Virus record (IMG/VR): IMGVR_UViG_3300021960_000054
Span: 1 to 64,000 of that record
DNA length: 64,000 nt
Source: a virus
Strand: one strand, 5' to 3'
Part shown: piece after piece, positions 1-64,000 of the stretch
How the letters are laid out: each line of letters begins with the position of its first letter
Position numbering within the stretch: the first letter of the stretch is position 1
Program-made: the position numbers and the translations under genes
The notes under the pieces: generated by a model
The model's database searches: none
What the model was told of the DNA's origin: nothing
What the model saw: the letters and a program-made list of their open reading frames with translations, nothing else

Positions 1-442
1 TTTCCCATAGTTGTTTTGCTTCATCTCCGATTTTACCCATAAACGGACAAGGTGTACCTGCCATCTCCATAGCATCAAAGACACGCTCATCTTGACACAT
101 GTTAGAGACTGCCGCTACTTTCATACCCATATCATAGAGGACTTTTGAGAGTTTAAGACGTTCACAGTTCATATCTCTGACTGCCGACCCGCCTGAGAAA
201 CCTAATACTTGTGTTTGTACTGCTCCGCTAAAAGCAATTGTACATACATCACTATTAGAGTTATTAATTGAAGGCGAAATAGCACTAGGCGGTGGAGATT
301 TCACAGTGGTCTTTGAATTGCTATTGCTATTCACATCACTTCTAGACGTACTATCAGTGACAATAGGATCAGCACTGAAAGACATAGAACTAAACGAAAT
401 CATAACAAATGCAATAACAACAGATGTTATTATTCTTTGCAT
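1..442 (-). CDS. Secreted hypothetical protein (partial)
   Basis: The frame opens at ATG 442 behind AAGGAAAC and runs off the left edge, so only about 147 residues are visible. The N-terminus (MQRIITSVVIAFVMISFS) is a Sec-type signal peptide with likely cleavage near SFS-ADP. A Ser/Asn/Thr-rich linker follows, then a part with several cysteines (SDVCTI, DMNCERL, SNMCQDE, GTPCPF), as in an exported disulfide-bonded protein. A TATAAATA late promoter lies just upstream. I recognise no family. Confidence 0.8.
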   Translation of the reverse strand, partial: MQRIITSVVIAFVMISFSSMSFSADPIVTDSTSRSDVNSNSNSKTTVKSPPPSAISPSINNSNSDVCTIAFSGAVQTQVLGFSGGSAVRDMNCERLKLSKVLYDMGMKVAAVSNMCQDERVFDAMEMAGTPCPFMGKIGDEAKQLWE

Positions 443-478
443 TGTTTGTTTCCTTTATTGGTTGAGGTCTTACTCAGT

Positions 479-486
479 TATTTATA
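479..486 (-). promoter_or_regulatory. T4-type late promoter box
   Basis: The minus strand reads TATAAATA, the full T4 late-promoter -10 octamer, 37 bp upstream of the secreted-protein start at 442. The position fits late expression of that gene. Confidence 0.65.
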
Positions 487-503
487 ATTTGGGTGTCAAC
501 ATC

Positions 504-533
504 TTGACATTAAAATCAAATTAGTTTTAACAT
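504..533 (+). promoter_or_regulatory. Possible sigma70-type early promoter
   Basis: TTGACA at 504-509 is followed after 18 nt by TAACAT, a weak -10. It lies 50 bp upstream of the first plus-strand small gene and would drive the 585-1437 cluster. The -10 match is poor, so this is tentative. Confidence 0.4.
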
Positions 534-584
534 AAATACTTAAAGCAAATATTATGCACATGTGACAGAGAGGAAGCAAAAGAA

Positions 585-767
585 ATGTTACATGTATTCA
601 TGCTAGTCGTAATGCTTCAAGGAAGCGAACAAAGAACGCAACCTATGTACTTCTACGATATAGACAGATGTTTATATTTTGCAAATCGCATGAATAGACA
701 GCGTGATTATAGTGCAATATGTAAGATAGTGACTGTTGATCCTAGCAAAGTGACGGTATACAAATGA
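585..767 (+). CDS. Small hypothetical protein
   Basis: A 60-residue protein with a hydrophobic N-terminus (MLHVFMLVVML), then YFYDIDRCLYFANRMN and a second cysteine (AICKIV). The start follows GAGAGGAAG. Its stop overlaps the next start by 4 nt (ATGA), typical of a real operon gene. The layout (hydrophobic start, two cysteines, an A-N or A-L-N segment between) resembles the protein at 1004, so both may belong to one family of exported mini-proteins. Function unknown. Confidence 0.65.
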   Translation: MLHVFMLVVMLQGSEQRTQPMYFYDIDRCLYFANRMNRQRDYSAICKIVTVDPSKVTVYK

Positions 768-949
768 GCATAGATAATAGAGATAAAGTCATTCATGACA
801 TTAAGATGAGAATTCATAATTTTAAAATGAAGAATAAATGGTTATATGAGAAAGAAAGAAAAGAAAATGACAACAATGAACAATCAACAAGTGAAGACAG
901 AGAGCAAGAAAGACATAACCGAATTGCATCCAAATTGCGGAACTTCTGA
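764..949 (+). CDS. Small charged hypothetical protein
   Basis: 61 residues, very rich in Lys, Glu, Asp and Asn, probably helical or disordered. It begins in the ATGA overlap with the gene before it. Its last third is overlapped in another frame by a cysteine-bearing ORF (867-1007), so one of the two may not be translated. No family recognised. Confidence 0.5.
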   Translation: MSIDNRDKVIHDIKMRIHNFKMKNKWLYEKERKENDNNEQSTSEDREQERHNRIASKLRNF

Positions 950-1007
950 CTGTTGCGGACAATGTGAGACTGCAGTTGAACCAATCGTGAAAGAAGAAAA
1001 GCAATGA
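867..1007 (+). CDS. Possible 46-residue cysteine-cluster peptide
   Basis: ATG 867 follows a purine-rich GAAAGAAAAG stretch. The ORF encodes 46 residues with the cluster HPNCGTSDCCGQC in the middle, which could bind metal. Its TGA overlaps the ATG of the gene at 1004 (ATGA), the coupling used throughout this genome. It overlaps the 3' part of 764-949 by 83 nt, which is unusual. Coding status is uncertain. Confidence 0.4.
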   Translation: MTTMNNQQVKTESKKDITELHPNCGTSDCCGQCETAVEPIVKEEKQ

Positions 1008-1201
1008 ATACAATATGGCACATAATGCTCACTGCATGTCTAGACACACAAATGATGCAATGCGTATCACAAGACGTACAATGGTTTGATACACAGAAAC
1101 AATGCGAAATTGCATTAAATGAATATACTGAGATTCCGCCTGATGGACCTTTTCAGACAGTAGAATGGCAATGTAAACCACTAGGATCATCATCAACATG
1201 A
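1004..1201 (+). CDS. Small hypothetical protein, possibly exported
   Basis: 65 residues with a short hydrophobic N-terminus and cysteines at TACLD, QCVSQD, KQCEIA and EWQCKP. The stop overlaps the next ATG (ATGA). The pattern suggests a small disulfide-bonded exported protein, similar in layout to the product at 585. Function unknown. Confidence 0.6.
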   Translation: MNTIWHIMLTACLDTQMMQCVSQDVQWFDTQKQCEIALNEYTEIPPDGPFQTVEWQCKPLGSSST

Positions 1202-1437
1202 GACAGACAGCAAGTTACGCAGAAGAGCAAGACGTATGGTACACAGAACTCAAAAATCTAGCAGAGATGTGGTCAACTTCAGAGACTAAACTATCCACAG
1301 AGTTAGAAGAACTAGAGAAGAGAAGAATAGTCGATGCGATGGCGATTTCGAACAATAACAAATCACACGCGGCAAAACGTCTAGGTATCGGCCGTACTCT
1401 ATTGATACACAAGTTAAAGAAATATAATATTGATTAA
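1198..1437 (+). CDS. Fis-family helix-turn-helix protein
   Basis: 79 residues. The C-terminal ~40 residues match the Fis/NtrC C-terminal helix-turn-helix: ELEKRRIVDAM, then NNNKSHAAKRLGIGRTLL and HKLKKYNI. In this family the segment is a DNA-binding dimer module, used by Fis as a nucleoid protein and by sigma54 activators to bind enhancers. The first 35 residues are acidic and lack an AAA+ domain, so this is a stand-alone Fis-like DNA-binding protein. Its TAA shares the TTAA palindrome with the stop of the convergent gene at 1434. A role in rewiring host transcription is inference. Confidence 0.75.
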   Translation: MRQTASYAEEQDVWYTELKNLAEMWSTSETKLSTELEELEKRRIVDAMAISNNNKSHAAKRLGIGRTLLIHKLKKYNID

Positions 1438-1889
1438 CCGTACTTAGGTAGATACGCAAAGGTATAGAACAACCACACTAGAAGAGAAAACACTGCCGTA
1501 CCCGCAGTTAATGCCGCGGCAAGTTGAACCATCTCCATTATATTTTCATGTCTTTCTATTGCCGCTCTTCTTGCCGCAAGTTCTGCTTCGCGTCTTTTCT
1601 CTGCCGCTTGCTTTTGAAATTGTAACCAGTCTTGCCACATGCCAGCACGACCTGTATAAATCATCATCTCTCGGAGTTCATCTTCTTGTGCCTTGAGTTT
1701 TTCAAGTGCCATAAACTCTTCTAAGTCAGATTTGTTTCCGCCTGCGTTATTTACTTTTTTCTGTAAAGAATTTTTTGCATCAAAATAACCTACCAGTTGC
1801 TCACCACAATCGTACAGTTCTTTTCCGTTGCTTATGAATTCTTTTACAGTATTGAACGCCGCAGATGCTAATGCTAATTCTGCTAACAT
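1434..1889 (-). CDS. Coiled-coil protein with C-terminal membrane segment
   Basis: 151 residues from ATG 1889, chosen over the upstream in-frame ATG because AGAGGGG sits 10 nt before it. The middle is long, charged and coiled-coil-like (EKLKAQEDELREMM, EKRREAELAARRAA). Near the C-terminus is one transmembrane helix (MVQLAAALTAGTAVFSLLVW). A TATAAATA late box lies upstream at 1966-1973, which points to a virion or lysis-phase protein. No family recognised. Confidence 0.75.
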   Translation of the reverse strand: MLAELALASAAFNTVKEFISNGKELYDCGEQLVGYFDAKNSLQKKVNNAGGNKSDLEEFMALEKLKAQEDELREMMIYTGRAGMWQDWLQFQKQAAEKRREAELAARRAAIERHENIMEMVQLAAALTAGTAVFSLLVWLFYTFAYLPKYG

Positions 1890-1965
1890 AATGATGATAC
1901 CCCTCTTTCGGTGTTGTATCATATATCATGTTGTAAGGGGAAGTTTCAACTCAAGTCGTTATGAC

Positions 1966-1973
1966 TATTTATA
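1966..1973 (-). promoter_or_regulatory. T4-type late promoter box
   Basis: The minus strand reads TATAAATAG directly after the T-run of the gp32 terminator, 77 bp before the start at 1889. Late transcription of the coiled-coil gene would begin where gp32 transcription ends. Confidence 0.7.
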
Positions 1974-2005
1974 AAAAAAGAGGGTTACCATTTCTGATAA
2001 CCCTC
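1973..2005 (-). terminator. Intrinsic terminator after gp32
   Basis: On the minus strand GAGGGTTA and TAACCCTC form a perfect 8-bp stem with a 10-nt loop, followed at once by seven T residues. It lies 132 bp after the gp32 stop. The 2006-2137 stretch in between shows no convincing gene. Confidence 0.85.
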
Positions 2006-2137
2006 ATCACATCTCTGTTATTTCATTTCACATTACCTAAGAATTTTGTTACGCTTGCGTATACAATAGATACTTAGACCAAACTAGTATAAGGCGCATA
2101 ATGTAAAACTGGATAACTCCATTCTCCTATATGTTGT

Positions 2138-3070
2138 TTAATCATCAGCGGCGAGTTTTGAGAAATAAGACATTGCCTCATCATCCTCATCATCGCTAGT
2201 TGATGCTGTTGCAACTTGAGGTGCAGATTTTTCTTCTTCCACCCAAGGTACGCTTTGTTCTGCAGTTGGTGCTGGAGCGACTGGCGCTGGCGCACTAGGT
2301 GCAAAAGTCTCTGGTGTTGTGTTCAAGTTTAAAACCAAATCTAGTTTTGATTTCAGTTCATCATAAGACTTGAAGTTTGATGCTTCTAAGAACGACTGCA
2401 ATTTATACTGCGTCTTCCATAGTGCTTCAATCTTACTATCATCGCCATCAAACAATGATGATACACTATCAAACTCGGATTTATCGTAGTTAGTAAAACC
2501 TTCTACCTTACGAATTTTAAGTTTGAAGTTAGTACCTTTCCATGGATCAAATGGATTGATAGGACTCTCATCTTCGAACTGTGGTTTCATCTGGTCCATA
2601 ATCTTATCAAAGATTTTCTTACCAAACTTGAACAGTTTAACTTGACCCTCATTCTCAGGATGCTTCGGATCAGAAACAATGAGAACATTGGCGATATAAG
2701 AAAGTCTACGCTTCTGCTTTCGTGCAATGTCTTTGTTTGCTTCTGTACCAGAGTTCCATAGAACAGAGTTATACTCTGCTACAGGGTCCTTCTGATTGAG
2801 TGTCGTTAAAGAATTCTCAATGTACCACTTACCAGTAGGACCTTGAAACCCATGATTAAAGATACGAACCCAAGGAAGTTCTTCACCTTCACTCTCAGGA
2901 AGAAAACGAATAACAGCATAACCATTACCTGACTTATCCAGTTCAGGACGCCAGAAGCGGTCATCGTTATTGCTATTGCTGTTGTTTTGGGGAGTGTTTA
3001 CTTTATCTACTTCACCAAGTAAACGTGAAAGATTGTCGTTAGACTTTTTTAGTTGTGCAAAATTTGTCAT
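2138..3070 (-). CDS. 32: Single-stranded DNA-binding protein gp32
   Basis: 310 residues, close to T4 gp32 (301). The N-terminal LAST-like basic part (LKKSNDNLSRL) is followed by the OB-fold core (VIRFLPESEGEELPWVRIFNH, YIENSLTT, DIARKQKRRLSYIANVLIVSDP, VKLFKFGKKIFDKI) and an acidic, Pro/Ala-rich tail ending DDEDDEAMSYFSKLAADD, the gp59/gp41-interacting type of tail. The protein contains no cysteine, so T4's zinc-binding Cys set is absent. It follows gp59 as in T4. A sigma70-type promoter inside gp59 and a TATAAATA late box lie upstream. Confidence 0.95.
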   Translation of the reverse strand: MTNFAQLKKSNDNLSRLLGEVDKVNTPQNNSNSNNDDRFWRPELDKSGNGYAVIRFLPESEGEELPWVRIFNHGFQGPTGKWYIENSLTTLNQKDPVAEYNSVLWNSGTEANKDIARKQKRRLSYIANVLIVSDPKHPENEGQVKLFKFGKKIFDKIMDQMKPQFEDESPINPFDPWKGTNFKLKIRKVEGFTNYDKSEFDSVSSLFDGDDSKIEALWKTQYKLQSFLEASNFKSYDELKSKLDLVLNLNTTPETFAPSAPAPVAPAPTAEQSVPWVEEEKSAPQVATASTSDDEDDEAMSYFSKLAADD

Positions 3071-3132
3071 TTGTATTTACCTCGTATGTACGTTATATTG
3101 CGTTGTATAAGTTTATCTTATCCACATATTCA

Positions 3133-3768
3133 TCATATGCTACTATTTATACGACTTTCATCGTATTTCTGTTGTACAGTATACACTATTGCCTTGTATT
3201 TGTCAACATCAAAATCAAGAAAAGGTCGGTATTTAATTAACTTTCGCCGTTCTTCTTTCCAGAAGAAATCATCACCGAGCATCTTATCCCAATATGACAA
3301 GTAGTTGTTAATAGCATCTAGTATCAACATCGTTTCAATTTTTACATCTCCACGACTATACATCTGTAGTAATATAGGATGTTGTTCATCCTTTACCACA
3401 AAACATTTGTCGAACTTGTTGAAGTCTTCCTCTTCAAGTTCAGAACAAATTTCATCAAGGTCGTCTTTGAGATTTTTAGTTAAACTCTGTAGACGACCTC
3501 TCCAATTATTATATACTTGTAGTGCTTCTTCATAGATAAAAGCACCACCCCATCGATTACCATCGACATGATTGGCAATCAAAAACTTAGGTAGTTCAGT
3601 CTCATTAAACTCTTTTGCTAGACGTTGAAAATTAAACTGGTCAGACCTTTTGTAAAAAGTTTCATCTTTTGTCTTGACTGCGCCTCTAGTTTTTGTTATA
3701 TCATATCTATCTGTTGTAAAATGTAACTTAAAAGCAAGATAGATGTTGAATGCTTCAAATTCATTCAT
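3133..3768 (-). CDS. 59: gp59-like helicase loader
   Basis: About 211 residues from ATG 3768; T4 gp59 has 217. The ATG overlaps the preceding stop (ATGA), which decides between this start and one 24 nt upstream. The opening NEFEAFNIYLAFKLHF, KRSDQFNFQRLAKEF and the later LDAINNYLSYWDKML resemble the T4 protein in order and spacing. gp59 loads the gp41 helicase onto gp32-coated forks. Position next to gp32, with gp33 nearby, repeats the T4 order 33-59-32, though here two oxygenase genes separate 33 and 59. Confidence 0.85.
   Translation of the reverse strand: MNEFEAFNIYLAFKLHFTTDRYDITKTRGAVKTKDETFYKRSDQFNFQRLAKEFNETELPKFLIANHVDGNRWGGAFIYEEALQVYNNWRGRLQSLTKNLKDDLDEICSELEEEDFNKFDKCFVVKDEQHPILLQMYSRGDVKIETMLILDAINNYLSYWDKMLGDDFFWKEERRKLIKYRPFLDFDVDKYKAIVYTVQQKYDESRINSSI
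3144..3151 (-). promoter_or_regulatory. T4-type late promoter box for gp32
   Basis: TATAAATAG on the minus strand, overlapping the last codons of gp59 and 74 bp upstream of the gp32 start. Confidence 0.7.
3178..3206 (-). promoter_or_regulatory. Sigma70-type promoter inside gp59 driving gp32
   Basis: The minus strand shows TTGACA (3206-3201), a 17-nt spacer and TATACT (3183-3178), within the 3' part of gp59 and about 110 bp before gp32. Together with the late box this gives gp32 both early and late expression. Confidence 0.65.
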
Positions 3769-4361
3769 ACCCAAGGTTTTCCGCATACCCATCCGACTAA
3801 ACTCCTTCTCTCTCCGTTGATTACTGGTTTAACTCTATGCATTATAAATGATGGAAAGAGAATTGTCAATCCTTTTTGTGGCGAAATTGTTTTTATACGA
3901 TTATCACTATCAGGCAATCCATATTCAAACTCAAACTCACCACCTTCATAATCGTCATTCAATAATACTGAGAAAGATATTTTTCTAATCAACCCATGAA
4001 GTTCAACCATACTTACTTCATCTTTAGTATATGGATTTTCTTTTTGGTCGGAGTGCCAATTATAATGTTGTGTTTCACTATACCTTGTATATTGCAATTT
4101 CTCCATCACGCTATGCTGAAAATTCCAACCGGCGCCTTGATTTACTGTGGTCATTGCATCAATAAGTTTTTTATAAATCCATTTTGTATCTTGAGTATTT
4201 TCTATCCAAGAAATATGACTGTCTCTATAATTCTTACGAGCATTCCCATTAAAAGTTTTTGCTTGCTGTGGTTCTAATGCTTCACCAATTGAAGATATTT
4301 TAGTTAACTCTTCATCAGAAAATATTCTCTTATGTAAAAAATATGGTTGTCGTAAAATCAT
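3765..4361 (-). CDS. PKHD-type 2OG-Fe(II) oxygenase
   Basis: 198 residues with a prolyl-4-hydroxylase-like fold signature: iron-binding HSD in NWHSDQKEN, a strand pair RKISFSVLLNDDYEGGEFEF, then the distal His in FPSFIMHRVKPV and the 2OG-anchoring Arg in GERRSLVGWVCGKPW. These enzymes couple 2-oxoglutarate decarboxylation to hydroxylation of a protein or nucleic-acid target; the substrate here is unknown. It overlaps both neighbours by 4 nt and sits between gp33/oxygenase and gp59, so it is expressed with replication genes. Confidence 0.85.
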   Translation of the reverse strand: MILRQPYFLHKRIFSDEELTKISSIGEALEPQQAKTFNGNARKNYRDSHISWIENTQDTKWIYKKLIDAMTTVNQGAGWNFQHSVMEKLQYTRYSETQHYNWHSDQKENPYTKDEVSMVELHGLIRKISFSVLLNDDYEGGEFEFEYGLPDSDNRIKTISPQKGLTILFPSFIMHRVKPVINGERRSLVGWVCGKPWV

Positions 4362-4897
4362 TTCAATACTTTCATCATGTTAAATGCAATGGTAACTCTA
4401 TCTTCATCTTCAAAGTGTGGAGGCATCTTATGCATCAACCATCCAGGGAAGATGATACACTTACCTTTCTTTGCATTAATTCTTTCAGGTTGTTCATTAT
4501 ATATTTGTATGCGCGGATCAAAGAACTCTGTCATACCAATATCATCATAATAAAGAACTGCGGACAGCATCTTATCATCACCGTGTCGATGCATCTCATG
4601 TGTACACCCTCTAGGAACATAGTTGACCCATGAGTTATCTAGTACAACAGAAGTATTCATCTGAACACCCATAGTGTAAGCGACATTACCCAATAGTTTG
4701 TTTGTGGTGGGACCAACTTGTAGTCTATCGGGATTATTATAACTGGTGTAGTAGTGAAGAACACCTGATGGTAATCCAACTTCTCTGAACATGTCTAGTT
4801 CTTTTCTAGATGCATCTATGAAATCTTCATCAAATTGTATCTCATAGATGTGTGTAGGAAAAACACTATATGCAGTGAAGTCTAATGCATCAATCAT
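4358..4897 (-). CDS. 2OG-Fe(II) oxygenase-like protein
   Basis: 179 residues. The start SVFPTHIYEIQFDEDF is the opening seen in small phage 2OG-FeII_Oxy_5-type proteins. The metal site appears as HEMHRHGDDKMLSAVLYYDD followed by CIIFPGWLMHKMPPHF and the Arg in DRVTIAFN. The double-stranded beta-helix pattern is intact, so it is probably active, but the target is unknown. ATGA overlaps on both sides tie it to gp33 upstream and the PKHD gene downstream. Confidence 0.8.
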   Translation of the reverse strand: MIDALDFTAYSVFPTHIYEIQFDEDFIDASRKELDMFREVGLPSGVLHYYTSYNNPDRLQVGPTTNKLLGNVAYTMGVQMNTSVVLDNSWVNYVPRGCTHEMHRHGDDKMLSAVLYYDDIGMTEFFDPRIQIYNEQPERINAKKGKCIIFPGWLMHKMPPHFEDEDRVTIAFNMMKVLK

Positions 4898-5127
4898 ACA
4901 GGCAACTCCGCAGTGGTCTTAGGAAGATAATGTAAGTCTTGAGCATTAACTGCTACTTTTTCTTTAAGTGTTTTACTCACAAACTTACGAATATCTTCTG
5001 GTTCAAGTTCATGGTTCTCACAATAGATGAGAATTGCATCCATATAATTAACTTGTTTGTCTCGTACTATATCTTCTACTATTTTTGAAAATCTTCTTGG
5101 TGTCATTGGTTCTGGATTTGTAGTCAT
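4894..5127 (-). CDS. 33: gp33-like late transcription accessory protein
   Basis: 77 residues. The segment MDAILIYCENHELEPEDI, then VSKTLKEK and LHYLPKT, is what I recall from short gp33 proteins of marine T4-like phages. In T4, gp33 bridges the sliding clamp and RNA polymerase and allows transcription from TATAAATA late promoters. Its location just before gp59 and gp32 matches T4 order, and nine TATAAATA boxes occur in this window. T4 gp33 is longer (112 residues), so the identification leans on context. Confidence 0.7.
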   Translation of the reverse strand: MTTNPEPMTPRRFSKIVEDIVRDKQVNYMDAILIYCENHELEPEDIRKFVSKTLKEKVAVNAQDLHYLPKTTAELPV

Positions 5128-5133
5128 ATTATT

Positions 5134-5664
5134 TTAATCCCATCTATAAAAAATGTGGTCACCTATTTGAGCAATATATGTTTTCGTCTTTGCCCAATAA
5201 GGATTTACATAAGTTGCATGATAATGTGTTGACCCCTCAATCATACCATCATAACGACCATCTATTACTCTTGTCGCTAAAAGATATAATCCTGAGTATG
5301 CGTACACATCTCTAATTTCGTCAGACTTACCGTCACAGAACCAACTAAACTGACATTTATTTCTAATTGGAACATCTTTGTCATGTTCTTCTTTCCACCA
5401 CTTAGATGTTGGTCCTTGATAAACCACTTCACATATAGTGTTAGGAAATCTTGAATCCTTAACACGGTTCATAACAACTAATGATACTGCAATCTGACCC
5501 GCTTTGGGTTGTCCCTTTGCTTCAAAGTACATATTTTTTGCGAGACAAGTTGTTTCTGCATCAATAGTAAATGTTTCGGTTGCAACCTCTGCACTTGATC
5601 CGCTTGACTTATAAGCGATTGCAGAAGCAACTAATGCTGTTAACACAATTGTTTTTTTCATCAT
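5134..5664 (-). CDS. SleB/CwlJ-type cell wall hydrolase
   Basis: 176 residues from ATG 5664 (an in-frame GTG lies at 5670). A signal peptide (MMKKTIVLTALVASAIAYKS) is followed by a Hydrolase_2-type domain: NMYFEAKGQP with the likely catalytic Glu near residue 48, AVSLVVMNRVKD, FPNTICEVV, CQFSWFCDGK and STHYHATYVNP. Such enzymes cleave peptidoglycan glycan strands. An exported hydrolase separate from the endolysin at 8614 may act in superinfection exclusion or wall opening. The ATG is only 6 nt after the -10 box, so the mRNA may be leaderless. Confidence 0.85.
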   Translation of the reverse strand: MMKKTIVLTALVASAIAYKSSGSSAEVATETFTIDAETTCLAKNMYFEAKGQPKAGQIAVSLVVMNRVKDSRFPNTICEVVYQGPTSKWWKEEHDKDVPIRNKCQFSWFCDGKSDEIRDVYAYSGLYLLATRVIDGRYDGMIEGSTHYHATYVNPYWAKTKTYIAQIGDHIFYRWD

Positions 5665-5670
5665 GTACAC

Positions 5671-5699
5671 AGTATACTATAAAAGAAGAAAGAAGTCAA
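5671..5699 (-). promoter_or_regulatory. Sigma70-type promoter of the wall hydrolase
   Basis: TTGACT (5699-5694), a 17-nt spacer and TATACT (5676-5671) on the minus strand. The -35 lies in the 3' arm of the terminator hairpin of the upstream gene. Only 6 nt separate the -10 from ATG 5664. Confidence 0.75.
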
Positions 5700-5719
5700 G
5701 CAGAAACCACTTGACTTCT
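5681..5719 (-). terminator. Intrinsic terminator overlapping a promoter
   Basis: Minus strand AGAAGTCAAG and CTTGACTTCT pair perfectly over 10 bp around a 9-nt loop, followed by the U-rich TTCTTCTTTT. It ends the gene at 5733 and the tmRNA transcript. Its 3' arm supplies the TTGACT box of the next promoter. Confidence 0.75.
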
Positions 5720-5732
5720 CATTATTACCACC

Positions 5733-5951
5733 TTAGCGTTGTGAAACGAAAGAATTCATCTCATTTGCTAGTTTGCTGATATCACCGAATGTCGGAAATG
5801 TAGGCATTTCTGGAAACTGAACATCTAGTCCTGCTTCTTTGTCTGCATAGTATTTCTCTTTAATATTGCTGATATCAGTGTGATATTGCTCTGTGAGCAG
5901 TTGTTTAGCACTCTCAATCATAGAGAAGCGCAAATCGAATGGATTACTCAT
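5733..5951 (-). CDS. Conserved small phage protein, function unknown
   Basis: 72 residues starting MSNPFDLRFSMIESAKQLL behind a strong AAGGAGAAATAGT ribosome site. The first half is amphipathic helix; the second half contains a Pro/Phe-rich stretch (FPEMPTFPTFGD). I recall similar short proteins in marine T4-like phages but know no function. It is the first gene after the tmRNA on the same strand and would share its transcript. Confidence 0.8.
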   Translation of the reverse strand: MSNPFDLRFSMIESAKQLLTEQYHTDISNIKEKYYADKEAGLDVQFPEMPTFPTFGDISKLANEMNSFVSQR

Positions 5952-5999
5952 ACTATTTCTCCTTGTGTGTATGTGTGTAAAATGTAGGGTGAAGCAATT

Positions 6000-6350
6000 G
6001 CTTCTTCTGTTTCCAGGCGCCCCTACGACACCCAGAAGATTATGCCGCTAGGCGAATATCTTCATATGCAATGTTATCGTTTGCATTTACTTTGTTTTGA
6101 CTTATTAGGCGGTCATCCCACAGTTCTACTCTTTCCTATTTACGTCAGTCGATCCTATTTCGCCCCCATCATAAGCACACTTCCGTGCCATATCTCTACC
6201 GAGATATCCAGGTTGTGGTTTCACCTTAATAAACTTTGAGACCCAATTTGCAAATGCTTCTAGCATGTTTACCTCTAGTGTGTTTATGGTGGAGGCGGTG
6301 GGTATCGCACCCACGTCCTGCCCGTCATTCAGATTGTATCAACAAACTGT
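6000..6350 (-). ncRNA. ssrA: Circularly permuted (two-piece) tmRNA
   Basis: In transcript order the acceptor piece comes first (about 6350-6287): T-arm GTGGG-TGCGATA-CCCAC, then CGCCTCC-A-CCA ending at 6287. After a ~119-nt intervening segment the coding piece begins at 6167 with GGGGGCG, which pairs with CGCCTCC over 7 bp (one G-U), then the tmRNA-type D-loop GGATCGAC. Upstream of the tag is a GTGGGATGACCGCC knot-like region. The resume codon GCA is at 6084-6082, and the tag reads ANDNIAYEDIRLAA with TAA at 6042-6040. A hairpin (CTTCTG/CAGAAG) closes the 3' part. The LAA end suits ClpXP. Permuted order and an ANDN tag are typical of alphaproteobacteria. tmRNA with SmpB rescues stalled ribosomes; no smpB is seen here. 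Confidence 0.92.
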
Positions 6351-6356
6351 ACATTA

Positions 6357-6385
6357 TATATAACATGCTTTGATGTAAATGTCAA
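6357..6385 (-). promoter_or_regulatory. Sigma70-type promoter of the tmRNA
   Basis: TTGACA (6385-6380), 17 nt, then TATATA (6362-6357) on the minus strand. The -35 overlaps the stop of the gene at 6382. Transcription would start near 6350, just before the tmRNA acceptor piece. Confidence 0.7.
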
Positions 6386-6747
6386 GTAGTAATTCCATTA
6401 TTACCAAAAATACTGTTATACTCTAATTCACCTCCATCTGATATAACGCAAGTTACATTTGCTGATGGAAGAAATTCTAATATTGTGACTGTACCTTTGT
6501 CTTTGTTAACTAGAACTTCGACAATACTAGGTAGTGTAGTTTTGTATCTAATCATTCCAACTTCGCCGTACTCATTCGCAAATTCTGCTTTTACTTCGTT
6601 GTATGGTTTCTTAGTACAGACAACAGGTTTTTGTCCTTGTCTATATTCATGTTCTGAATTATCTTGAGCAAATGTGATGCTGGATAAAAATGTTAGACAC
6701 CATACCAATACAATAACATCAAATACCCATGACTTTCTGATATTCAT
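6382..6747 (-). CDS. Secreted hypothetical protein
   Basis: 121 residues with a clear signal peptide (charged MNIRKSW, hydrophobic FDVIVLVWCLTFLSSITF, cleavage near TFA-QDN). The mature part has two cysteines (VVCTKKP, VTCVIS) and a beta-rich pattern, so it is probably a small periplasmic or surface domain with one disulfide. It overlaps the upstream nuclease gene by 29 nt. No family recognised. Confidence 0.75.
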   Translation of the reverse strand: MNIRKSWVFDVIVLVWCLTFLSSITFAQDNSEHEYRQGQKPVVCTKKPYNEVKAEFANEYGEVGMIRYKTTLPSIVEVLVNKDKGTVTILEFLPSANVTCVISDGGELEYNSIFGNNGITT

Positions 6748-7375
6748 TTCGAACCTCTCTATAGGACTCTATATAATTGTCCCTCTTCTCTATGAAGAGT
6801 TGTGGTTCGTTACCTTCTACTGCCATTATAATAACGACAGTATCAATTGGTATACCTGTTCTCTCTTCATACATTACTGCATATGCACTACCTTGTTGAA
6901 AGTAGTTGGTAATGTACTCTGCTTGTTTAGGTCTGCTAGAGGTCTTAAAATCAATAATTGAAAGGCGACCATCAAACTCTGCAATACAGTCTACACGACC
7001 GGCAGTCTTCAAGAAGTCTGAATATAGTGATGCTTCTTGAACATGTATATTATTTATCCTGTTTAGATAATCTTGAACTGAAGTAAACATAGACTTCTCT
7101 GCAGGATTAGCAAAAGTAACATCTTTGTTGTTAATGTAGTCTTCTACTTGATAATGAAACTTAGTTCCTCGCGTGGATGCTTGGCGACTAATCTTGTTCG
7201 CCGCTTCTTCACCTACTCGTTTGCGCCACTCTAGAATGCCTGCTTTAGACTTCCATCCTAGTACTGTTGTTACTGATGGATATTTTAATCCCTCAGGTGT
7301 CACATACAAACGCATGTTGTCTTCATTGATTGTTTGTAGTTCATCGATTTCTTTTGGTTCAAGATGTGTAAACAT
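6719..7375 (-). CDS. PD-(D/E)XK superfamily nuclease
   Basis: 218 residues. The RecB/Cas4-like nuclease core is visible: TRGTKFHYQVEDYI (His motif), GRVDCIAEFDGRLSIIDFKT with the D...D-F-K-T catalytic pair near residue 142, and a following Gln (FQQGSAYAVMY). Upstream, YPSVTTVLG and EWRKRVGEEAAN are typical of phage exonucleases of this family. It probably processes DNA ends or degrades host DNA. It overlaps neighbours on both sides. Confidence 0.85.
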   Translation of the reverse strand: MFTHLEPKEIDELQTINEDNMRLYVTPEGLKYPSVTTVLGWKSKAGILEWRKRVGEEAANKISRQASTRGTKFHYQVEDYINNKDVTFANPAEKSMFTSVQDYLNRINNIHVQEASLYSDFLKTAGRVDCIAEFDGRLSIIDFKTSSRPKQAEYITNYFQQGSAYAVMYEERTGIPIDTVVIIMAVEGNEPQLFIEKRDNYIESYREVRNEYQKVMGI

Positions 7376-7985
7376 GTTCTATCCAGTTGTGGTTGTTTTC
7401 GCGAAAGTATTCATAAAATCTCATTGGGTAAATTTGAATGCCAATATTAATTTTAGGTTGTTCACCAAGATATACGTTAGTATCATGAGTGACCCATGAA
7501 GGAAAGATTGTGAGGTCTCCCACATTATCAATAATATTTAAGTATTCATCTCTGCTAGAGATATGATATCTTGTTTCTGAGTTTGGATCATACCCTCTTA
7601 CATAGATATTAGCACTAAGAAATGAGTAAGTACCAATATCGTGTGGGTGTTTTTTTATTTGTTCACCTTTACGGGTGACATCATACCAAGAATGAATAAA
7701 AACTTTTTCTTTCATATTACCTGTTAGTGTACAATACTTTTGGTAGTTTGTCAAGAGTTTTTTTCGAATATCCGCAATAATTTCATTATCTGGATATCTG
7801 GTGAATATGTTGCAATCAACCGCGTCTTCATTAATTAGAAATTCGTAAAGAACACGCTCATTGAAATCTATCTTAAATAATCCTATACTAAATTCGCGAT
7901 AAGGAATAGAGAAGGAACTTATCTCTGGTTTAGTTTCATATGTAAAGATTTCGTAGTCTTCTGTAAAGTTACTATTAAATATCAT
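7359..7985 (-). CDS. 2OG-Fe(II) oxygenase-like protein
   Basis: 208 residues. The second half has a jelly-roll oxygenase pattern: HSWYDVTRKGEQIKKHPHD with candidate iron ligands, SANIYVRGYDP, and FPSWVTHDTNVYLGE with the distal His. The final Arg usual for 2OG binding is replaced by Lys in GEQPKINIGIQIYP, so activity is less certain. The N-terminal 80 residues are unrelated to other oxygenases here. Coupled by overlaps to the nuclease and another oxygenase. Confidence 0.65.
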   Translation of the reverse strand: MIFNSNFTEDYEIFTYETKPEISSFSIPYREFSIGLFKIDFNERVLYEFLINEDAVDCNIFTRYPDNEIIADIRKKLLTNYQKYCTLTGNMKEKVFIHSWYDVTRKGEQIKKHPHDIGTYSFLSANIYVRGYDPNSETRYHISSRDEYLNIIDNVGDLTIFPSWVTHDTNVYLGEQPKINIGIQIYPMRFYEYFRENNHNWIEHVYTS

Positions 7986-8611
7986 CTAGGAATTTCCAAC
8001 GAAACTATATCGTCTAATCTCTCATCATTACCACAAGTTTTTTCGAATATAAACTTCTGACAATTATCTAAGTAGATACATTGAAACACCAATGCAACTC
8101 GCATTTCTTTAGTTGAGGTTGTTGATAGTCCTCTATGTTTTACTTTGGCGTCAAAATATGAAAAGTAATCTTGCATATATGGAGTTTCTTCAACCGAACC
8201 ATCAGCAAATTCAAATTCAGTACCCATATGTTTATGGTGAGGATTAAAACAAGGATAGTAAACAATAGTTCTACAGTTTTCTTCAGCACTGTCGGTGTGC
8301 CAAGGTCCATCCATCTCTTTAGTTTGACCTAAAAGATAACATCGCCCAACTTGAATGTATGGATTGATGTCCAGTTTCTGACAAATTTTTTTCCATATCT
8401 CTTTTACTATAGGGTCCATCTTAGTATAATATAGATTGTTGTGATAATCAGAAACAAAGTATGACCGGTGTGCATACTTACCTTCAGCACCAGCGCCATA
8501 CTGCCACAAAAACTGACGCTGGAAATACTCTGAGAAGAATTTTCTCATCTCCTCAGAGTGTCCCGCATTTTCAAACATCACTTCAGGTAGTTCATTATTA
8601 AGTTTTGTCAT
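7982..8611 (-). CDS. 2OG-Fe(II) oxygenase
   Basis: 209 residues. The iron site reads WHTDSAEENCRTIVYYP (H-x-D), with the distal His in DAKVKHRGLS and the Arg in KEMRVALVFQ. YIQVGRCYLLGQTKEMDGP before the H-x-D resembles phage phytanoyl/prolyl-hydroxylase-like proteins. The substrate is unknown. Its stop overlaps the start of the next oxygenase by 4 nt, so two different oxygenases are made together here. Confidence 0.8.
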   Translation of the reverse strand: MTKLNNELPEVMFENAGHSEEMRKFFSEYFQRQFLWQYGAGAEGKYAHRSYFVSDYHNNLYYTKMDPIVKEIWKKICQKLDINPYIQVGRCYLLGQTKEMDGPWHTDSAEENCRTIVYYPCFNPHHKHMGTEFEFADGSVEETPYMQDYFSYFDAKVKHRGLSTTSTKEMRVALVFQCIYLDNCQKFIFEKTCGNDERLDDIVSLEIPR

Positions 8612-8613
8612 TA

Positions 8614-9126
8614 CTAAATCATTTCTATTGCTAGTTCAGTCGTTTCGTTTACTCTACGAGTCCAACCTTTGCCAAATGTATCAAAGGTACTCAAGGATTC
8701 ATAGTAACTCTGTCTCTTAGATTGATAATCTCGGATAGCACCTTCAATACCATTCTCATCAACGTAGTTTGCCACTGCTTTAAGTGTATTAGGACCAATG
8801 CCACCATCCGCCACAGTACCAATCATTCTCTGTAGATATTTGGCGGCACGACCTGTACCAGCATTCACACCAAAATCAAAAACACACAAATCAAGACCAC
8901 TAGGTAAATCATCACCTTTGACGCGATCCCAATAGTTCTTTTTATAGATAGGTGCAACATCTTCAACCGTCAAGTCTTTCATGTTCTTTTCACCACCCCA
9001 CTCCTCATAGACACGTTTGGTGACGCCGAGATTGGTTTCACCTCCAGGGTCTTTTGGATGATTAACATAACCACCCTCATGGTGTAGAATAGTTTCTAAA
9101 CACTTATCATAATTTTTATTTGCCAT
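8614..9126 (-). CDS. GH108-type endolysin
   Basis: 170 residues. The N-terminus carries the GH108 signature ILHHEGGYVNHPKDPGGETN with catalytic Glu at about residue 17. The middle and C-terminal half (DFGVNAGTGRAAKYLQRM, DGGIGPNTLKAV, YQSKRQSYYESL, GWTRRVNE) match the peptidoglycan-binding part usual for this family. No signal peptide, so it needs a holin; a suitable small membrane protein is encoded immediately upstream. Confidence 0.92.
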   Translation of the reverse strand: MANKNYDKCLETILHHEGGYVNHPKDPGGETNLGVTKRVYEEWGGEKNMKDLTVEDVAPIYKKNYWDRVKGDDLPSGLDLCVFDFGVNAGTGRAAKYLQRMIGTVADGGIGPNTLKAVANYVDENGIEGAIRDYQSKRQSYYESLSTFDTFGKGWTRRVNETTELAIEMI

Positions 9127-9132
9127 CTTAGT

Positions 9133-9294
9133 TTATCCTTTTGTGATGATTGTCCACGCACCATATGCAATAGCAATACCAGCGGCAATCTTTGCTAGTG
9201 GTGATAAGAACAGTACTAGGCAACCTAGAACGATTAGTCCAGCGCCATCCCAACTTGTTCTTTCTTTAATTCTATCTTTAATCCAACTTGTCAT
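9133..9294 (-). CDS. Small membrane protein, holin candidate
   Basis: 53 residues, ATG 9294 to TAA 9133. A charged N-terminus (MTSWIKDRIKERTSWDG) precedes two adjacent hydrophobic stretches (GLIVLGCLVLFLSPL and AAGIAIAYGAWTII) ending in Lys-Gly. Size, charge layout and the position directly before the endolysin fit a holin. The family is not recognised, so holin is inference from context. Confidence 0.7.
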   Translation of the reverse strand: MTSWIKDRIKERTSWDGAGLIVLGCLVLFLSPLAKIAAGIAIAYGAWTIITKG

Positions 9295-9309
9295 TTTAGT
9301 CTCCTCTTG

Positions 9310-10056
9310 TTAAGCGCATTTCTGCATCTTTTTATCGACACTCTCAAATATACCCTTGTACTCTTTTCGGTTTTTACTTAGTATATATTCACGAACTAGT
9401 CCACTTCTGACAATATCTTCTTCTGTGAAATTAACTGTCTCAAAAGATTTCATAGTTTTTATAATGTCCATAAATTGAATAATACCATTTTGTTCAGTCT
9501 GCTTAACTAAATCGGTTTGCATAAAGTCTCCACAGAATGCAATACGAGAATTTTCACCCACTCTAGTAATGATTGTGTCTAATTCATGAAAGTTTAAGTT
9601 TTGACACTCATCAACAATAATAAAAGCATCTCGTAATGTTATACCTCTAATATATGAAGTTGGTACGAACTCCAATATATCTTGATATTTAGCAAGTTCA
9701 TATGGGTTCTCAATATCAGGAAACAATTCGTCAAATAAAGAATAGTATGGTTCAGTATAAACTGACATTTTTTCTTCCTGCGATCCAGGTAAGAATCCAA
9801 TATCCCTTGTCGGTAACATTGACCTAACGATATAAACTTTTTGCTGGTCCACTCTCCTAGATAGGACTGCTTGCATTGCCAGATATATCATAATGAATGT
9901 TTTACCTGTGCCTGCACATCCATGTAGCATCAAATGTTTTTCGTCATTGAATGCTTCAAATGTTTTTCTTTGATTTTCCGTAATAGGAAGAACCTTCTTC
10001 ATTGAAGTCTTTGTTAAACATTTTGCTTTTACTGCTAGGGATTTAGATTTTGACAT
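9310..10056 (-). CDS. phoH: PhoH-like P-loop ATPase
   Basis: 248 residues. Walker A GCAGTGKT is at about 46-53, followed by the PhoH-typical IVRSMLPTRDIGFLPG, Walker B-like AFIIVDECQNL, and CGDFMQTDLV. PhoH is common in marine phages; it is an ATPase of the helicase superfamily linked to phosphate stress, with no agreed role. The start follows AAAGGAGAACAC. Length matches phage PhoH proteins. Confidence 0.92.
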   Translation of the reverse strand: MSKSKSLAVKAKCLTKTSMKKVLPITENQRKTFEAFNDEKHLMLHGCAGTGKTFIMIYLAMQAVLSRRVDQQKVYIVRSMLPTRDIGFLPGSQEEKMSVYTEPYYSLFDELFPDIENPYELAKYQDILEFVPTSYIRGITLRDAFIIVDECQNLNFHELDTIITRVGENSRIAFCGDFMQTDLVKQTEQNGIIQFMDIIKTMKSFETVNFTEEDIVRSGLVREYILSKNRKEYKGIFESVDKKMQKCA

Positions 10057-10108
10057 GTGTTCTCCTTTATGTAACTGTCATCATAACAAAGAAACATCAC
10101 AGACATAA

Positions 10109-11122
10109 TTAACTAAATGGACATTTACCTCCTGATTTTTTCTGAAATATTTTTCCCAACATTCTATAACCTTTTGATGACCCCCAATTAGCATTAATTG
10201 CGTTTGTTTGAACTCTCTCTTGATAGTTGTCATTATAGTCAATATCACGAACCTCATAAGGCAATTGATGTTTAGGAAAAATATTAAATAAACATAATGG
10301 TTCTTTAAACTGAAGATTTATTTTTGCTCCTTTATGCTTTATCACCATAAACATATTAAAAGTATTATAATAATCTGTTTGAATAATTCCAGGAAGCACT
10401 TCGAAAGGATTCCAACGATAAGGAAGTGGCATCACCATAGTACACATACCAGGAGGAGTTTTAATTCTCCATGGAGATGAAACTTTAATTACCGCTTTGG
10501 AATATTCCTCTGGTAAATCATTAACCATAGTTGAGTATTGATGAGGAGGATGTGTAGTAAGAGTCCACTGGTTGCGTACTTCATTTAATTGATAATGCTT
10601 CCAGTCTCTAACTTCGTCTACATTAAATCCTATACCATACAAATATCGCAACCATTCTGCGCTTGATGATGGATCATCATTCAGATTTTTTAGAGACAGA
10701 TGATCCGCTCCATCTTTACCATCGGCATATGCACTCAGTATCGATGATGTAATTGATGCGGCAGTGGTACCATCTAAACTAGTTTCAATTAAGGCGGCGC
10801 CCCAAAAAGGAACAACATACCCATGTGTTAATATGTCTTGCATACCAGGACACGTTTTAATAGTCTCTCCTGTAGTTCTCCACTCAACGGGATTACCAGT
10901 AGGTAAAAGTTTATTGTGATTACTTTGTGCAGTACGATGATGCATGGGTTCATGCGTTTTAGGTAAATCTCTATACCACTGAGGTATTGCTTTAGAAGCA
11001 GGCACAATAGGTGCCCAATCTGCAAGACCTTCAACCGCAGAATAAAATTCAATCTTTGCGTTTGGATATGACTTCTTTCGCAACCAAGTACCAAAGTCAT
11101 ACATTACATCGCGCACACTCAT
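10109..11122 (-). CDS. Conserved phage protein (DUF6065-like), long paralog
   Basis: 337 residues. Landmarks are FYSAVEGL near the start, PQWYRDLPKTHE, TIKTCPGMQDILTHGYVVPF, SSPWRIKTPPGMCTMVMPLP, PGIIQTDYYNTFNMFMVI and FKEPLCLFNIFPK. I recall a family named DUF6065 with such motifs but cannot confirm it. Shorter relatives with the same motif order occur at 23103 and probably 35727. No catalytic pattern is evident; the beta-rich core suggests a cupin-like or binding fold. ATGA overlap with the upstream gene. Confidence 0.75.
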   Translation of the reverse strand: MSVRDVMYDFGTWLRKKSYPNAKIEFYSAVEGLADWAPIVPASKAIPQWYRDLPKTHEPMHHRTAQSNHNKLLPTGNPVEWRTTGETIKTCPGMQDILTHGYVVPFWGAALIETSLDGTTAASITSSILSAYADGKDGADHLSLKNLNDDPSSSAEWLRYLYGIGFNVDEVRDWKHYQLNEVRNQWTLTTHPPHQYSTMVNDLPEEYSKAVIKVSSPWRIKTPPGMCTMVMPLPYRWNPFEVLPGIIQTDYYNTFNMFMVIKHKGAKINLQFKEPLCLFNIFPKHQLPYEVRDIDYNDNYQERVQTNAINANWGSSKGYRMLGKIFQKKSGGKCPFS

Positions 11123-11415
11123 CGTTTTTTATTTCTATGTTTGTTAAGCACATCTCTGGTCTTTACTTCGGCGTTTGTTTTACTGCGATAACTGTCTAGA
11201 TTAGAACCAGGATTCTTTTCAGCAATTCGTGACATGACTTCTTTGAAACCATCCGACTGCTTATCTTTAATCGAAACACCACCCACAATATTAGGTGCAG
11301 TAACCATTTGGTCTAGTTGTGGATTTGTTTTTTTAAAATCGTCCAGTTCGGATATCTTCATGAAGTGGTCTTCAACTTCTCCGGTTGCGTGATTGATAAA
11401 ACTATATGTTGGCAT
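11119..11415 (-). CDS. Conserved small phage protein
   Basis: 98 residues if started at ATG 11415, which leaves the common opening MPTYSFINHATGE; an in-frame ATG lies at 11424. It resembles the start of FmdB-like zinc-ribbon proteins (MPTYxF) but has no cysteines. The middle (LDQMVTAPNIVGGVS) and basic C-terminus (DVLNKHRNKKR) recall short structural-region proteins of T4-like phages. Function unknown. Confidence 0.7.
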   Translation of the reverse strand: MPTYSFINHATGEVEDHFMKISELDDFKKTNPQLDQMVTAPNIVGGVSIKDKQSDGFKEVMSRIAEKNPGSNLDSYRSKTNAEVKTRDVLNKHRNKKR

Positions 11416-11986
11416 AATGTACATCTCTATTTAGTGATTGATTGTTGTACCATTGAGGTACATCTCTTTTTTTCCAGTTAGCAAAAGTCTTTTTTGCCTC
11501 ACGATAAAAGTTGCGATAAGCACTGATGCTATCACCTTCTACCATGCATTGTGGGAACTGCTTCATTGCTTGAGGCGGTTCTGTAAAATTAGTATTGGGA
11601 ATATTTGTCGGTACAGTTCTTAGAAGTTCTGACAGAAGCGTATAACTAGCATGGGTCTTTCCGTATCTATAGATGAACTCTTTATGCAACTCAGACCAGA
11701 GGTCGTACAACCACTTATAATGAGAGACAGACTGGCGAACCCAAATAGCAGACGGGTGATTGACATGACACGCTTTATATACAATTTGCTCTGCATTGTC
11801 GTTCTGTAAACGCCATCGTTTTACTTTTCTGTTGTTCTTACTATAATCAGTGTACTCTACGCCGTCAAGCACCCTGTGGGCGGTTGACATGAGTTGTGCA
11901 TACTCAACAAGCATCTTACTGACATGTTTGTCTACATGCCACTCAGCGCACGTTTTAGGGTCATTATGTAGATAGAATATATTCAT
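11402..11986 (-). CDS. Conserved phage protein, function unknown
   Basis: 194 residues from ATG 11986, chosen because GAGG lies 5 nt upstream; GTG 11992 is too close. Motifs: FYLHNDPKTCAEWHVDKHVSKM, LVEYAQLMSTAHRVLDG, HPSAIWVRQSVSHYKWLYDL, RYGKTHASY. Conserved His, Asp, Lys and Trp in the first motif suggest an enzyme-like or nucleic-acid-binding pocket. I recall this family in many dsDNA phages, with no established function. A sigma70-type promoter stands directly upstream. Confidence 0.75.
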   Translation of the reverse strand: MNIFYLHNDPKTCAEWHVDKHVSKMLVEYAQLMSTAHRVLDGVEYTDYSKNNRKVKRWRLQNDNAEQIVYKACHVNHPSAIWVRQSVSHYKWLYDLWSELHKEFIYRYGKTHASYTLLSELLRTVPTNIPNTNFTEPPQAMKQFPQCMVEGDSISAYRNFYREAKKTFANWKKRDVPQWYNNQSLNRDVHYANI

Positions 11987-12015
11987 CATCACCTCGTTGT
12001 ATCATTAACTATATT

Positions 12016-12044
12016 AATATATCATAAAAGAAACACTTTGTCAA
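12016..12044 (-). promoter_or_regulatory. Sigma70-type promoter
   Basis: TTGACA (12044-12039), 17 nt, TATATT (12021-12016) on the minus strand, 27 nt before ATG 11986. It separates bS21 from the downstream run towards phoH. Confidence 0.75.
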
Positions 12045-12047
12045 GTA

Positions 12048-12317
12048 CTAACTTCTCTCTTCAAGTTTCTTCTGTAGTTTCCTCCAACGCTTAACTGCTT
12101 CTTTTTTCTTACGTTGTTTTGCTTCTGCTGGTTTCTCATAGTACTGTTTTGCTTTTAGTTCTTTGAGTATTCCAGATTTTTGTACTTTCTTCTTAAACAG
12201 ACGCAATGCTTTTTCAACATCGCCGTTGCGTACTGTTACTTCTAGACCCCCATCGCGAGGTCTGTCATCGTTTTTAACGTATCGTCTATTACTGTTGTAG
12301 TTATTTTTATATGCCAT
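12048..12317 (-). CDS. rpsU: Ribosomal protein bS21 homolog
   Basis: 89 residues. From residue 24 it follows bS21 closely: LEVTVRNGDVEKALRLFKKK, SGILKELKAKQYYEKP and a basic tail KRKKKEAVKRW-like ending. A 22-residue Asn/Arg/Asp-rich extension precedes it. bS21 sits near the anti-Shine-Dalgarno region of the 30S subunit and affects initiation; phage copies can enter host ribosomes. The ATG is 6 nt downstream of a -10 box with no close ribosome site, so the mRNA may be leaderless. Confidence 0.92.
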   Translation of the reverse strand: MAYKNNYNSNRRYVKNDDRPRDGGLEVTVRNGDVEKALRLFKKKVQKSGILKELKAKQYYEKPAEAKQRKKKEAVKRWRKLQKKLEERS

Positions 12318-12323
12318 CTTGAT

Positions 12324-12352
12324 AATGTATCACACTCCTTTACTCATGTCAA
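12324..12352 (-). promoter_or_regulatory. Sigma70-type promoter of bS21
   Basis: TTGACA (12352-12347), 17 nt, TACATT (12329-12324) on the minus strand, overlapping the end of the upstream oxygenase gene. The -10 is a 4 of 6 match. Confidence 0.6.
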
Positions 12353-12959
12353 GTACTTTTTTTAATCTTGTTACATCTTTACCAAAATTAAACGCAATTG
12401 TAAGTCTACGTTGTGTATAATTCTGTTGTTGCATGGGAACTCTATGAAACATATATCCAGGAAAAAGAACTAACTTTCCAGGTTGCGGTAATACAGTATA
12501 TATTGGTTTTGTAAATTCAGTTCGCTTCTCTTCAATTGTATAATATCTCTGATGAAATGTATATTCATTTGGATTTATAAATTGGGTTGGTGTTAAGTCA
12601 GGAGTGGCATAGTATATTGCACATAAATCATGAGTTCCATGATGGTGACTTTCTTGCCAATGTTCATTTTCATAAAGATTGTACCAAAAATCTTCTACAA
12701 GATACTCATCCGATTTCCATCCAACAGTTTCTAAAAATTCTGTGCCCGCTTGAGTGACCTGCTCAAGTAAGTCTATATTATTTGACATTATCTCATCATT
12801 CAATTCCACGTTATTATATGATGAAGTAACATCGCACTGCCAACTGTTTAAGTCTTTAACTCTATCAACAGTACTGACAACATTAGATACTAATTTTTCA
12901 TTATCAATATTAAGCGTCACTTCACCTATAGGGTGAGCAAATAACGAATTCATAATCAT
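12330..12959 (-). CDS. 2OG-Fe(II) oxygenase-like protein
   Basis: 209 residues. Opens SLFAHPIGEVTLNID, like other members here. Iron site ESHHHGTHDLCAIYYA, then LVLFPGYMFHRVPM with the distal His and RRLTIAFNFG with the 2OG-binding Arg: the 2OG-FeII_Oxy_5 pattern. Substrate unknown. It lies between bS21 and a 195-residue unknown protein and could be co-transcribed with both. Confidence 0.82.
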   Translation of the reverse strand: MIMNSLFAHPIGEVTLNIDNEKLVSNVVSTVDRVKDLNSWQCDVTSSYNNVELNDEIMSNNIDLLEQVTQAGTEFLETVGWKSDEYLVEDFWYNLYENEHWQESHHHGTHDLCAIYYATPDLTPTQFINPNEYTFHQRYYTIEEKRTEFTKPIYTVLPQPGKLVLFPGYMFHRVPMQQQNYTQRRLTIAFNFGKDVTRLKKVLDMSKGV

Positions 12960-12963
12960 ATTA

Positions 12964-13551
12964 TTATTCCAAATCTTCTTTTACTATATCTTTTCTTGTT
13001 AAATCTCTCGCTAAGTAATCATCTTCTGAGATAGGAGCAAAAATACTTCTTTTAATTACTTTGTATTGTCCTCGTTCCACAACATGTTTTGATTGCTCAT
13101 GCCCACCGGTCATCATAATTACTGCAATTCTACCTGCGGCCTCGCTTCTAACTCTTTTAACCCAACCCCTTTCATTTATGACCTTTGTATCCTCATGGTC
13201 AGTAATGAGAACAACATCACCAGGCATAACTTCACAATCAGGACTCCACTTATTTCCCCATTGGTCAAGAAAGTTTCCATCTTTATCAAAATCAACATCA
13301 CATCTAAATTTAAATCCTGCAGGAGGTTGAGGTCTTAAACCTGCGTCTGCTTGCTTTCTTAATATTCTAGAATCCTCAGAAACTAAGATATAGGGAGACG
13401 CCGCAGAGTGTACTTCATGATTGTGCAAATGTCCAACTCTAGTAACTTGACTATCTCCATTAATGTTAGGTTTAACTCTACTACCACCAGTCGTGTATTG
13501 AATTTTCTTATTACCAACAATTCTACGTTGGGTAATATCATAATCGCTCAT
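12964..13551 (-). CDS. Hypothetical protein
   Basis: 195 residues, start behind GAGAGGTATG. A beta-rich central part contains FRCDVDFDKDGNFLDQWGNK, then CEVMPGDVVLITDHEDTKV and RIAVIMMTGG; these look like a small barrel or SH3-like domain. No family or catalytic motif recognised. A minus-strand TATAAATA late box at 13593-13600 stands upstream, so it is probably late. Confidence 0.75.
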   Translation of the reverse strand: MSDYDITQRRIVGNKKIQYTTGGSRVKPNINGDSQVTRVGHLHNHEVHSAASPYILVSEDSRILRKQADAGLRPQPPAGFKFRCDVDFDKDGNFLDQWGNKWSPDCEVMPGDVVLITDHEDTKVINERGWVKRVRSEAAGRIAVIMMTGGHEQSKHVVERGQYKVIKRSIFAPISEDDYLARDLTRKDIVKEDLE

Positions 13552-13571
13552 TTTTCATACCTCTCAAAAAA

Positions 13572-13579
13572 TATAAATA
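13572..13579 (+). promoter_or_regulatory. T4-type late promoter box
   Basis: TATAAATAC on the plus strand, 34 bp before the kinase gene at 13613. It lies back to back with a minus-strand late box 14 bp away. Confidence 0.7.
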
Positions 13580-13592
13580 CTTTCATACAGAT

Positions 13593-13600
13593 TATTTATA
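13593..13600 (-). promoter_or_regulatory. T4-type late promoter box
   Basis: TATAAATAAT on the minus strand, 42 bp before the start at 13551. The two opposed boxes serve the two divergent genes. Confidence 0.7.
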
Positions 13601-13612
13601 CGAGGAAAAATA

Positions 13613-14320
13613 ATGTCTAAGAAATTTACAGATATTAAAGACGCAATTGTAAAAGAACAAATTGCAGATTTAAATGAAGGTGTTTATGATCCAGGTATTT
13701 TCAAAGCATTCTTCTTAGCAGGCGGACCTGGTTCAGGTAAGTCTTATGTTCAAAAACAAACAACTGGCGGTATGGGTCTCAAAGTAGTTAACTCGGATGA
13801 CATTTATGAGAAGATGTTAAAAGATGCTGGTATGGATACAACACCAGAAGATATCTACTCAGACAAAGGTCAAGAAATTCGCGGACAGGCAAAGAAAGTG
13901 ACAAAAGCAAGACAATCAAATTTTTTAATGGGTCGTCTTGGTGTTGTTATTGATGGTACTGGCAAAGACTTTGAGAAAATTCAAAGACAAGCGGCGTCAC
14001 TAAAGCAACTCGGTTATGATACTTATATGATTTTTGTTAATACTTCAGAAGAAGTTGCACAAGAAAGAAATCAAGCAAGAAAAAGAACACTACCAAGAGA
14101 AGAAGTCAAATCAATGTGGATGGATGTTCAAAAGAACATTGGTGCATTTCAGCGTTTCTTTGGTAGCAAGAACTTTATCATTCTCGACAACAATGGTCCT
14201 AATGATGATATTCTACAAATGGTCTTTAAGAGAGTTCGTAACATGGTCAACACTCCAGTTAAGAACTACATTGCAAAGCAGTGGATTGCTAACGAACTAG
14301 AAAAGAAAAGAAGGAGATAA
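13613..14320 (+). CDS. Zeta-toxin-like P-loop kinase
   Basis: 235 residues behind ACGAGGAAAAATA. Walker A GGPGSGKS lies at about 37-44, then VVNSDDIYEKML, FLMGRLGVVIDGTGKDF (Walker B region) and a lid-like RKRTLPREEV. This is the zeta-toxin/AAA_33 layout, where members phosphorylate nucleotides, UDP-sugars or RNA ends. T4-like marine phages carry similar late genes of unknown role. The last codons form part of a terminator hairpin used by the convergent gene. Confidence 0.8.
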   Translation: MSKKFTDIKDAIVKEQIADLNEGVYDPGIFKAFFLAGGPGSGKSYVQKQTTGGMGLKVVNSDDIYEKMLKDAGMDTTPEDIYSDKGQEIRGQAKKVTKARQSNFLMGRLGVVIDGTGKDFEKIQRQAASLKQLGYDTYMIFVNTSEEVAQERNQARKRTLPREEVKSMWMDVQKNIGAFQRFFGSKNFIILDNNGPNDDILQMVFKRVRNMVNTPVKNYIAKQWIANELEKKRRR

Positions 14321-14330
14321 TTCTCCTTCT
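14301..14330 (-). terminator. Intrinsic terminator between convergent genes
   Basis: AGAAGGAGA and TCTCCTTCT (14309-14330) form a perfect 9-bp stem with loop TAAT. On the minus strand the stem is followed by TTTTCTTTTC. The left arm overlaps the end of the kinase gene; it would end minus-strand transcripts from 14530. Confidence 0.7.
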
Positions 14331-14332
14331 AC

Positions 14333-14530
14333 TTAGTTGTCACCCAACATTATTCTTTTTGCCTCTTCATGGTAACCCATTTGTGATAATGCATGTGCCG
14401 CTCTTGCACGTCCTACAGTCTCACTAATTGTGATTGCAAATACTAAACCCGCAATAAATGCAGTTCTAATCACCTCACATGCTTTGCATGTGTATTCATA
14501 ACTGTTGTGTAATGCTATGCCAATCGACAT
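14333..14530 (-). CDS. Small membrane protein
   Basis: 65 residues with one transmembrane segment (AFIAGLVFAITISETVG) in the middle, two cysteines before it (TCKACEV) and a basic, Ala-rich tail. The start follows AGGAGATAGAAATAA. Function unknown. Confidence 0.65.
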   Translation of the reverse strand: MSIGIALHNSYEYTCKACEVIRTAFIAGLVFAITISETVGRARAAHALSQMGYHEEAKRIMLGDN

Positions 14531-14536
14531 TTATTT

Positions 14537-14698
14537 CTATCTCCTGTATTTTATATAATTGTTATAGTACGCAAGCGCATCATCGTCTTGTAGATGTTTT
14601 GTATCATTAGAAAATTCAGTTCTAATAAAACGAATAATGTCCGAGTTTGGATTTGATCCTACTAATGTATTGAATAAATTTTTGAACAAGTTCTTCAT
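14537..14698 (-). CDS. Small hypothetical protein
   Basis: 53 residues from ATG 14698 (MKNLFKNLFNTLVG), preferred to the far upstream ATG because AAGGTT precedes it and the upstream extension covers a plus-strand promoter. It has an amphipathic N-terminus followed by a charged part (RFIRTEFSNDTKHLQDDDAL). A late box lies 109 bp upstream. Function unknown. Confidence 0.6.
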   Translation of the reverse strand: MKNLFKNLFNTLVGSNPNSDIIRFIRTEFSNDTKHLQDDDALAYYNNYIKYRR

Positions 14699-14732
14699 GC
14701 TATTAACCTTAAACGCCCGCACCACTTTTGAC

Positions 14733-14761
14733 TTGACCCCTTGGCACAAGTCATATATACT
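14733..14761 (+). promoter_or_regulatory. Sigma70-type promoter upstream of thyX
   Basis: TTGACC (14733-14738), 17 nt, TATACT (14756-14761) on the plus strand, about 140 bp before the thyX start. It is the only clear promoter for the thyX-oxygenase operon. Confidence 0.55.
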
Positions 14762-14806
14762 AGTGTATAGTGTGATGATGTTGTACAGTATTGCACTGCA
14801 CAAATC

Positions 14807-14814
14807 TATTTATA
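14807..14814 (-). promoter_or_regulatory. T4-type late promoter box
   Basis: TATAAATAG on the minus strand, upstream of the two small minus-strand genes ending at 14537 and 14333. Confidence 0.65.
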
Positions 14815-14904
14815 CAAGAGACTATAAAAAAGGTCAATAGTATTGATGTTTTTTTAGAATAACACATGTGACAAAAACGCACAAGTAACATAATGGAGCA
14901 TATA

Positions 14905-15570
14905 ATGAAAGTAAAGTTGATTTCATATTCACAACCACCACTCGGTGACATTGAAGGTTTAGATGATGTACAAGACTTAATCGCTTATTGCGCGAGAGTA
15001 TCAAACCCTAGCGGACAGATGAACTCCGCAACATCTAAAAAACTTCTATCATATCTAGCAAAGCATAGTCATTGGTCACCTTTTGAGATGGTGTCTGCTT
15101 GTTTAGAAATTGAGACTACAAGAGATATCGCAAGACAAATTCTAAGACATCGTTCATTCAGTTTTCAAGAGTTTAGTCAACGGTATGCTAATCCAACAGA
15201 AGATTTAGAGTTTGTAATTAGAGAAGCGAGATTGCAAGATGAAAAAAATAGACAAAACAGCATCGCCACAGAGGATGAAATTCTACAAGAAGCATGGGCG
15301 GCAAGACAAAGAAGTGTTATTGATGAAGCAAATAGTGCTTATCAATGGGCAATCGAAAACGGTATTGCTAAAGAGCAAGCAAGAGCAGTCTTACCAGAAG
15401 GTAATACTATGTCACGTTTGTACATGAATGGTACACTTCGTTCTTGGATGCATTACATTGAACTTCGTGCCGCCAATGGAACACAGTTAGAGCATATTGA
15501 AATTGCGAAAGCATGTGCAGAAGTGATTGCAGGTATATTTCCACTTGCCGAGGACTTAGTAAATGATTAA
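14905..15570 (+). CDS. thyX: FAD-dependent thymidylate synthase ThyX
   Basis: 221 residues from ATG 14905; TGGAG 6 nt upstream favours it over ATG 14893. The ThyX signature RHRSFSFQEFS (RHR-x7-S) is at about 81-91, with HWSPFEM upstream and RAVLPEGNTMSRLYMNGTLR downstream. ThyX makes dTMP from dUMP using methylene-tetrahydrofolate and FAD, supplying thymine to an AT-rich genome together with NrdA/B. It overlaps the next gene by 8 nt. Confidence 0.96.
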   Translation: MKVKLISYSQPPLGDIEGLDDVQDLIAYCARVSNPSGQMNSATSKKLLSYLAKHSHWSPFEMVSACLEIETTRDIARQILRHRSFSFQEFSQRYANPTEDLEFVIREARLQDEKNRQNSIATEDEILQEAWAARQRSVIDEANSAYQWAIENGIAKEQARAVLPEGNTMSRLYMNGTLRSWMHYIELRAANGTQLEHIEIAKACAEVIAGIFPLAEDLVND

Positions 15571-16111
15571 TCGCATTGGATATACGGGTTCTCCTGGTTC
15601 ATGGGTGGGGGGAAATCAATATGAAGTCTACAAATCAGATACGATTATTAACAATCAAGAACTTCTAATAGAACATCTACTAGAATTTCATCATAATACA
15701 GAGTATAGAACAAGTAATTTTGATACTTATAATATATTCACAGAATGGACTACCGATACAATGTATGATTTGTTTACAAATGTTAAAGATGTGGTTCGCA
15801 CTCATTTACCAAAGGGAAGACTTTGGTTACAAGCATGGGTAAATGTACACAAACAGAATGAGTGTCTAGATTGGCATCATCATCATTTCCCTTTTCATGG
15901 ATACATATCAATCGATCCAAAGAATACAACTACAGAGTTTGCAAAATGGAAAGTAAAGAATAGCGTAGGAAATATATATTTTGGACACGGCGGAAAAGCA
16001 AACGAGCATAAGGTTACAGTTAATGAACCATACGATGACTATCGCATTACAATAGGATTCGATGTGCAGTCGGTTGCAACTCAAGGAAGAAATAAATTTA
16101 TACCGATATGA
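15563..16111 (+). CDS. 2OG-Fe(II) oxygenase-like protein
   Basis: 182 residues. WLQAWVNVHKQNECLDWHHH followed by GYISIDPKNTTTEF is the first oxygenase half; the second half VGNIYFGHGGKANEHKV and DDYRITIGFDV gives the distal His and the 2OG-type Arg. It belongs to the set of small phage oxygenase-like proteins scattered through the window. It overlaps thyX and is followed 13 nt later by another member. Confidence 0.75.
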   Translation: MINRIGYTGSPGSWVGGNQYEVYKSDTIINNQELLIEHLLEFHHNTEYRTSNFDTYNIFTEWTTDTMYDLFTNVKDVVRTHLPKGRLWLQAWVNVHKQNECLDWHHHHFPFHGYISIDPKNTTTEFAKWKVKNSVGNIYFGHGGKANEHKVTVNEPYDDYRITIGFDVQSVATQGRNKFIPI

Positions 16112-16124
16112 TAAAGGAAAAAAG

Positions 16125-16727
16125 ATGATTGAAGAAATATTTCCAACACCAATTATGGTCGTGGACTTATCTGAAATGTTAGATATGACAGATGTTCATG
16201 AAAGATGCCTAAAGATTATTAGTCAACCCAACCATGTATGCGAACACGGACTAGTACCAAAAGGAGTGAGTTCGTACAATTCTAACACACCAGTTATTAC
16301 AAATGATAGCATCAAAGATGTGAAAAACATAATTATGATGCAAGTAAGACAACTAGAAAAAGCATTAGCAATTTATCCATTAGAGTTTACTAATAGTTGG
16401 ATTAATATTATGCCAAAAGAAAGTACCATTGGGGCGCATCTACATCCATATTCAGTTATCAGTGGAGCGTTCTATTTGAATGCTGGAGAAGGTGCAGGTG
16501 AATTTGTGATTGAAAATCCTTTATATCATAGTCAAATGATGATGCAATCTCAAGGTAAGTCTGAATACACAAAAGTTTTTCAGTCGATTGAGGCAAAGAC
16601 AGGACGACTAATTCTGTTTCCTAGTTATCTAAAGCACCACGTTAAAGGTAATAACTATGAAGGACGCACAGTCATGAGTTTCAATACCAATTACGATAGA
16701 AGAATTGACCTCAAAGGTTCAATATAA
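16125..16727 (+). CDS. 2OG-Fe(II) oxygenase-like protein
   Basis: 200 residues from ATG 16125, chosen because AAAGGAAAAAAG stands directly before it and the protein then opens EEIFPTPIMVVDLSE like its relatives. Iron site IGAHLHPYSVISGAFYLNAG, distal His LILFPSYLKHHVKGN and Arg in YEGRTVMSFNT. This is the 2OG-FeII_Oxy_5 pattern. Substrate unknown. It ends the thyX operon; an early promoter cassette follows. Confidence 0.85.
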   Translation: MIEEIFPTPIMVVDLSEMLDMTDVHERCLKIISQPNHVCEHGLVPKGVSSYNSNTPVITNDSIKDVKNIIMMQVRQLEKALAIYPLEFTNSWINIMPKESTIGAHLHPYSVISGAFYLNAGEGAGEFVIENPLYHSQMMMQSQGKSEYTKVFQSIEAKTGRLILFPSYLKHHVKGNNYEGRTVMSFNTNYDRRIDLKGSI

Positions 16728-16780
16728 ATTAAAAAAAATTATAAGTCGTTGTTTTAACACAACATTTATTTTCACTTTTA

Positions 16781-16821
16781 TGTGGATTTCTCTTGACATT
16801 ACGGTAAACATCTGTTATATT
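16781..16821 (+). promoter_or_regulatory. Early promoter cassette (GTGGATTTC type)
   Basis: GTGGATTTCTC immediately precedes TTGACA (16793-16798); after 17 nt comes TATATT (16816-16821). AGATGAG begins 10 nt after the -10. The same layout recurs at 18342, 23838 and 38718. It drives 16864-17601. Confidence 0.88.
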
Positions 16822-16863
16822 GTATATGTAAGATGAGATTGAAACTTAAACGGAGAAAACATT

Positions 16864-17295
16864 ATGGCGTATATTTCACAAGAAACTAAGAAAGAACTTG
16901 CTCCTGCTATTAAAGCGGTTGCTAAGAAGTACGGTGTCAAAGTTACTATCGGTGTTAACCATCACTCTTCTTTAGTTGTTCGCATCAAAGAAGGTGTGCT
17001 TGATTTTATCGGTGCCGCTAATGCTCATAACAAAGTTGTTGCACAGCGCCGTGGTTATGGTGACCAAGAATTTAGTGTGAGTGACAACTTCAGCATTAAT
17101 CCTTACCATGATGAGCGTCATTGGACAGATGTTGGTTTTGAAACTGAAGCAAAGTTTGTTGCTGAAATGGTTGCGGCAATGAAAGGTAACAAGTGGTACG
17201 ACAACAGTGATGCAATGACTGACTACTTCGACACTGCTTATTACCTTGACCTGAATGTTGGTCGTTGGGATACACCTTACGTTTATACTGCTTAA
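16864..17295 (+). CDS. Hypothetical early protein
   Basis: 143 residues behind CGGAGAAAACATT. The N-terminal half alternates Lys/Ala helix (QETKKELAPAIKAVAKKYG) and strands (VKVTIGVNHHSSLVVRI); the second half is rich in Asp, Tyr and Trp (HWTDVGFETEAKFVAEM, NVGRWDTPYVYTA). I recall similar proteins in phages and mobile elements without a known function. First gene after a strong early promoter. Confidence 0.8.
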   Translation: MAYISQETKKELAPAIKAVAKKYGVKVTIGVNHHSSLVVRIKEGVLDFIGAANAHNKVVAQRRGYGDQEFSVSDNFSINPYHDERHWTDVGFETEAKFVAEMVAAMKGNKWYDNSDAMTDYFDTAYYLDLNVGRWDTPYVYTA

Positions 17296-17313
17296 TTGAG
17301 GAGACTATATATT

Positions 17314-17601
17314 ATGAATGCAAAATTAACCGCGGTGCTTAAAGCACTTTCATCAATCGATAACCAGGAAGACTTGAACGTGATTGCTCAAGCATGGAAA
17401 AATCAAATGAACATCATTGCGAAATCTCGCAAGCGTACCGTTGCTAAAGGTATGACCATTGAATGGACCAATCGTGGGTTCACTCAAAAAGGAACTGTTC
17501 AAAAAGTTAACCGTACTACTGTTGATGTTATTGCTACGGGCGCAACTCCGTTCGGTAAGACTGTCACTCGCGTTCCAATGTCGATGATAACTGCAGTTTA
17601 G
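17314..17601 (+). CDS. Hypothetical early protein
   Basis: 95 residues from ATG 17314, placed by GAGGAGACT upstream. The N-terminal part is helical. The second half looks like a small beta-barrel (GMTIEWTNRGFTQKGTVQKV, TVDVIATGATPFGKTVTRVP), reminiscent of SH3- or KOW-like folds. Function unknown. Same operon as the gene at 16864. Confidence 0.75.
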   Translation: MNAKLTAVLKALSSIDNQEDLNVIAQAWKNQMNIIAKSRKRTVAKGMTIEWTNRGFTQKGTVQKVNRTTVDVIATGATPFGKTVTRVPMSMITAV

Positions 17602-17748
17602 GAGGAGGTTTTAATGTTACCTGATTAAAAGGTTTTATTTGTTTCTGAAAAGGGGACACCCTATATAGCATTCAGATAATGCAAAACCGTTGCCACTTCG
17701 GTAATAATAGTGGTAAAAGTAAAAAAAGTTATTTACCATAAAAAGTAC

Positions 17749-17777
17749 TTGACTTTAGTAACAACATATAGTATATT
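17749..17777 (+). promoter_or_regulatory. Sigma70-type early promoter
   Basis: TTGACT (17749-17754), 17 nt, TATATT (17772-17777). It lacks the GTGGATTTC block. The 17602-17748 stretch before it holds a five-codon ORF behind GGAGGAGG and a weak hairpin (TTGCCAC/GTGGTAA), but no convincing gene. Confidence 0.7.
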
Positions 17778-17817
17778 AAAAAACTTCGGAACTACTTAGA
17801 CGCAACAGGAGATTACG

Positions 17818-18042
17818 ATGCGCTACTTGAAGAAACATGAGATGCGGATGGAAGACTTACCATCTTATAATTTTAAAGGGTTTGTATACGCACCCACTAC
17901 ACACGCTGGTCGTGTCTATCATACTGTCTATAGTAACTATAGATATGTGACAGACTTATCAGGTCCCACCAATGCAGTATTTTCTAAAAAGGAATTTATC
18001 GATGTCATCCAAAAAGGATTTAACCGATTCCGTAATCGGTAG
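17818..18042 (+). CDS. Hypothetical early protein
   Basis: 74 residues behind ACAGGAGATTACG. Tyr- and Arg-rich (FVYAPTTHAGRVYHTVYSNY), C-terminus basic (GFNRFRNR). Overlaps the next gene by 41 nt. Function unknown. Confidence 0.7.
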   Translation: MRYLKKHEMRMEDLPSYNFKGFVYAPTTHAGRVYHTVYSNYRYVTDLSGPTNAVFSKKEFIDVIQKGFNRFRNR

Positions 18043-18313
18043 TCTAGTTTGCACTTCGGAGGATACGGAGGATGGCGGTGCCATCTTTCACTTCGATGGA
18101 TCGGATTCAGATATGAATGAGATTATTAGAGTTGGTATGCTACAAGTAATTAAGCAGGACAAACTAGAAGTCGCTGACTATCTTGCTCCTAACTTTGATG
18201 ACCTACCAGAAGAAGAACAAATCCAGAATTATTTCTTTGCATTCGCTGTAAAGGAAGGTCTGACAAATCTTCTTAAAGACACTGCCGATAAGCAACAGAT
18301 GAAATTATTTTAA
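18002..18313 (+). CDS. Hypothetical early acidic protein
   Basis: 103 residues from ATG 18002, fixed by AAGGAATTTATCG just before it. Strongly acidic (SEDTEDGGAIFHFDGSDSDM, NFDDLPEEEQ) with a helical C-terminal half (LTNLLKDTADKQQMKLF). Acidic small early proteins in phages are often inhibitors or DNA mimics; that is only a possibility here. Confidence 0.75.
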   Translation: MSSKKDLTDSVIGSLVCTSEDTEDGGAIFHFDGSDSDMNEIIRVGMLQVIKQDKLEVADYLAPNFDDLPEEEQIQNYFFAFAVKEGLTNLLKDTADKQQMKLF

Positions 18314-18329
18314 CTTTTGCCAAAAAAGA

Positions 18330-18370
18330 TGTGGATTTCCCTTGACATTTATCTAATAGTTCGATATAAT
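18330..18370 (+). promoter_or_regulatory. Early promoter cassette (GTGGATTTC type)
   Basis: GTGGATTTCCC runs into TTGACA (18342-18347), 17 nt, TATAAT (18365-18370); AGATGAG starts 10 nt after the -10. Drives the 18406-19265 operon. Confidence 0.9.
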
Positions 18371-18405
18371 GTATATACAAGATGAGAAATGAGAGAGATT
18401 ATATT

Positions 18406-18744
18406 ATGAAACAAGTTACTGAAACACACATTACTGATTACATTGACTTCATCATGGATGACTATGTTGACTGGTGCGGTCAAGCAAAAATCGGTTCTGA
18501 CCAAATGAAAGAAACTAAGTTCTTTGCAGAAGAAGGTCGCAACTACATTAAGATTGTTCACGCTAAGGTGGGCGGTCAACAAAGCGTTCATTCTTTTATT
18601 GTAAAGAAAGCAACTAAGAAGTTCGTTGAAGGTGATGTACTCATGGCGGCGTCATGGAAAGCACCAGCAACAAACTTTGCGAGAGCGACAGTCTTTGATG
18701 CTGAAAGTCTCAAAGGTCGTGTTCGTTGGTCTGGCGTTTGTTAA
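18406..18744 (+). CDS. Hypothetical early protein
   Basis: 112 residues from ATG 18406 behind GAGAGAGATTAT. It starts MKQVTETHITDYIDFIMDDY, has strands NYIKIVHAKVGGQQSVHSFI, and a VKKATKKFVEGDVLMAASWK stretch seen in several small phage proteins of unknown role. First gene of an early operon. Confidence 0.75.
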   Translation: MKQVTETHITDYIDFIMDDYVDWCGQAKIGSDQMKETKFFAEEGRNYIKIVHAKVGGQQSVHSFIVKKATKKFVEGDVLMAASWKAPATNFARATVFDAESLKGRVRWSGVC

Positions 18745-18765
18745 TTAACTATTGGAGATTATATT

Positions 18766-19065
18766 ATGAAAAAAGTTGCAGTTATTCACACCGCATTTGA
18801 AAAGACACCTCGCACAGTTGCATTTGTTGAGGTTGAAGATACCGTAACAGTTGATGATGCACTTGAGTATGCATATCGTTGGACACAGAATATCATGGAT
18901 AGTTGGTCTAAGAAAGGTCCCTGTGACGGCAATGAATTCGTTACCGTTGTTGGAGACATGTCTGATGGTTATGGACTACGTTCTACTTCGGTTGGTGACC
19001 AGATATTAGTTGGCACTAAGAAGTACACTGTAGCACCTGTGGGGTTTGAGGAAATGGTAACATGA
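18766..19065 (+). CDS. Hypothetical early protein
   Basis: 99 residues behind TTGGAGATTATATT. Alternating strands and helices (VAVIHTAFEKTPRTVAFVEV, TVDDALEYAYRWTQNIMDSW). C-terminal half Gly/Asp-rich. Overlaps the next gene by 4 nt. Function unknown. Confidence 0.75.
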   Translation: MKKVAVIHTAFEKTPRTVAFVEVEDTVTVDDALEYAYRWTQNIMDSWSKKGPCDGNEFVTVVGDMSDGYGLRSTSVGDQILVGTKKYTVAPVGFEEMVT

Positions 19066-19265
19066 TGACACTTGATGAACTAGATGAATTTTTGCTTGAA
19101 CTTGAAACTGACGTTGAAAAGAAAATTGAATGGACACTAACTAATCATGTATCACTTGCAGAAGCAAAGAAATACACCGGTGGCATTCAATTATCAATCA
19201 ACGGTCTGAAAGAAAAGGTCAAAGAACTAAAATTAATTGAAGCATTCAATGATGAAACCGTCTAA
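19062..19265 (+). CDS. Small helical early protein
   Basis: 67 residues, almost entirely charged helix (LDELDEFLLELETDVEKKIE, GLKEKVKELKLIEAF). Starts in the ATGA overlap. Function unknown. Confidence 0.7.
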   Translation: MMTLDELDEFLLELETDVEKKIEWTLTNHVSLAEAKKYTGGIQLSINGLKEKVKELKLIEAFNDETV

Positions 19266-19314
19266 GTGTATGATTATTAATAGAAACTATTTTTCATTAT
19301 TGCCCAAAAAACAC

Positions 19315-19343
19315 TTGACAAAGCACTTATAATAGGGTATAAT
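19315..19343 (+). promoter_or_regulatory. Sigma70-type early promoter
   Basis: TTGACA (19315-19320), 17 nt, TATAAT (19338-19343), followed by ATGATGAG at the position where related promoters carry AGATGAG. Drives the exported-protein operon at 19377. Confidence 0.85.
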
Positions 19344-19376
19344 GTATACATGATGATGAGAAATGAGGTAGAAAAT

Positions 19377-19706
19377 ATGAAGAAAGTTTTAATGATTGCC
19401 GCTCTTGCGTTAACAGCAACAACTGCGAATGCTACTGACCTCAGTCAGTGGAAGATTCCAGCGAACAGTGTTCTTAATGATAGCGTTAATGCAGTAGGTG
19501 CGCCTTTGTGGTTAGAGCATCTTGCAAACGGTATTGATGTTCGAAATGTTCTTGGCGCAGTAGTCGGTACTGTGATTGATCCTCGCGGATATCCAGACAG
19601 TGCTTACCCTGGCGGAAAGCGTCCTAATCTTAATGTTCAACTTGGTAATATGAAAACAGGAAAATGTTACAGCGATCCAAAAGGCAATGGCATCTGGTGT
19701 CCCTAA
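19377..19706 (+). CDS. Secreted early protein
   Basis: 109 residues from ATG 19377 (MKKVLMIAALALTATTANAT), a textbook signal peptide with cleavage near ANA-TDL; GAGGTAG lies 7 nt upstream. The mature part is about 88 residues with two cysteines near the C-terminus (GKCYSDP, GIWCP). First of four or five exported proteins in a row. Function unknown. Confidence 0.75.
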   Translation: MKKVLMIAALALTATTANATDLSQWKIPANSVLNDSVNAVGAPLWLEHLANGIDVRNVLGAVVGTVIDPRGYPDSAYPGGKRPNLNVQLGNMKTGKCYSDPKGNGIWCP

Positions 19707-19831
19707 TAGGGATATCATTATTGATGAGTGCTTGTACTACAACAGAACTTGCAATTGACATGTATCAGAGTTGTAAGTATAGAGATAAATGTCCAGTTGA
19801 ATTAGTAGGAGATTGGTTAAATGGTAAGTAG
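19697..19831 (+). CDS. Small lipoprotein
   Basis: 44 residues from GTG 19697. The N-terminus SLIGISLLMSACTTTE contains a lipobox (LMSA-C), and the mature part has two further cysteines (QSCKYRDKCPVE). It overlaps both neighbours (10 and 11 nt). No strong ribosome site precedes the GTG, so it may be translated by coupling to the gene before it. Confidence 0.6.
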   Translation: MSLIGISLLMSACTTTELAIDMYQSCKYRDKCPVELVGDWLNGK

Positions 19832-20429
19832 AACTTTAGCAATACTTGCATTAACTAGTAGCACGGCACTAGCGAATTCCCCATGTGATTATGACCAGAC
19901 AGTAGAAACGAACTGGTCACACACAATTGAAAAAACTTCTAACATTGATAAGAAAGTATTTCCTTATGTTGACGATACTCGCAAATGTGTAATGAAGTTT
20001 GATGTTACAATCAATGGTACTGTACATCCAACTTCAGGTAGTTATGTGTTCGGTCCTGATGCGACAGAGAACTACGCATGTGAGCAAGCAACAATCAAAG
20101 GTAAGAAAAGTATCATCGGTAAAGTCTCTCCAGAAATACTTACTGCAAAGACAGAGATGAACTGTGGCGTAAAGAATAAACCACAAGAAGTTGCTAATGT
20201 GCAAATAGCAAAACAATTACCTACACATGAACCAGCACCGAGAGTTACTTCGGAAGTGGTTCGTAGGGAAGTTAGAGTTGTCAATCAACCTCAAGTTATT
20301 GAGCGTAGAATTATTGTGCAACCAAATGTAGTCTATACCAGAAGCGGTAGCAGTTATGTTTCGCATAATCCAGTTGATAATGCTATCAGAGGTGTGGTTA
20401 ACTTAGTATTAGGAAATGGAGCATATTAA
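19821..20429 (+). CDS. Secreted early protein
   Basis: 202 residues behind TAGGAGATTGGTTAA. Signal peptide MVSRTLAILALTSSTALA, cleavage before NSPCDYD. The mature domain has paired cysteines (RKCVMKFDV, YACEQAT, MNCGVKN), then a basic Pro/Val/Arg-rich region (RREVRVVNQPQVIERRIIVQ). The tail NPVDNAIRGVVNLVLGNG could insert in a membrane. Periplasmic or envelope role likely; family unknown. Confidence 0.78.
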   Translation: MVSRTLAILALTSSTALANSPCDYDQTVETNWSHTIEKTSNIDKKVFPYVDDTRKCVMKFDVTINGTVHPTSGSYVFGPDATENYACEQATIKGKKSIIGKVSPEILTAKTEMNCGVKNKPQEVANVQIAKQLPTHEPAPRVTSEVVRREVRVVNQPQVIERRIIVQPNVVYTRSGSSYVSHNPVDNAIRGVVNLVLGNGAY

Positions 20430-20431
20430 TT

Positions 20432-20575
20432 ATGAAATATGTGATTGGATTTTTAATTGGTGCTGTTGTAATTTACAACTACCCAGACTTGATTGCAAAC
20501 ATGGACCCTATGGGATGGTTTGTAGATAGTGGTCTTCGTGACCGCGCTGTTGATGTACTAGAAGGAGTGAAATAG
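20432..20575 (+). CDS. Small membrane-anchored protein
   Basis: 47 residues, ATG 20432 to TAG 20575. One transmembrane helix at the very N-terminus (KYVIGFLIGAVVIYNYP) and a charged C-terminal part (SGLRDRAVDVLEGVK). Its stop shares a base with the GTG of the next gene. Function unknown. Confidence 0.7.
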   Translation: MKYVIGFLIGAVVIYNYPDLIANMDPMGWFVDSGLRDRAVDVLEGVK

Positions 20576-21237
20576 TGAAACAGTATAATATGATGATTAT
20601 GGGTGCGGCGTGTCTTTCGATGGCGGCGTGTAGTTCAACTAACGTAGCGACAAAGAACACTGCACCTCCAGGTACAGTTGACGTTGCGTCATACGAATAT
20701 AAAGCGAGTGCGGTGAAAGACAATGTTGCAGTAATTCCTAAATGGTTTACTGAGTTGCCATCAAACGATAAAGCAATCTATGCTGTCGGCACATCAGTAA
20801 CGCCTGACTTACAATTGTCTGTAGACATGGCAGTACTGAATGCAAAGACAACTCTTGCTGACCGTATCAATGGACGTGTTCGCAGTCAGACAAAGAACTT
20901 TATCTCAAAGATTGGTTCTGATGAAACTGACACTGCAATCTTGTCTGAACTTGAAAAGACAACTTCTAATCTTGTAGCAGATGTAGATGTTGCTGGATAC
21001 AAAGTATCAGAAAGTAAGATTGTATCAAGCGGTACACAGTATCGTGCATTCGTTCTACTAGAGTATTCTGATTTGCAAGCAAGTAAAATTCTGATGAACC
21101 GTCTGCGTAAAGACCGTATGTTGTTGTCAAAGATTTCTTCAACGAATGCGTTTAAAGAACTTGATGATAAAGTCAATGATGCAAATGCACAAGTGACTGC
21201 AGAGAATGAAGCAGTCGTAAAGGTGCTTACACAATGA
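20575..21237 (+). CDS. LPP20-like lipoprotein
   Basis: 220 residues starting at GTG 20575 behind GAAGGAG. Lipobox SMAACSST after a short signal sequence. The body has PKWFTELPSNDKAIYAVGTS followed by a long helix-forming stretch (VLNAKTTLADRINGRVR) and TQYRAFVLLEYSD, which recalls LPP20-type bacterial lipoproteins. A phage-encoded outer-membrane lipoprotein might block superinfection; that is inference. Confidence 0.8.
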   Translation: MKQYNMMIMGAACLSMAACSSTNVATKNTAPPGTVDVASYEYKASAVKDNVAVIPKWFTELPSNDKAIYAVGTSVTPDLQLSVDMAVLNAKTTLADRINGRVRSQTKNFISKIGSDETDTAILSELEKTTSNLVADVDVAGYKVSESKIVSSGTQYRAFVLLEYSDLQASKILMNRLRKDRMLLSKISSTNAFKELDDKVNDANAQVTAENEAVVKVLTQ

Positions 21238-21455
21238 GCAATCAACGACTAGCAAAGTTGCAACGCAAAGCAACATTCAATGACAGCGGTTCCATGTTGC
21301 GTCAAGTTATCAACTTCGCCAAAGAAGCAGAAGAACTGCTAGAGAAGCAAGGTGAAGAAGATGCCGCATTCTACTTTGGTCAATTGAAAGATTGGTTGAT
21401 TGACCATCCGACTAAAGCGTTCAGCGAGAAGACCCACAAAATTCTAGGGTTGTAA
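21234..21455 (+). CDS. Small hypothetical protein
   Basis: 73 residues, begins in the ATGA overlap with the lipoprotein. Mostly helical and charged (QVINFAKEAEELLEKQGEED, FYFGQLKDWLIDHP). No signal peptide. The Leu tRNA starts 5 nt after its stop. Function unknown. Confidence 0.7.
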   Translation: MSNQRLAKLQRKATFNDSGSMLRQVINFAKEAEELLEKQGEEDAAFYFGQLKDWLIDHPTKAFSEKTHKILGL

Positions 21456-21459
21456 GTTT

Positions 21460-21546
21460 GCGCCCGTGGCGGAATAGGTAGACGCAACGGACTTAAAATC
21501 CGTTATCGATTACGGTGTGTGGGTTCGAGTCCCTCCGGGCGCACCA
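21460..21546 (+). tRNA. tRNA-Leu (UAA)
   Basis: 87 nt with acceptor GCGCCCG/CGGGCGC, discriminator A and encoded CCA. The anticodon arm ACGGA-CTTAAAA-TCCGT gives anticodon UAA. A long variable arm (class II) and T-loop GGTTCGAGTCC are present. UUA is a favoured Leu codon in AT-rich genomes. Confidence 0.97.
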
Positions 21547-21571
21547 AATATATATTACAAGGAGATGATAA

Positions 21572-21787
21572 ATGTTACACAAGATATCTGATTTATGTGA
21601 TAGAATTGATGCCATAAAGTTTCAAGCGGATAGATTGCGAGAAGCAAAATATGGTCCAAACAAAAGAGACGGCGCAGAAGTACAAGCACTCATTGATGAT
21701 ATTCAAGCGATGTGTTATACTGTTGCGAATGACAAATCGAAATACCAGAGAGTGTCTTACTTAGAAGGTGGACAGTTTCAAGAGTAA
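21572..21787 (+). CDS. Small hypothetical protein
   Basis: 71 residues behind AAGGAGATGATAA. Helical (LCDRIDAIKFQADRLREAKY, EVQALIDDIQAMCYTV). It sits between two tRNAs. Function unknown. Confidence 0.7.
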   Translation: MLHKISDLCDRIDAIKFQADRLREAKYGPNKRDGAEVQALIDDIQAMCYTVANDKSKYQRVSYLEGGQFQE

Positions 21788-21793
21788 AAGTAT

Positions 21794-21870
21794 CTGCCCG
21801 TAGTTCAGTTGGATAGAACAACGGATTTCTAATCCGTAGGCCGTGGGTTCGAATCCTACCGGGCAGGCCA
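21794..21870 (+). tRNA. tRNA-Arg (UCU)
   Basis: 77 nt. Acceptor CTGCCCG/CGGGCAG, discriminator G, encoded CCA. Anticodon arm ACGGA-TTTCTAA-TCCGT gives UCU, which reads AGA/AGG, the codons dominating Arg in this sequence. T-loop GGTTCGAATCC. Confidence 0.97.
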
Positions 21871-21874
21871 ATTT

Positions 21875-21948
21875 AGGGGAATGGTGTACTGGTATCACGG
21901 TAGTCTCCAAAACTACAGAATGAGGTTCGATTCCTTGTTCCCCTGCCA
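21875..21948 (+). tRNA. tRNA-Trp (CCA)
   Basis: 74 nt. Acceptor AGGGGAA/TTCCCCT, discriminator G, encoded CCA. Anticodon arm GTAGT-CTCCAAA-ACTAC gives CCA. T-loop GGTTCGATTCC. It follows tRNA-Arg by 4 nt, so the two are probably processed from one transcript. Confidence 0.96.
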
Positions 21949-21966
21949 AATAGATGAGGACGTAAC

Positions 21967-22284
21967 ATGAGTAATGCATACGGAAAAACAAGGTTCGATT
22001 TAGAACATGCGTTGAATGATATTCGCACAACGGCAACGGACATTCAGACTGTTGCGGATATGATGTACGACAGTACTCTTATCTATAATGAAGACCGAAC
22101 CCATACTGTTCTTAGTGGTCTAGCAGAAGTGTTAGAAGCAAAGTGTGAGAAAGCAGATATGATATTCAAAATGCTTTTTGAACTAGACGAATACAATCAT
22201 CAGTATTACAAAGATGCTGATGGAACTTTGCGTTGGCGAGACACAGACCAACCATTAGAGTCCCAACTGTGGGATAAAGTTTAA
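21967..22284 (+). CDS. Hypothetical protein
   Basis: 105 residues behind GATGAGGACGTAAC. Helical, with DIRTTATDIQTVADMMYD and LAEVLEAKCEKADMIFKMLF, then an Asp-rich C-terminus (YYKDADGTLRWRDTDQ). Its TAA touches the first base of tRNA-Pro. Function unknown. Confidence 0.75.
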   Translation: MSNAYGKTRFDLEHALNDIRTTATDIQTVADMMYDSTLIYNEDRTHTVLSGLAEVLEAKCEKADMIFKMLFELDEYNHQYYKDADGTLRWRDTDQPLESQLWDKV

Positions 22285-22361
22285 CGGAGATTAGCGCAGT
22301 CTGGTAGCGCATCTGCTTTGGGAGCAGAGGGTCGTTGGTTCGAATCCAGCATCTCCGACCA
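22285..22361 (+). tRNA. tRNA-Pro (UGG)
   Basis: 77 nt. Acceptor CGGAGAT/ATCTCCG, discriminator A, encoded CCA. Anticodon arm TCTGC-TTTGGGA-GCAGA gives UGG. T-loop GGTTCGAATCC. There is no gap to the preceding stop codon. Confidence 0.97.
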
Positions 22362-22380
22362 ATATTGAAAAGGAATTAAT

Positions 22381-22518
22381 ATGTCACAATGGCATGGTGG
22401 TAAAGGTTCAGGTCGTAGAAAACAAACAGATGACAAATCATATTCTGAAAACTACGACCGTATATTCGGAAAGAAAAAGAAACCTAATCCCAATGATAAA
22501 AGGAAAGTGAAGGAGTGA
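22381..22518 (+). CDS. Conserved small basic phage protein
   Basis: 45 residues behind AAAAGGAATTAAT. The pattern SQWHGGKGSGRR followed by YSENYDRIFGKKKK is one I recall from many marine T4-like phages (GKGS-RR and D-IFGKKK). Strongly basic, so nucleic-acid or ribosome binding is possible but unproven. It lies directly after the tRNAs and one nucleotide before the next start. Confidence 0.8.
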   Translation: MSQWHGGKGSGRRKQTDDKSYSENYDRIFGKKKKPNPNDKRKVKE

Positions 22519-22519
22519 T

Positions 22520-23101
22520 ATGAAAGAAGTAAACATACAACATGCGTTTGCAGACTTCTTCGTGCATGAAGAAATTTTTATTAACAATGACGATATCTGT
22601 AAATTCATCTACAAGCAAAAAGAAAAGAGTGAAGGTCCTAGTATCTGGTTTGATGGAACAGAACCTGAACTGGCACAGTTCTATGGTGTTGTGCAAACAT
22701 ATCTAGATGCAATGCATACTAAGTTATCTTTGTATCCTAAACTAAAGCAAAGACTATTTCAAGCATGGGCAAACATCAATATGAATGAATTTATTTCTGT
22801 TCCTCATAGTCACAGTGAAAGAGCATATGCAGTTATCTCTGGAGTATATTATCCAAAGGCAGATGAGAACTGTCATCCAATTGAGTTTGCATCTAACAAT
22901 CGTTCAGTTGAGCATGTGATTTTTCCTGAGGTTGTAGATAAAGAGAATGAATTCAATTGCGGTCACAAACGCATTGTACCTAAGACCGGAACTCTTTTGT
23001 TATTTCCTTCTTGGTTAATACACTATGTTGTACCGGCGGGTACTGCAACAGAAGATAGAATTTCATTAGCATTCAATGCTGACATGGTACCTAAAGATTG
23101 A
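22520..23101 (+). CDS. 2OG-Fe(II) oxygenase-like protein
   Basis: 193 residues behind GAAGGAGTGAT. Iron site ISVPHSHSERAYAVISGVYY, distal His GTLLLFPSWLIHYVVPAGT and Arg in EDRISLAFNAD: a complete 2OG-FeII_Oxy_5 pattern. A longer-than-usual insert with paired cysteines (NCHPIEF, FNCGHKR) separates the halves. Ends 1 nt before the DUF6065-like gene. Confidence 0.87.
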   Translation: MKEVNIQHAFADFFVHEEIFINNDDICKFIYKQKEKSEGPSIWFDGTEPELAQFYGVVQTYLDAMHTKLSLYPKLKQRLFQAWANINMNEFISVPHSHSERAYAVISGVYYPKADENCHPIEFASNNRSVEHVIFPEVVDKENEFNCGHKRIVPKTGTLLLFPSWLIHYVVPAGTATEDRISLAFNADMVPKD

Positions 23102-23102
23102 T

Positions 23103-23777
23103 ATGAACATAGAATTCAAATCATTAGACAAAGATAATTTATATCCTCCTGTGCCTGCGACACAAGTTATTCCGGAGAGATTTAAAAAGATACCGAATAC
23201 AAATACAGAATATGATTTAATGACTGTGAAGAATTGTATGCCTATGATAGAACATCTATCCAATGGTTATGCAATCAGACTGAGACATAGTATCGACATA
23301 AAGCAAAAGTTTCAACCTTATGCAGAAGGGTTCGATGAGCGAAATACATTTACTGTTGGTCAAGTAGGATTAGGTAATCATCCTCATGAGCAATTACCTA
23401 TAACTATAAACGGTAAGAGAAATGATTATATAAAACTTCCTAATCTATGGACTATCAAAACTCCAGATGGATACTCTTCTATGTTCTATTCTGTTTTTGG
23501 TGAAGAGAGATTTAAAATATTCAGTGGTGTTGTTGCCACAGACAAGTATACTCTTCCTGTATTGTTTCCTGGAGTTATTACAACCACAGAAGATTTTACA
23601 ATTGAAGCAGGGACAGCAATTGCTATTGTATTTCCTTTCAAGAGAGATAGTTGGACATCAACCACTACTGAATGGAGTGTCGATAATAAGATACAAGAGA
23701 TGGAAGATATGAGAACCTTTAATGAAAATGCACATCATTATAAAAATTCAGTGCATGTAAAAAGTAAATTTAATTAA
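23103..23777 (+). CDS. Conserved phage protein (DUF6065-like), short paralog
   Basis: 224 residues from ATG 23103. It shares ordered motifs with the 337-residue protein at 10109: PERFKKIPN versus PQWYRDLPK, CMPMIEHLSNGYAIRL versus CPGMQDILTHGYVVPF, NLWTIKTPDGYSSMFYSVFG versus SPWRIKTPPGMCTMVMPLP, and GVVATDKYTLPVLFPGVI versus GIIQTDYYNTFNMFMVIKH. The family function is unknown. Both copies lie beside other marine-phage accessory genes. Confidence 0.75.
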   Translation: MNIEFKSLDKDNLYPPVPATQVIPERFKKIPNTNTEYDLMTVKNCMPMIEHLSNGYAIRLRHSIDIKQKFQPYAEGFDERNTFTVGQVGLGNHPHEQLPITINGKRNDYIKLPNLWTIKTPDGYSSMFYSVFGEERFKIFSGVVATDKYTLPVLFPGVITTTEDFTIEAGTAIAIVFPFKRDSWTSTTTEWSVDNKIQEMEDMRTFNENAHHYKNSVHVKSKFN

Positions 23778-23796
23778 AAAAAATTACAAGTCATTG

Positions 23797-23826
23797 AAAT
23801 GCAACGATAAAAAGTTGCATTTTTTT
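23797..23826 (+). terminator. Intrinsic terminator
   Basis: AAATGCAAC (23797-23805) and GTTGCATTT (23814-23822) pair over 9 bp around an 8-nt loop, with more T residues following. The T-run leads directly into the GTGGATTTC block of the next promoter. Confidence 0.85.
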
Positions 23827-23866
23827 GTGGATTTCTCTTGACATTAGTGTAAAAGTAGGGTATATT
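23827..23866 (+). promoter_or_regulatory. Early promoter cassette (GTGGATTTC type)
   Basis: GTGGATTTCTC, TTGACA (23838-23843), 17 nt, TATATT (23861-23866), AGATGAG 10 nt later. Drives the 23904-27663 run of small genes; no other promoter is obvious inside that run. Confidence 0.9.
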
Positions 23867-23903
23867 ATATAAGTAAGATGAGTTGAAAGAGAGAGAAAAA
23901 AAA

Positions 23904-24164
23904 ATGATGTTTATTGATGCTGTTGAAAACAAAATGATTGCTGTTTACAAAGACGTTGGTGAGTGTGTCGGTCACGCTAAGACCGCTAAGATGCTGAAAT
24001 ACATTCTTCAAACTCACAAGATTGAGAACGAGACTTTCTACTACGGAAGCACTATGGACTTCGCTGATGAAGTAGGGTTCGCCCACTACGATGATGCTAA
24101 GAAGATTGTTGATGAGTGTTTCGATATGATTAAATGTGAAATGGTTGCTGAGGAGTTAGCATAA
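23904..24164 (+). CDS. Hypothetical early protein
   Basis: 86 residues from ATG 23904, behind GAAAGAGAGAG. Mixed helix and strand, with IAVYKDVGECVGHAKTAKML and DDAKKIVDECFDMIKCEMV. Three or four Cys. First gene of a long early operon. Function unknown. Confidence 0.75.
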   Translation: MMFIDAVENKMIAVYKDVGECVGHAKTAKMLKYILQTHKIENETFYYGSTMDFADEVGFAHYDDAKKIVDECFDMIKCEMVAEELA

Positions 24165-24382
24165 TGCAGATTTTAGAAATCAAAGAAATTGTTGCTGAAG
24201 AAGTTAATGATATGTTCCGTGATATGATTGAGACTGGTCAAGGCATCGGTAGCAGTGATATTACTGCTTGTATGAATGCTTGTGTTCCTGCGGTGAATGG
24301 TCGCTTCGATATTGACCTTCCTTTGTTGTGTCACTTGATACATGATGCAATCGGTAAGTTAGAAGAAGAGGTAATGGCATAA
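24164..24382 (+). CDS. Hypothetical early protein
   Basis: 72 residues, overlapping the preceding stop by 1 nt (TAATG). Helical and acidic (IKEIVAEEVNDMFRDMIETG, IHDAIGKLEEEVM) with two cysteines (TACMNACVP). Function unknown. Confidence 0.72.
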   Translation: MQILEIKEIVAEEVNDMFRDMIETGQGIGSSDITACMNACVPAVNGRFDIDLPLLCHLIHDAIGKLEEEVMA

Positions 24383-24591
24383 TGATTGATTGTTTTGTAA
24401 ATGGCAGTGTGAAGTTGTCGAAAGGAACTACCTTGAAAGAATTCATGGAGTTCATGTGGGACTTGAAAAGTTTTGATGGTCTTAATGTTGTTGACAAGTG
24501 GGTAGGGTTTGGCGCACTGCCAGATATCAAACTTGTTCTAGAGAATGGTCATCAGATTAGTTGTAAGCGATTATGGCAAGAGAGAGTGTAA
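24382..24591 (+). CDS. Hypothetical early protein
   Basis: 69 residues in a TAATG overlap. LKEFMEFMWDLKSFDGLNVV followed by a strand-rich end (DIKLVLENGHQISCKRLW). Function unknown. Confidence 0.72.
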   Translation: MIDCFVNGSVKLSKGTTLKEFMEFMWDLKSFDGLNVVDKWVGFGALPDIKLVLENGHQISCKRLWQERV

Positions 24592-24836
24592 TGAATCCTA
24601 TGAGAGATTTTGTTGTTGGTGAGTGGGTAGTACTGAAAGGTATTTCTCGCCACGGCAAGCAACGCATTGACCAACACGGTAAAGAGTGGGAAGTTCGTGA
24701 TGTAGGAACATTCAACGGCATTCGCTGTATCAGTGTTCTAAGTGAAAGTAAGACTTTCAAACTGGCGCCAGGACATAAAATACGCGACATGCGTTGGATA
24801 CATATTAAAGATGATCCAAACTTTGAGGTGATTTAA
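24591..24836 (+). CDS. Hypothetical early protein, possible SH3-like fold
   Basis: 81 residues from ATG 24591, again in a TAATG overlap; an in-frame ATG at 24573 is less likely. FVVGEWVVLKGISRHGKQRI and EWEVRDVGTFNGIRCISVLS look like a KOW/SH3-type small barrel. Function unknown. Confidence 0.7.
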   Translation: MNPMRDFVVGEWVVLKGISRHGKQRIDQHGKEWEVRDVGTFNGIRCISVLSESKTFKLAPGHKIRDMRWIHIKDDPNFEVI

Positions 24837-24837
24837 A

Positions 24838-25140
24838 ATGATTAGTTATACAAAAGAATTTAATGATATAAAGTTCACACCATTCTTAGATGGTGTGCAA
24901 GCACTTATTGACTATGGTGCATATGAACTATCTGTTGTTAGACATTCTAGTTCATACGGTAGTGACAAAGGACTCTACGAGATTGGTGTCTTTGATAAAC
25001 TAGCAGGTATGGTTTCTCTTCCTGGTATCACTCTTGCCGAAGATACTATCAAAGGATACTTGACAGAAGAAGATGTTTCTGCTATAATGAAGAAAATGGA
25101 GACACTAACAACTAATGAAGGAGTGCAAATTGCAATCTAA
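24838..25140 (+). CDS. Hypothetical early protein
   Basis: 100 residues, one base after the previous stop. Helix DGVQALIDYGAYELSVVRHS, then GLYEIGVFDKLAGMVSLPG and an acidic helix. Resembles short anti-restriction or antitoxin-like folds only in general composition. Function unknown. Confidence 0.72.
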   Translation: MISYTKEFNDIKFTPFLDGVQALIDYGAYELSVVRHSSSYGSDKGLYEIGVFDKLAGMVSLPGITLAEDTIKGYLTEEDVSAIMKKMETLTTNEGVQIAI

Positions 25141-25384
25141 ATATGTTTTGATGATTGATCCCACACCAAGAGGTTGGGCATACGGGTTTCCGAAAGCATT
25201 ACCACAACATGCGGTTGGTGGTTCCGGTACAGACTTATTCGTGTTAGAAAGTTTTAATCTAACAATGTGGGTTACCGCTCATGGGTATCCAAAAAACCAG
25301 TTTCAGCATTATCGTTTGTTTGTACAAGAAGTTGATGATATTGATGAACAGTACAAAGCAACTGGAACTTATTTAAGAGAGTGA
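25130..25384 (+). CDS. Hypothetical early protein (TTG start)
   Basis: 84 residues if translated from TTG 25130, which has AAGGAG at the right distance; the in-frame ATG 25115 has no site and ATG 25151 would lose the conserved-looking start. Contains PTPRGWAYGFPKALPQHAVG and NLTMWVTAHGYP. Overlaps the gene before by 11 nt. Function unknown. Confidence 0.65.
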   Translation: MQSKYVLMIDPTPRGWAYGFPKALPQHAVGGSGTDLFVLESFNLTMWVTAHGYPKNQFQHYRLFVQEVDDIDEQYKATGTYLRE

Positions 25385-25390
25385 TGAACA

Positions 25391-25660
25391 ATGGTTTGGA
25401 TTAAAAAGTATCACAACGACAAGCGCGATTACATTATTAAAACTCATGAGATTGAGATTCCAAATACTGTGATTGAAGAGAAAGCACCTGAGTATGATTT
25501 GCATAAGAAGTATGAAGTTGTACTCATGCAAGACCAAAACGAACTGACAGGTCAAGTCTCATACTTCTGGTTCGAAGAACAGAAGCAAAAAGTAATCTCA
25601 CCGAGATTTAATAATCAACAAATAGCAATGCATTGGATGAAAGAAAATGATAGACAATAG
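25391..25660 (+). CDS. Hypothetical early protein
   Basis: 89 residues. Charged, strand-rich N-terminal half and a Gln-rich second half (YFWFEEQKQKVISPRF). Overlaps the next gene by 14 nt. Function unknown. Confidence 0.7.
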   Translation: MVWIKKYHNDKRDYIIKTHEIEIPNTVIEEKAPEYDLHKKYEVVLMQDQNELTGQVSYFWFEEQKQKVISPRFNNQQIAMHWMKENDRQ

Positions 25661-25931
25661 ACCACGCGGTATTCCGTCTTCAGCAAAGAAGCATATGAAT
25701 AAAGCATTCGAAGAGATTGAACAATACGCAGTTAACTATACAGACACAGAGCATCTTATTGCTCAACTTCTCATTCGTATGGGTGATTGGTTTGAAGATC
25801 CCGATCCGTATTACGATGAATGGTTCGCACAAGCAAATCAAGAAAGTCTTGAGATGATGTTCAATGCAATGCAGAGATGTAATCGTGACAACTTCTCATC
25901 AAGAGCAAAGTCTCATGCCTCTGTCGATTGA
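25647..25931 (+). CDS. Hypothetical early protein
   Basis: 94 residues. Helical and acidic (HMNKAFEEIEQYAVNYTDTE, RMGDWFEDPDPYYDEWFAQA). Overlaps both neighbours. Function unknown. Confidence 0.7.
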   Translation: MIDNRPRGIPSSAKKHMNKAFEEIEQYAVNYTDTEHLIAQLLIRMGDWFEDPDPYYDEWFAQANQESLEMMFNAMQRCNRDNFSSRAKSHASVD

Positions 25932-26118
25932 TATCAAAGAACGCTTGTTTAGACAAGTCGTATCTTGTGTTCATAACGATGAGCAATATCATTATGTTTG
26001 CCCACGCTGTAGTTCATGGGAATACAAAACAGAACTCATTTCAGAGTTTACTTGTATTCAATGTGAGTTCGTGACGCAAGACATACATTACACAAAACTC
26101 TTGTCTTCAAAACGCTAA
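25915..26118 (+). CDS. Zinc-ribbon mini-protein
   Basis: 67 residues from ATG 25915. Two CxxC pairs 17 residues apart (YVCPRCSSWE and FTCIQCEF) form a treble-clef or zinc-ribbon, usually a nucleic-acid or protein contact. It starts MPLSIDIKERLFRQVVSC. Overlaps the previous gene by 17 nt. Target unknown. Confidence 0.72.
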   Translation: MPLSIDIKERLFRQVVSCVHNDEQYHYVCPRCSSWEYKTELISEFTCIQCEFVTQDIHYTKLLSSKR

Positions 26119-26129
26119 AGGAAAAAACT

Positions 26130-26459
26130 ATGATTAAACTTATATCTGAAACAGACGATGCACATAAAGCATACACTGCAGTAGAACGAATTGAGATGAC
26201 GGTATCTTCAGATGCATCAGTCGATGAAATGTTAGATGTGTATAAACAATTTCTCAATGCGTGTGGATATCATGTAGATGGTTATTTCGAACAGGTAAAC
26301 GATGAAGAAGAAGTAGAGAGTGATTTTTGTCCTGTCGTGCTTGACTTCACAAAGAAAGAACAAGAAGTATCATGGGAAGTCCCTGCGGATCAGACTTTGT
26401 ATGAAAGTCATGAAGCATTCATGAAACGTAAAGCGAGAGAAGAAGACAATGACAACTAA
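26130..26459 (+). CDS. Hypothetical early protein
   Basis: 109 residues behind AAAGGAAAAAACT. Strongly acidic, with MLDVYKQFLNACGYHVDGYF, EQVNDEEEVESDFCPVVLDF and a charged tail. Overlaps the next gene by 11 nt. Function unknown. Confidence 0.72.
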   Translation: MIKLISETDDAHKAYTAVERIEMTVSSDASVDEMLDVYKQFLNACGYHVDGYFEQVNDEEEVESDFCPVVLDFTKKEQEVSWEVPADQTLYESHEAFMKRKAREEDNDN

Positions 26460-26676
26460 GAAATTAGAATTGAAGTTTGCTGATACATTCTTTGATAGTC
26501 TAGATGACAGTGATATGACTGAAGAAGAAAAGCAAGAACTCATCAACGAGATTGGTCTCATGTTCGAAAGCGGTGAACTCATGTCTAGCGCACATGAACT
26601 TGAAGAAGATGAGATTCCAGATGAAGTTCGTGACGCATATGAAGAGTATGTACAGAACAATAAGTCATGGCACTAA
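26449..26676 (+). CDS. Small acidic early protein
   Basis: 75 residues, about one third Asp/Glu (DSLDDSDMTEEEKQELINEI, HELEEDEIPDEVRDAYEEYV), predicted helical. Acidic early phage proteins can mimic DNA or bind host enzymes; no evidence here beyond composition. Confidence 0.72.
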   Translation: MTTKKLELKFADTFFDSLDDSDMTEEEKQELINEIGLMFESGELMSSAHELEEDEIPDEVRDAYEEYVQNNKSWH

Positions 26677-26677
26677 C

Positions 26678-26863
26678 ATGAGCGTAACACTTGCTAAAGT
26701 GAGAGTGTATGATGAAGATACATTTCATAGAACAGGCGAAACAAAGATAGTGTACATGTACGTTAATCATGAAGGACTACAAATCAGCGATGCATTCGAT
26801 ACAGTGAATGATGCTCGTTTGTGGTATTCAGAAATGATGAAAGACTATCCGTATAGTAAATGA
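26678..26863 (+). CDS. Hypothetical early protein
   Basis: 61 residues from ATG 26678, 1 nt after the previous stop. Strand-rich: SVTLAKVRVYDEDTFHRTGE, TKIVYMYVNHEG, then a helix ending in DYPYSK. Function unknown. Confidence 0.65.
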   Translation: MSVTLAKVRVYDEDTFHRTGETKIVYMYVNHEGLQISDAFDTVNDARLWYSEMMKDYPYSK

Positions 26864-26879
26864 AGAAGAGCGAAGTTCA

Positions 26880-27233
26880 ATGTCTACTGCATTAGTCAAA
26901 GTAGAAAAACATCCAATCACAAATTATCTAGGACCGCAGTTCGTACTTGTCGATGAGAAAATTGTATTCGATACGCGAGAAGCAGTCAAGACACATCTAC
27001 CTGAAATCTGCGGTAGAGTGTTAGCAAGAGCATGGATAGACAAAGCATTCTATGCACAACTAGAAAAGAACACACTAGAAACATTCAATACTCTAGGTGT
27101 ATACTTACCTTCTGATATGTTTATCGAATTCAAGAAAGGTAAGACAAGAGCATCTATCATCGTCTACGAACAAACAGGAAGATTAAAAGTCCGCGTCTGT
27201 TCTTTAGAGATGACGTTAATAGCAAGAAGATAG
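26880..27233 (+). CDS. Hypothetical early protein
   Basis: 117 residues. FVLVDEKIVFDTREAVKTHL, VLARAWIDKAFYAQLEKNTL, and a strand-rich basic C-terminal half (RASIIVYEQTGRLKVRVCSL). Function unknown. Confidence 0.7.
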   Translation: MSTALVKVEKHPITNYLGPQFVLVDEKIVFDTREAVKTHLPEICGRVLARAWIDKAFYAQLEKNTLETFNTLGVYLPSDMFIEFKKGKTRASIIVYEQTGRLKVRVCSLEMTLIARR

Positions 27234-27252
27234 AACTAAGAAAGCAGAACAA

Positions 27253-27663
27253 ATGAAACAACATCCCAGAGCAAATCTAACAGGCGGTTATGTAAAAGCA
27301 GGATACGAGAATGTAAAGATAAGTGAAGTGAAAGATTACTTTCTCATTCATGGTAAGAACAATTCTAATCCTGATGTATACAGAAGTCTTGCAGAAGTGG
27401 AACAGTATATCAACAGTCTTACTTCAGAGAAACATAAGTCACGCATAGTGATTGTGCCTTTCTCTGTTAGTGAAGAAACTTTCGACAGAGAGATATATGA
27501 TATTATACACTTTGTATATGATAGATTACAACCTGAAGAATACACTAAGTGGAAGATGGGTGAATCCTCAATCTTACATTGGGGTATTATTCAACGCTAT
27601 AAAGAACGCTATTACAGTGACAGAGAAGAAGCACTGAACCGCCGTGCGATGCGCCGACTTTAA
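27253..27663 (+). CDS. Hypothetical early protein
   Basis: 136 residues, last of the plus-strand run. Contains VKAGYENVKISEVKDYFLIH, SRIVIVPFSVSEETFDREIY and a basic C-terminus (YYSDREEALNRRAMRRL). Function unknown. No clear plus-strand terminator follows; a short AT hairpin is present. Confidence 0.7.
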   Translation: MKQHPRANLTGGYVKAGYENVKISEVKDYFLIHGKNNSNPDVYRSLAEVEQYINSLTSEKHKSRIVIVPFSVSEETFDREIYDIIHFVYDRLQPEEYTKWKMGESSILHWGIIQRYKERYYSDREEALNRRAMRRL

Positions 27664-27838
27664 AAACGTAATTTTTACTCCGGAAAAATTTTTGGAAACA
27701 GCATAGGGGGTAGTGCGTTTTCAGTTTTCGTGCAGTCGAATGTTTGCCGTACTCTGAGTCCGTTGGAACGTGCCGGCGCTAAGAGCGAGACTTAACCCCT
27801 CCGCACTCACAAAAATATTGCATATGTAGGGGGGTGTA
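27664..27838 (-). ncRNA. Candidate structured noncoding RNA
   Basis: No ORF fits here, yet a strong minus-strand sigma70 promoter (27845-27873) points straight into it, right after a terminator. The stretch 27710-27840 is visibly richer in G and C than its surroundings. On the minus strand AGTGCG (near 27808) can pair with CGCACT (near 27713) to close a domain of about 85 nt that holds a CGCT-CTT-AGCG hairpin. Two C-rich strings (ACCCCCCTAC near 27835 and TACCCCCTATG near 27707) could compete for one GAGGGG. No known RNA family recognised. Confidence 0.5.
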
Positions 27839-27844
27839 CCCTTC

Positions 27845-27873
27845 AGTATATCACAGTGAGTAACAGTTGTCAA
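27845..27873 (-). promoter_or_regulatory. Sigma70-type promoter without a downstream gene
   Basis: TTGACA (27873-27868), 17 nt, TATACT (27850-27845) on the minus strand. The transcript would begin near 27838 and run against the end of the plus-strand early operon. Confidence 0.8.
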
Positions 27874-27882
27874 GTAAAAAAT

Positions 27883-27935
27883 AAAAAAAAGCGACACCCT
27901 ACAACCCTTTGTCAGTAAGGGTTACAGGGCATCGC
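27883..27935 (-). terminator. Strong intrinsic terminator
   Basis: On the minus strand a 19-bp stem (27935-27917 with 27909-27891, including four G-U pairs) carries a 7-nt loop and is followed by TTTTTTTTATTTTTT. It ends the small minus-strand operon from 28547 and lies 10 nt before the next -35 box. Confidence 0.92.
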
Positions 27936-27979
27936 CGAGACAACGTAGGGAGAAAGGGAGAGAAAAACCCTACTAGTCT

Positions 27980-28228
27980 CTAACTTGCAGTCGCGTCTAC
28001 TCGTTCTACGCCACACAGTTTGTAACCGGTGACCTTGCGACCGTCTTTGAGTGGGATCACACCATAGGGTGTCTTTGTTTTAATTTCCCACATATACGTT
28101 GAGATGCGGTACATGTTCACGCCTGCTATCTCACACTGTTGTTTGAACTCATCTATAGTAGCAGTATAGTTATCTGCTTCTTTCAGTACGTTCAGTACTT
28201 TTTCATATTGACCCATTGCTTTTGCCAT
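27980..28228 (-). CDS. Small hypothetical protein
   Basis: 82 residues. YEKVLNVLKEADNYTATIDE, EIAGVNMYRISTYMWEIKTK and VIPLKDGRKVTGYKL resemble a winged-helix-type layout (helix, helix, strand pair) but I cannot name it. Starts 3 nt after the previous stop. Confidence 0.7.
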   Translation of the reverse strand: MAKAMGQYEKVLNVLKEADNYTATIDEFKQQCEIAGVNMYRISTYMWEIKTKTPYGVIPLKDGRKVTGYKLCGVERVDATAS

Positions 28229-28231
28229 TAT

Positions 28232-28414
28232 CTACTCCTTATCATATGTAACGAATGCTACACCAATCATTGCGAAACCTGCTAATGCGAACAGCAGTAC
28301 TTCAGTGAGTGACAGTGCGTTCTCCATACACTTGCCATCACAGTCGCTACCTACAGCGCCTAGTACTAATAGAAATCCGGTGATGCCTAATGCACCCGCG
28401 ATTATATTACGCAT
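28232..28414 (-). CDS. Small two-span membrane protein
   Basis: 60 residues with two hydrophobic helices (IAGALGITGFLLVLGAV and LTEVLLFALAGFAMIGVAFV) separated by a Cys-bearing loop (SDCDGKCMEN). Its ATG overlaps the upstream stop. Function unknown. Confidence 0.7.
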   Translation of the reverse strand: MRNIIAGALGITGFLLVLGAVGSDCDGKCMENALSLTEVLLFALAGFAMIGVAFVTYDKE

Positions 28415-28547
28415 ACTGACGTACCTCTACTAAGTTCATTGCGTTAACACCAAATGTGCCGTCTGCGAGAATAGCATCACACTGCTCTTCTGTCAGCGCG
28501 GTAACTATCTGCGTTTCACCATTCAATTTAAATTCAATTTCAAACAT
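28407..28547 (-). CDS. Small hypothetical protein
   Basis: 46 residues, ATG 28547 to TAA 28407, with GAAAGTGAG before the start. MFEIEFKLNGETQIVTALTE is strand-rich and followed by a short helix with one Cys (EEQCDAIL). The stop overlaps the next ATG (ATGCGTAA). First gene after the promoter at 28579. Confidence 0.7.
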   Translation of the reverse strand: MFEIEFKLNGETQIVTALTEEQCDAILADGTFGVNAMNLVEVRQYA

Positions 28548-28578
28548 ATTCACTCACTTTCATTCTCATTATATACAC

Positions 28579-28607
28579 AGTATATCACAGTCTTATACAG
28601 ATGTCAA
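28579..28607 (-). promoter_or_regulatory. Sigma70-type early promoter
   Basis: TTGACA (28607-28602), 17 nt, TATACT (28584-28579) on the minus strand, 32 nt before ATG 28547. Confidence 0.8.
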
Positions 28608-28615
28608 GCACTAAT

Positions 28616-28816
28616 TTACACTTTTGCCATATAATATTCATTCCACGCATCGTCACACACACTGGTAATGATATCACCAGGGATGAAATCAGGTAACTGA
28701 TTGTCAACAATACTATAGAACTCATTAATCGTCTGACACTCACTAACCATAGTCTCAGTTATAACGTCATAGACACGCTCTTCGCAGTCCATTGCCCATG
28801 CTTTTACAGCACCCAT
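28616..28816 (-). CDS. Small hypothetical protein
   Basis: 66 residues from ATG 28816, fixed by AGAAAGG 7 nt upstream. Acidic and helical with Cys (MDCEERVYDVITETMVSECQ, ITSVCDDAWNEYYM). Overlaps the preceding repeat-bearing ORF by 13 nt. Function unknown. Confidence 0.68.
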   Translation of the reverse strand: MGAVKAWAMDCEERVYDVITETMVSECQTINEFYSIVDNQLPDFIPGDIITSVCDDAWNEYYMAKV

Positions 28817-28941
28817 AATAGAACCTTTCTGTAAGTAGAGAGACATGCAGTTAAATCTAGCATCGCGCCAGTTGTGTCGGTGACACATGCAGTTAAATCT
28901 AGCGATGTTCCAGTTGTCTCGTTATCGTTAATCTTTATCAT
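28804..28941 (-). CDS. Small protein with a 14-residue tandem repeat
   Basis: 45 residues from ATG 28941. After MIKINDNE come two copies of a 14-residue unit, TTGTSLDLTACVTD and TTGAMLDLTACLST; the DNA units (28885-28924 and 28843-28882) are 42 nt apart and share the block GCTAGATTTAACTGCATGT or nearly so. ATG follows the -10 box by 6 nt, so it may be leaderless or merely a leader peptide for the next gene. Confidence 0.5.
   Translation of the reverse strand: MIKINDNETTGTSLDLTACVTDTTGAMLDLTACLSTYRKVLLWVL
28843..28924 (-). repeat. 42-nt tandem direct repeat, two copies
   Basis: Plus-strand units start ACATGCAGTTAAATCTAG at 28843 and again at 28885, with CCAGTTGT further along each unit. The period is a multiple of three and the repeat stays in frame within the 45-residue ORF. 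Confidence 0.85.
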
Positions 28942-28947
28942 GTATAC

Positions 28948-28976
28948 ATTATAGCAAAGACAATGGCAATTGTCAA
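28948..28976 (-). promoter_or_regulatory. Sigma70-type early promoter
   Basis: TTGACA (28976-28971), 17 nt, TATAAT (28953-28948) on the minus strand, 6 nt before ATG 28941. Confidence 0.85.
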
Positions 28977-29316
28977 GCATTATTTTCACTTTTTTTCACT
29001 TTTTTTTAAAATAGTTGGTAAGTGTTGTATTTTTGCAACAGTGTAAGTTACTGTTTTTGTGTGGTTCTTTTCCCTTGACAACGGCGCTCGTATGTGCGAA
29101 AAAGCAACTTACTATTTCTAAACGTATTTAATACTGTTTATTCGCCCTTTTCGATAGTCACTGTATACACAACGATACACAAAACTATGCTAAACTTACC
29201 GATAATTCATGCTAATTCACAGTCTTTCACTCTATATGAATACTATGTGAACTAGTTAAACAGTATGTGAATAAGACCGATATAAGGTAATGTTACTTCT
29301 ATTGTTTGAGTGATTA
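28977..29316. other. Noncoding AT-rich stretch
   Basis: About 340 bp without a credible gene. It holds homopolymer-rich TTTTCACTTTTT repeats near 28985, a hairpin AACAGT-N7-ACTGTT followed by TTTT (plus strand, near 29040), a TTGACA at 29076 with no -10 partner, and several TATGTGAA-like words between 29229 and 29272. It separates two early-type small-gene groups. A replication origin or regulatory site is possible but not shown. Confidence 0.5.
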
Positions 29317-29541
29317 TCATACCCATTCTACTTCTATACCAAAGACTGGACTAGTTTCTTGCTTCTGTGTGATGTGATTGAACCCGCTATTGAAGTAAGT
29401 AGTCATATTGATTACTGTCTTATCTTTATAGTCTTCTTTCAGCATTGCGAAACATGCTTGTACTGCTTCGTTCTTCTTATCACCTGTGATTGGATGTGTC
29501 GTATAGTTTACGTCATTCATTGTGATTGTTTCTACAGTCAT
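29317..29541 (-). CDS. Small hypothetical protein
   Basis: 74 residues. TVETITMNDVNYTTHPITGD, helix NEAVQACFAMLKEDYKDK, then strands ending in GIEVEWV. Overlaps the upstream stop by 1 nt. Function unknown. Confidence 0.68.
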   Translation of the reverse strand: MTVETITMNDVNYTTHPITGDKKNEAVQACFAMLKEDYKDKTVINMTTYFNSGFNHITQKQETSPVFGIEVEWV

Positions 29542-29702
29542 TATTTTACCTTCTTATACATTGTTGCGATTTTCATGATTGTGTATGCGAGAAGTGATAT
29601 TATCGTTGCCGCGCTTTCATTGAATACATCATACATTACGAATGCGAGTGAAAGCGCAACGATGAGTGGTATTGCTTCTTGCTGTATGTCTTCTCTGTTC
29701 AT
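29541..29702 (-). CDS. Small membrane protein
   Basis: 53 residues from ATG 29702, which overlaps the HNH stop (ATGA); longer in-frame starts are unlikely. Two hydrophobic helices (AIPLIVALSLAFVMYDVF and ATIISLLAYTIMKIAT) and a basic end. Function unknown. Confidence 0.7.
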   Translation of the reverse strand: MNREDIQQEAIPLIVALSLAFVMYDVFNESAATIISLLAYTIMKIATMYKKVK

Positions 29703-30118
29703 GCGACTTTCTTTATGAATACATGAGGTAACGATAAGTAGTCTCGATTGTCTCTCGTCTTTAGACGATGACAGCAAGCGCACAGTGTTTGCAGATTGCT
29801 CTCTTCATTGTTGTCGTGATTACCATCAATGTGGTCGACTTCTAACTGCCATTCAGGATCAATGATTGTTGTTGTGCATTTACCGTGACCTAGACGATTA
29901 TCGATGTTTTCACAATACGTCTTGCGATGCTGTTTGTATACCCAACCACCAATGGCGTAATTCATAGCGTGATGCTTGGTGCAGACGTAACCCTCTTCAA
30001 CACCGAATTCTTCACGAACCCATGTTGATTTGCGCCATTTTGGATTAGCAGTTGTGCTTGTATTTTGTGCGTTTTTACCGCAATTGGGAACTTGACATTT
30101 GGGACGATTGGTAACCAT
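29699..30118 (-). CDS. HNH endonuclease
   Basis: 139 residues. The HNH core is LEVDHIDGNHDNNEESNLQT with the metal-binding LCACCHRLKT, plus N-terminal cysteines (CQVPNCGKN, GYVCTKHH) that may hold zinc. Free-standing phage HNH proteins are often homing enzymes; it is the first gene after a complete early promoter, so a role in host DNA attack is also possible. Confidence 0.88.
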   Translation of the reverse strand: MVTNRPKCQVPNCGKNAQNTSTTANPKWRKSTWVREEFGVEEGYVCTKHHAMNYAIGGWVYKQHRKTYCENIDNRLGHGKCTTTIIDPEWQLEVDHIDGNHDNNEESNLQTLCACCHRLKTRDNRDYLSLPHVFIKKVA

Positions 30119-30154
30119 TTGAAACCTCTCTATTACAATTCATCTTACTTATAT

Positions 30155-30183
30155 AATATAACAGAACTTTACATAAATGTCAA
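30155..30183 (-). promoter_or_regulatory. Sigma70-type early promoter
   Basis: TTGACA (30183-30178), 17 nt, TATATT (30160-30155) on the minus strand; AGATGAA begins 10 nt after the -10. The TGA inside the -35 is the stop of the preceding mini-ORF. Confidence 0.82.
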
Positions 30184-30266
30184 GTAAAAAGAAGCATAAA
30201 AATCATAATAATTGCGAAACAAATGGATATGACTATAAGCATCCATAAGTATTCGAACTCATTCAT
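30180..30266 (-). CDS. 28-residue membrane peptide
   Basis: ATG 30266 overlaps the stop of the gene before it (ATGA). The peptide has a short acidic start (MNEFEY) and one long hydrophobic helix (LWMLIVISICFAIIMIFMLL). Its TGA lies in the TTGACA box of the next promoter. A very similar arrangement occurs at 38392. Confidence 0.55.
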   Translation of the reverse strand: MNEFEYLWMLIVISICFAIIMIFMLLFT

Positions 30267-30475
30267 TGCTCTTGTGATTGCTCTTCTGCTTGATGTTTCC
30301 AGTGCTTTATGAACTCGTATGACCCATCTCGCATCTTTTGAATGTGTACATAACCGTGTTCTTCTAATGTCTCTGTATAACGCTCTAATGCGTCTTTAGT
30401 AGATTGCCATTTACCGAAACGCCATGCGCTGAAAAGCATTGCTGTTGCTAATATTGTGTGAATATACGGGTCCAT
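30263..30475 (-). CDS. Small membrane-anchored protein
   Basis: 70 residues behind AAGGAGAATTT. Short N-terminal helix (HTILATAMLFSAWRFGKW), then a charged soluble part (TKDALERYTETLEEHGYVHI) with a Gln/Glu-rich end. Late box upstream. Function unknown. Confidence 0.72.
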   Translation of the reverse strand: MDPYIHTILATAMLFSAWRFGKWQSTKDALERYTETLEEHGYVHIQKMRDGSYEFIKHWKHQAEEQSQEQ

Positions 30476-30493
30476 AAATTCTCCTTATTGGTA

Positions 30494-31033
30494 TTATTTA
30501 TATTTTACTACTATATTCATTACAAGTCGCCTAGAAGCATCTACCGGACTGCTAGAAGCATGATTAAGAAGACTACTGAAGTGTATTGCATTATTCATTG
30601 TAGGTGGTATTTCGAAATTCTCACCTGTCTCAGGAAAGAAGAACGTATTACCGTCTGCCGCGTTGATATAGTATAGAATGCTATGAAACTTGTCTGCATC
30701 AGGCGCATCTGTATTAACATCGGTGTGCATTGCATGAAATGGTAATGCTGAAGTTGCTCTTATTCGCGGAAACAGCATATTTACCTTCGCACGGATTACC
30801 TCACAATCAGGAATGTCAAGTGCAGTGAGTATTGCATCTACCCACTTGACGCCTGGTTGATACATAAGACTATTGCCGGATTGAATAACTCTTGTAAATT
30901 GTGGACTATCATCACCAATGTAGTCATCTACAGTATTCTCTGAATATGACCAAAGAAAATCGGTGCGAGATACCGCTTCAAGTATCTCGCTATGTAATGC
31001 TTCACTGAGTACATTATCAAAAGTTTTAAACAT
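30494..31033 (-). CDS. 2OG-Fe(II) oxygenase
   Basis: 179 residues. Iron site PFHAMHTDVNTD with H-x-D, strand HSILYYINAADGNTFFFPE, distal His in FSSLLNHASSSPVDASRRL with the 2OG-binding Arg right after. It resembles prolyl-hydroxylase-like proteins more than the Oxy_5 members nearby. Substrate unknown. It begins 2 nt after the preceding gene. Confidence 0.83.
   Translation of the reverse strand: MFKTFDNVLSEALHSEILEAVSRTDFLWSYSENTVDDYIGDDSPQFTRVIQSGNSLMYQPGVKWVDAILTALDIPDCEVIRAKVNMLFPRIRATSALPFHAMHTDVNTDAPDADKFHSILYYINAADGNTFFFPETGENFEIPPTMNNAIHFSSLLNHASSSPVDASRRLVMNIVVKYK
30495..30502 (-). promoter_or_regulatory. T4-type late promoter box
   Basis: TATAAATAATAC on the minus strand, 19 bp before ATG 30475, overlapping the last codons of the oxygenase gene. 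Confidence 0.7.
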
Positions 31034-31035
31034 TA

Positions 31036-31239
31036 CTACACCGTTGGGTCTGGATTGTTTTTCGCGTCTTGTACTGCTTTGCGCTGATTAGCACACCATT
31101 TAGCAAGTTCAGACATCTTTTTTCTTGCTCTTGTACCTGCAGACTTATTACCTTTTTCGTGAAATGTCTGTAGTTCTAATTTAGTCTCTCTTACGAGGTC
31201 ATCTAGTTCAAATACTGCATCTTGCCAGTCATTACTCAT
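31036..31239 (-). CDS. Small basic helical protein
   Basis: 67 residues from ATG 31239, overlapping the upstream stop by 8 nt. The segment GNKSAGTRARKKMSELAKWC with a following QRKAVQDAKN is rich in Lys/Arg/Ala and resembles histone H1-like or Hc1-like proteins of phages and large viruses. DNA binding is likely but unproven. Confidence 0.72.
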   Translation of the reverse strand: MSNDWQDAVFELDDLVRETKLELQTFHEKGNKSAGTRARKKMSELAKWCANQRKAVQDAKNNPDPTV

Positions 31240-31699
31240 CTTCATCATCCTTTTTAGTAAATTGATTAGGTTGTACATCAGTCAGTAGCGTTGGAAATGC
31301 TTTGCGTACAATCTCTCTTGTGATGTTTGGATACATCTCTTCCAACTTTTTATCTTTAGCGGCGCACACTAAATCTGCTTCAGTATAGTGAATACCTTCT
31401 AAGATTTGCACGAAAACCATCTCTTTTTTCATGCGAGGTAGTGGGTCTGTCTTGGCGCATCTTGCCAAGCGTCTACTCTCAGTATATAATGAGGCGCTAG
31501 AAAGACCAATCGGTTCTCTAGGGTCTCTTTTAAACGGTGGCGCCCCTTCGGGCAGGTCTAGTTCGATGTTCTTATCAAACGCTAGTGCTAAAACTGTTCT
31601 TAGCGGTCGTAGGTTGTATGATTGTAACAGTCGAATACGCTCTGCTTTGGTTTGAGCATCATTTACTTCTGTCAAAATTTCTGGAATATTTCTTCTCAT
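31232..31699 (-). CDS. Conserved phage protein (DUF6433-like)
   Basis: 155 residues. RRNIPEILTEVNDAQTKAER, LRPLRTVLALAFDKNIELDL, PEGAPPFKRDP and an acidic KKDDEDE end recall a family annotated DUF6433 in T4-like marine phages; the name is from memory. The basic N-terminus and acidic tail suggest a protein- or DNA-contact adaptor. A late box lies upstream. Confidence 0.72.
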   Translation of the reverse strand: MRRNIPEILTEVNDAQTKAERIRLLQSYNLRPLRTVLALAFDKNIELDLPEGAPPFKRDPREPIGLSSASLYTESRRLARCAKTDPLPRMKKEMVFVQILEGIHYTEADLVCAAKDKKLEEMYPNITREIVRKAFPTLLTDVQPNQFTKKDDEDE

Positions 31700-31728
31700 T
31701 GTTAATTCACCTTTATTGAATGTTGTTG

Positions 31729-32349
31729 CTAATCTATATTTATACGCTTCAGCACATCGACATTACCTGCTATACTAATGCGTGTGATGCCTTCTTGTGT
31801 GAATGGAAATACTTGATGCTCTAACCAAGAAGGAAAGATTAGCATCTCTTTTGCTGATGGTACAAAATCAATTGCTTTATCGCTCAAAGCATGGTCTTCG
31901 CCATATCTAAATCTAATTACTCCTGCTGTTGGTGAAGTACCTTCTTGCGTTGGGTGCTTCGCTTCTAACTCATAGTCAATAGGATTATCAATGTATATTA
32001 CAAACGATAGGTCTCCTGTATGAAAGTGTGGCGGGTTCCATTCAAATGCTTTCTGAAAGTTAACCCATATACCTGTTATTTTAGATGTGTGTACATAATG
32101 AGGATAGTTATGATAAGGTTGTTGGTCCATCTTAGTCATATACAAACCACATCTCTCTAAGATTTCATTTTCTGTCTCAGCATCTATACTCAGCGCACGT
32201 TCATCTACTATGTTACCTGCTAATGATTGATTGTACTTTTCTGTTGCAACATTTATCGAAAATTGCAATCTCTCTAAACACTCATCGGTGATTTCTGTTT
32301 TAAACAGAGTTGGACCAAAGCGGTGTAATGTTCCATAGTCTTCAATCAT
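31729..32349 (-). CDS. 2OG-Fe(II) oxygenase-like protein
   Basis: 206 residues. RFGPTLFKTEITDECLERL opening, iron site EWNPPHFHTGDLSFVIYIDN, distal His MLIFPSWLEHQVFPF and Arg in GITRISIAGNVD: complete Oxy_5-type pattern. It overlaps the carbamoyltransferase gene by 4 nt, so the two enzymes are co-translated; a joint modification pathway is an attractive but untested idea. Confidence 0.85.
   Translation of the reverse strand: MIEDYGTLHRFGPTLFKTEITDECLERLQFSINVATEKYNQSLAGNIVDERALSIDAETENEILERCGLYMTKMDQQPYHNYPHYVHTSKITGIWVNFQKAFEWNPPHFHTGDLSFVIYIDNPIDYELEAKHPTQEGTSPTAGVIRFRYGEDHALSDKAIDFVPSAKEMLIFPSWLEHQVFPFTQEGITRISIAGNVDVLKRINID
31737..31744 (-). promoter_or_regulatory. T4-type late promoter box
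   Basis: TATAAATATAG on the minus strand, overlapping the end of the oxygenase gene and 38 bp before ATG 31699. Confidence 0.65.
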
Positions 32350-33929
32350 TTTTCATTTCCATATATCTCGTTACCAATAACAAAAATATCACTAGGTACT
32401 AATTGCATATACTCTTTCATCTGCGCTTCATCATATACGATTGGAAAACCTTGAGCATTGAGTGATGTGTTAACTATTGCAGGAGTACCTGTCAGTTCAT
32501 ATACTCGTTTTACTAAATCATACAACCAACCATCATCTTCATTGACTGTTTGATATCTAACACTGTTATCAACATGTACTACTCCTTGTAGTGCTTTTCT
32601 GTTTTTTACTTGTGCAGTATGTAGCATGTAAGGAGACTTCGTTTTTGTATCTAGGTAGTTCTCCAGTTCTTCTTCTAAGATGATGATGCCATATGGACGC
32701 CACCACTCTCTACTTTTGATTTTTCGTATGTTCATCAACTTAGGAACATTAATCTGATCCGTTCGATAGAATATAGACCTTCGACCTAATGCTCTAGGTC
32801 CTATCTCTGATGAACTTTGAAAGTTACAAACTATGTTACTGTGAGAAATATAGTCTGCCATAATGTCTATAGTTTCACTAGACGGCGTATATAAAGTTTC
32901 ATCTGTGTACTGACCCGTAGGAAAACTTAATATAAGGTCATTCATGCTTGCTATCTCATGCATCATACCAAGAGACAGTCCTTCATCACCCACGCATGGA
33001 GGAATCATCACATTAGGAAACTCTTTAGACAATCTCTCATTAAAACATACGTTGTGTGCAACACCTCCGCTGTATGTGAAGCGTTCATTCTTATCAAAAT
33101 GCTCTTTACAGAATTCTATCATGTAATCGAAAAGAACCTCTTGCCATGTGTGTATCCAATCAATCGCATCAAAGTTTGGCGTGATGCCTATGCTGTCTTG
33201 GGTGCATTCACTAATAAATTCAGGTTTCTTTAAATATTGATGCTGTTCGAACAAAACTCTATTATACATCTGTGCGGTAACTTCTTTGAATGAAAACTTT
33301 CGCAGATATTTTGCATAACTCTCATTAAATTCTCCATAGGACATAAGTCCCATTAACTTACCAACTTGGTCGATTGTTCCTCCAGGTCTAGCGACAGGAT
33401 TACTGATAAACAATAGTGATGCAAGAGCATATAGTCTACCAATACTGAACATCTCTGTTGACACATGTTCTACGGTCTTTTTGTCTCCGTCAAATACACT
33501 GATATGTTCATGGTAATCTCCATGACCATCGATAACTAGTGCCTTCTGTGTATCACCAAATAACCAATCTGCACATCTTCTGTGTGCATAGTGATGTAAT
33601 ACACGATAGTATTTCTTTGCTCTAACAGGAAGAAACGGAAATGCTTCTTCTATTAAATCTTGCGATACCTCTCGCACAGGACCGTCAGTAAACTTCCAGT
33701 CCCAGTCAACGCCTTTAGGTTGTAACATGTCAAATGCAAATACATCTAAGTTCTGCCAATCAATATTGAGAACTTTTAAATCATTTGCAATCTTAGCAAA
33801 TTCATAGTGTTCATACGCATACTTTTTTACTTGCTTAACTCTCTCTAGCAATATATACTTAACTTCAGTACCATCATAGTATGTCGCATTTGCATCATGA
33901 CCTTGCACATGTAACGTCAGTATTTTCAT
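32346..33929 (-). CDS. NodU/CmcH-family carbamoyltransferase
   Basis: 527 residues, the usual family length. N-terminal Kae1/YrdC-like ATPase part: LTLHVQGHDANATYYDG, HHYAHRRCADWLF, ALVIDGHGDYHE and GGTIDQVGKLMGLMSYGE, then TYSGGVAHNVCFNERL and VGDEGLSLGMM. C-terminal part: SSEIGPRALGRRSIF, KSREWWRPYGIIIL and TPAIVNTSLNAQGFPIVYD. Such enzymes make O-carbamates from carbamoyl phosphate and ATP on sugars, antibiotics or, in some phages, modified DNA bases. The target here is unknown. It sits between RNase H and an oxygenase gene. Confidence 0.93.
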   Translation of the reverse strand: MKILTLHVQGHDANATYYDGTEVKYILLERVKQVKKYAYEHYEFAKIANDLKVLNIDWQNLDVFAFDMLQPKGVDWDWKFTDGPVREVSQDLIEEAFPFLPVRAKKYYRVLHHYAHRRCADWLFGDTQKALVIDGHGDYHEHISVFDGDKKTVEHVSTEMFSIGRLYALASLLFISNPVARPGGTIDQVGKLMGLMSYGEFNESYAKYLRKFSFKEVTAQMYNRVLFEQHQYLKKPEFISECTQDSIGITPNFDAIDWIHTWQEVLFDYMIEFCKEHFDKNERFTYSGGVAHNVCFNERLSKEFPNVMIPPCVGDEGLSLGMMHEIASMNDLILSFPTGQYTDETLYTPSSETIDIMADYISHSNIVCNFQSSSEIGPRALGRRSIFYRTDQINVPKLMNIRKIKSREWWRPYGIIILEEELENYLDTKTKSPYMLHTAQVKNRKALQGVVHVDNSVRYQTVNEDDGWLYDLVKRVYELTGTPAIVNTSLNAQGFPIVYDEAQMKEYMQLVPSDIFVIGNEIYGNEK

Positions 33930-34762
33930 TAAAATTCCTCAATGCTCTCAATCAGCAAATTCATTCGCTTTGAGATAAACAAGTCAAGCAACTTACGCTT
34001 GCTACCTTGCATAGCACTGTTTAGTTGTTCTAAGATAGTCGCTTGCATGTCTTTAGGCGTCTGCTTTAAGTCTACAAGGATAGTGTTCTCTTTAAAACGC
34101 TCATAGTCTACAGGTGGGTTCTGTATAAATTCAATCATCTTCTTCTTACTCATAGGTTTCTGTCGACCGCCTGTGACGAATACATCACCCGGAGATAGAA
34201 TGTTTGGTACTCCATCGCCTCTATCACCTTTAAGAATATGTTCAAGTAGGTAACCTTTAGGGTCATTGCACTTGAGAAACTTCTTTAAGATAGGAGAGAA
34301 TTGCTCGACATTACTATACTCTTGCAACTGTTGAAAGTCTTTGTCGCCTGATAGAATGAGAATGGGATCGCCACCCAAGTCGCGCCCATGCTCATGGCAG
34401 ATTGTACCGATGATATCATCTGCTTCTGCATGTTCTACTTGCAATACTTTGTAAGGAGCGTTCTCGCGTATCTCATCACGCACTTCATTTAGTGCAGTGA
34501 AGATTTCATTCCAATCATACGAGGACTTCTCACGGTCATCTTTGCGTGATGCTTTATAGTGTGGGAAGATTTGCTTGCGCCAATAGTTCTTGTCATCACA
34601 ACAAATAATCAAATCACCATATTTCTTACTAAACTTCTGTTTATACATTCGTAATGAATTGAAAATCATATGACGCACAAGATTAGGATCAACTTTTGTT
34701 GCTCCTTGTAATTGCATCATCAAATTAGATATCATCACTTGGTTCAAATCGACTAAAATCAT
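33929..34762 (-). CDS. rnh: RNase H-like 5' nuclease (T4 Rnh type)
   Basis: 277 residues (T4 RNase H is 305). FEN/5'-exonuclease motifs: MILVDLNQVMISNL, LIICCDDKNYWRKQIFPHYK, HAEADDIIGTIC, ILSGDKDFQQLQ, and the helical GDRGDGVPN turn. In T4 it removes RNA primers with gp32. Coupled to the carbamoyltransferase gene by a 1-nt overlap. Confidence 0.92.
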   Translation of the reverse strand: MILVDLNQVMISNLMMQLQGATKVDPNLVRHMIFNSLRMYKQKFSKKYGDLIICCDDKNYWRKQIFPHYKASRKDDREKSSYDWNEIFTALNEVRDEIRENAPYKVLQVEHAEADDIIGTICHEHGRDLGGDPILILSGDKDFQQLQEYSNVEQFSPILKKFLKCNDPKGYLLEHILKGDRGDGVPNILSPGDVFVTGGRQKPMSKKKMIEFIQNPPVDYERFKENTILVDLKQTPKDMQATILEQLNSAMQGSKRKLLDLFISKRMNLLIESIEEF

Positions 34763-34790
34763 AGTATATCTCTCTTCATTGTTAATACTT

Positions 34791-34819
34791 ATTATCGCAC
34801 ATTTTCATGTGTTTGTCAA
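34791..34819 (-). promoter_or_regulatory. Sigma70-type promoter of rnh
   Basis: TTGACA (34819-34814), 17 nt, GATAAT (34796-34791) on the minus strand, 28 nt before ATG 34762. Confidence 0.75.
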
Positions 34820-34822
34820 GCA

Positions 34823-35215
34823 TTAATCCTCATAATCTTCATTTAATTCATCCATCATTAACTGCAATCCAACCTGAGAGATTTCTCCTGCTCTGTTTTT
34901 AATGACTTTAAACTTGCAATATTTGTCTACTAGGTCTTGAAAATCATGATGCACTCTTCCGTGTCTCATAAGACAACTACGCAATGCCTCTAATGCAAAT
35001 GCGTAATCTTTAAGAAACTCAGGGTCTTGTACATCAACTCCATTCGCTACCATTTCTTTAGCACCTGCCATAAGAATACTTTCTGCGAGGAAATTGCTCA
35101 CTTCAGTCGCTTTTGTCCTTTGCATATCTTCGATTAGATTTGCAGTTGCTTCTGCTTCAAGGTTAGCGGTTCGACTGTTCACCTTCGGGAATTGAATGAC
35201 ATTATCCTCCGACAT
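34823..35215 (-). CDS. Conserved phage protein, function unknown
   Basis: 130 residues. EATANLIEDMQRTKATEVSN, LAESILMAGAKEMVANGVDV, DYAFALEALRSCLMRHGRV and VDKYCKFKVIKN form an all-helical protein like ones I recall next to replication genes in marine T4-like phages. No motif with known activity. Overlaps the upstream gene by 14 nt. Confidence 0.75.
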   Translation of the reverse strand: MSEDNVIQFPKVNSRTANLEAEATANLIEDMQRTKATEVSNFLAESILMAGAKEMVANGVDVQDPEFLKDYAFALEALRSCLMRHGRVHHDFQDLVDKYCKFKVIKNRAGEISQVGLQLMMDELNEDYED

Positions 35216-35726
35216 ATTTGTATTTACCTCTCACTAGAACTGTACGGGTCTTGGTTTGCTTCTCATATTCTAGATTGCGCTTGTCCACTAGAATACCTAT
35301 GCGTCTGCTTATTGTGATGCCTACATTCTTAGGTAGATATTCCGTAATGTCATCCATCTCCATTAACATATTACGAACCTCTTTAATAACAACTCTCTTC
35401 TTAGCATGTTTTAGACTATCTACCGCCTTAAAGATTTGTTTGTCTATAGTAGTATGTATATCTCGGCGTTTTGGTTTCCTAGGAGATGAATTAGGCATCA
35501 CCCATTGAGTATTTTCGCTTTCATAGACTTTAGTACCATCTGGATACAGTCGGTGCGCCTTGTCTATAGTGTGCATCATATACACTTTAGTACCATCTTC
35601 GCGAACTTTGAGAAGCACTTGTTCCATCTTAGGACCAACGTATTTACCATGTTCTTCATAATGGTCTTTTAGTCGTTGATCCAACCAAGATGGTGCATCA
35701 TCGGTTACCTTTTTACTCTTTGCCAA
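35202..35726 (-). CDS. Hypothetical protein
   Basis: 174 residues, basic. KVREDGTKVYMMHTIDKAHR and YPDGTKVYESENTQWVMPNS show an internal repeat of a (D-G-T-K-V-Y) turn. The second half (VVIKEVRNMLMEMDDITEYL, ITISRRIGILVDKRNLEY) looks like a winged-helix. DNA binding is plausible. Function unknown. Confidence 0.75.
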   Translation of the reverse strand: MAKSKKVTDDAPSWLDQRLKDHYEEHGKYVGPKMEQVLLKVREDGTKVYMMHTIDKAHRLYPDGTKVYESENTQWVMPNSSPRKPKRRDIHTTIDKQIFKAVDSLKHAKKRVVIKEVRNMLMEMDDITEYLPKNVGITISRRIGILVDKRNLEYEKQTKTRTVLVRGKYKYVGG

Positions 35727-36488
35727 TTACTTCTCCGTATCGTATGTCTTGTCTCGTAGAAACTGTTTTGGTCTGCGATATCTTACTCTATTAATAATTT
35801 CATCAAAGTTAAACTTTCTGATATTAAGCGGTGTGTGAACATTTCTATGTGAATATTCAGAGACACGTTTCACATCGTCATGAGACATAGTATGCAATCT
35901 GACGCTCTCTCCATTAGGAGTATTGATGCGAACATACATTACAGTCTCACCTTTTTCAAAGATTAGTCCATCATCTAAATTCATCTTGTCTTTAGTTTCT
36001 TTAGGAACATGAAATCCAAAATGCAGTGGTCTCTGCCAAGCATGAATATCAAAACGTCCATTCATATATCTAATCTCTTCGCGGGTACCGTGTAATATGG
36101 GTGGAAGAGTTTCAATAATAGTGTTAGGAGTATCAGACACAAACATGTTGTTTAAGAATAATTGAACTGCAGTAGAGTCCACAGCATCTTCATATACAAT
36201 ACTCATAAGACTACTTACATCTGCAGTTAAAGACGGCATAGGCGAATAAATCACCTTACCATCTATAACATTCAGACAAATATCAAATGGCATTGTAATA
36301 GCAAACACATTCTTGTAGAAATTATTGAATGCTGGACAGTATCGAACATCACCTTGCGCGAGTTTTGGACCAGACACTTTTTTGGGTCTGTCTGTAACGG
36401 TTTCGCGCCAATTGCTATCTCTCAGAGAACTAGTCCAACAAGTCCAACCAACATCAATATGTTTTGGTTTAAACAACCTTATCACCAT
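35727..36488 (-). CDS. Conserved phage protein, probable DUF6065-like paralog
   Basis: About 253 residues from ATG 36488 (start uncertain; an upstream in-frame ATG is at 36506). RLFKPKHIDVGWTCWTSSLR, RYCPAFNNFYKNVFAITMPF, then FDIHAWQRPLHFGFHVPKE and FEKGETVMYVRINTPNGE follow the general order of the proteins at 10109 and 23103 (a CP motif, then F-x-I-x-x-P-F). The similarity is weaker, so membership is tentative. Confidence 0.65.
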   Translation of the reverse strand: MVIRLFKPKHIDVGWTCWTSSLRDSNWRETVTDRPKKVSGPKLAQGDVRYCPAFNNFYKNVFAITMPFDICLNVIDGKVIYSPMPSLTADVSSLMSIVYEDAVDSTAVQLFLNNMFVSDTPNTIIETLPPILHGTREEIRYMNGRFDIHAWQRPLHFGFHVPKETKDKMNLDDGLIFEKGETVMYVRINTPNGESVRLHTMSHDDVKRVSEYSHRNVHTPLNIRKFNFDEIINRVRYRRPKQFLRDKTYDTEK

Positions 36489-36735
36489 ATTGTTCAAGAT
36501 ATGCAATCTTCACACTGTCAACGCGAAAACTACGCCAAGCATCCTTATCTAAGTCCCAACATTTAACAACCTCTTTGTTAGTTGGTTTGGATGCTTTAGT
36601 CTCTTTTGCAAACTCTACATGCGGCATGAACTTCTCGCTCAATGTGCATTTCATTTGACGCTCTGTGCCGTCTTTCTTTGTGAATGTAACTTTACAGATA
36701 CCATCACGCAAGTCATTAATCAATTCATCATACAT
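36469..36735 (-). CDS. Small SH3-fold phage protein
   Basis: 88 residues from ATG 36735, fixed by AAGGAGAATAAGTAT. LINDLRDGICKVTFTKKDGT, RQMKCTLSEKFMP and KCWDLDKDAWRSFRVDSVKI match a small protein common in phages (DUF2693-type, from memory). Probably a beta-barrel; function unknown. Confidence 0.78.
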   Translation of the reverse strand: MYDELINDLRDGICKVTFTKKDGTERQMKCTLSEKFMPHVEFAKETKASKPTNKEVVKCWDLDKDAWRSFRVDSVKIAYLEQYGDKVV

Positions 36736-36739
36736 ATAC

Positions 36740-36970
36740 TTATTCTCCTTCAAGTTTTCGTTTGAGTTCATTATACCCTCCAATGTACTCATTGTCAATA
36801 GTAATTATAGGAAAAGTTCGCGCTGTGGGGAATTTCGCCACTACATCATCTCGCGTAAATTCTTCACCTAGTGTTACTGCAGTATACTCTAGACCTTTTT
36901 GGTTGAGTAATTGTTTTGCCATATCACAATACGGACACTGTGGTTTAGTCCATACACCTATATTCATCAT
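36740..36970 (-). CDS. nrdC: Glutaredoxin
   Basis: 76 residues with the redox motif CPYC at about 12-15, then LLNQKGLEYTAVTLGEEFTR, the cis-Pro motif ARTFPIITIDNEYIGG and an ending LKRKLEG. Phage glutaredoxins of this size reduce class I ribonucleotide reductase, here encoded at 42389-45807. The start lies in an ATGA overlap behind AAAGGAGCGGC. Confidence 0.93.
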   Translation of the reverse strand: MMNIGVWTKPQCPYCDMAKQLLNQKGLEYTAVTLGEEFTRDDVVAKFPTARTFPIITIDNEYIGGYNELKRKLEGE

Positions 36971-37647
36971 GCCGCTCCTTTATTCTCAATAATCTTAATT
37001 CGATTTATATATGTCTCGCGCACTTCATTGTACTTATTCGCTTCGTGCTTATTAACATATGCATCTAAGTCCACACAGTCCTTAACCTGTATGCCAAATT
37101 TTTCTTCTTTATCCATTGTCACCCATGTCTTCACTACATTCTGCCGGCGGTCCATAAATGTATATAGATAACACTCTGCGCCTCTAATGTATTTTTTACT
37201 CAACAACTTTAGAAAGAAGTTTGAGCGAGTACCAACAACACCAACATATTCACTATTCTTATAGAACTCTTCGTCTAGTTTGAATTTATCATATGTTGGT
37301 ACCATGGCAACCGCATATCCAATTGCACTTTTAGTTATATCTTCCTTAACTGATAGTTTGTTCAACTCTTTCAGAAAGTCGGACATCTCAGACAAAGGAC
37401 GCCTCTCATGAATAACTGAAAAGTACTTAATAACATCTAGTGCTTTAAGGCGATGTTCTTCGGTTACTTCTGGACCTACGAACTTAGTCACAAACTGAAT
37501 GACTTTATCTTTTGTTGAACGATACCCTGGAGTATCACCAGCATAACCTGTATTAGAGTTACCTTTGAACTCTCCATCTTGTTCGATGATTGCTACCGAG
37601 CAAGATACAATATCAATTAATTTATATAGATTGTTGTCCGTAGTCAT
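36967..37647 (-). CDS. Hypothetical protein
   Basis: 226 residues from ATG 37647 (overlap of 26 nt with the upstream gene). YKLIDIVSCSVAIIEQDGEF, TKDKVIQFVTKFVGPEVTEE, GYAVAMVPTYDKFKLDEEFY, SNFFLKLLSKKYIRGAECYL and FMDRRQNVVKTWVTMDKEE. The strand-rich C-terminal half with Tyr and Trp could bind nucleic acid. No family recognised. Confidence 0.72.
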   Translation of the reverse strand: MTTDNNLYKLIDIVSCSVAIIEQDGEFKGNSNTGYAGDTPGYRSTKDKVIQFVTKFVGPEVTEEHRLKALDVIKYFSVIHERRPLSEMSDFLKELNKLSVKEDITKSAIGYAVAMVPTYDKFKLDEEFYKNSEYVGVVGTRSNFFLKLLSKKYIRGAECYLYTFMDRRQNVVKTWVTMDKEEKFGIQVKDCVDLDAYVNKHEANKYNEVRETYINRIKIIENKGAA

Positions 37648-37816
37648 TGTCCATAAACCCTTGTTCGTTTTCAATCATCTCTTGTGCTTCTGGCATGTCT
37701 TGTTCAGGATACGGATCGCAATCACACCCACCACAATCAATGCATGTAAAACAAGAATAGCAAGAGAACTCATCTGCCGCATAGTTGTTGCCTTTACATT
37801 TAGCACATGTGTACAT
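37622..37816 (-). CDS. Cysteine-rich zinc-binding mini-protein
   Basis: 64 residues with ten cysteines: CAKCKGN, CYSCFTCIDCGGCDC. The CxxC pairs indicate one or two zinc sites in the first half; the second half is acidic and disordered (EQDMPEAQEMIENEQG). Typical of small phage proteins that contact RNA polymerase or nucleases, but the target is unknown. Confidence 0.75.
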   Translation of the reverse strand: MYTCAKCKGNNYAADEFSCYSCFTCIDCGGCDCDPYPEQDMPEAQEMIENEQGFMDNDYGQQSI

Positions 37817-37818
37817 AA

Positions 37819-38010
37819 TTAATACCCCATCTCGACTTCGCGTTGATATTGAAACTTCGCCGCCTCTTCTTCAATCCACTCTTCAAACAGAGCAATCTCA
37901 CCTGCTAAACGGTCGCGTTCAGTATTGACTTTTGCTTTCAATTTCTTGTCAGCGATAGTAACAACTACCTCGTCAAGAAGTTCTTTCATTTTGATATCAT
38001 CTACAGACAT
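37819..38010 (-). CDS. Small helical protein
   Basis: 63 residues behind GAGGAGAATATAT. Charged helix throughout (MKELLDEVVVTIADKKLKAK, EIALFEEWIEEEAAKFQY), probably a coiled coil. First gene after the promoter at 38037. Function unknown. Confidence 0.72.
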   Translation of the reverse strand: MSVDDIKMKELLDEVVVTIADKKLKAKVNTERDRLAGEIALFEEWIEEEAAKFQYQREVEMGY

Positions 38011-38036
38011 TATATATTCTCCTCATTACAGTTATT

Positions 38037-38065
38037 AATATAACACAATCTATATTGAATGTCAA
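38037..38065 (-). promoter_or_regulatory. Sigma70-type early promoter
   Basis: TTGACA (38065-38060), 17 nt, TATATT (38042-38037) on the minus strand, 27 nt before ATG 38010. Confidence 0.8.
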
Positions 38066-38073
38066 GCACTTTC

Positions 38074-38340
38074 TCACTGAAATGCGATTAAAGATAACAA
38101 CAGAGAGTTTAGTGCGAATCCAATTGCATTAGATACAATATAGAGTGCATCTTTAGCATAGATTGCTCGTACTAGGAACAAGAACAGTCCTAACCATACT
38201 AGTAGTATGAAGTTCAGTGGTGGTAGATTGGTTGACCAACCCATCAGTACTGAAATTGATGTTGGAGCAGTCGCTCCGTGTATTAGGATCATTCCGATCC
38301 ACCCACATATTTCTGGGATTTTATTTTTCACATTATTCAT
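38074..38340 (-). CDS. Multi-span membrane protein
   Basis: 88 residues with three hydrophobic helices: GWIGMILIHGATAPTSISVL, FILLVWLGLFLFLVRAIY and VSNAIGFALNSLLLSLIAF. The three-helix layout with a Pro pair (NLPPLNF) is reminiscent of SemiSWEET/PQ-loop units, but the match is only architectural. A carrier role would be speculation. Confidence 0.7.
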   Translation of the reverse strand: MNNVKNKIPEICGWIGMILIHGATAPTSISVLMGWSTNLPPLNFILLVWLGLFLFLVRAIYAKDALYIVSNAIGFALNSLLLSLIAFQ

Positions 38341-38366
38341 AATATAACTCCTTTTCTTATTGTATT

Positions 38367-38395
38367 ATAGTAACACACTTTTTTAGAGTTGTCAA
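38367..38395 (-). promoter_or_regulatory. Possible sigma70-type promoter
   Basis: TTGACA (38395-38390) on the minus strand with TACTAT after 17 nt; a better TATAAT occurs at 20 nt. Spacing is imperfect. It would drive the membrane protein at 38074. The -35 contains the stop of the mini-ORF at 38392. Confidence 0.5.
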
Positions 38396-38484
38396 GTAAA
38401 ATCTGCAATAAATGCCATAATACCCATTATAAAAACAACTATAATAAACAGTTGTGCAATCCGGCAGGCGATGTAGTCACTCAT
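38392..38484 (-). CDS. 30-residue membrane peptide
   Basis: ATG 38484 follows a strong site (GAGGAGATTTAGA). A short polar start (MSDYIACRIAQ) leads into one hydrophobic helix (LFIIVVFIMGIMAFIADF). The TGA is part of the TTGACA box of the following promoter, exactly as in the 28-residue peptide at 30180. Confidence 0.58.
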   Translation of the reverse strand: MSDYIACRIAQLFIIVVFIMGIMAFIADFT

Positions 38485-38485
38485 T

Positions 38486-38686
38486 CTAAATCTCCTCGAC
38501 AGTAATACGGTATTTCTTACCATTCATATCGCACAGGTCGATAGTCTTTTTGGTAGAAACAAAGTAACCCTTAGTAGGATGTAAGTCCCATTTGATAGGG
38601 TCAATCAATCCGATAATATTATCGGGATCATACTTCAATAGTGCTTTACGAACTACATCAGCGATTTTATCACAGTAAGCAATCAT
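38486..38686 (-). CDS. Small hypothetical early protein
   Basis: 66 residues behind AAAAGGAGATATATT. CDKIADVVRKALLKYDPDNI, IDPIKWDLHPTKGYFVSTKK and strands at the end (KYRITVEEI). First gene after a full early promoter cassette. Function unknown. Confidence 0.72.
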   Translation of the reverse strand: MIAYCDKIADVVRKALLKYDPDNIIGLIDPIKWDLHPTKGYFVSTKKTIDLCDMNGKKYRITVEEI

Positions 38687-38717
38687 AATATATCTCCTTT
38701 TCTCATCTTACATAGTC

Positions 38718-38757
38718 ATTATAACGTATCAATTGGCAAATGTCAAGGGAAATCCAC
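38718..38757 (-). promoter_or_regulatory. Early promoter cassette (GTGGATTTC type)
   Basis: On the minus strand GTGGATTTCCC precedes TTGACA (38746-38741), 17 nt, TATAAT (38723-38718); AGATGAG starts 10 nt after the -10. It is the minus-strand copy of the element at 16781, 18330 and 23827. Confidence 0.9.
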
Positions 38758-38778
38758 AAAAAAAACGGCAAAAATGCC
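38758..38778 (-). terminator. Intrinsic terminator
   Basis: CGGCA/TGCCG stem of 5 bp with a 4-nt loop, followed on the minus strand by seven T residues that run straight into the GTGGATTTC block. Ends the transcript of the gene at 38810. Confidence 0.75.
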
Positions 38779-38809
38779 GCTTTTCTTTAGATACTGGGTG
38801 TGTAGGGGT

Positions 38810-39151
38810 TTATTCTGCTACTGTCATATTGTGATTTCTTTGTGATATTGGTGAAACGCCTCTTGGACTCTGCTCCGCAACCACTGTTGCTGGTTCTGGT
38901 AGAGTATAAGTACACTTAAACTCATTATTAGACCAATCCCATTGGTTTCCAGTGTCAGCATTCCATTCTAGTTCTACAGACTTTTGTTTGAAACTGTCTT
39001 CTGCATCGATATATCCAATCATAATACTCTCGTTTGCAATGTTCTCAGTGAAACGACTAGGAACTTGACGCACTTCAGCGGGAAATATCTTACCGTCTGA
39101 TATTCTCTCTAAGTCTACAATTCTATTATTCATTTCTGTTGATAGTGTCAT
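38810..39151 (-). CDS. Hypothetical protein
   Basis: 113 residues behind GAGGATAAATAG. RISDGKIFPAEVRQVPSRFT, MIGYIDAEDSFKQKSVELEW and a Pro/Ala-rich C-terminal half. Two Trp-containing strands (WNADTGNQWDWSNNEF) suggest a small beta domain. Function unknown. Confidence 0.72.
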   Translation of the reverse strand: MTLSTEMNNRIVDLERISDGKIFPAEVRQVPSRFTENIANESIMIGYIDAEDSFKQKSVELEWNADTGNQWDWSNNEFKCTYTLPEPATVVAEQSPRGVSPISQRNHNMTVAE

Positions 39152-39159
39152 GAAACTAT

Positions 39160-39624
39160 TTATCCTCTATCGATATATTTATCGTCATATGGTTCTTCTG
39201 GTGCGGCACTAAATCCAATACCCCTCTCTGTGAGTACTTTATAGTTTAATTTATGCGCTTCTTGTATATCATCTTTTGACTGACCTTTGTAAGGTACTGC
39301 ATAACATTGTGCAATCATCATGTCGTTGATTGAATTACCCATGCTATCGACTAACTCACCAAGTATACGTCCAAACTTACCTTTGTCATCTTTATATGTT
39401 CTTAGCGTAAATACATGTCCCACTGGAAATCTATCTTCGATAAACTTTGTTGCTAGTTTACCGTAGTGCTTTTCTTCTAAATCTCTTGTGCGACTTTCTG
39501 GTGTATCGATACCATGCAATCGTACACGCTGTTTGCGTAACCATACACCGAATCCTAAATCAATGTCGATATCTACTGTGTCGCCATCGACTACTCGTAA
39601 CATTGTTGCTCTGTACTCATGCAT
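39160..39624 (-). CDS. Staphylococcal nuclease-like (SNase) protein
   Basis: 154 residues. SNase motifs: RVVDGDTVDIDIDLGFGVWL (catalytic Asp pair), RLHGIDTPESRTRD (with the Arg), EKHYGKLATKFIED, KDDKGKFGRILGEL (second Arg) and SINDMMIAQCYAVPYK. A Ca-dependent nuclease of DNA or RNA. No signal peptide, so it probably acts in the cell on host nucleic acid. Confidence 0.92.
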   Translation of the reverse strand: MHEYRATMLRVVDGDTVDIDIDLGFGVWLRKQRVRLHGIDTPESRTRDLEEKHYGKLATKFIEDRFPVGHVFTLRTYKDDKGKFGRILGELVDSMGNSINDMMIAQCYAVPYKGQSKDDIQEAHKLNYKVLTERGIGFSAAPEEPYDDKYIDRG

Positions 39625-39626
39625 TA

Positions 39627-39827
39627 CTATTTACTCCCACCGATGTATCCCCCGATGACGCCAATCAACCCTGTTACTGACATTTTCATAAGTGTAATAA
39701 CACTCTCATCAACTGGTCTGTTTTCTTCTAGTGCTACCCAATAGTCACCGATAATGATAACTCCTAGTAGTAATAGTACGCCACCTGTAATCAGTAGCAC
39801 TACAACATCTTTAAAATTCTTAATCAT
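39627..39827 (-). CDS. Small two-span membrane protein
   Basis: 66 residues. Two hydrophobic helices (VVVLLITGGVLLLLGVIIIG and MSVTGLIGVIGGYIGGS) around an acidic loop. Size and layout would also fit a holin, but the endolysin is far away. Overlaps the upstream gene by 4 nt. Confidence 0.7.
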   Translation of the reverse strand: MIKNFKDVVVLLITGGVLLLLGVIIIGDYWVALEENRPVDESVITLMKMSVTGLIGVIGGYIGGSK

Positions 39828-40861
39828 TTCTCCACCTTTTTCGTTTCTTCGATAACCTCATGATGTAAGATTCCCGAATTCTTCTCTTTGAAGTATTTTC
39901 TTTTTTTAAACTTCTCCCACAACTCACGTTCATCTTCTGTTACAATAAGTTTGACTTCTTCGACTTCGTTGCTTTGCACCTCTTCTTCAACTCGGTCACC
40001 TTCGGTCGCACTCTCACTACTTTCTTCAGTCTCGGTACTTTCTTCCGGTAACTTGACTTCATGTGCGTCTACCTCTGTAAAGTTTGCGATATTATCATTG
40101 TCAACTTTTACTTTACGATAGTCTCTTATTGATTGGTTCGCGGCAATAAGTAGTAATACCGCTAATGGATCAAATACAAATATCAAAAGTAAAATAACGT
40201 AACGTACTGCTTCGTCAAAGTGGTCTTTTGCTTCATCACCATAGATGAGTTCAGCAATATACTTGAGTGGTCCAACTTCTGCTTCAATTGCAAGTTGTTC
40301 TTTACTTAACTCTAATTTCTTACTATTTAGTTCTGCTATATTATCACTTGCTTCTTTAATGATACTATTCAGTGATGCACGTTCTTCTTTTTGTGTCTCT
40401 CGTACTGCAATTGCGCCATCTTTACCTCTGATACGGTCATAGTCAATCAGTGTTTGTACTGACTTATCTAGTTGTTCAATAACTGTATCAGCATCAACGA
40501 TACGCTTGTTTTGTCTATCAATCTGCTTTTCGATTTGTGTGATTTCAAGTGTATTGTCACCTGCGCTGATGGTTTGGTCTAAGTGTGCTTTTGATAGAAA
40601 TCCAAAGATTCCCATTGATGTTATAAATACTAATACTACAACAGCAATCGTTAGATACGACTTCAACAGTACTGGAGTTCTCTTCCAGTTGTTATATAAC
40701 CACGATGCTGTAACAAGTTTTGATACTTCTAAAACACCACCCATCAATAATACAGGTATCTTCGCGGCACTAAAAATAGCGGCGAGTCCTAGTAATGAGT
40801 AAAGTGCCGCAACTGCAGATATGCTAATTGCGGACAATAAAGTCAGTAATGCTAATATCAT
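39824..40861 (-). CDS. Membrane protein with coiled coil and acidic tail
   Basis: 345 residues. N-terminal hydrophobic region of two to three helices (LALLTLLSAISISAVAALYS, LTIAVVVLVFITSMGIFGFL), a coiled-coil part about residues 100-190 (IEKQIDRQNKRIVDADTVIE), another helix pair (YVILLLIFVFDPLAVLLLIA), then an acidic Glu/Ser tail. I recall such proteins in marine T4-like phages with no known role. Coupled to the RuvC-like gene by ATGA. Confidence 0.78.
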   Translation of the reverse strand: MILALLTLLSAISISAVAALYSLLGLAAIFSAAKIPVLLMGGVLEVSKLVTASWLYNNWKRTPVLLKSYLTIAVVVLVFITSMGIFGFLSKAHLDQTISAGDNTLEITQIEKQIDRQNKRIVDADTVIEQLDKSVQTLIDYDRIRGKDGAIAVRETQKEERASLNSIIKEASDNIAELNSKKLELSKEQLAIEAEVGPLKYIAELIYGDEAKDHFDEAVRYVILLLIFVFDPLAVLLLIAANQSIRDYRKVKVDNDNIANFTEVDAHEVKLPEESTETEESSESATEGDRVEEEVQSNEVEEVKLIVTEDERELWEKFKKRKYFKEKNSGILHHEVIEETKKVEK

Positions 40862-41418
40862 AGGCGTTCTATTCCTGCTTTACAGATATAATAAGCATCA
40901 ACAATATCAGTCACGGGTGAATCCAAAGTGTCTTGTCCTAGTATATCTTTCAACTGATAGTATTTATATTCATTCAGGAATGCTTCATACATTTTATCTT
41001 TGTTGGCGTTTCCCTTACCACTAGCAAACTTCTTTACTTCAGATGGGGATATTGTTGTATAAGGAAGATTATTTTTGTACAGACGCATCTTCATTGCACC
41101 CGCATTCTCACCAATATGAAACACACGACCTTTTGCGCCCATAGCATAATCTTCGATAGTGATATGTTGAATTGCATCTAGTCCAAATGAGGTATCATAC
41201 TTACTTAAACACTCAATGACCCATGATGCAATATTGTCATAGCGTTCTTCTGGACAGTTCCATGGTTTATGTAGGTCACCATAGATATTGTTCCATGTGC
41301 CCTCATACTTCTTTTTGGTTGTAAGATAATAGAACTTACATAAGATAAAACTACATTTCTCATCCGGCGAAATGCAAATCGCCGGACTACTTAATGAATA
41401 GTCTATGCCCACATACAT
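40858..41418 (-). CDS. RuvC-like Holliday junction resolvase
   Basis: 186 residues. RNase H-fold resolvase motifs: VGIDYSLSSPAI (first Asp), HITIEDYAMGAKGRVF (Glu), GKGNANKDKMYEAF, and PVTDIVDAYYICKA (last Asp pair). It fits the phage/poxvirus-type RuvC family and would replace T4 gp49 (endonuclease VII) for debranching DNA before packaging. Confidence 0.88.
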   Translation of the reverse strand: MYVGIDYSLSSPAICISPDEKCSFILCKFYYLTTKKKYEGTWNNIYGDLHKPWNCPEERYDNIASWVIECLSKYDTSFGLDAIQHITIEDYAMGAKGRVFHIGENAGAMKMRLYKNNLPYTTISPSEVKKFASGKGNANKDKMYEAFLNEYKYYQLKDILGQDTLDSPVTDIVDAYYICKAGIERL

Positions 41419-41835
41419 TTATTTATTGAACTGTAAACGATATTTTCTACCGTTATGCATAAACGTAACAATAGAATGACTATAGACTGTTACAGCATCT
41501 TCTTGATACCTAGTTTCAATATTACACACACGCCTTGTGCTTGCGCCTGCATTCTTATCGTTTGCGATAATAGCACCTGTCAATGCACCGATGCCAGTAG
41601 CGGCGTTCTTACCACCACCTTTTCCAATTTGATTACCAATGACACCACCGATAATTCCACCTAGGATCATATCTCCGGTTGTGTCATTGCGAACTACTTG
41701 ATTGGTACACACTTCGACTGAATATGGTGTTTTATTGATTACTGTTTTTTCAACATCTCTTACATCTAAGATTTCACCTGCATAAGCACTCGTTGCAAAC
41801 ATTGCAATGATTGAACTAATCAAAATATACTTCAT
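41419..41835 (-). CDS. Secreted glycine-zipper protein
   Basis: 138 residues with signal peptide (MKYILISSIIAMFATSAYA) and a glycine zipper (ILGGIIGGVIGNQIGKGGG, GALTGAII) of the 17-kDa surface antigen type, plus three cysteines (VEVCTNQ, RRVCNIE). In bacteria these are outer-membrane or periplasmic. The phage role is unknown; altering the envelope is possible. Confidence 0.83.
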   Translation of the reverse strand: MKYILISSIIAMFATSAYAGEILDVRDVEKTVINKTPYSVEVCTNQVVRNDTTGDMILGGIIGGVIGNQIGKGGGKNAATGIGALTGAIIANDKNAGASTRRVCNIETRYQEDAVTVYSHSIVTFMHNGRKYRLQFNK

Positions 41836-42230
41836 TATAAATCTCCTTGTTTACGATTTTCACTGAACCAGGCGTCAAATGCTCCACCTGGATAACGCTT
41901 TTCTAATTTACGCACGTTCTCTTCTAAAACATCTTGAGGGTCTAAATCCAATGCGCTACATGCATTAACCCAATACCAAAGGATATCCCCCAACTCTCGT
42001 TTGAGGTGAAAAATGGTATCATCATCCAGATTCTTTCCTTGGAACACACACTTTTTGACGATTTCACTAAATTCACCTCCTTCACTAGATAATCCAATAC
42101 TTGCCGTTAGTAGTGTACTAATATTACATTTGTGGTCTAACTCTTGTAATTTTCTTTCCAACTGTGTCAAGTTTTTACTTTCTTGACTAGTTACTTCACT
42201 CACAAATTCACGATATTCATTCAATTTCAT
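41835..42230 (-). CDS. mazG: MazG-like nucleotide pyrophosphohydrolase
   Basis: 131 residues. The MazG/all-alpha NTPase signature appears as IGLSSEGGEFSEIVKKCVFQ followed by LKRELGDILWYWVNACSALD (E-x-x-E and E-x-x-D metal sites), then LEENVRKLEKRYPGG. It hydrolyses (d)NTPs or ppGpp-like nucleotides. Directly downstream of the zinc-ribbon gene and ribonucleotide reductase. Confidence 0.92.
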   Translation of the reverse strand: MKLNEYREFVSEVTSQESKNLTQLERKLQELDHKCNISTLLTASIGLSSEGGEFSEIVKKCVFQGKNLDDDTIFHLKRELGDILWYWVNACSALDLDPQDVLEENVRKLEKRYPGGAFDAWFSENRKQGDL

Positions 42231-42235
42231 TTTAA

Positions 42236-42379
42236 TTATTCCTCTTCATAATCTTCTGTTTCAACTTCTGCGCCACAAAAGGGACACAACGTAACTTGAT
42301 AATAATCCTCATCCATGTTGTGTGCTAATCTAAATTCAGCATCACAGTCTATACATGCATATGTTTTCGGTCTCGCCAT
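42236..42379 (-). CDS. Zinc-ribbon mini-protein
   Basis: 47 residues, ATG 42379 (behind AGGGAGCAAAA) to TAA 42236. CIDC and CPFC pairs 20 residues apart form a zinc ribbon; the tail is acidic (EVETEDYEEE). Lies between nrdB and mazG. Target unknown. Confidence 0.72.
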   Translation of the reverse strand: MARPKTYACIDCDAEFRLAHNMDEDYYQVTLCPFCGAEVETEDYEEE

Positions 42380-42388
42380 TTTTGCTCC

Positions 42389-43489
42389 CTATAAAGTAAA
42401 TCCAGCAAAACTGTCTTTCTCAACATCTTGCTTAATACCTCCAATGACATAGGATTCGATTTCAGTTTCTTGAGGGGCATTTTGAAGACCTGAACTATTT
42501 AACCAATGAAGAGTCCATGGTAGTGGGTTGTCTCCTGGTTTGATATCATAGATTGCGTTCAGTCCAATTGCTTTCATACGCTTGTTTGCTACCCATTCAA
42601 CATAGTCTGATAATAGTTTCTCATTGAGACCAATCATCGCTCCATCTTTGAATAGATACTTCGCCCACTCTTTTTCTTCATCTACTGCTTGACGATACAT
42701 GTCATACATGAATTCTTGTTCTTCATTAATAACATCAAGCATTTCTTTGTCATTTTCGTTATTCTTGTAATTCTTAATAATATGTTGACTAATAGCAAGG
42801 TGTTGACTTTCATCTCTCGCAATGAATGAGATAATCTTTGCGCTACCTTCCATTTGCTTCAACTCTCCAAATGCAAAAGTACACGCAAATGAAACATAGA
42901 AGCGAATACCTTCTAAGATATTTACTGTAACTAATGCTCTCCATAATTTGCGTTTTAATTCTTTTGTGGTACCTTCACCATTCAATTCATATCGTTTTGC
43001 ATAATCAATGAAATCATCATAACACTTTGTAATACTATCTGCACGTTTCATAATTTTTTCATCATCAACAACTGTGTCGAAAACCTCTGATGGGTTTGCA
43101 TACAAGTTCTTAATCATGTATGTATAACTACGACTGTGAATAGTCTCCATGAAGTCCCATGCAATAATACAACCTTCTAGTTCTGGTAGAGAACAGTAAG
43201 GCATAAATGCTAACGCAGGTCCTCTACCTTGAACACTATCAAGCAAAATCTGATACTTTAGATTAGATGTGAAGATGTGCTTTTGTTCAGGACGCAATTC
43301 ATTATAATCATTGCGGTCTTTCTGCAATGAAATTTCTTCTGGACGCCAAAAGAAACCAAGTTGCTTCTGTGTCAGTTTATCAAAGACAGGATACTTGAAT
43401 TCATCATATCTTTGCATACCTTGGTCCTCACCAAAGAACATTGGTTGTTTTTTGAAATCTACTTTGTTTTTGTTAAATACACTTGTCAT
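42389..43489 (-). CDS. nrdB: Ribonucleotide reductase class I, beta subunit
   Basis: 366 residues. Diiron ligands recognisable in IIAWDFMETIHSRSYTYMI, FAFGELKQMEGSAKIISFIA and RDESQHLAI. Length and motifs fit class Ia NrdB. It carries the radical that NrdA uses to reduce nucleoside diphosphates to deoxy forms. It starts 11 nt after nrdA, with glutaredoxin and ThyX elsewhere in the window. Confidence 0.97.
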   Translation of the reverse strand: MTSVFNKNKVDFKKQPMFFGEDQGMQRYDEFKYPVFDKLTQKQLGFFWRPEEISLQKDRNDYNELRPEQKHIFTSNLKYQILLDSVQGRGPALAFMPYCSLPELEGCIIAWDFMETIHSRSYTYMIKNLYANPSEVFDTVVDDEKIMKRADSITKCYDDFIDYAKRYELNGEGTTKELKRKLWRALVTVNILEGIRFYVSFACTFAFGELKQMEGSAKIISFIARDESQHLAISQHIIKNYKNNENDKEMLDVINEEQEFMYDMYRQAVDEEKEWAKYLFKDGAMIGLNEKLLSDYVEWVANKRMKAIGLNAIYDIKPGDNPLPWTLHWLNSSGLQNAPQETEIESYVIGGIKQDVEKDSFAGFTL

Positions 43490-43500
43490 TACTTTTTTCC

Positions 43501-45807
43501 TTAAATTGCACAGGCATCACATGCTTCATCTTCACCGAAATACTCTGGTGGGTTATCGAACTTTTTCGTTGTTTCTTCTACTACAGTTTCTTCATCATCA
43601 TCTTTCTTACCATCATAAGTGTTTTGATAGTAAGCAGTCTTCCATCCATACTTATAGGTTGTAAGTAGGTCTTGCGCCATTACTGAGATTGGCACTTCAT
43701 TATTCTCGTAGTTTTCTGGATTGTACGACCAGTTACCACTGATTGCTTGGTCAAAATACTTCTGCATCATCGCAACGACTTTGATATACCCTTCGTTGCT
43801 TTTCATATCCCATAATAGAGTGTATGAATTCTTTAGCGTAGTATACTGTGGAACAATCTGTTTAAGAGTCCCCTTTTTGCTTTTCTTAACGGACAGGTAT
43901 GCTCTAGGAGGTTCGATTCCATTAGTTTCTCCTGACACAACGGAACTGCTCTCTGATGGCATCTGTGCGGACAGAGTTGAGTTGCGGAGTCCGTATGCTT
44001 TGATGTCTGCTCTAAGATTATCCCAATCACGACTTAACTTTCTGTTGCAAATTTCATCGACCTCTTTCTTGTATGTGTCAATAGGTAGAATACCATCTGC
44101 ATACTTAGTTCGGTCGTAATACTCACATTTACCTTTTTCTTGAGCAAGTTTATTAGATGCTCTCAGCAAGAAATACTGAAAACTCTCAGATAGTTCATCT
44201 ACAAGTTCCCATGCTTTAGGGTCATCATATTTGACTTTGTTCTTTGCTAGGTAATGTGCTAGACCTATATATCCAACTCCTAAAGACCGTCTTGCTCTAG
44301 TTGATTTCTCAGCGGCAATGACAGGATACTTCTGATAGTCAATAATCTCATCTAGTGAGCGAACTGCTAAGTCACACAAATCTTCTAACTCATCTGTATG
44401 CTTCAACTGACCAATGTTGATTGCAGATAGAATACACAAAGCAATCTCAGCATCCTCATCATCGATATGCTGAATAGGTGTAGTTGGTAGTGTAATCTCT
44501 TGACACAGATTACTCATATACACACGGTCTTTGAATGAACTATGAGTATTACAGTGGTCGATGTTCATAAGATAGATACGACCGGTCTCTGCACGTTCTT
44601 TGAGTAGATTAATCATCAACTCTCTAGCAGGTACAGTCTTCTTAGGTACAGAATATGCTCTCTCATACTTGAGATACATCTCATCAAACTCAGGTGTACC
44701 GAATGCTTCATATAGACCAGGAGCATCATGCGGCGAGAACAAAGTAATGTTTTCGCTCTTCAAAAAACGCTCATAGAATAACTTACTCAACTGAATTGAA
44801 TAGTCAAGTTTGCGAACACGATTATCTTCAGAACCTTTGTTGTTCTTTAGTACAAGAATATCTTCAATCTCTTTGTGCCAGATAGGAAAGTGAGTAGTAG
44901 CAGACCCACCGCGCACACCATTCTGTGTACAACATCTTACTGTCGCTTCGAACTTTTTGAGGAAAGGAATGACACCAGTATGTTGTACTTCACCTCCACG
45001 AATTTTAGAATTGATTCCACGAATTCTGCCAGCATTAATACCAATGCCCGCCCGTTGTGAAACATAGTATCCAATAGCACTATCAGAATTAAAAATGGAA
45101 TCAAGAGTGTCATCAACGTCCACAAGAACACAAGATGCAAACTGACGTATAGGGGTCCTGACACCTGACATAACAGGCGTTGGAATATTGATTTTGAATA
45201 GTGAGATTGCGTTGTAGTATCTTCTGACATATGATAGTCTTGTCTCCTTAGGATATTGTGCGAATAAAGTTGCGGCGATGAGCAAATACATAAACTGAGG
45301 TGTCTCATAGATATCACCGTTGCTTCTGTCTTGTACTAAGTACTTGTCAACCACTTGCTGTAATCCAGCATAAGTGAAGTTTAAGTCGCGCTGATGATAA
45401 ATCATAGCATCTAGTTTAGACCACTCATCTTCATCGTAGTATGATAGTAATTCCTTATCATACACACCACGGTCGATGTTATGTTTCACATGCTCTAAAA
45501 GAGGAGGATATTCATATTCACCAAACACATTTTTGCGTAATCCGTACAGCAACAATCGCGCCGCAACATATTCATAGTTGGGTGCTTCTAATGAAATCAA
45601 GTCGGAAGCAGATTTCACAAGAATTTTTTGAATGTCTTTAGTTTCAATCCCATCAAAGAACTGAATACCCGAATTCATCTCTACCTGTGACGCGGACACG
45701 CCATGTAAACCATCACATGCTTCTTGTGTAATTTTCTGAATTTTTCTAATATCTAATGTTTCTTTCCGACCATCATTTTTGATGACATGAATACTTGGTT
45801 GATCCAT
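43501..45807 (-). CDS. nrdA: Ribonucleotide reductase class I, alpha subunit
   Basis: 768 residues. ATP-cone start (IHVIKNDGRKETLDIRKIQK), then PTPVMSGVRTPIRQFASCVL with an active-site Cys, LCILSAINIGQLKHT, MPSESSSVVSGETNGIEPPR and the C-terminal redox pair in EACDACAI. Typical class Ia NrdA. Partner of nrdB downstream. Confidence 0.98.
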   Translation of the reverse strand: MDQPSIHVIKNDGRKETLDIRKIQKITQEACDGLHGVSASQVEMNSGIQFFDGIETKDIQKILVKSASDLISLEAPNYEYVAARLLLYGLRKNVFGEYEYPPLLEHVKHNIDRGVYDKELLSYYDEDEWSKLDAMIYHQRDLNFTYAGLQQVVDKYLVQDRSNGDIYETPQFMYLLIAATLFAQYPKETRLSYVRRYYNAISLFKINIPTPVMSGVRTPIRQFASCVLVDVDDTLDSIFNSDSAIGYYVSQRAGIGINAGRIRGINSKIRGGEVQHTGVIPFLKKFEATVRCCTQNGVRGGSATTHFPIWHKEIEDILVLKNNKGSEDNRVRKLDYSIQLSKLFYERFLKSENITLFSPHDAPGLYEAFGTPEFDEMYLKYERAYSVPKKTVPARELMINLLKERAETGRIYLMNIDHCNTHSSFKDRVYMSNLCQEITLPTTPIQHIDDEDAEIALCILSAINIGQLKHTDELEDLCDLAVRSLDEIIDYQKYPVIAAEKSTRARRSLGVGYIGLAHYLAKNKVKYDDPKAWELVDELSESFQYFLLRASNKLAQEKGKCEYYDRTKYADGILPIDTYKKEVDEICNRKLSRDWDNLRADIKAYGLRNSTLSAQMPSESSSVVSGETNGIEPPRAYLSVKKSKKGTLKQIVPQYTTLKNSYTLLWDMKSNEGYIKVVAMMQKYFDQAISGNWSYNPENYENNEVPISVMAQDLLTTYKYGWKTAYYQNTYDGKKDDDEETVVEETTKKFDNPPEYFGEDEACDACAI

Positions 45808-45823
45808 TTCTGCTCCTGTTTCT

Positions 45824-46333
45824 TTAATTGTTTTTATTTGGTAATACGAAAAATAAGTAATCTAAATCGTAAGTTGCCGCAACATTTGGGTGTGTTACTT
45901 TCCACCATGCGTCATTTGATAGAACTGAAATACGTCCTGGATAACTTGCAATAATATCTGAAGGTTCACATTCAGTATATGCTATAATCTCTCCACCCCA
46001 ATCCTTTGACCATGATTTAGCAAAACACACTAATACCTGTAAAGCATCATTATAACCTCTCATAGGAACAGGATATGCATCATGCGTATACTTAATTTTA
46101 CTCACATATGTTGGTTTTATATCTAAATAGCGTCTAAGTTTGGGGTCACTTTCACCTAGAAGTTGTATAACATCTTTTGCTAATTCTTCTGCGTCTATTG
46201 TATCAAATGATTCCATCTCTTCAATTTGCTGTTGCTGAATTACCAAATCATACACACTCAAATCTGGTTCTACATCTTTGATAAAACTTATAGGTTGTTC
46301 TTTTCGCCTTAATTCTAATTCGCTTGTTGGCAT
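45824..46333 (-). CDS. 2OG-Fe(II) oxygenase-like protein, possibly degenerate
   Basis: 169 residues. KIKYTHDAYPVPMRGYNDAL carries candidate iron ligands, then VLVCFAKSWSKDWGGEIIAY and RISVLSNDAWWKVTHPN with the distal His. The Arg that anchors 2-oxoglutarate in relatives is not evident (YDLDYLFFVLPN), so catalysis is doubtful. It starts 1 nt after its neighbour, another oxygenase. Confidence 0.65.
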   Translation of the reverse strand: MPTSELELRRKEQPISFIKDVEPDLSVYDLVIQQQQIEEMESFDTIDAEELAKDVIQLLGESDPKLRRYLDIKPTYVSKIKYTHDAYPVPMRGYNDALQVLVCFAKSWSKDWGGEIIAYTECEPSDIIASYPGRISVLSNDAWWKVTHPNVAATYDLDYLFFVLPNKNN

Positions 46334-46334
46334 T

Positions 46335-46844
46335 CTATTCTCCTAATTTATACGCAATCGTATGACGGTATCCATTATATAAATGGTTATAAGAAGATGC
46401 TCTATGAACTATGTTGCCATCAAAGAAAACTGCGCGACCGGCAAAAGGCGTTATCGCATAACACGCATCTTTATTGTCATCATAGAAAATAGTCTCACCA
46501 CCATACTTTACATCATAATTTAAATTTAAATATATTAAACAGGTTGTGTGACATCCATCAATATGCGGAAAACTAGGTTCGTTTGGTTTCCATGCATTGA
46601 TATATGCTCTTACGATTTTTAATTCTAAACCTGTTAGTGTTTTTGCTTGCGATAGAATTCTTTCATCTAGAAATCCACGCATCTCATCATTTAGTTCTGC
46701 GGTCATACCGCTCAAATATTTTTCCTCATTGTAAATATCATATTCTATAATATTCCAACGCAATTCTTTACACTGATTAGTAAAAAAGTGGCATCTTTCT
46801 GCTTGTATAAAATGGTCTACAATATCTATTCGCATTTCTTCCAT
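46335..46844 (-). CDS. 2OG-Fe(II) oxygenase
   Basis: 169 residues (ATG 46835 is an alternative start). H-x-D in PSFPHIDGCHTTCLIYLNLN, DVKYGGETIFYDDN, distal His in RAVFFDGNIVHRASSYNH and Arg in YRHTIAYKLGE. This is the prolyl-hydroxylase-like layout, complete. It overlaps the primase gene by 19 nt. Substrate unknown. Confidence 0.85.
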   Translation of the reverse strand: MEEMRIDIVDHFIQAERCHFFTNQCKELRWNIIEYDIYNEEKYLSGMTAELNDEMRGFLDERILSQAKTLTGLELKIVRAYINAWKPNEPSFPHIDGCHTTCLIYLNLNYDVKYGGETIFYDDNKDACYAITPFAGRAVFFDGNIVHRASSYNHLYNGYRHTIAYKLGE

Positions 46845-47839
46845 TCACCAAACCTCATTCTTGCACTTAGACCTCTATGTGTGTTTTTACTTATAATGTC
46901 CATAATGTCTAACTTGCTTTTTCCTGCTATAATCATATCATTAATGTCTTTTTCGCCGATAGTCTCAGGCCATATCACAATAGTATCGTCATTGTCGATG
47001 TGTTTCCACATTCTTTTAACAATTTCTGGATTGCGTGGTTCATTATCATACACAAAAACATAGTCATTGTATGCATAATCAAGTTTATCTAAACCGCTTG
47101 CATCTGCGCCTGCCATTGCAATACTATTATCTATAAACATGGAATCGATTGGACCCTCTACAACGTAAACTTTTTCGGAAAGATTAACTTTGTCTAACCC
47201 ATATAGTTTAGGTGCAGTCTCATCAAGCATAATAGTGATATACTTTGGTTTCTCTTTACCGAATGCACGACCTTGAAATCCTATCAGTTTACCCGTCTTG
47301 TCATAGAATGGTATGATAAGTCTAGGGTGGTCTTGGTCTACATTAGTAAACTTATTTGGTATTATTCGGTTGACGAATGTGCAGAACTTGTTGACTAGAT
47401 ATAGTTCTTCCCATCGCTCTTCTGGTATCTTTCTCATCTCCATATACTTGCGTACTGGATGCTCTAAAGATAGTCTAGAAACGGTTTTAACGGTGTCTAG
47501 GAGGGTTGTTTGTTTGATTACGACTGACTTATACTCAGGTTCATCAAACATAGTACGAGAGGTCTCACCATTCTTATATCTTGCAAGAATGTATTGTTTA
47601 TAGACTTCAGCATCTACTCTTTCAAGTAATTTACCGAATGTAGTGGACAGTCCGCAGTTGTGGCATCTATACAACATCATATCTTTGACGCGATAGAAGT
47701 ACCCTCTTGCTTTTGTCTTTTTCTTCGTGGAATCACCACAAACAGGGCAAGAAAAATTATAAAGATAATCTTTCTTCTTCTTGAAATTCCTCAGTTTGTG
47801 GGAAATCGAATGAATATAATCTAGGTCTGTCATTAACAT
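46826..47839 (-). CDS. 61: DNA primase gp61
   Basis: 337 residues (T4 gp61 is 342). Zinc finger Cys at about 31, 34, 59 and 62 (SCPVCGDS, YRCHNC), KLIGFQGRAFG, TOPRIM-type VYVVEGPIDSMFID and VFVYDNEPRN with the acidic cluster. Works with gp41 to make RNA primers. ATG 47839 is 7 nt after the -10 box (ATG 47833 is also possible), so it may be read from a leaderless mRNA. Confidence 0.95.
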   Translation of the reverse strand: MLMTDLDYIHSISHKLRNFKKKKDYLYNFSCPVCGDSTKKKTKARGYFYRVKDMMLYRCHNCGLSTTFGKLLERVDAEVYKQYILARYKNGETSRTMFDEPEYKSVVIKQTTLLDTVKTVSRLSLEHPVRKYMEMRKIPEERWEELYLVNKFCTFVNRIIPNKFTNVDQDHPRLIIPFYDKTGKLIGFQGRAFGKEKPKYITIMLDETAPKLYGLDKVNLSEKVYVVEGPIDSMFIDNSIAMAGADASGLDKLDYAYNDYVFVYDNEPRNPEIVKRMWKHIDNDDTIVIWPETIGEKDINDMIIAGKSKLDIMDIISKNTHRGLSARMRFGEWKKCE

Positions 47840-47846
47840 AATACAT

Positions 47847-47875
47847 AATATACTCTAAAAAGGTTACAAAGTCAA
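47847..47875 (-). promoter_or_regulatory. Sigma70-type promoter of the primase
   Basis: TTGACT (47875-47870), 17 nt, TATATT (47852-47847) on the minus strand, 7 nt before ATG 47839. Confidence 0.75.
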
Positions 47876-47890
47876 GTAAAAAATTATCTT

Positions 47891-48313
47891 TTACCCAAAT
47901 AATTTCAATACTGGCATGGCAGATATGAGATAACCAACGACCATCGCGCCGCCAATCATAATCCAGCGCCATTGCTCTAGTCTGTTTAGTCTATCGCTCA
48001 CAGCAATATGGTGTGCTTGTTGCTCTTCGCGTAACTTTTTAATTTCATCCATGATGAGTGAGTGTGATTTTTCGATTTCGGTTGACATTTCTTGTTTTTG
48101 CTTCTCTATTCTCTCATGAATGATTTCTACATTGTGACCCAAATGTTTATCTGTAGTCTCAATTTTATTTTCTTGCACTGCTATCATACGGTTAATTGAG
48201 GTCGCTACTTCCGACAACTTCTCTATGGTTAAATCGAGTTTGCCGATAACCAAGTTAAGTTGTGTAATATCTCTCTTTATGAGTTCAATTTCGGTGCGTA
48301 CTTCTTCTGACAT
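47891..48313 (-). CDS. Coiled-coil protein with C-terminal membrane helix
   Basis: 140 residues. Long coiled coil (TEIELIKRDITQLNLVIGKL, KIETTDKHLGHNVEIIHERI) ending in a transmembrane helix (WIMIGGAMVVGYLISAMPVL). The XhlA-like haemolysin layout (coiled coil then helix) suggests a membrane or lysis accessory role. Lies in the same run as the spanin genes. Confidence 0.75.
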   Translation of the reverse strand: MSEEVRTEIELIKRDITQLNLVIGKLDLTIEKLSEVATSINRMIAVQENKIETTDKHLGHNVEIIHERIEKQKQEMSTEIEKSHSLIMDEIKKLREEQQAHHIAVSDRLNRLEQWRWIMIGGAMVVGYLISAMPVLKLFG

Positions 48314-48314
48314 A

Positions 48315-48590
48315 TCATTTCTCTAAACTATTTATTCTTTCTTCTAACTCATCAATCTTTTTAGTTATACGAGGATATCTTTTTCTCCAGATATCATCTG
48401 GTTCTTGTAACCAAGTCCAACCCCATCGATTAACGAGATAATCTAATGCTTCATCAAACTTTGAGTATGCCCATAGTCCCATACGGGTATCGCGAAACCA
48501 TGCAAGAAACGCGGCACCTAATAAAGCACCAGCGATTGCTGTGTAAATCCACAACGTATCGCTGAACATTTTAGAGATTAACTCTCCCAT
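48315..48590 (-). CDS. Small membrane-anchored protein
   Basis: 91 residues. One N-terminal helix (LWIYTAIAGALLGAAFLAWF), then a Trp-rich part (NRWGWTWLQEPDDIWRKRYP) and a terminal coiled coil. Overlaps the DUF1353 gene by 13 nt. Recalls conserved proteins near the lysis genes of marine T4-like phages. Confidence 0.75.
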   Translation of the reverse strand: MGELISKMFSDTLWIYTAIAGALLGAAFLAWFRDTRMGLWAYSKFDEALDYLVNRWGWTWLQEPDDIWRKRYPRITKKIDELEERINSLEK

Positions 48591-49060
48591 GTTCTCGGTG
48601 CTGATGATTTAATTGCAAAGCGTCCAAATAGACGAACTGCATAGTATGCGGCATACTTCTTCCATGATGCTACGAGTGGTTCAGTCTCACCCATTGCTTG
48701 CAAGAAAACACAATCTGCAATCTTACGACATGCTTCTAAGTCTGATGCACTAATCTCACCGCGTCTTGCGTTGATACGCTCATACATGATATCATGAATA
48801 ACTGCAGGTCGTGCAACATCAAACGGTGCAATGAATGCCCAACATGCTCTAGGAACTGATGCCAAGTCTGTAACGTATCCAAGAGGTACTGTAATCTTAC
48901 CTGATGATGTGATTTTGATATCAACTTTACATTCTTTTAATTTCGCAATCTCACTATCTAATAGTGCCGCGGCATGAAATGTAAGAGGTTTTTCAAGTCT
49001 CCATTTGTTAGGTCGTTTAAATGCTCCTACGAGCAGTCCATTCCATTTTTTATTTGACAT
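48578..49060 (-). CDS. DUF1353-family protein
   Basis: 160 residues from ATG 49060, preferred because GAGGAAGAG precedes it. KITVPLGYVTDLASVPRACW, DVARPAVIHDIMYER and CRKIADCVFLQAMGE match the DUF1353 family of tailed phages. Function unknown; often near tail or lysis genes. Overlaps the lipoprotein gene by 11 nt. Confidence 0.85.
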   Translation of the reverse strand: MSNKKWNGLLVGAFKRPNKWRLEKPLTFHAAALLDSEIAKLKECKVDIKITSSGKITVPLGYVTDLASVPRACWAFIAPFDVARPAVIHDIMYERINARRGEISASDLEACRKIADCVFLQAMGETEPLVASWKKYAAYYAVRLFGRFAIKSSAPRTWES

Positions 49061-49424
49061 TCTCTTCCTCTTTCTGTGGTTCATAATACTTGCGATATTG
49101 TATAATTATTTCTTTTTGTGTCGCAAGATACCCTTTTATATCTGCTATATTTAGTGCTAGTGCTTCGTACCCATCTGTTGTCATTGCAAATAGAGCAATA
49201 GGTTTACCTTGCTTCTCTAAATCTGCGAATACTGCTTCTGCATTTTCTCTTGTGACAACAACCCACTCAACTTTTTTCATGTCAAGCGGTTCTGGATTAG
49301 GTAAGTTCAGTCTAGGTTTCTCTACTGCTACCTTCTGTGTCTCAATTGTTTTAACACTAGGTAGAAAACTGCAACCAGTTAATGCTACGAGTAATAGACT
49401 ACTTAGTAAGATTTTCAATTTCAT
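49050..49424 (-). CDS. Lipoprotein, outer-membrane spanin candidate
   Basis: 124 residues. Signal and lipobox MKLKILLSSLLLVALTGCSF, mature part with RENAEAVFADLEKQGKPIAL and a helical IKGYLATQKEIIIQYRKYYE. It overlaps by 26 nt the gene for an N-anchored coiled-coil protein (49399-49770): the nested Rz/Rz1 arrangement of two-component spanins, which fuse inner and outer membranes at lysis. It is longer than typical Rz1. Confidence 0.75.
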   Translation of the reverse strand: MKLKILLSSLLLVALTGCSFLPSVKTIETQKVAVEKPRLNLPNPEPLDMKKVEWVVVTRENAEAVFADLEKQGKPIALFAMTTDGYEALALNIADIKGYLATQKEIIIQYRKYYEPQKEEENVK

Positions 49425-49770
49425 CTAATACACCCATGGACCCTTTATTAATAATTCTTTCAATTAGTTTTGGTTTCTCTACTGCAAGAAAATTCAAATC
49501 ATGCTTCGCAAGTTTCTTTTGCAACTCATCTTTTGCTTTGTTTACTTCGTTAATTTTATCGTTAAGAGCAACATTTGACTGAAGTATCTTTTCGTAGGAT
49601 TCTTTTGTCTGTGCTATTACTGCTTTTTGTTCTTCTACTGCAGTCTCAAGTTTTGCTTGATTGAGTACAAGTATTTCATTTTCATGTTGTAACTTCTTAA
49701 CATAGTAAATGGCGCCAGAGGCGCCAACTAGTGCTACAATAATGAATACTATTTTAATCTGTGTAAACAT
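49399..49770 (-). CDS. Inner-membrane spanin candidate (Rz-like)
   Basis: 123 residues. N-terminal signal anchor (IKIVFIIVALVGASGAIYYV) followed by a long coiled coil (HENEILVLNQAKLETAVEEQ, LNDKINEVNKAKDELQKKLA), the i-spanin layout. The end GVLDEIENL is one I recall from this gene in marine T4-like phages. Partner of the lipoprotein at 49050. Confidence 0.8.
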   Translation of the reverse strand: MFTQIKIVFIIVALVGASGAIYYVKKLQHENEILVLNQAKLETAVEEQKAVIAQTKESYEKILQSNVALNDKINEVNKAKDELQKKLAKHDLNFLAVEKPKLIERIINKGSMGVLDEIENLTK

Positions 49771-49771
49771 A

Positions 49772-50233
49772 CTACTCCTGTATATTAAATTTTAAGTTTG
49801 CGTGGTCAGGATATGTTACCGCAATACTACCTTCTGGACAGTCATAGTCAATATAAGCAATCAATGTTGCTATACCTTGTGCCACTGGTTGGTCGGTTTC
49901 TATTGACATTTTATAAGCAAATGTATCCACTTTATCGCTTGCCGGTCCCATAAATTTACCAATACTGCTTGACGCCGGATGAACAATGTCTTCGCTATCT
50001 CTTACAGTGAGTGTAAAGTCTGTAACTGTGCAGTCATCTCTGTGTTTCTCTCTTGCAACAGTTACTTTATAGTCACCATCGTATGGCACTACACTAAAAT
50101 GCTCAGGTGCCCATGTAAGAATGTCTTTATTTTCAAATTTATCCCATACAGTATAACCACCACCAAGCATTGCTAATGTTGCTGTTACAACACCAATACC
50201 TTTTGTTATATTTTCAACATCAAAACTCAACAT
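49772..50233 (-). CDS. Membrane-anchored beta-rich protein
   Basis: 153 residues. One hydrophobic N-terminal helix (GIGVVTATLAMLGGGYTVWD), then a beta-sandwich-like exposed domain with two cysteines (RDDCTVTDFTLTV, IDYDCPEGSIAVTY). Probably periplasmic. Overlaps the next upstream gene by 14 nt. Function unknown. Confidence 0.75.
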   Translation of the reverse strand: MLSFDVENITKGIGVVTATLAMLGGGYTVWDKFENKDILTWAPEHFSVVPYDGDYKVTVAREKHRDDCTVTDFTLTVRDSEDIVHPASSSIGKFMGPASDKVDTFAYKMSIETDQPVAQGIATLIAYIDYDCPEGSIAVTYPDHANLKFNIQE

Positions 50234-50987
50234 CGATCCATTCCTTTAGTGATGAAACTTTTTCTGTTCTTACTGGTCTTTGAAGTTTTTTCCAACGACC
50301 ACCACCATTAGGATTATATCGAATTGCTTTTTGATTACCTGTATCTGCACATTGTAGAATAATCATACCATCTGGATTTCTTCGTGCAAAGTTATAGATA
50401 CTTGCTTCCGCGTCATCTTCGGTGTTTAAGTATTTGTTCCAGCGTTCAAACTTCTTTTTACCTTTAGCAAAACGTCTGAATACTTCTGGTGTTACTTTAA
50501 ATAATGCAGTCTTGCGCTTCTTCTTACGAACTACAACAGTACTACTATCATCTCCAGTACCTGCTACTGCAGGACCGGTCGCATTTGCCGCGGCAACTTC
50601 CCAATGCTTTCGAATTTCTGCTTCTGCTAGATAGAACCCAGGACGATGCTCTGCCATGTCTAATTTTTCTAGCAATACACTATCGGTCTCAAAAAACTCT
50701 TCTTCTTTAACTAACTTCTCTCTTACAAGTAGTAGTGCCGCGGCGTAGTTTGCAAGACGCGACTTGACGAAAGGAACTTTCTCTAAAAGTCCTCGTAGAC
50801 GAAATACTAATCTGTGTAGGAGAGTGTATGCACTTTCTTGCTCATTACGAACAAACTTACGCATTGAAATAAGTTGTTCACCCTTTTCGTTAATAATGCC
50901 TAAACGATACGCTTCAGTATCTTCATACTTCATCGTGAATAGTCTTAACATTCTTAGGGCAATTAGATTGTCTACTAATTTACTCAT
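50220..50987 (-). CDS. Conserved phage protein, function unknown
   Basis: 255 residues. All-helical N-terminal half (NLIALRMLRLFTMKYEDTEA, GLLEKVPFVKSRLANYAAAL), a basic linker (VVVRKKKRKTALFKVTPEVF) and a C-terminal strand-rich part (GMIILQCADTGNQKAIRYNP). I recall this in the structural region of T4-like marine phages. Could be virion-associated. Confidence 0.75.
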   Translation of the reverse strand: MSKLVDNLIALRMLRLFTMKYEDTEAYRLGIINEKGEQLISMRKFVRNEQESAYTLLHRLVFRLRGLLEKVPFVKSRLANYAAALLLVREKLVKEEEFFETDSVLLEKLDMAEHRPGFYLAEAEIRKHWEVAAANATGPAVAGTGDDSSTVVVRKKKRKTALFKVTPEVFRRFAKGKKKFERWNKYLNTEDDAEASIYNFARRNPDGMIILQCADTGNQKAIRYNPNGGGRWKKLQRPVRTEKVSSLKEWIDVEF

Positions 50988-51350
50988 TTATAACTCTCTT
51001 AACTCCTGTACTATATCTTGGTCTAATGTAATATCTATGTGTTCTTTATCAGTCATATAGTTCAGAAACACAAGAAATGTTTTCAGACAAGACAACATAT
51101 CAGTTTCTACTTTTAAAAAAAGCATTTTCTTTGTTGCTTCAGGACCAAAGACATTATATAAAACTACCATATGATTAATTACTAGTCTGCTTCGAATTTG
51201 TCCTGTGTCCAGATACTTCTTAAAAAGTCTCTTTATATATTTAATACGCTTCAGGTCTTCTTGAAACTCTTCAAGGTCCATGCAATGTGGATTATTATAT
51301 GCTTTCATTGCATAGACCAAGAAGTTTTTATCTGTCAATTCATTGTTCAT
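50988..51350 (-). CDS. Conserved phage protein, function unknown
   Basis: 120 residues. MKAYNNPHCMDLEEFQEDLK, RIKYIKRLFKKYLDTGQIRS, LVINHMVVLYNVFGPEATKK form an all-helical protein seen in many T4-like phages next to structural genes. Function not known to me. Confidence 0.78.
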   Translation of the reverse strand: MNNELTDKNFLVYAMKAYNNPHCMDLEEFQEDLKRIKYIKRLFKKYLDTGQIRSRLVINHMVVLYNVFGPEATKKMLFLKVETDMLSCLKTFLVFLNYMTDKEHIDITLDQDIVQELREL

Positions 51351-51374
51351 TATATAGTAATTTATAACGAATAA

Positions 51375-52466
51375 TTATACGATTTTTGCGTATACTTTAG
51401 TGGTCCCAAATGGAGTTTTTTCATACTCAATCTGAAGATTTAAACCTTCAGCAGGATTTTCACTATCAAGCGCATCAATCGCAGTACTAACACTTTTACC
51501 TGTAATACCACCATACTGTGTCAGAGGAGTAGACGCGGTGCCTTTATCTTCTGTCATAGCAGGAATATCAAAAGTTAAACCAAGAGTTGCTAGTTTACCT
51601 TGAAGTTGTACTAACGCACCTTTAGGGTTGACATATTCGCGAATACCAACAGCACCAACAAGAGCATTTAGTTGTTGTAAACTATCAGGATTCTTAATAT
51701 CATTGAGTGCTAAGTCAGTACCATCACCTGTTGGAACTTGCGAGTAACCATCTTCCAACAAGTCGGTGATTGTCTCAACAACATTTCTACCACTAGAGTT
51801 AAACGTAATGATATCCATGCTTTCTTCAAGTGAATTTACTTCTTCAACTTCAACAGTTTCGCGCACTCTCCCGCTGATAACATCAGATACAGTTTGGTCA
51901 ATTGTTCTGCTTTCATTCTGACGTTTCAGAACTGCGGCAACTTGCTTATGATTAGATAAACCTTTTGCAAGTTTCTCAATTGCTCTAACTGCACCACTCA
52001 TGTTACCACCAGCATAGCGTTTGTCTGATGCGATACCAATTGCTTGTTTAACTTGCATTGGTGTGTATGACTTCTCATCAACTTCTACGCTTTCAGATTT
52101 TTCTTTTTCGCGGTCTGCTTTCATCTTTGCTTTTTCAGCATCGATACCTGCTTGTGCTTTCTTCAAACGCTCACGGTCTTGTTGCTTTTTCTTAATCTTA
52201 GCAAGTTTAGCATCTGCGGCGTCTGCACGTCCAGCAGTAGATACACGAACATTACCTTGTTTGTTCACTACTGCTTTCTTTGCTAGATTGAATGCACCTT
52301 TACCTACTTTGGCAACGCCTTTGGCAATGCCACTGACGATACCTTCTTCTAGTTCATTAAGTTCCTCATCGCTGAGAGTTTCAAGAAACTTATCGAAATC
52401 CTCTTCGTTCAAACTCAAGAAGGAATCAAAAGTTTGTTCGGTGAGGTTTTGTTTAAATGATTTCAT
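51375..52466 (-). CDS. Probable virion-associated protein
   Basis: 363 residues behind AGGAGGTTTCA. Acidic N-terminus (LSLNEEDFDKFLETLSDEEL) of a type that also begins other long proteins here, a Lys/Ala-rich coiled part (KIKKKQQDRERLKKAQAGID), and a C-terminal domain with LLEDGYSQVPTGDGTDLAL. Low-complexity plus compact end fits structural or internal head proteins. No family recognised. Confidence 0.7.
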   Translation of the reverse strand: MKSFKQNLTEQTFDSFLSLNEEDFDKFLETLSDEELNELEEGIVSGIAKGVAKVGKGAFNLAKKAVVNKQGNVRVSTAGRADAADAKLAKIKKKQQDRERLKKAQAGIDAEKAKMKADREKEKSESVEVDEKSYTPMQVKQAIGIASDKRYAGGNMSGAVRAIEKLAKGLSNHKQVAAVLKRQNESRTIDQTVSDVISGRVRETVEVEEVNSLEESMDIITFNSSGRNVVETITDLLEDGYSQVPTGDGTDLALNDIKNPDSLQQLNALVGAVGIREYVNPKGALVQLQGKLATLGLTFDIPAMTEDKGTASTPLTQYGGITGKSVSTAIDALDSENPAEGLNLQIEYEKTPFGTTKVYAKIV

Positions 52467-52478
52467 TGAAACCTCCTA

Positions 52479-52943
52479 TTATGCTATTGTGCAACCATTG
52501 TTTGACAGAATTTGCCAATTTGAACCATTAAAGATTAGAGTGGCGCTATCACCAGCATCTTCCATTGTGATGCTTGTACCATTCAAAAAGTTTGCTGGAT
52601 CGATTTGTACATCGCCACCATCAACAATTAAAGTCAGAATTTTAATCTGTCCTTGCACACCATCAGCAAGTGTTAGTGCATTAACACCATCTGTTGTAGC
52701 AGTTGATGTGATGTTGCTCATTGCTGATGTGACATTAATAGCGAGAGTTGCACCAGCGGCACTTACTGCCTCTGCTGTTGCATCAAATGCAAGAAATCCG
52801 TCTACTTTTACATTACCAGCAATGTTCTCCAGAAAGTTCTGGACTGTTAGTTTTTTGTTCGTACCACCTTGTACAATGTGAAACAAGTCAGCGGATGCAC
52901 CACTGCTTGCGGCGGTTAGTTCACTAATTTTTTGGTCTGCCAT
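52479..52943 (-). CDS. Probable structural protein
   Basis: 154 residues. MADQKISELTAASSGASADLF is the opening of many phage virion decoration/fibre-type proteins (ADQKI-ELTA). The rest is Thr/Ala/Val-rich and beta-patterned (LAINVTSAMSNITSTATTDG, TLIFNGSNWQILSNNG). Exact position in the particle is unknown. Confidence 0.78.
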   Translation of the reverse strand: MADQKISELTAASSGASADLFHIVQGGTNKKLTVQNFLENIAGNVKVDGFLAFDATAEAVSAAGATLAINVTSAMSNITSTATTDGVNALTLADGVQGQIKILTLIVDGGDVQIDPANFLNGTSITMEDAGDSATLIFNGSNWQILSNNGCTIA

Positions 52944-53008
52944 GTTAGTCTCCTATTTGCAGTTATTATTCACACTAATGCTTTGTTACAAACATTAGCA
53001 AATCTAGG

Positions 53009-53031
53009 TGGGCGCAACTAAATGGCGCCCA
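53009..53031 (-). other. GC-rich hairpin after a structural gene
   Basis: TGGGCGC and GCGCCCA form a 7-bp stem with a 9-nt loop, 6 nt after the stop of the gene at 53037. No T-run follows, so it is more likely an mRNA 3'-end stabiliser or processing site than an intrinsic terminator. Confidence 0.5.
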
Positions 53032-53036
53032 TTAAT

Positions 53037-53585
53037 TTATGCACTAATTGTAAGTGTATCTGTTACACCAGCGATAGCAAGGGATGCGTTAACTGCTTCT
53101 TGGTCAGCAATATTACCACCTTGCGGTAAAATGCTCTGGTCAGCAATTGACAATACATCATCTTCTGCAAGTGCGGCAGATGCGGCACCAAACGTAGCAC
53201 GGAATGTCAACTTGTTAGTTGATGAACCGGACTGATAAGTTGCAGTAGTTGTTGCTGATGCACCACCACCTGCTTGGTCGTTAGCAATTTCAAGAGTTGG
53301 TGAACCTGTTACGGTGACCTTCTCGTTATATACTACAGTAACGTCAATATTACCGCCAGCGGCATGACTGTATGCTGTTGATTTGAAGATTACAGATGTG
53401 ATATCTGCAATATTCAATTTAGTAGAACCAGACAATTGTCCAATTGCTACTAATACTTCTTCTAGACCCGTATTTGGATCACGATAGACCCATCCGCGAC
53501 TATCTGCGAATGTGTCTCTTTTCTGTGCTGTGGTTAACCATTTAGGTTTCGCCTCATTTGCGTCTGTTGCGCCCCAAGATGCCAT
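53037..53585 (-). CDS. Probable structural protein
   Basis: 182 residues starting MASWGATDANEAKPKWLTTA, a start I recall from virion proteins of marine T4-like phages (M-A-x-W-G-x-T-D). C-terminal part is Ala/Thr/Ser-rich and beta-patterned (VIFKSTAYSHAAGGNIDVTV, LTFRATFGAASAALAEDDVL). A late box at 53632 drives it. Confidence 0.8.
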   Translation of the reverse strand: MASWGATDANEAKPKWLTTAQKRDTFADSRGWVYRDPNTGLEEVLVAIGQLSGSTKLNIADITSVIFKSTAYSHAAGGNIDVTVVYNEKVTVTGSPTLEIANDQAGGGASATTTATYQSGSSTNKLTFRATFGAASAALAEDDVLSIADQSILPQGGNIADQEAVNASLAIAGVTDTLTISA

Positions 53586-53608
53586 TTTAACTCTCCTATT
53601 TGTTTATG

Positions 53609-54130
53609 TTAGAAACCAAGTTTCTTTAGACTATTTATAGTATTTTTTGCGCTAGTATGATGAATACCTATACCACCTTGCGCTTCCCATTCTCTAATGT
53701 TTTTGATGTAATCATCAATTAAGATGTTTGCTACACCATCACTCATAGCATATTTTTGTTTGTCTTCTCGTTTTACTAGATTGATACGCTGTTTAGGTAT
53801 CATTAAATGTCTTTTAATCCAAGAATTCTTTCCGTCTTTACAATTCTTATCCCAGTTTGCATATGCAGATAGAATGTATGGATGACTAGATTTGACGTAC
53901 CGAAACAACTCGGCACCATCTGTCATCCACTGAAGATTATGCCAGAAGTCACTTTTCTTTTCTACTTGTGCTTTGATTTTACCCTTTGCACCGTGGTTCA
54001 GGTCAGGTGACGTAAAGTCTTCACCGGTTGTGTCTTTAATACCTCTAATGAAATCACAAAGAACTCCATCCATATCTAGATATATCTTCTGTTGACCTTT
54101 TGCTTCGAACTGTAGTAATGATAATGTCAT
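53609..54130 (-). CDS. HAD-superfamily phosphatase
   Basis: 173 residues. Motif I KIYLDMDGVLCDF (nucleophile Asp), motif II in HPYILSAYANWDKN, and motif IV in GVANILIDDYIKNIREWEAQ. These fit HAD hydrolases such as 5'-deoxynucleotidases or polynucleotide 3'-phosphatases. Substrate unknown. Lies among structural genes. Confidence 0.85.
   Translation of the reverse strand: MTLSLLQFEAKGQQKIYLDMDGVLCDFIRGIKDTTGEDFTSPDLNHGAKGKIKAQVEKKSDFWHNLQWMTDGAELFRYVKSSHPYILSAYANWDKNCKDGKNSWIKRHLMIPKQRINLVKREDKQKYAMSDGVANILIDDYIKNIREWEAQGGIGIHHTSAKNTINSLKKLGF
53632..53639 (-). promoter_or_regulatory. T4-type late promoter box
   Basis: TATAAATAG on the minus strand inside the 3' end of the HAD gene, 47 bp before the structural gene start at 53585. 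Confidence 0.7.
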
Positions 54131-54382
54131 CTAGTAATCATCTTCCTCTTTAGGTTTATCTTTAATATTATGTGTGACTTTCATTGTAGTCTCTCTGTTG
54201 TTATTGTCGAACTTCAATTCCATGCGATTTGTTATCTCATGGTCAGGTGTCTCTTTTAACTTCAACTCTAGTATAACAGATTTGTCACAAAAGTCAAGTC
54301 CTAAATCACGAACTTTCTTAATAAAGTTAAACCACAAATCTTCTACTTTAGGAACATCGTCCCTTGTAAATTGCTTTGCCAT
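54131..54382 (-). CDS. Small hypothetical protein
   Basis: 83 residues. KQFTRDDVPKVEDLWFNFIK, LDFCDKSVILELKLKETPDH, then charged strands (MELKFDNNNRETTMKVTHNI). Directly abuts the HAD gene. Function unknown. Confidence 0.72.
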   Translation of the reverse strand: MAKQFTRDDVPKVEDLWFNFIKKVRDLGLDFCDKSVILELKLKETPDHEITNRMELKFDNNNRETTMKVTHNIKDKPKEEDDY

Positions 54383-54406
54383 AACACTAACTGAAAGTGA
54401 CTGATA

Positions 54407-54628
54407 CTAATCAGTCTCTTTATCTGCTTTCCAATTTGCGTCAATATAATTATAGAATGCTTTTTTATCAGCGGAAGATAACTCCGAAGGTGACTTAACA
54501 CCACGCTTTGATAGTTCTTTAGCAAAGAACTTCTGATATGCACTCTGGTCTTCAGTCTTAACACCTTCGACTTCTTCTCTTGTTCTCTCTTTAAGATTGA
54601 ACGGATTATTAACTCCTAAACCAAACAT
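54407..54628 (-). CDS. Small hypothetical protein
   Basis: 73 residues. MFGLGVNNPFNLKERTREEV and AYQKFFAKELSKRGVKSPSE, LSSADKKAFYNYIDANWKAD. The second half resembles the LS-x-x-x-KK-x-F-(Y/F) helix pair found in other virion proteins of this region. Overlaps the upstream stop by 1 nt. Confidence 0.75.
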   Translation of the reverse strand: MFGLGVNNPFNLKERTREEVEGVKTEDQSAYQKFFAKELSKRGVKSPSELSSADKKAFYNYIDANWKADKETD

Positions 54629-55197
54629 TATTTTTCTCCTTTAGGTTTTTCGCCGCGCTCTTTCTTAGAGATTGCGATTGCCGCTTGTTGTGCGGCACTT
54701 ACTGCTTCTTCTTTATGGTCAATGTTCGCATATAGACTTTTCATATCTTCATGCGTTGCTGATAATTTATTTTGCATCCACTCAGGAAACTCACCGCCAC
54801 TTGAAAGATGCTCTTTCATTTTACCAGCGGCATATGACATAAACTCTAACTGTTGCATTGCCATTGAACCCTCATCAGGTGATGCTGGTTCGTCTTGTTC
54901 GTTTACGCTTTCACCGCGCACTTGTTTAGCAAGGTCTGCGTCTGCTTTACCCCATGTACCAGAAGATTTAGTGACAAATGAATTAACTCGCGCCATACCC
55001 CATTGTTGTGGAGTGGTTCCTGGACGATGACCACCTTTCCATGCGGCAACTCCTCGTTTGTATACTTGCTTCAATACACCAAGAGGCATACCAGACTTAT
55101 CTGCTTTTGCTTTTAGTCCTGCGTCTGCGCTTTCTGTCAATTCTTCAGAATACACTTCTTGCAGAATTTGTGACATTGTTTTTCTATAGTTTGTCAT
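54628..55197 (-). CDS. Probable virion-associated protein
   Basis: 189 residues from ATG 55197, fixed by the ATGA overlap. KSGMPLGVLKQVYKRGVAAW, HRPGTTPQQWGMARVNSFVT is a conserved phage motif I have seen in structural and internal head proteins (R-G-x-A-A-W-x-x-G-H-R-P-G). The tail is Ala/Lys/Glu-rich. Role probably structural or packaging-linked. Confidence 0.8.
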   Translation of the reverse strand: MTNYRKTMSQILQEVYSEELTESADAGLKAKADKSGMPLGVLKQVYKRGVAAWKGGHRPGTTPQQWGMARVNSFVTKSSGTWGKADADLAKQVRGESVNEQDEPASPDEGSMAMQQLEFMSYAAGKMKEHLSSGGEFPEWMQNKLSATHEDMKSLYANIDHKEEAVSAAQQAAIAISKKERGEKPKGEK

Positions 55198-55466
55198 CTT
55201 TGTTCCCATATCTTGATTACAAGATTTCCTTTACCTTTTATAATTCTATGATATTCCATCTCTGGAATTTTATAAATTTTTCCTTTTTCTAGTTTTTTAG
55301 CAATTTTGTTGTCTAACTGTAACAACCAATCTTCGCCTTCTAGAATAGTTATCTCTCTATAGTATTTATCCCTATGCCAAACCAAAGTATCAGGATCAAC
55401 ATCCTCATCAAATGTTCGTATATCATCTACTTGTTTGTAGGGTTTACCAGAAATAGTTCCCGCCAC
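55194..55466 (-). CDS. Small hypothetical protein
   Basis: 90 residues. TFDEDVDPDTLVWHRDKYYR, ITILEGEDWLLQLDNKIAKK, IYKIPEMEYHRIIKGKGNLV read like a single cupin barrel (paired strands, central His). It overlaps the 867-residue gene by 23 nt. Function unknown. Confidence 0.75.
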   Translation of the reverse strand: MAGTISGKPYKQVDDIRTFDEDVDPDTLVWHRDKYYREITILEGEDWLLQLDNKIAKKLEKGKIYKIPEMEYHRIIKGKGNLVIKIWEQR

Positions 55467-58035
55467 CAGATAGTCCTAACTGCTTCGCATAGTAAGGCAT
55501 ACGGCATGCCCAATATCCAGGTTTAGTTTTATCTTTCTTTGTGCTACACTGATGTCTTGCGGCGAATGACTTTCTCGCTTCAGGATCATTCAGTTTTATT
55601 TTCAGACCGGTGGTGTCACCCCACGAAACTTTTTTAATGTTTCCACTTGATGGGTCTTTTACATATACATAATACTTTTTAGGTCCACCCGCTTTAGGTT
55701 TGTTTAACTCAGGTTGCTCTTCTTCCATCATAGGACAATCAAGAGGCACATGTTGTCCTTCATATAATGCATGTGAACCAATGTCGGATTCAAGCAACTC
55801 AATGTCGAAACTATCTAAGAGGTCTCGGTTAAGGGTTTTCTTCCACTCATTAAATTGCTCATAGTACATCTCAGAACCAATGCGATATTCATTAGTCTCA
55901 ATCAACTGTGAGATTGGTTCATAACTTTCTTTTTTAGATTTCATTGCTTGAAGGCGCTTCATTTCTAATTTACGCATAGTTGGAAGTAAACGAATAGACA
56001 ATCTATCAATAACTTTCTTCTTACTCGCAATGAACTTTTCAATTTGTTGCTTTTGCGCCATACCTAATGTGCTATATGGTTTACCTTTAGTAAATCTCTT
56101 ACGCAACTTATTTCTTGCATGTCGCCTTGCTCTCTTCTTTAACTTTTCAGGAGAAGACATACGCTTCAATGCAATCATTCGTTTACGTTGAATACGCTTA
56201 GACATTCGGCGCATCATCATTGACCGTTTCATACGTTGCGCTGGTGTTAATACTTCATCCATATTAATCCACTGATAGTCAGCGGCAAGCATTTCGTCAT
56301 CATCAGGAATCTCATTAGAGTCCACATCAACGCCATCATCTTCATCTTGGTCATTGGGAATTCCATCACCATCTTTATCTGGATATACATCTGCAAAATC
56401 TTCGATTTCGTCATAAGCATCGAATAAATCTGCGATTTGCTTTTCTAAACTCTCATCATCAACTTCATCAGGATCAGGAATATCAAGTTCTTTATCTTCA
56501 TCACTCTCTTCTAAAAATAAGTCAATGTTCCACTCTTCGCGCAACTCATCTTCTTCGTAGTGAGATAAACGACTATCATGCTCAGTAACATCTTTCGCCA
56601 TTGTGCGATACCACAATTTAATTTGCGGGTCTAATAGTCTCTTACCAACAGTAAATTTTCTAGCATCTCTGAACATCTTTTGAAGACGCTGTTGAACTTC
56701 TTGCTTGTTTGAACCAGCAACTAGCATCTTACCGACACCTTCAACTTCGACTTCAAAAGCAACTTCTGCTTGCTCTGTAAGACCTAAGTGTTCTTTGAAT
56801 GATTTGCGGGTTTTCTCTACTTCTTTAGATACTTTATCTAAGACTTCTTTTGCATTCTTCCCATCAATACCTAAAATAGGTGCTTCACCATCGCCCAAAA
56901 TCCAGTCTCCTGATGGGTCGTCTGGTGTTGTTCCTTGGACTGCTCCGCCTTGTTCTGGATAGTCTGCAATTGCTGGTACTGTTTTATGTGATGCTTCGCC
57001 GAACATCGCTTTGAACTTCTTAGTGTGCGTTGAAGGTTTTGTCTTTGCTGTCGCATCTCCAGGTGCTGGTTTGTAAGCACTTGGGTCGTCATCTGATTTT
57101 TCTGCGCCCTTCTTGAAATGTGCATCTCTGGTAGATTTGGTAGACTTGGACTTGAGTCCTGCAAAGTATTTTGCTGGTTGTGTACCGTCTTTATCGGCGA
57201 TATCTTTATCTTGTCTAACTTCGGTGTCATCGTCTTTCGCTGATTTCTTTTCTGTAAGGTCGGATATCCACTTTGTATGTACATTACCATCTGCTCCTTT
57301 GCAGTACAGGAAGTTTGTTCCTTGTTCTACGATTTCAAATTCTTCATTTAAATTTAAGTCTACTACAATATCACCAACATTAAAAATGTCGCCTACTAGA
57401 TATGCTTCTCTGAATGCAATACGCTCAAATTCCACATCTTCTTTAATTGAAAATACTTTACGAATTTCGTTATAAATTGCTTTCTTGTCTGCATCAGATA
57501 GTTTAGATGCTAATGCACCAGCAAACTTCTTATAGTTACCTTGCTTCGCATAGTCGCGCAATAGAGTACCAGAGATACCCTCAACACCTTTTGCATTAGG
57601 GTCGCGCTTGCCTGCAGACTTTGATGAGATGGAATTAAAGTTAAATTCTTTTCCGTTGTATTTTTTGATGAGATTGACCATCTCACCTTCGCGGTCGTCA
57701 CCAAATACTAATGTGATATCTGTATAACCGTCCGCTTCTAATTCTTTTGCAATCTCAATGATTGTTCTTGCTCTAGATGATTTAACTGCAGAACCAAATG
57801 CCTTCTTTGCATACTTGACTTTATCTTTGTATGACAGAGGGTCTTTCTTATTGTTCTGAGTATGTGATAGATAAATTCGTGCGTCTGCACCAGATGCTTT
57901 CGCTTCTTTTGTTACTGCATTCGCGAGTTTTTCATGTCCTGCTGTAGGAGGATTCATGCGACCAAAAGAAAATACAACTTTCTTTTCTTTTGCTTCCTTC
58001 AGTTTTTGCTGAAGGTCTGTAAACTTTAATGTCAT
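55444..58035 (-). CDS. Large nucleotidyltransferase-like virion protein
   Basis: 863 residues from ATG 58035 (ATGA overlap with the upstream gene). Residues ~1-180: a cytidylyltransferase-like fold, with FSFGRMNPPTAGHEKLANAV (TxGH variant), VVFGDDREGEMVNLIKKY and GISGTLLRDYAKQGNYKKF. The middle is acidic and repeat-poor (DEVDDESLEKQIADLFDAYD) with a calcium-binding-like DKDGDGIPNDQDEDDGVD, then a very basic stretch (QRMKRSMMMRRMSKRIQRKR). The C-terminal ~85 residues hold an ARHQCSTKKDKTKPGYWACR motif (DUF5872-like, from memory). A composite protein, likely packaged in the head. Confidence 0.82.
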   Translation of the reverse strand: MTLKFTDLQQKLKEAKEKKVVFSFGRMNPPTAGHEKLANAVTKEAKASGADARIYLSHTQNNKKDPLSYKDKVKYAKKAFGSAVKSSRARTIIEIAKELEADGYTDITLVFGDDREGEMVNLIKKYNGKEFNFNSISSKSAGKRDPNAKGVEGISGTLLRDYAKQGNYKKFAGALASKLSDADKKAIYNEIRKVFSIKEDVEFERIAFREAYLVGDIFNVGDIVVDLNLNEEFEIVEQGTNFLYCKGADGNVHTKWISDLTEKKSAKDDDTEVRQDKDIADKDGTQPAKYFAGLKSKSTKSTRDAHFKKGAEKSDDDPSAYKPAPGDATAKTKPSTHTKKFKAMFGEASHKTVPAIADYPEQGGAVQGTTPDDPSGDWILGDGEAPILGIDGKNAKEVLDKVSKEVEKTRKSFKEHLGLTEQAEVAFEVEVEGVGKMLVAGSNKQEVQQRLQKMFRDARKFTVGKRLLDPQIKLWYRTMAKDVTEHDSRLSHYEEDELREEWNIDLFLEESDEDKELDIPDPDEVDDESLEKQIADLFDAYDEIEDFADVYPDKDGDGIPNDQDEDDGVDVDSNEIPDDDEMLAADYQWINMDEVLTPAQRMKRSMMMRRMSKRIQRKRMIALKRMSSPEKLKKRARRHARNKLRKRFTKGKPYSTLGMAQKQQIEKFIASKKKVIDRLSIRLLPTMRKLEMKRLQAMKSKKESYEPISQLIETNEYRIGSEMYYEQFNEWKKTLNRDLLDSFDIELLESDIGSHALYEGQHVPLDCPMMEEEQPELNKPKAGGPKKYYVYVKDPSSGNIKKVSWGDTTGLKIKLNDPEARKSFAARHQCSTKKDKTKPGYWACRMPYYAKQLGLSGGGNYFW

Positions 58036-59273
58036 TTTTTCACCCAATTTTTTGCGGCAGTGAAGTTAGCACGACTGAACTCTAAACGGTTCACTAGTTT
58101 AACTGCATTACCTTTAATTCTGTCAACTGCCACAAAACCTTCTGGTTCGGTGGTCTTTAGTCCATTATCTGTTCTCAGAAAAGTACCGATTGATTTTACT
58201 TTCGATAGTTTCTGCACCAATACATTTTTAGCGTCCATTATATAAGTGTATAACAAAGTTGCGTTTTGCAAGTCTTTCTCTTGCTGATGAATTTTTTTCA
58301 ATCCTTCAAGTTTAATCTCATTATATTTTTGTTTACCTGCATCAGACTTCACACTTTCAATCTTCTTGTCTAACTTAGTAGTCCAATAGTTCTTAAAGTC
58401 AGAGACCATTTGATTACTATCAGGCAAGTCATCTGCACCCCTAAAATAAGAGTTTAGATGAACTTTAAAATTAGTTTCGATAGCAAATTGGTTCTTCTCA
58501 TCAAAGTTCGCAGACATCTTATCCAAGTAGGATGAGACATTAGGTAGCAAACTTTCAATCCGTTCGATATAACCATTGAGATTTTCGGTTTCATCTTTAG
58601 TCATTGTGACTGTGCCTGAAACATCTTTATATGAGGCATCATCGAACCAGACCGTCTTCTGCTTTCTCAACTTACTTATATTTATATTAAACGATGCTTT
58701 CATCGTTTCTAGTGTCTTACCTTTATATTCTGTATGAAAGATAATACCCATCTTTGTACTTTGTACGAACTTACCAAGAGGTCCACTCTTAGGAATAGCA
58801 TAGACAATAGTGTTAGGTTGAAACGTGATATAATCTTCACCATCAATAGTCTTAGTTGACAAATCAGATTTAGTGTACATCATGTCACCTTGAATGACAC
58901 CTTTGATACCTAACTTAGATAGTTCTTTTAATGCAACTTCTAATTTCTCTACTAGTCCACCTGTGTGGTTTTTCTTAATATCTGCAGATGTGTAGTTTAG
59001 TTTAGGGTTTTTATTAAAGACTGATTTAGTAGCAACAAAGAACTTACCATTCTCAGGATTAACACCACAGAAAATAGCAGGTGCGCCATCCCACTTTGTG
59101 GTGATGTTAACACCGGTGCGAACACTTGAACTAAGCATGTCACGAACACCTTTAAGGAATTCGACTGCGTTCTTTGCGCCATCGGCACCGTCTGTGATAA
59201 TAGTTTCCTCAATATGCGTCAAGTGCGTATTGCGGTTCTCAGTTAACTCTGTATGTGCTTTAAATCTAATCAT
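58032..59273 (-). CDS. Ligase-like nucleotidyltransferase-fold protein
   Basis: 413 residues. TTKWDGAPAIFCGVNPENGK carries a KxDG motif (Lys near 60) as in DNA/RNA ligases and capping enzymes. GVIQGDMMYT resembles motif III, FQPNTIVYAIP a later strand, and PEGFVAVDRIKGNAVKLVNR gives an EGxV motif IV and a KLV motif V. I recall the family as uncharacterised in marine T4-like phages; the ligase-fold reading is mine. ATG is 6 nt after a -10 box. Next to the 867-residue gene. Confidence 0.7.
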   Translation of the reverse strand: MIRFKAHTELTENRNTHLTHIEETIITDGADGAKNAVEFLKGVRDMLSSSVRTGVNITTKWDGAPAIFCGVNPENGKFFVATKSVFNKNPKLNYTSADIKKNHTGGLVEKLEVALKELSKLGIKGVIQGDMMYTKSDLSTKTIDGEDYITFQPNTIVYAIPKSGPLGKFVQSTKMGIIFHTEYKGKTLETMKASFNINISKLRKQKTVWFDDASYKDVSGTVTMTKDETENLNGYIERIESLLPNVSSYLDKMSANFDEKNQFAIETNFKVHLNSYFRGADDLPDSNQMVSDFKNYWTTKLDKKIESVKSDAGKQKYNEIKLEGLKKIHQQEKDLQNATLLYTYIMDAKNVLVQKLSKVKSIGTFLRTDNGLKTTEPEGFVAVDRIKGNAVKLVNRLEFSRANFTAAKNWVKK

Positions 59274-59279
59274 GCTATT

Positions 59280-59307
59280 ATTATACCATATCTTTCCTAT
59301 TTGTCAA
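59280..59307 (-). promoter_or_regulatory. Sigma70-type promoter
   Basis: TTGACA (59307-59302), a 16-nt spacer and TATAAT (59285-59280) on the minus strand, 6 nt before ATG 59273. A GTGTGA/TCACAC hairpin without a T-run lies upstream at about 59344-59364. Confidence 0.72.
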
Positions 59308-59363
59308 GTGTTTTTTACCACTTTTTATATAATACTTTAGTAGTGTGACATATTTATCACACT

Positions 59364-60560
59364 TTATCCTAATAACTTCTTACCGGTCGCCGCTTTGGAC
59401 ACATAATCAAGCAAAAAATGAGTTGGTGCTACTCCGCCTTGTTTATTTCTAATATTTAGTTTGAAATCAAAGTACTGATTTGAGAATTTCATATCAATAC
59501 GTTTTGCGGTACCATTTGTAATACCACCGTAGTACAATGTAAATTTAGAAGCACTTACGTTAGAGTATGCTTTATTCTCATTCACTCCAACCCACCAGCA
59601 ATATGCTTTCTCGCCACCTTGTCCGTGAACCATCCAGTAGTTCGCTCCAATAGCACTCTGAAGCAGTGATGTTAATAGGGGTTTGTCGATTTCATTAGTT
59701 ACATCTATGATATGTGAATTTGTTCCTGTTGCTTTCTTACCAGTTCCATATAGATTGAATACTGCACAGAATGTTGCATTGTCAATACCTAATGCTCTAA
59801 GAAGTTTTACTCCCATTTCATTAGTGATAATTCCATTCTTAACTTCTACTTCCGTAAATGGTTTACCAGGACCTTTCACACCAGTATTAACAAATGTCAG
59901 TGTGCTTGAAAATTTTGCAGATAGATATGTCTCAGTTCTATTGGCGTGAAAACAAGTGATATCTGTTAGTTTCTTTCCAACGTCAGCGGCATTACCAGGA
60001 CCAATCATTACTTTACCACCATTCATGATGAACGGACGACTTTCATTGGCGCCACCCATTTGCTTAATAGATTGAATTGGAGATGGGTTCTGTTTACAGA
60101 CAGCGGCAAGAAGTTCATCTGCAAGTTTATTCATCATTGCTGGTTTCTTACCATTTGCTTTATCGACTAATGCGTTTGATAAGTCGCGCTCAAACTTGAG
60201 TCCTAAATTTTCTTTCTTACCACCTGCAGGTTGTCCACCAAACTCTTCAGTTTTTGTAAGTTTTGTCACAGGAATTGTTACTGTTCTTGCTTGTCCTGTA
60301 TAATGACCTTTCAACTGAATGGTATTACCTTTTTGTCCAGCAAACGAAAGCATTAGATTTGCGAGTTCAGTAACTTTACTTGGCATCACTCCAGGAGTTC
60401 TCAATGTCTCATCATTATTGATTATAATTCCGGTTGCTTCGAATGTACCATCTTCTGTATGAAATGTAGAAGATTTGCCATCAAGTTGCATTACTTTGTT
60501 CGCCAGAAGTTCTGGTCGATACGCATATTTTGCAATGTCAGGTACGTTTAATGTTGCCAT
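59364..60560 (-). CDS. Conserved phage protein, function unknown
   Basis: 398 residues from ATG 60560, preferred because AAGGATAAATAAGAGT precedes it. VPDIAKYAYRPELLANKVMQ, TGIIINNDETLRTPGVMPSK, GLKFERDLSNALVDKANGKK, GANESRPFIMNGGKVMIGPG, AKFSSTLTFVNTGVKGPGKP and EIDKPLLTSLLQSAIGANYW. The E-x-D...S-x-K spacing (FERDL ... YLSAKFS) loosely recalls restriction-like nucleases. I recall it as conserved in marine T4-like phages. No firm function. Confidence 0.75.
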   Translation of the reverse strand: MATLNVPDIAKYAYRPELLANKVMQLDGKSSTFHTEDGTFEATGIIINNDETLRTPGVMPSKVTELANLMLSFAGQKGNTIQLKGHYTGQARTVTIPVTKLTKTEEFGGQPAGGKKENLGLKFERDLSNALVDKANGKKPAMMNKLADELLAAVCKQNPSPIQSIKQMGGANESRPFIMNGGKVMIGPGNAADVGKKLTDITCFHANRTETYLSAKFSSTLTFVNTGVKGPGKPFTEVEVKNGIITNEMGVKLLRALGIDNATFCAVFNLYGTGKKATGTNSHIIDVTNEIDKPLLTSLLQSAIGANYWMVHGQGGEKAYCWWVGVNENKAYSNVSASKFTLYYGGITNGTAKRIDMKFSNQYFDFKLNIRNKQGGVAPTHFLLDYVSKAATGKKLLG

Positions 60561-60585
60561 ACTCTTATTTATCCTTCTCCAAGAG

Positions 60586-61008
60586 TTAGATGTTTTTTGT
60601 CTCTTGCATCCAATATGCTTTGGCAAGATTTACTTGCAATCTATATGCTTCTTTTTCCCAAGGTAGTTCATAATATGGACAGTCTGCAGAAACGGAAGAT
60701 GTCTTCCAACGAGTAGCACTTTCGCAGTCCATCTCTTTTTGAACATACTGCTTAACGTGAACCATTTCGTGTGCTAGAGTGACCATCAAATCGCGAATGT
60801 CTAAATGATTTGCTAGTTCTATTTCATAATCTCTAATACTCTCAGTTAACATACAATAACCAACAGCATCACCAGTCATCTTTTTAATATGGATTTCAAT
60901 TTCTATATTTCGAATTCTTGGCATAAGTTTCTTAATGAAGAAATAACATGCGTCAGAAACGAGGTCGCGCTTAGTTTTGTTACCGCCTTGAACATGTACA
61001 CAATGCAT
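60586..61008 (-). CDS. SprT-like zinc metallopeptidase
   Basis: 140 residues. HExxH motif HEMVH at about 80-84 (MVTLAHEMVHVKQY) with a downstream acidic YYELPWEKEAYRLQ likely to supply the third ligand. SprT/Spartan-type proteases remove DNA-bound proteins; phage relatives of this size are common near replication genes. The start follows AGAGAGGTAGTTTT. Confidence 0.85.
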   Translation of the reverse strand: MHCVHVQGGNKTKRDLVSDACYFFIKKLMPRIRNIEIEIHIKKMTGDAVGYCMLTESIRDYEIELANHLDIRDLMVTLAHEMVHVKQYVQKEMDCESATRWKTSSVSADCPYYELPWEKEAYRLQVNLAKAYWMQETKNI

Positions 61009-61040
61009 AAAACTACCTCTCTATTCTTTATTATAGACAT

Positions 61041-61069
61041 AGTATAGCAAATATAAATCGATTTGTCAA
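61041..61069 (-). promoter_or_regulatory. Sigma70-type promoter
   Basis: TTGACA (61069-61064), 17 nt, TATACT (61046-61041) on the minus strand, 33 nt before ATG 61008. Confidence 0.82.
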
Positions 61070-61117
61070 GTACTGTTGTGGAAAAACAACAATATTTAAT
61101 CGTTATATATCAAGTAT

Positions 61118-61330
61118 TTATGCGTTTTTTAGAAAAAAAGTTGGGACTCGGTCTTCACCAAAACCACTTCCGGCGTTTAGTTGCTCACAACATCGCTTAC
61201 TTATTCCCCTACACGCAAACAATTGAATATCATCACCGTACTTATGGTCATGTACATACCAACAGTTGTCTTCGCCGTTGTGGAATAACTTATATCTTGA
61301 AGGTTGAGAAGTCTTTGTATTTCTTGTCAT
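61118..61330 (-). CDS. Small hypothetical protein
   Basis: 70 residues overlapping the end of gp41 by 41 nt. RYKLFHNGEDNCWYVHDHKY and strands after it suggest a small fold; FACRGISKRCCEQL holds three cysteines. The long overlap lowers confidence, but no other gene explains 61118-61289. Confidence 0.5.
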   Translation of the reverse strand: MTRNTKTSQPSRYKLFHNGEDNCWYVHDHKYGDDIQLFACRGISKRCCEQLNAGSGFGEDRVPTFFLKNA

Positions 61331-62717
61331 TGCGTTGCTCTTTCAGTTTATCAAATCCGTTCTGTTCTACTACCTGTACGGTATCAGGTGCTTTCGGTTT
61401 CATGTTCTCTACTAGGTCTTCTTGTGCAGATTCCTCTACATCATATAATTGCATTTTTGCTCTATCGATACCCAATACAAAACGCTTGTATTTTGTAGGG
61501 TCATTGTATCGATTTTTCAATTGCTTCACTAAAATTTGATTATGCTGTTCTAGTTCTTCATTTGAAATTAATGCAAACATGAAATCACAAGTTGCTGGTA
61601 GTCCGAAACTTTCTGAGGTATCTTCAAGTCCAATATCAGTACTTGAGAATCCTTGTCTGGTAGTCTGTGTCGCAGAGATAATAGGAACATTATGCTCTAC
61701 TGCTAGACCTCGCAGTTCTTCTGCGATTGATTTGATAATAGTGTAGGAGTTCTGAGATGCTCCTGCTTTGAAACGCTGAGATGCACAGATGTTTAGATAG
61801 TCAATAAAGATAGCATCAGGTTTGAAACTCTTCTTTAATGCTAGTTCATTTATCAATGCATCAAAATGACCTTTATGTGCGGTCGCTGTTGGATACTCTT
61901 TAACAATCAGTTTACCATGTGTCTCTCTTTGCAGTGACGCAAGTTTCTTGTCAAACATACTTTTAGGAAGTTCTTCAAGTGTTTGAATATCCATATTCAA
62001 AAGATTAGCATCAATACGTTCTGCAATACGCTCTTCTGCCATCTCCATAGTAATGTACAAAACATTCTTATTGTGCATCATATAGTTTGCGGCAAGATGG
62101 CACATAAATAAGGATTTCCCAACGCCAGTTCCTGCTAGTGCTACATTAAGTGTTTTGCTTGGTAGACCACCTTTTGTAATCAAGTCAAAGTACTTGAGAT
62201 TGAAAGGTATCTTTTCTTCTTTTGTGTGATAGAAATCAAATCGGTCATTCGATTGTTCGAAATAATCATGACCAACATTTGGGTCAAACGACACTGAGAG
62301 AGCATCAGATAATAGAGATGGAAGAGCATCAGGAGTTCTATTCTTATCTCTTCCCTCTATTATCTGAATGCCGTCTGCAATGGCATTGTAGATTGCTTTA
62401 TCTTTACAAAACTTTTCAGTGGCATCTGTCATCCACTGCAAGTCTGCAGATTGTTCATTTAGTGAATTGATAATTTCAACTGCTTTATTGAATTCAGGTT
62501 CAGGAACATTATGTGCTTCATTCAGCGTAATAATTAATTGCTCAGAAGATGGAAGTTTATTATACTTCGCAAGTGCTTCTGAGATTGCTGTGAATACAAT
62601 TTTTTCTGAACTATCATGAAAGTATTCTGCTTTCAGGAACGGTAGTACCTTACGAACATACTCTTCTTGGTTTAAGAGGTTCGATAGAATAGTTCTTTCA
62701 ATCCGTGCCGTTTGCAT
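61290..62717 (-). CDS. 41: Replicative DNA helicase gp41
   Basis: 475 residues (T4 gp41 is 475). DnaB-type N-domain ([20 protein letters not shown]), Walker A LAGTGVGKS at about 194-202, VLYITMEMAEERIAERID, Walker B AIFIDYLNICAS and PIISATQTTRQGF, arginine-finger region KNRYNDPTKYKRFVLGID. It unwinds the fork with gp61 and gp59. Overlaps the small gene after uvsX by 20 nt. Confidence 0.96.
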   Translation of the reverse strand: MQTARIERTILSNLLNQEEYVRKVLPFLKAEYFHDSSEKIVFTAISEALAKYNKLPSSEQLIITLNEAHNVPEPEFNKAVEIINSLNEQSADLQWMTDATEKFCKDKAIYNAIADGIQIIEGRDKNRTPDALPSLLSDALSVSFDPNVGHDYFEQSNDRFDFYHTKEEKIPFNLKYFDLITKGGLPSKTLNVALAGTGVGKSLFMCHLAANYMMHNKNVLYITMEMAEERIAERIDANLLNMDIQTLEELPKSMFDKKLASLQRETHGKLIVKEYPTATAHKGHFDALINELALKKSFKPDAIFIDYLNICASQRFKAGASQNSYTIIKSIAEELRGLAVEHNVPIISATQTTRQGFSSTDIGLEDTSESFGLPATCDFMFALISNEELEQHNQILVKQLKNRYNDPTKYKRFVLGIDRAKMQLYDVEESAQEDLVENMKPKAPDTVQVVEQNGFDKLKEQRNDKKYKDFSTFKI

Positions 62718-62979
62718 ATATCATTTCACCTTCTTCTAGTTTTTCTTGAATTTGTTCTACAATAATATCACCCACAATAGAAGTGAAATCATCTTCGACT
62801 TCAACTCCTTCAGGTATTTTAATCAACTCATATTTAAATCGCATTGCTCTATGACCAGTTTCATCTGGTTCTGCGAACTGAATACGACCTACACGATATA
62901 GAACACCTGCATACTTACCTTCATCAATTTTAGTTGCAATGTGTTTATCGCTTTCAACGTAACTAAACTTCACCGCCAT
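62698..62979 (-). CDS. Conserved small protein between uvsX and gp41
   Basis: 93 residues from ATG 62979, preferred because AAAGGAAAG lies upstream. [60 protein letters not shown]. Acidic C-terminus. Its fixed place between uvsX and gp41 in marine T4-like phages (from memory) suggests a recombination or helicase role. Confidence 0.8.
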
Positions 62980-63985
62980 ACTTAAACTTTCCTTTTGCAA
63001 ATTCATCTAATTGTGTCATCACTTCTTCAGTAAAGTACTTCTCGGGATTATCTAAAATCTGCTTACCATACATCTTAGACCCATCTGGTAGTTCGATACG
63101 AGTTGCTACTTTCTTGAAGATACCTGCTTCTTCAGCAAGTTCTAATAGACCATAGTAGCGTGATAGACCACCCTTGTAGCGTAGTGACACATCAACTAGA
63201 GAATTCTCTTTAGTCAAGCGTGACTTGTTTAATCGACAGTGAATGATGTTACCAATGACTTCTGTACCATCTTTCTCTTTCTTCTTAGATAAGAATACAA
63301 TTGTTGATGCGGCGTACTGAAGACCTGACCCACCACCCATGACTTTCTGTGGGAACATAGTACCCATCTGGTCGTATGTGTGATTAGTAACAATCATTGG
63401 TACTTTTGCTTTACCTAATTTCAATGTCAGAACACGAAATGCCGCTTTAGTTAACTGCGCCCTTGTCATGTCTCTAGTCTCTTTACCATCTGCAGTATCT
63501 TCAATTTCTTTTGTTGTTGATAACATACCAAGACTATCAAGTACAAACATCAGAGGTTTACGGTCTGCTTCTGATTGTTCGATGTACTTGTCAAGAATTT
63601 TAATGCCTTGTGTGCGAAACTCTTGTACAGTAGTCACAGGCATCATGACGATACGATTTGTATCGATACCTCGTTCTTCAATCATGTCTTTAGTCAATGC
63701 ACTTTCAGTTTCAAAGTATACGACACCCGCATCAGGATTCGTATCTAAGAAGTACTTGACTAGACCGAGGGCGAAAAAGGTCTTTCCAGTTGCGGATTCA
63801 CCAGCGATTGCTGTAATCTTGTTAGCAGGCAGACCACCATAGATACTACCACTCAGTAGTGCGTTAAAGATGTAAGACCCGGTGTCGATGAAAGTTGAAA
63901 CGTCTCCCGCTTCTACTCCGTCAGCAACAATGCCAGCATACTCATTCTTACTTTCTTTAACGATATCTTTTAAAAAATCATTCAT
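62963..63985 (-). CDS. uvsX: RecA-like recombinase UvsX
   Basis: 340 residues (T4 UvsX is 391). Walker A GESATGKT at about 62-69, [20 protein letters not shown], Walker [21 protein letters not shown], then [13 protein letters not shown], and [20 protein letters not shown], all UvsX-specific. It drives recombination-dependent replication with gp32. Start behind GAGGAACAATAA. Confidence 0.97.
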
Positions 63986-64000
63986 TTATTGTTCCTCATT

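What the first reader, a model, noticed from the sequence alone, without database searches (positions are those of the whole stretch)
6000..6350. Phage-encoded circularly permuted tmRNA
The minus strand carries a tRNA-like acceptor piece with CCA first and the coding piece second. GGGGGCG at 6167 pairs with CGCCTCC before the CCA, a T-arm is intact, and the tag ANDNIAYEDIRLAA ends in TAA. Two-piece tmRNAs are known from alphaproteobacteria and some cyanobacteria, but a phage copy with its own promoter and a ClpXP-type LAA tag suggests that the phage runs ribosome rescue or redirects tagging during infection. No smpB is visible, so it would use host SmpB.
Basis: partly seen in the sequence, partly recalled or inferred. 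Interest (0 to 1): 0.9.

Follow-up and report, generated by a model that had tools for sequence, protein, structure and literature searches.

The report
Phage tmRNA hiding a small gene
A marine T4-like phage carries a two-piece ribosome-rescue RNA (already known in such phages), but the stretch of that RNA gene thought to be cut out and thrown away holds a small protein gene that related phages swap, double or lose, which seems not to have been described.

Summary
Window 6348-6040 (-) is a permuted (two-piece) tmRNA: RF04321 111.7 bits, RF01849 109.7 bits, ARAGORN tag ANDNIAYEDIRLAA, in a T4-like phage contig. Phage permuted tmRNAs are not new: one is published for Melnitz, and Mosig's record annotates one.

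What looks new is inside it. The 119-nt intervening segment between CCA and the 5' piece, absent from mature tmRNA, holds a small gene (6266-6126). Its codons 2-27 show 14 synonymous against 3 replacement changes across five unique relatives (p = 1e-7), and 8 of 8 relatives found start 19-20 nt after CCA. Other phages carry unrelated small genes, or two-gene operons, under purifying selection (best families 0.04-0.16). Three contigs with identical tmRNA flanks hold two different ORFs or none. Bacterial segments are shorter (median 34 against 79 nt); none of the 9 long enough to test has such an ORF. In one large class the cargo's ribosome-binding site lies inside the acceptor-stem extension, suggesting that tmRNA folding shuts cargo translation. 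That is inferred, and not predicted for the window's own copy.

The parts
6357..6385 (-). sigma-70-like promoter TTGACA-17-TATATA
   Evidence: sequence; similar site in 169 of 190 unique phage upstream stretches, shuffles mean 41.5; not listed by the consensus scan
6040..6348 (-). permuted tmRNA gene (tRNA-like domain plus coding piece to the tag's stop)
   Evidence: RF04321 111.7 bits, E 5.8e-21
5996..6389 (-). extent of the alpha_tmRNA model match (1-355 of 355)
   Evidence: RF01849 109.7 bits
6287..6348 (-). acceptor piece: T-arm, CGCCTCC, A, CCA
   Evidence: sequence; Rfam alignment
6168..6286 (-). intervening segment, 119 nt; its two ends pair as an extension of the acceptor stem
6272..6276 (-). 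Shine-Dalgarno-like AGAGG of the cargo gene
   Evidence: sequence
6126..6266 (-). cargo ORF, 46 codons; first 27 codons shared with relatives, the tail runs into the tmRNA 5' piece (stop 6128-6126)
   Evidence: codons 2-27: 14 synonymous against 3 replacement changes, p 1e-7
6161..6167 (-). 5' acceptor strand GGGGGCG, start of the coding piece
   Evidence: sequence and Rfam alignment
6040..6084 (-). tag reading frame ANDNIAYEDIRLAA and TAA
   Evidence: ARAGORN
5733..5951 (-). downstream 72-aa gene, used as neighbour marker to find relatives; no PHROG or Pfam match

Best explanation
A T4-like phage makes a two-piece tmRNA that, with host SmpB and alanyl-tRNA synthetase, rescues stalled ribosomes and adds an LAA-type degradation tag. 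The gene's intervening segment, which maturation removes, doubles as a cargo bay: it carries a small phage protein gene with its own ribosome-binding site just after CCA. The cargo is translated from the precursor (or from the excised piece) before or instead of maturation. Related phages exchange, double or delete the cargo while the tmRNA halves stay unchanged, because what lies between the halves is tolerated. Shown by sequence: an intact tmRNA, purifying selection on several cargo families, their frequent location in the segment, and different contents between identical tmRNA flanks. Inferred: expression, processing, recombination as the route, and what the cargo proteins do (several look like membrane peptides, judged by eye).
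For: tmRNA; 13 of 13 cargo-bearing relatives scanned pass the RF04321 gathering score. Coding: window family, codons 2-27, 14 synonymous and 3 replacement changes on a spanning tree of 5 unique sequences; TM family ratio 0.16, p 6.6e-34; 35-aa family 0.12, p 1.4e-5; 77-aa family 0.04 from one pair, p 9e-14 and 0.10 over 12 unique cores, p 1e-47. An overlapping frame (cluster 0) gives 0.89, p 0.26. SD plus ORF of 25 aa or more in 21 of 61 unique viral segments of 60 nt or more; 20 shuffles gave 6.1 +- 2.4, max 9. Searches by cargo protein alone, blind to tmRNA: 26 of 32 loci (77-aa) and 57 of the 80 kept of 270 (TM family) lie between CCA and the 5' piece; window family 8 of 8 found. Swaps: of 76 pairs with near-identical flanks, 28 have segments under 60% identity; L063 (35-aa cargo), L096 (47-codon ORF of another family) and L145 (32 nt) have identical flanks over 60 + 150 nt. 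L341 and L520-L522: the window-family gene and the 77-aa gene in one segment, stop and start overlapping as GTGA.
Against: No expression or processing data. The window's cargo looks shortened: L127 and L341 encode 41 aa with a stop of their own, here the frame runs into the tmRNA. Clusters 3 and 7 are not significant on their own (p 0.081, 0.14) and clusters 8 and 9 gave no usable pairs. Cargo families also occur outside tmRNA. Many phage segments are short and show no ORF. The bacterial ORF control rests on only 9 segments (0 found, 1.5 in shuffles). ARAGORN called a tmRNA in 19 of 25 relatives' upstream stretches, missing 6, in part because my 470-nt stretches cut the longer ones. Of 16 cargo-related records, 6 gave no match in three phage-marker searches.
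Confidence: 0.8

Rival explanations
1. An ordinary phage permuted tmRNA with a longer non-coding linker; the ORFs are chance or RNA-structure constraint.
For: Long bacterial segments exist without SD-led ORFs; many phage segments have no ORF.
Against: Synonymous bias in the ORF frames and not in an overlapping frame; cargo homologues exist in stretches without a called tmRNA; excess of SD-led ORFs over shuffles.
Confidence: 0.08
2. The tmRNA halves serve chiefly as processing signals that release the cargo as a mini-mRNA, and rescue activity is secondary or lost.
For: In the TM family the stop TGA lies in the TGAT just before the 5' piece (stop at -1 in 26 of 26), so an excised segment would run from SD to stop.
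Against: tRNA-like domain and tag region match Rfam in cargo-bearing relatives and ARAGORN reads tags in 19 of 25; short segments persist with the same tmRNA; in the window and in families with stops at +13 processing would remove the stop codon.
Confidence: 0.07
3. Host tmRNA captured at a prophage junction or by mis-assembly rather than a phage gene.
For: Bacterial tmRNA genes are used as prophage integration sites (noted in PMC9004378, passages).
Against: Flanked on both sides by T4-like genes; same order of exonuclease, tmRNA and late-transcription gene in Mosig and HTVC008M; several contigs with the same neighbour gene and tmRNA.
Confidence: 0.03

Closest known systems
Permuted tmRNA of phages Melnitz, Mosig and HTVC008M (Kyanoviridae)
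   Same: Two-piece tmRNA; exonuclease upstream and late-transcription gene downstream in Mosig and HTVC008M; LAA-ending tags in all three
   Different: Melnitz has its own 54-codon ORF of a related type in a 142-nt segment, not annotated in its record; HTVC008M and Mosig have 49- and 44-nt segments without a comparable ORF. A glutamine riboswitch is reported for Melnitz (PMC9004378, passages); none was found here
Alphaproteobacterial tmRNA (Rfam RF01849 / RF04321)
   Same: Full-length model match
   Different: Bacterial segments are short: median 34 nt, 2 of 112 at 100 nt or more, no SD-led ORF of 25 aa in the 9 of 60 nt or more
tmRNA genes with group I introns, a few with homing endonuclease genes (PMC11915505, passages)
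   Same: A protein gene hosted inside tmRNA sequence that maturation removes
   Different: There the host is a self-splicing intron in the T-loop; here it is the linker of a permuted gene, with short cargo that matched no Pfam or PHROG family convincingly

Membership tests
permuted (two-piece) tmRNA | acceptor/T-arm piece with CCA precedes the coding piece and pairs with it | tested here: met
   RF04321 and RF01849 full length, over gathering
permuted (two-piece) tmRNA | tag reading frame with stop | tested here: met
   ANDNIAYEDIRLAA*
permuted (two-piece) tmRNA | G3.U70 alanine identity pair | tested here: met
   GGGGGCG against CGCCTCC in the sequence; the identity role is recalled knowledge
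permuted (two-piece) tmRNA | RNA is cleaved into two pieces and charged | not testable with these tools
   needs northern blot or RNA-seq
protein-coding gene in the intervening segment | purifying selection in one frame | tested here: met
   overlapping-frame control 0.89
protein-coding gene in the intervening segment | translation of the product | not testable with these tools
   needs ribosome profiling or mass spectrometry
glutamine-riboswitch-controlled phage ssrA (as reported for Melnitz) | Rfam glutamine riboswitch match beside the tmRNA | tested here: not met
   no such match at gathering over the window or at E up to 5 over 5700-6750

The most novel reading that the evidence does not exclude
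Phage permuted tmRNA genes are regulated cargo bays. Small genes enter and leave the intervening segment by exchange across the conserved tmRNA halves. In the class whose segment begins with the Shine-Dalgarno sequence, that sequence is one strand of the acceptor-stem extension and the cargo's last codons are the other, so cargo is translated only from nascent, not yet folded precursor and tmRNA folding switches it off: one transcript yields either protein or tmRNA.
Probability: 0.4. Interest if true: 0.85.

Novelty: new variant of a known kind. Interest (0 to 1): 0.72.

Why it matters
[quoted passage not shown] Families of small protein genes there, in marine phage contigs and in an isolated phage whose record does not annotate them (Melnitz), would give a new place to look for phage accessory genes, a natural experiment in coupling translation with RNA maturation, and a reason for a variable insert inside a conserved RNA gene.

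Tried and rejected
Coordinate error for the ORF. Pfam, PHROGs and tblastn against phages gave no convincing relatives for the short cargo families; the 119-aa free-standing relative of L016's second ORF does match Melnitz and, weakly, phage C48C1. My first acceptor pattern was one base off and missed nearly all sites; replaced. The frame of cluster 0 looked like a further gene but evolves near neutrally (0.89) and was rejected. L383 and L367, hit by the pattern, have no tmRNA match in their records. Shutting of the ribosome-binding site was expected for the window but is not predicted: SD unpaired 0.32 in nascent and 0.78 in full precursor (computed on L129, whose stretch is identical). Nor is it for most of the 12 single examples whose SD lies inside the loop (L127 0.37 to 0.74, L341 0.57 to 0.69, L044 0.77 to 0.70, L096 0.45 to 0.40, L132 0.78 to 0.53, L307 1.00 to 0.63). 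Long bacterial segments L502-L504 gave no SD-led ORF; the L505 pair was a 10-nt hit on the other strand and not informative. Phage markers in 16 cargo or neighbour records: gp23 in 3, terminase in 5, UvsX family in 5 of the 11 without terminase, one of them weak (this family also rings in all 14 cellular controls); 6 of 16 had none of the three.

Full report
Observation. The minus strand at 6348-6040 is a permuted tmRNA: RF04321 111.7 bits and RF01849 109.7 bits, each over its full model; ARAGORN gives tmRNA* with tag ANDNIAYEDIRLAA. The stated pairings are in the sequence. The record is a 72,046-base virus contig with no SmpB match. Neighbours are T4-like: single-strand DNA-binding protein, helicase loader, late-transcription coactivator, endolysin, exonuclease, UvsX, replicative helicase, ribonucleotide reductase. 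DNA similarity of 6.1 kb around it is best to Pelagibacter phages HTVC008M and Mosig, then Melnitz and cyanophages.

Known part. A phage two-piece tmRNA is in print for Melnitz (PMC9004378, passages, 12 of 15 places). That paper reports 402 of 18,146 phage genomes with tmRNA, 53 of 133 unique structures as two-piece, and permuted tmRNA in 17 of 47 Melnitz-like contigs. Mosig's GenBank record annotates SsrA. Rfam finds permuted tmRNA in 7 of 7 further published phage stretches scanned, including HTVC008M, whose record does not annotate it. Host SmpB use is inferred.

New part. Between CCA and the 5' piece lie 119 nt with an ORF led by AGAGG. Of 120 viral sites 106 had a recognisable acceptor: median 79 nt, 38 at 100 nt or more. 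Of 118 bacterial sites 112 had one: median 34 nt, 2 at 100 nt or more. An SD-led ORF of at least 25 aa occurs in 21 of 61 unique viral segments of 60 nt or more (20 shuffles: mean 6.1, max 9) and in 0 of 9 bacterial ones (shuffles 1.5, so this control is small). In a wider bacterial sample (class of a SAR116 genome) 270 of 289 genomes matched RF04321. Among the listed rows, which are the best-scoring and not complete, I saw by eye two places longer than 300 nt; these and one further long segment have no SD-led ORF.

Coding test. ORFs with an SD were clustered, and synonymous and replacement changes counted on disjoint pairs; pairs below 0.02 or above 0.35 divergence were dropped. Ratios: TM family 0.16 (12 pairs, p 6.6e-34), 35-aa family 0.12 (3 pairs, 1.4e-5), 77-aa family 0.04 (1 pair, 9e-14), window cluster 0.30 (2 pairs, 0.0015, tail included), cluster 6 0.17 (0.024), cluster 10 0.29 (0.022), cluster 3 0.36 (0.081), cluster 7 0.21 (0.14); clusters 8 and 9 gave no pairs. 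Cluster 0, an overlapping frame, gave 0.89 (0.26) and serves as negative control. The window family was retested on codons 2-27: 5 unique sequences, 14 synonymous and 3 replacement changes, p 1e-7. The 77-aa family inside segments: 12 unique cores, 114 and 56 changes, ratio 0.10, p 1e-47. In the sample 20 of 94 unique segments hold an ORF of a multi-member cluster; six of these were listed only through the overlapping cluster 0.

Location found blind. Searching with cargo proteins only, 26 of 32 relatives of the 77-aa protein and 57 of the 80 kept (of 270 found) of the TM family lie between CCA and the 5' piece by strict motifs. Of the 29 others I examined 24. Three (L608, L586, L588) lie in a segment that my motifs missed. 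L517, L519, L556, L567, L568, L581 and L594 lie upstream of a called tmRNA, and L583 and L585 resemble L581. The remaining 12 had no tmRNA called in the fetched stretch, among them L535-L537, L539 and L540; one of the 12, L587, may be a chance match. L518, L547, L553, L584 and L612 were not examined. A third small family, ending in YEDLCM-like motifs, has both tmRNA ends around it in 3 of 10 loci, the downstream end only in 1 that is cut by the stretch, and neither in 6. The window family has both ends around it in 8 of 8, from 120 candidate stretches, probably a capped list.

Exchange. Among 220 unique flank/segment combinations, 76 pairs have near-identical flanks (60 nt before and 150 nt after), and 28 of these have segments under 60% identity (unrelated sequences can align at about 50%, so pairs near 0.59 may be distant relatives). 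L063, L096 and L145 have identical flanks but hold a 35-aa gene, a 47-codon ORF of another family, and a 32-nt segment. L341 and L520-L522 carry the window-family gene followed by the 77-aa gene, stop and start overlapping as GTGA. L127 looks like a deletion derivative of that pair, and the window like a further one, its ORF now running into the tmRNA. Direction of change and recombination are inferred.

Mechanism. The first and last bases of the segment extend the acceptor stem: 0.897 paired over 12 positions in 163 unique phage segments, against 0.674 with partners shuffled; bacteria 0.725 against 0.486 (86 segments). In 71 unique segments that begin NAAGGAG the SD is itself in this stem and, in the TM family, the other strand is the cargo's last codons. 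Because these segments are related, shuffled partners already pair at 0.886 against 0.946 observed, so the covariation support there is modest. Folding predicts that SD unpaired at 0.66 (median) with 60 nt of the segment made and 0.00 in the full precursor, below 0.2 in 65 of 67. In the window the SD lies just inside the loop and is predicted more open in the full precursor (0.78) than in nascent RNA (0.32), with the start codon mostly paired in both (0.16, 0.14). So a folding switch is plausible for the TM and 35-aa classes, not for this copy.

In print? I found no mention of protein genes in the intervening segment: searches (listings), and passages of PMC9004378 and PMC11915505 (12 of 20 places shown). 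The latter mentions a tRNA-Ala in one segment and a repetitive element in another. Most subscription papers and all preprints are outside that library. In Melnitz the record annotates no CDS inside the tmRNA feature.

Limits.

Noticed in passing
L617 709-1142 and L621 619-1086: GOLLD RNA lies about 200-270 nt upstream of the permuted tmRNA in Ruegeria phage vB_RpoS-V10 and Phaeobacter phage MD18; no tmRNA is annotated in either stretch.
   Followed up: no
L623 4162-4371: Pelagibacter phage HTVC008M has a permuted tmRNA, 90.6 bits, short tag ANFNEYALAA, not annotated in KC465899.
   Followed up: partly
window 3765-4897 and 7359-8611: Three genes (3765-4361, 4358-4897, 7359-7985) match 2OG-Fe(II) oxygenase families close to the tmRNA, and a fourth (7982-8611) an endonuclease V family.
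   Followed up: no
window 21460-22361: Cluster of tRNA-Leu, Arg, Trp and Pro genes.
   Followed up: no
L536 2642-3243: Pair of adjacent membrane-like genes (119 and 80 codons, judged by eye) beside an IscA-like gene (recalled label), with no tmRNA called in the stretch; homologues occur as tmRNA cargo (L016 second ORF, L132).
   Followed up: partly

Follow-up and report, generated by a model that had tools for sequence, protein, structure and literature searches.

A conserved noncoding element of marine T4-like phages and its candidate small regulatory RNA

Some phages carry small RNAs (sRNAs) directed at host RNAs, as exemplified by PreS of lambda and VpdS of VP882 (reviewed in PMC12197685). 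On the bacterial side, GsrN is an sRNA of Caulobacter and related Alphaproteobacteria, reported in Caulobacter to recognise G-rich mRNA leaders through a 5' run of six C (PMC5869019). Transcription without a gene product is also found at the T4 replication origins oriF and oriG, which span ~100 bp and combine a middle promoter with an A+T-rich unwinding element, and where an R-loop primes replication (PMC3016281). The element described here, a predicted noncoding RNA at positions 27664-27838 (minus strand), lies in a 64,000-base stretch (hereafter the window) at the start of a virus record of 72,046 bases. The proteins encoded in the window include a UvsX-like recombinase, a DnaB-like helicase, a phage single-strand DNA-binding protein and ribonucleotide reductase, and the best matches of the protein encoded at 58032-59273 are to Pelagibacter phage HTVC008M, Melnitz-type methylophages and cyanophages. 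Gene content and best protein matches thus identify the source as a marine T4-like myovirus. The window also harbours four tRNAs and, at 5996-6389 (minus strand), a permuted tmRNA of the alphaproteobacterial type with the predicted tag ANDNIAYEDIRLAA; two-piece tmRNAs are already known in marine phages (PMC9004378).

Relatives were found through the neighbouring 82-aa gene (27980-28228), which yielded four contigs, L088 to L091. Three of them (L088, L089 and L090) are near-identical, with 100% identity of the 82-aa protein and 84-89% identity of the surrounding DNA, and L091 is diverged (73% protein identity for the same neighbour). The element is present at the same place in all four; its comparison thus covers three lineages, with only three distinct sequences. 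Their alignment revealed conservation of TTGACAACTGTKACTMACTGTGMTATAMT and, where the RNA 5' end is predicted, of a C6 run and then TATGYAAT. Also conserved is a 3' block, AAAAATTTTTCCGGACAAAAAATTACG, with CCGGAGT in the window, whereas the middle is variable. The 5' block occupies 27817-27834 and starts with the C6 run (27829-27834), our proposed seed, which is present in all alleles. The 27-bp 3' block (AAAAATTTTTCCGGAGTAAAAATTACG, 27667-27693) is 93% identical to that of L091, and a block in the middle (TACGGCAAACAT, 27740-27751) is kept in L088 and altered in L091. In 1.8 Mb of fetched DNA, a profile of the element gave significant scores for the known element sequences only, and a sequence-only covariance model agrees with it. 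One more distant relative, identified in a viral scan by alignment of the neighbouring gene, is devoid of the element. No relatives were found with the plus-strand genes at 27253-27663 and 23076-23777 as queries.

Searches for known families gave no hint of the identity of the element. Rfam 15 at the gathering threshold returned no match for the gap in the window, L088 or L091, and relaxing the threshold brought up only a chance snoRNA-like match outside the gap; the scan for 6S, antisense or phage motifs that the initial annotation had proposed thus leaves the gap without a match. Similarly, blastn of the region against phages found nothing relevant, and the three matches to an exact 16-mer in viral contigs are all unrelated. 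A pattern combining the promoter and AAAAATTTTTCCGG had 62 matches in genome contigs, at a chance-like level, and in viral contigs its cyanophage matches belong to a separate element, for which the profile gave no match. We rejected AAAAATTTTTCCGG as a general T4-like motif, as its 3 occurrences in 1.09 Mb are all in the element. A host-derived RNA was also rejected: in 289 genomes sampled from a single bacterial class, a search with stricter filters and no positive control gave no match.

A strong minus-strand promoter following a strong terminator had been the starting point of the initial annotation, and both are indeed in place. The promoter (27845-27873, ACTGTKACTMACTGTGM) is a near-consensus, extended -10 sigma-70 promoter, TTGACA-17-TATACT with a TG before the -10 hexamer, and its conservation includes the spacer. 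It is located 16 bases after an intrinsic terminator (27890-27936, minus strand; a 20-pair stem and a T-run) that ends the upstream minus-strand operon and insulates the element; the terminator sequence in L088 is identical to that of the window. Strict consensus promoters are abundant in the 64-kb window (11 observed versus 0.04 expected), and nearly all the other strong ones are followed, after a short leader, by a gene with an ATG start, unlike the element promoter. Its spacer is conserved at 14 of 17 positions, the highest value among 544 window-L091 promoter pairs, and this conservation exceeds the need of a bare promoter.

Other features of these promoters deserve mention. Directly 5' of TTGACA, TGTGGATTTCYC is common to a family of early promoters (16793, 18342, 23838 and 38746 in the window; 13418, 16809, 18324 and 19037 in L091), of which it is likely an upstream recognition element; the element promoter does not have it. 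The spacer and -10 string CTGT-N6-CTGTG-ATATACTG is shared by two minus-strand promoters of the window, at 27845-27873 and 28579-28607, and may act as an operator for a single phage regulator. In L088, L089 and L090, two tandem near-consensus promoters precede the element (3713-3741 and 3776-3804 in L088), where the window has one.

Consistent with the initial annotation, no credible open reading frame was found in the 175-bp gap, either in the ORF list or in the sequence itself. The listed 58-aa ORF (27721-27897) begins upstream of the element promoter, and neither of the two mini-ORFs inside the gap, of 14 and 29 codons, has a Shine-Dalgarno sequence. A leader peptide in the 5' block was rejected, since in L088 a stop directly follows the ATG of the first mini-ORF and there is no ribosome-binding site. 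Transcription is predicted to start ~7 nt past the -10 hexamer. At the other end, no intrinsic terminator was found downstream of the element in the window and L088, and L091 has a candidate at 10728-10744.

The composition of the gap is unusual, if not quite in the manner first described. Its GC content of 48% exceeds that of the operon to its left (~37%), as had been claimed, but the DNA to its right (27880-28149) is equally GC-rich. Two runs of at least five C together with one of at least four G in a 176-mer occurred in none of 2000 dinucleotide shuffles, which supports the C- and G-rich strings as such. By contrast, their reported competition for pairing is not a stable feature, as the strings change position in the relatives. 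In the window, the internal GGAGGGG (27796-27802) can pair with the 5' C6 or with the 3' CCCCC (27706-27710); in L088 a C-rich string replaces the former and GGGGG the latter.

The description of the gap as structured could not be maintained. The minimum free energy of its RNA is -33.0 against a shuffle mean of -37.1 (z +1.04), and 173 of 200 shuffles reach the same or a lower energy; the corresponding z-scores are -1.29 for L088 and +0.74 for L091, and no exceptional folding was found in sliding windows of 60-150 nt on either strand inside the gap. As for the long-range stem, RNAalifold on the three distinct sequences showed a helix paired as GGGG:CCCC in the window and CCCC:GGGG in L088. This swap amounts to four consecutive compensatory pairs, a result obtained in 0 of 300 column shuffles and in ~2% of block shuffles. 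The remaining two sequence pairs show no compensatory signal, and L091 does not keep the helix. Some conserved pairing is thus seen in one relative and is absent from another, and the RNA structure evidence, drawn from two alleles only, is suggestive. The inverted repeat AATTTTT-7-AAAAATT within the 3' block is invariant among alleles and therefore uninformative on RNA pairing. The predicted probability that C6 is unpaired is 0.98 in L088, 0.77 in L091 and 0.10 in the window, where the internal G-string is predicted to mask it; there is no loop common to all alleles.

The genetic context of the element varies among lineages. The opposing gene of 136 aa in the window is replaced by different genes, of 68 aa in L088 and 79 aa in L091, and in the latter a canonical terminator separates it from the element. 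Because the element persists whichever gene faces it, it is a unit in its own right, and its survival of the gene turnover rules out that it is a conserved antisense RNA or belongs to the opposing operon as its 3' UTR. Its conserved part ends at the last stop codon of that operon (27663). The 3' block is also unlikely to terminate the opposing operon, as a normal terminator precedes the block in L091. Between L088 and the window, the flanks are 89-92% identical and the element only 65%. A mosaic block is apparent there (window ~26675-27842 versus L088 3800-6200), in which identity drops from ~90% to 65-68% and genes are swapped; one of its boundaries is the start of the noncoding element. Judging from these identities, the L088 counterpart of ~26675-27842 has been exchanged or has diverged.

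With both ends conserved and the neighbours changing, we therefore probably have a small regulatory RNA that has not been described before. Sequence comparison indicates that the gap is a real, conserved and previously undescribed noncoding element, and a regulatory RNA is its most likely nature. The candidate noncoding RNA of the initial annotation is upheld insofar as its promoter, 5' C-run and 3' block are conserved in three lineages beside changing genes, but not as a switch or an antisense RNA.

As to the type of RNA, we favour, with a confidence a little below even, an sRNA of the phage that is transcribed on its own, acts in trans through a C-rich 5' seed and resembles GsrN in its mode of action. 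The insulated promoter, 5' C-run, 3' tail, variable middle and lack of an ORF or a cis target fit such an sRNA, whose usual attributes are found here: a promoter of its own, no ORF, independence from neighbours and conservation. Host RNA polymerase with sigma-70 would transcribe the element soon after infection begins, giving an RNA of roughly 170-200 nt whose 5' C-rich seed might then pair in trans with G-rich mRNA leaders (Shine-Dalgarno regions), probably those of the host. A phage-internal target at 15604, the only complementary phage site, was rejected, being absent in the relatives. One may speculate that in the window allele GGAGGGG masks the seed or pairs with the 3' CCCCC, thereby tuning seed exposure. 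Points against an sRNA are the lack of a terminator in the window and L088, the folding no better than that of shuffles in the window and L091, and the predicted masking of C6 in the window. Most Hfq-type sRNAs have an intrinsic terminator.

Alternatively, the promoter might have no RNA function at all, serving as an insulator or in collision with the opposing operon, or being the relic of the leader of a lost gene. The convergent layout, the variable middle and the failure to find a terminator of the opposing operon in the window gap would agree with this. However, L091 has kept the element although its opposing operon is terminated before it, and a conserved 5' C-run and 3' block are not needed for collision and would not be expected in a relic; we consider this explanation rather unlikely. 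Less probable still is an origin akin to oriF and oriG, in which the promoter transcript would form an R-loop within an A+T-rich unwinding element, thereby priming the leading strand, with the conserved blocks as DNA rather than RNA signals. The locus resembles these origins in the use of a gene-less promoter and in its A/T-rich stretch, here the conserved 3' block ~150 bp downstream, all in a T4-like phage. Nevertheless, T4 origin promoters are of the MotA-dependent middle type, whereas the element has a sigma-70 promoter with a full TTGACA -35 hexamer, the promoter-adjacent stretch is GC-rich and the RNA start is C-rich rather than G-rich. Furthermore, R-loop formation and unwinding are sequence-independent in T4 and do not predict conserved blocks, and the sign change of the skew at this place is in the terminus direction and is explained by gene orientation.

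A cis-acting RNA is improbable, whether as a riboswitch or attenuator or as an antisense regulator acting on the plus-strand operon. The orientation against 27253-27663 and the competing C- and G-strings of the window would suit it. Nonetheless, conserved overlap with the opposing gene is absent across the three lineages, as that gene differs in each and is set apart by a terminator in L091. The earlier view that the gap lies antisense to the last part of a long early operon was thus not borne out, read-through alone being antisense to a neighbour that the relatives do not conserve. Nor is there a conserved gene downstream on the same strand, where the DNA consists of the tails of unrelated convergent genes, and there is therefore nothing for a switch to control. 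The switch reading further suffers from the shifting position of the competing strings, from GGGG:CCCC compensation in one relative only, from folding no better than that of shuffles in the window and L091, and from the absence of an Rfam match. Finally, an mRNA leader of an overlooked small protein with a non-standard start codon after the CCGGA motif is highly improbable: a similar A/T-CCGGA motif does precede an ATG in AG-345-P14 and cyanophage contigs, but ATG, GTG and TTG are all absent shortly after the motif in the element, and the frames after ATT vary in phase, length and sequence among the window, L088 and L091.

If the element does encode a trans-acting sRNA, a bolder and unlikely extension is that it represents a new RNA family of T4-like phages imitating C-rich bacterial sRNAs, which would hijack or sponge host post-transcriptional regulation through C6, with alleles masking the seed differently as the G-string flips. 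To our knowledge, sRNAs in lytic marine phages are poorly explored, and gaps like this one are passed over in annotation. As a short insulated unit with a clear candidate seed, the element can be searched for directly in metatranscriptomes. It bears on RNA-pairing host reprogramming versus promoter-sited replication origins in marine T4-like phages.

A parallel to the element came from a search combining the promoter and the 3' motif, which identified cyanomyovirus-like contigs where a small ORF is preceded by a promoter, a GC-rich leader and AAAAAATTTTTCCGGAAGT. Relatives of this leader are found in S-SM2 (L171:1450-1740), S-CAM22 (L172:1400-1640), Bellamy (L173:1400-1620) and P-TIM68 (L174:1400-1660), as well as in L100 (8242-8422), each before a small hypothetical ORF, and its core is mostly unannotated; an Rfam scan of the leader in L100, L106, L094 and L098 found no match. 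The strong promoter, the GC-rich leader of similar length and, in some contigs, a AAAAATTTTTCCGGA block on the 3' side are reminiscent of the element, but the cyanomyovirus leader runs into a small ORF and its conserved core is AACTACCCTAACCTACAGAGGTGACAA. As the element profile does not match these leaders, we treat them as parallels rather than as homologues.

GsrN and the element both have six consecutive C close to the 5' end, which is where GsrN is best conserved, and a proposed pairing with G-rich leaders. GsrN is a host gene product of ~106 nt with its own terminator and a 5' loop (PMC5869019), whereas the element is phage-borne, no conserved loop is predicted around its C6, and we found neither a terminator nor a sequence relation to GsrN; we do not claim membership of that family. 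PreS and VpdS belong to temperate phages, bind Hfq and were demonstrated by experiment, whereas the element is a prediction in a T4-like phage. What it would have in common with them is a noncoding transcript carried by a phage and, as predicted here, acting on host mRNAs.
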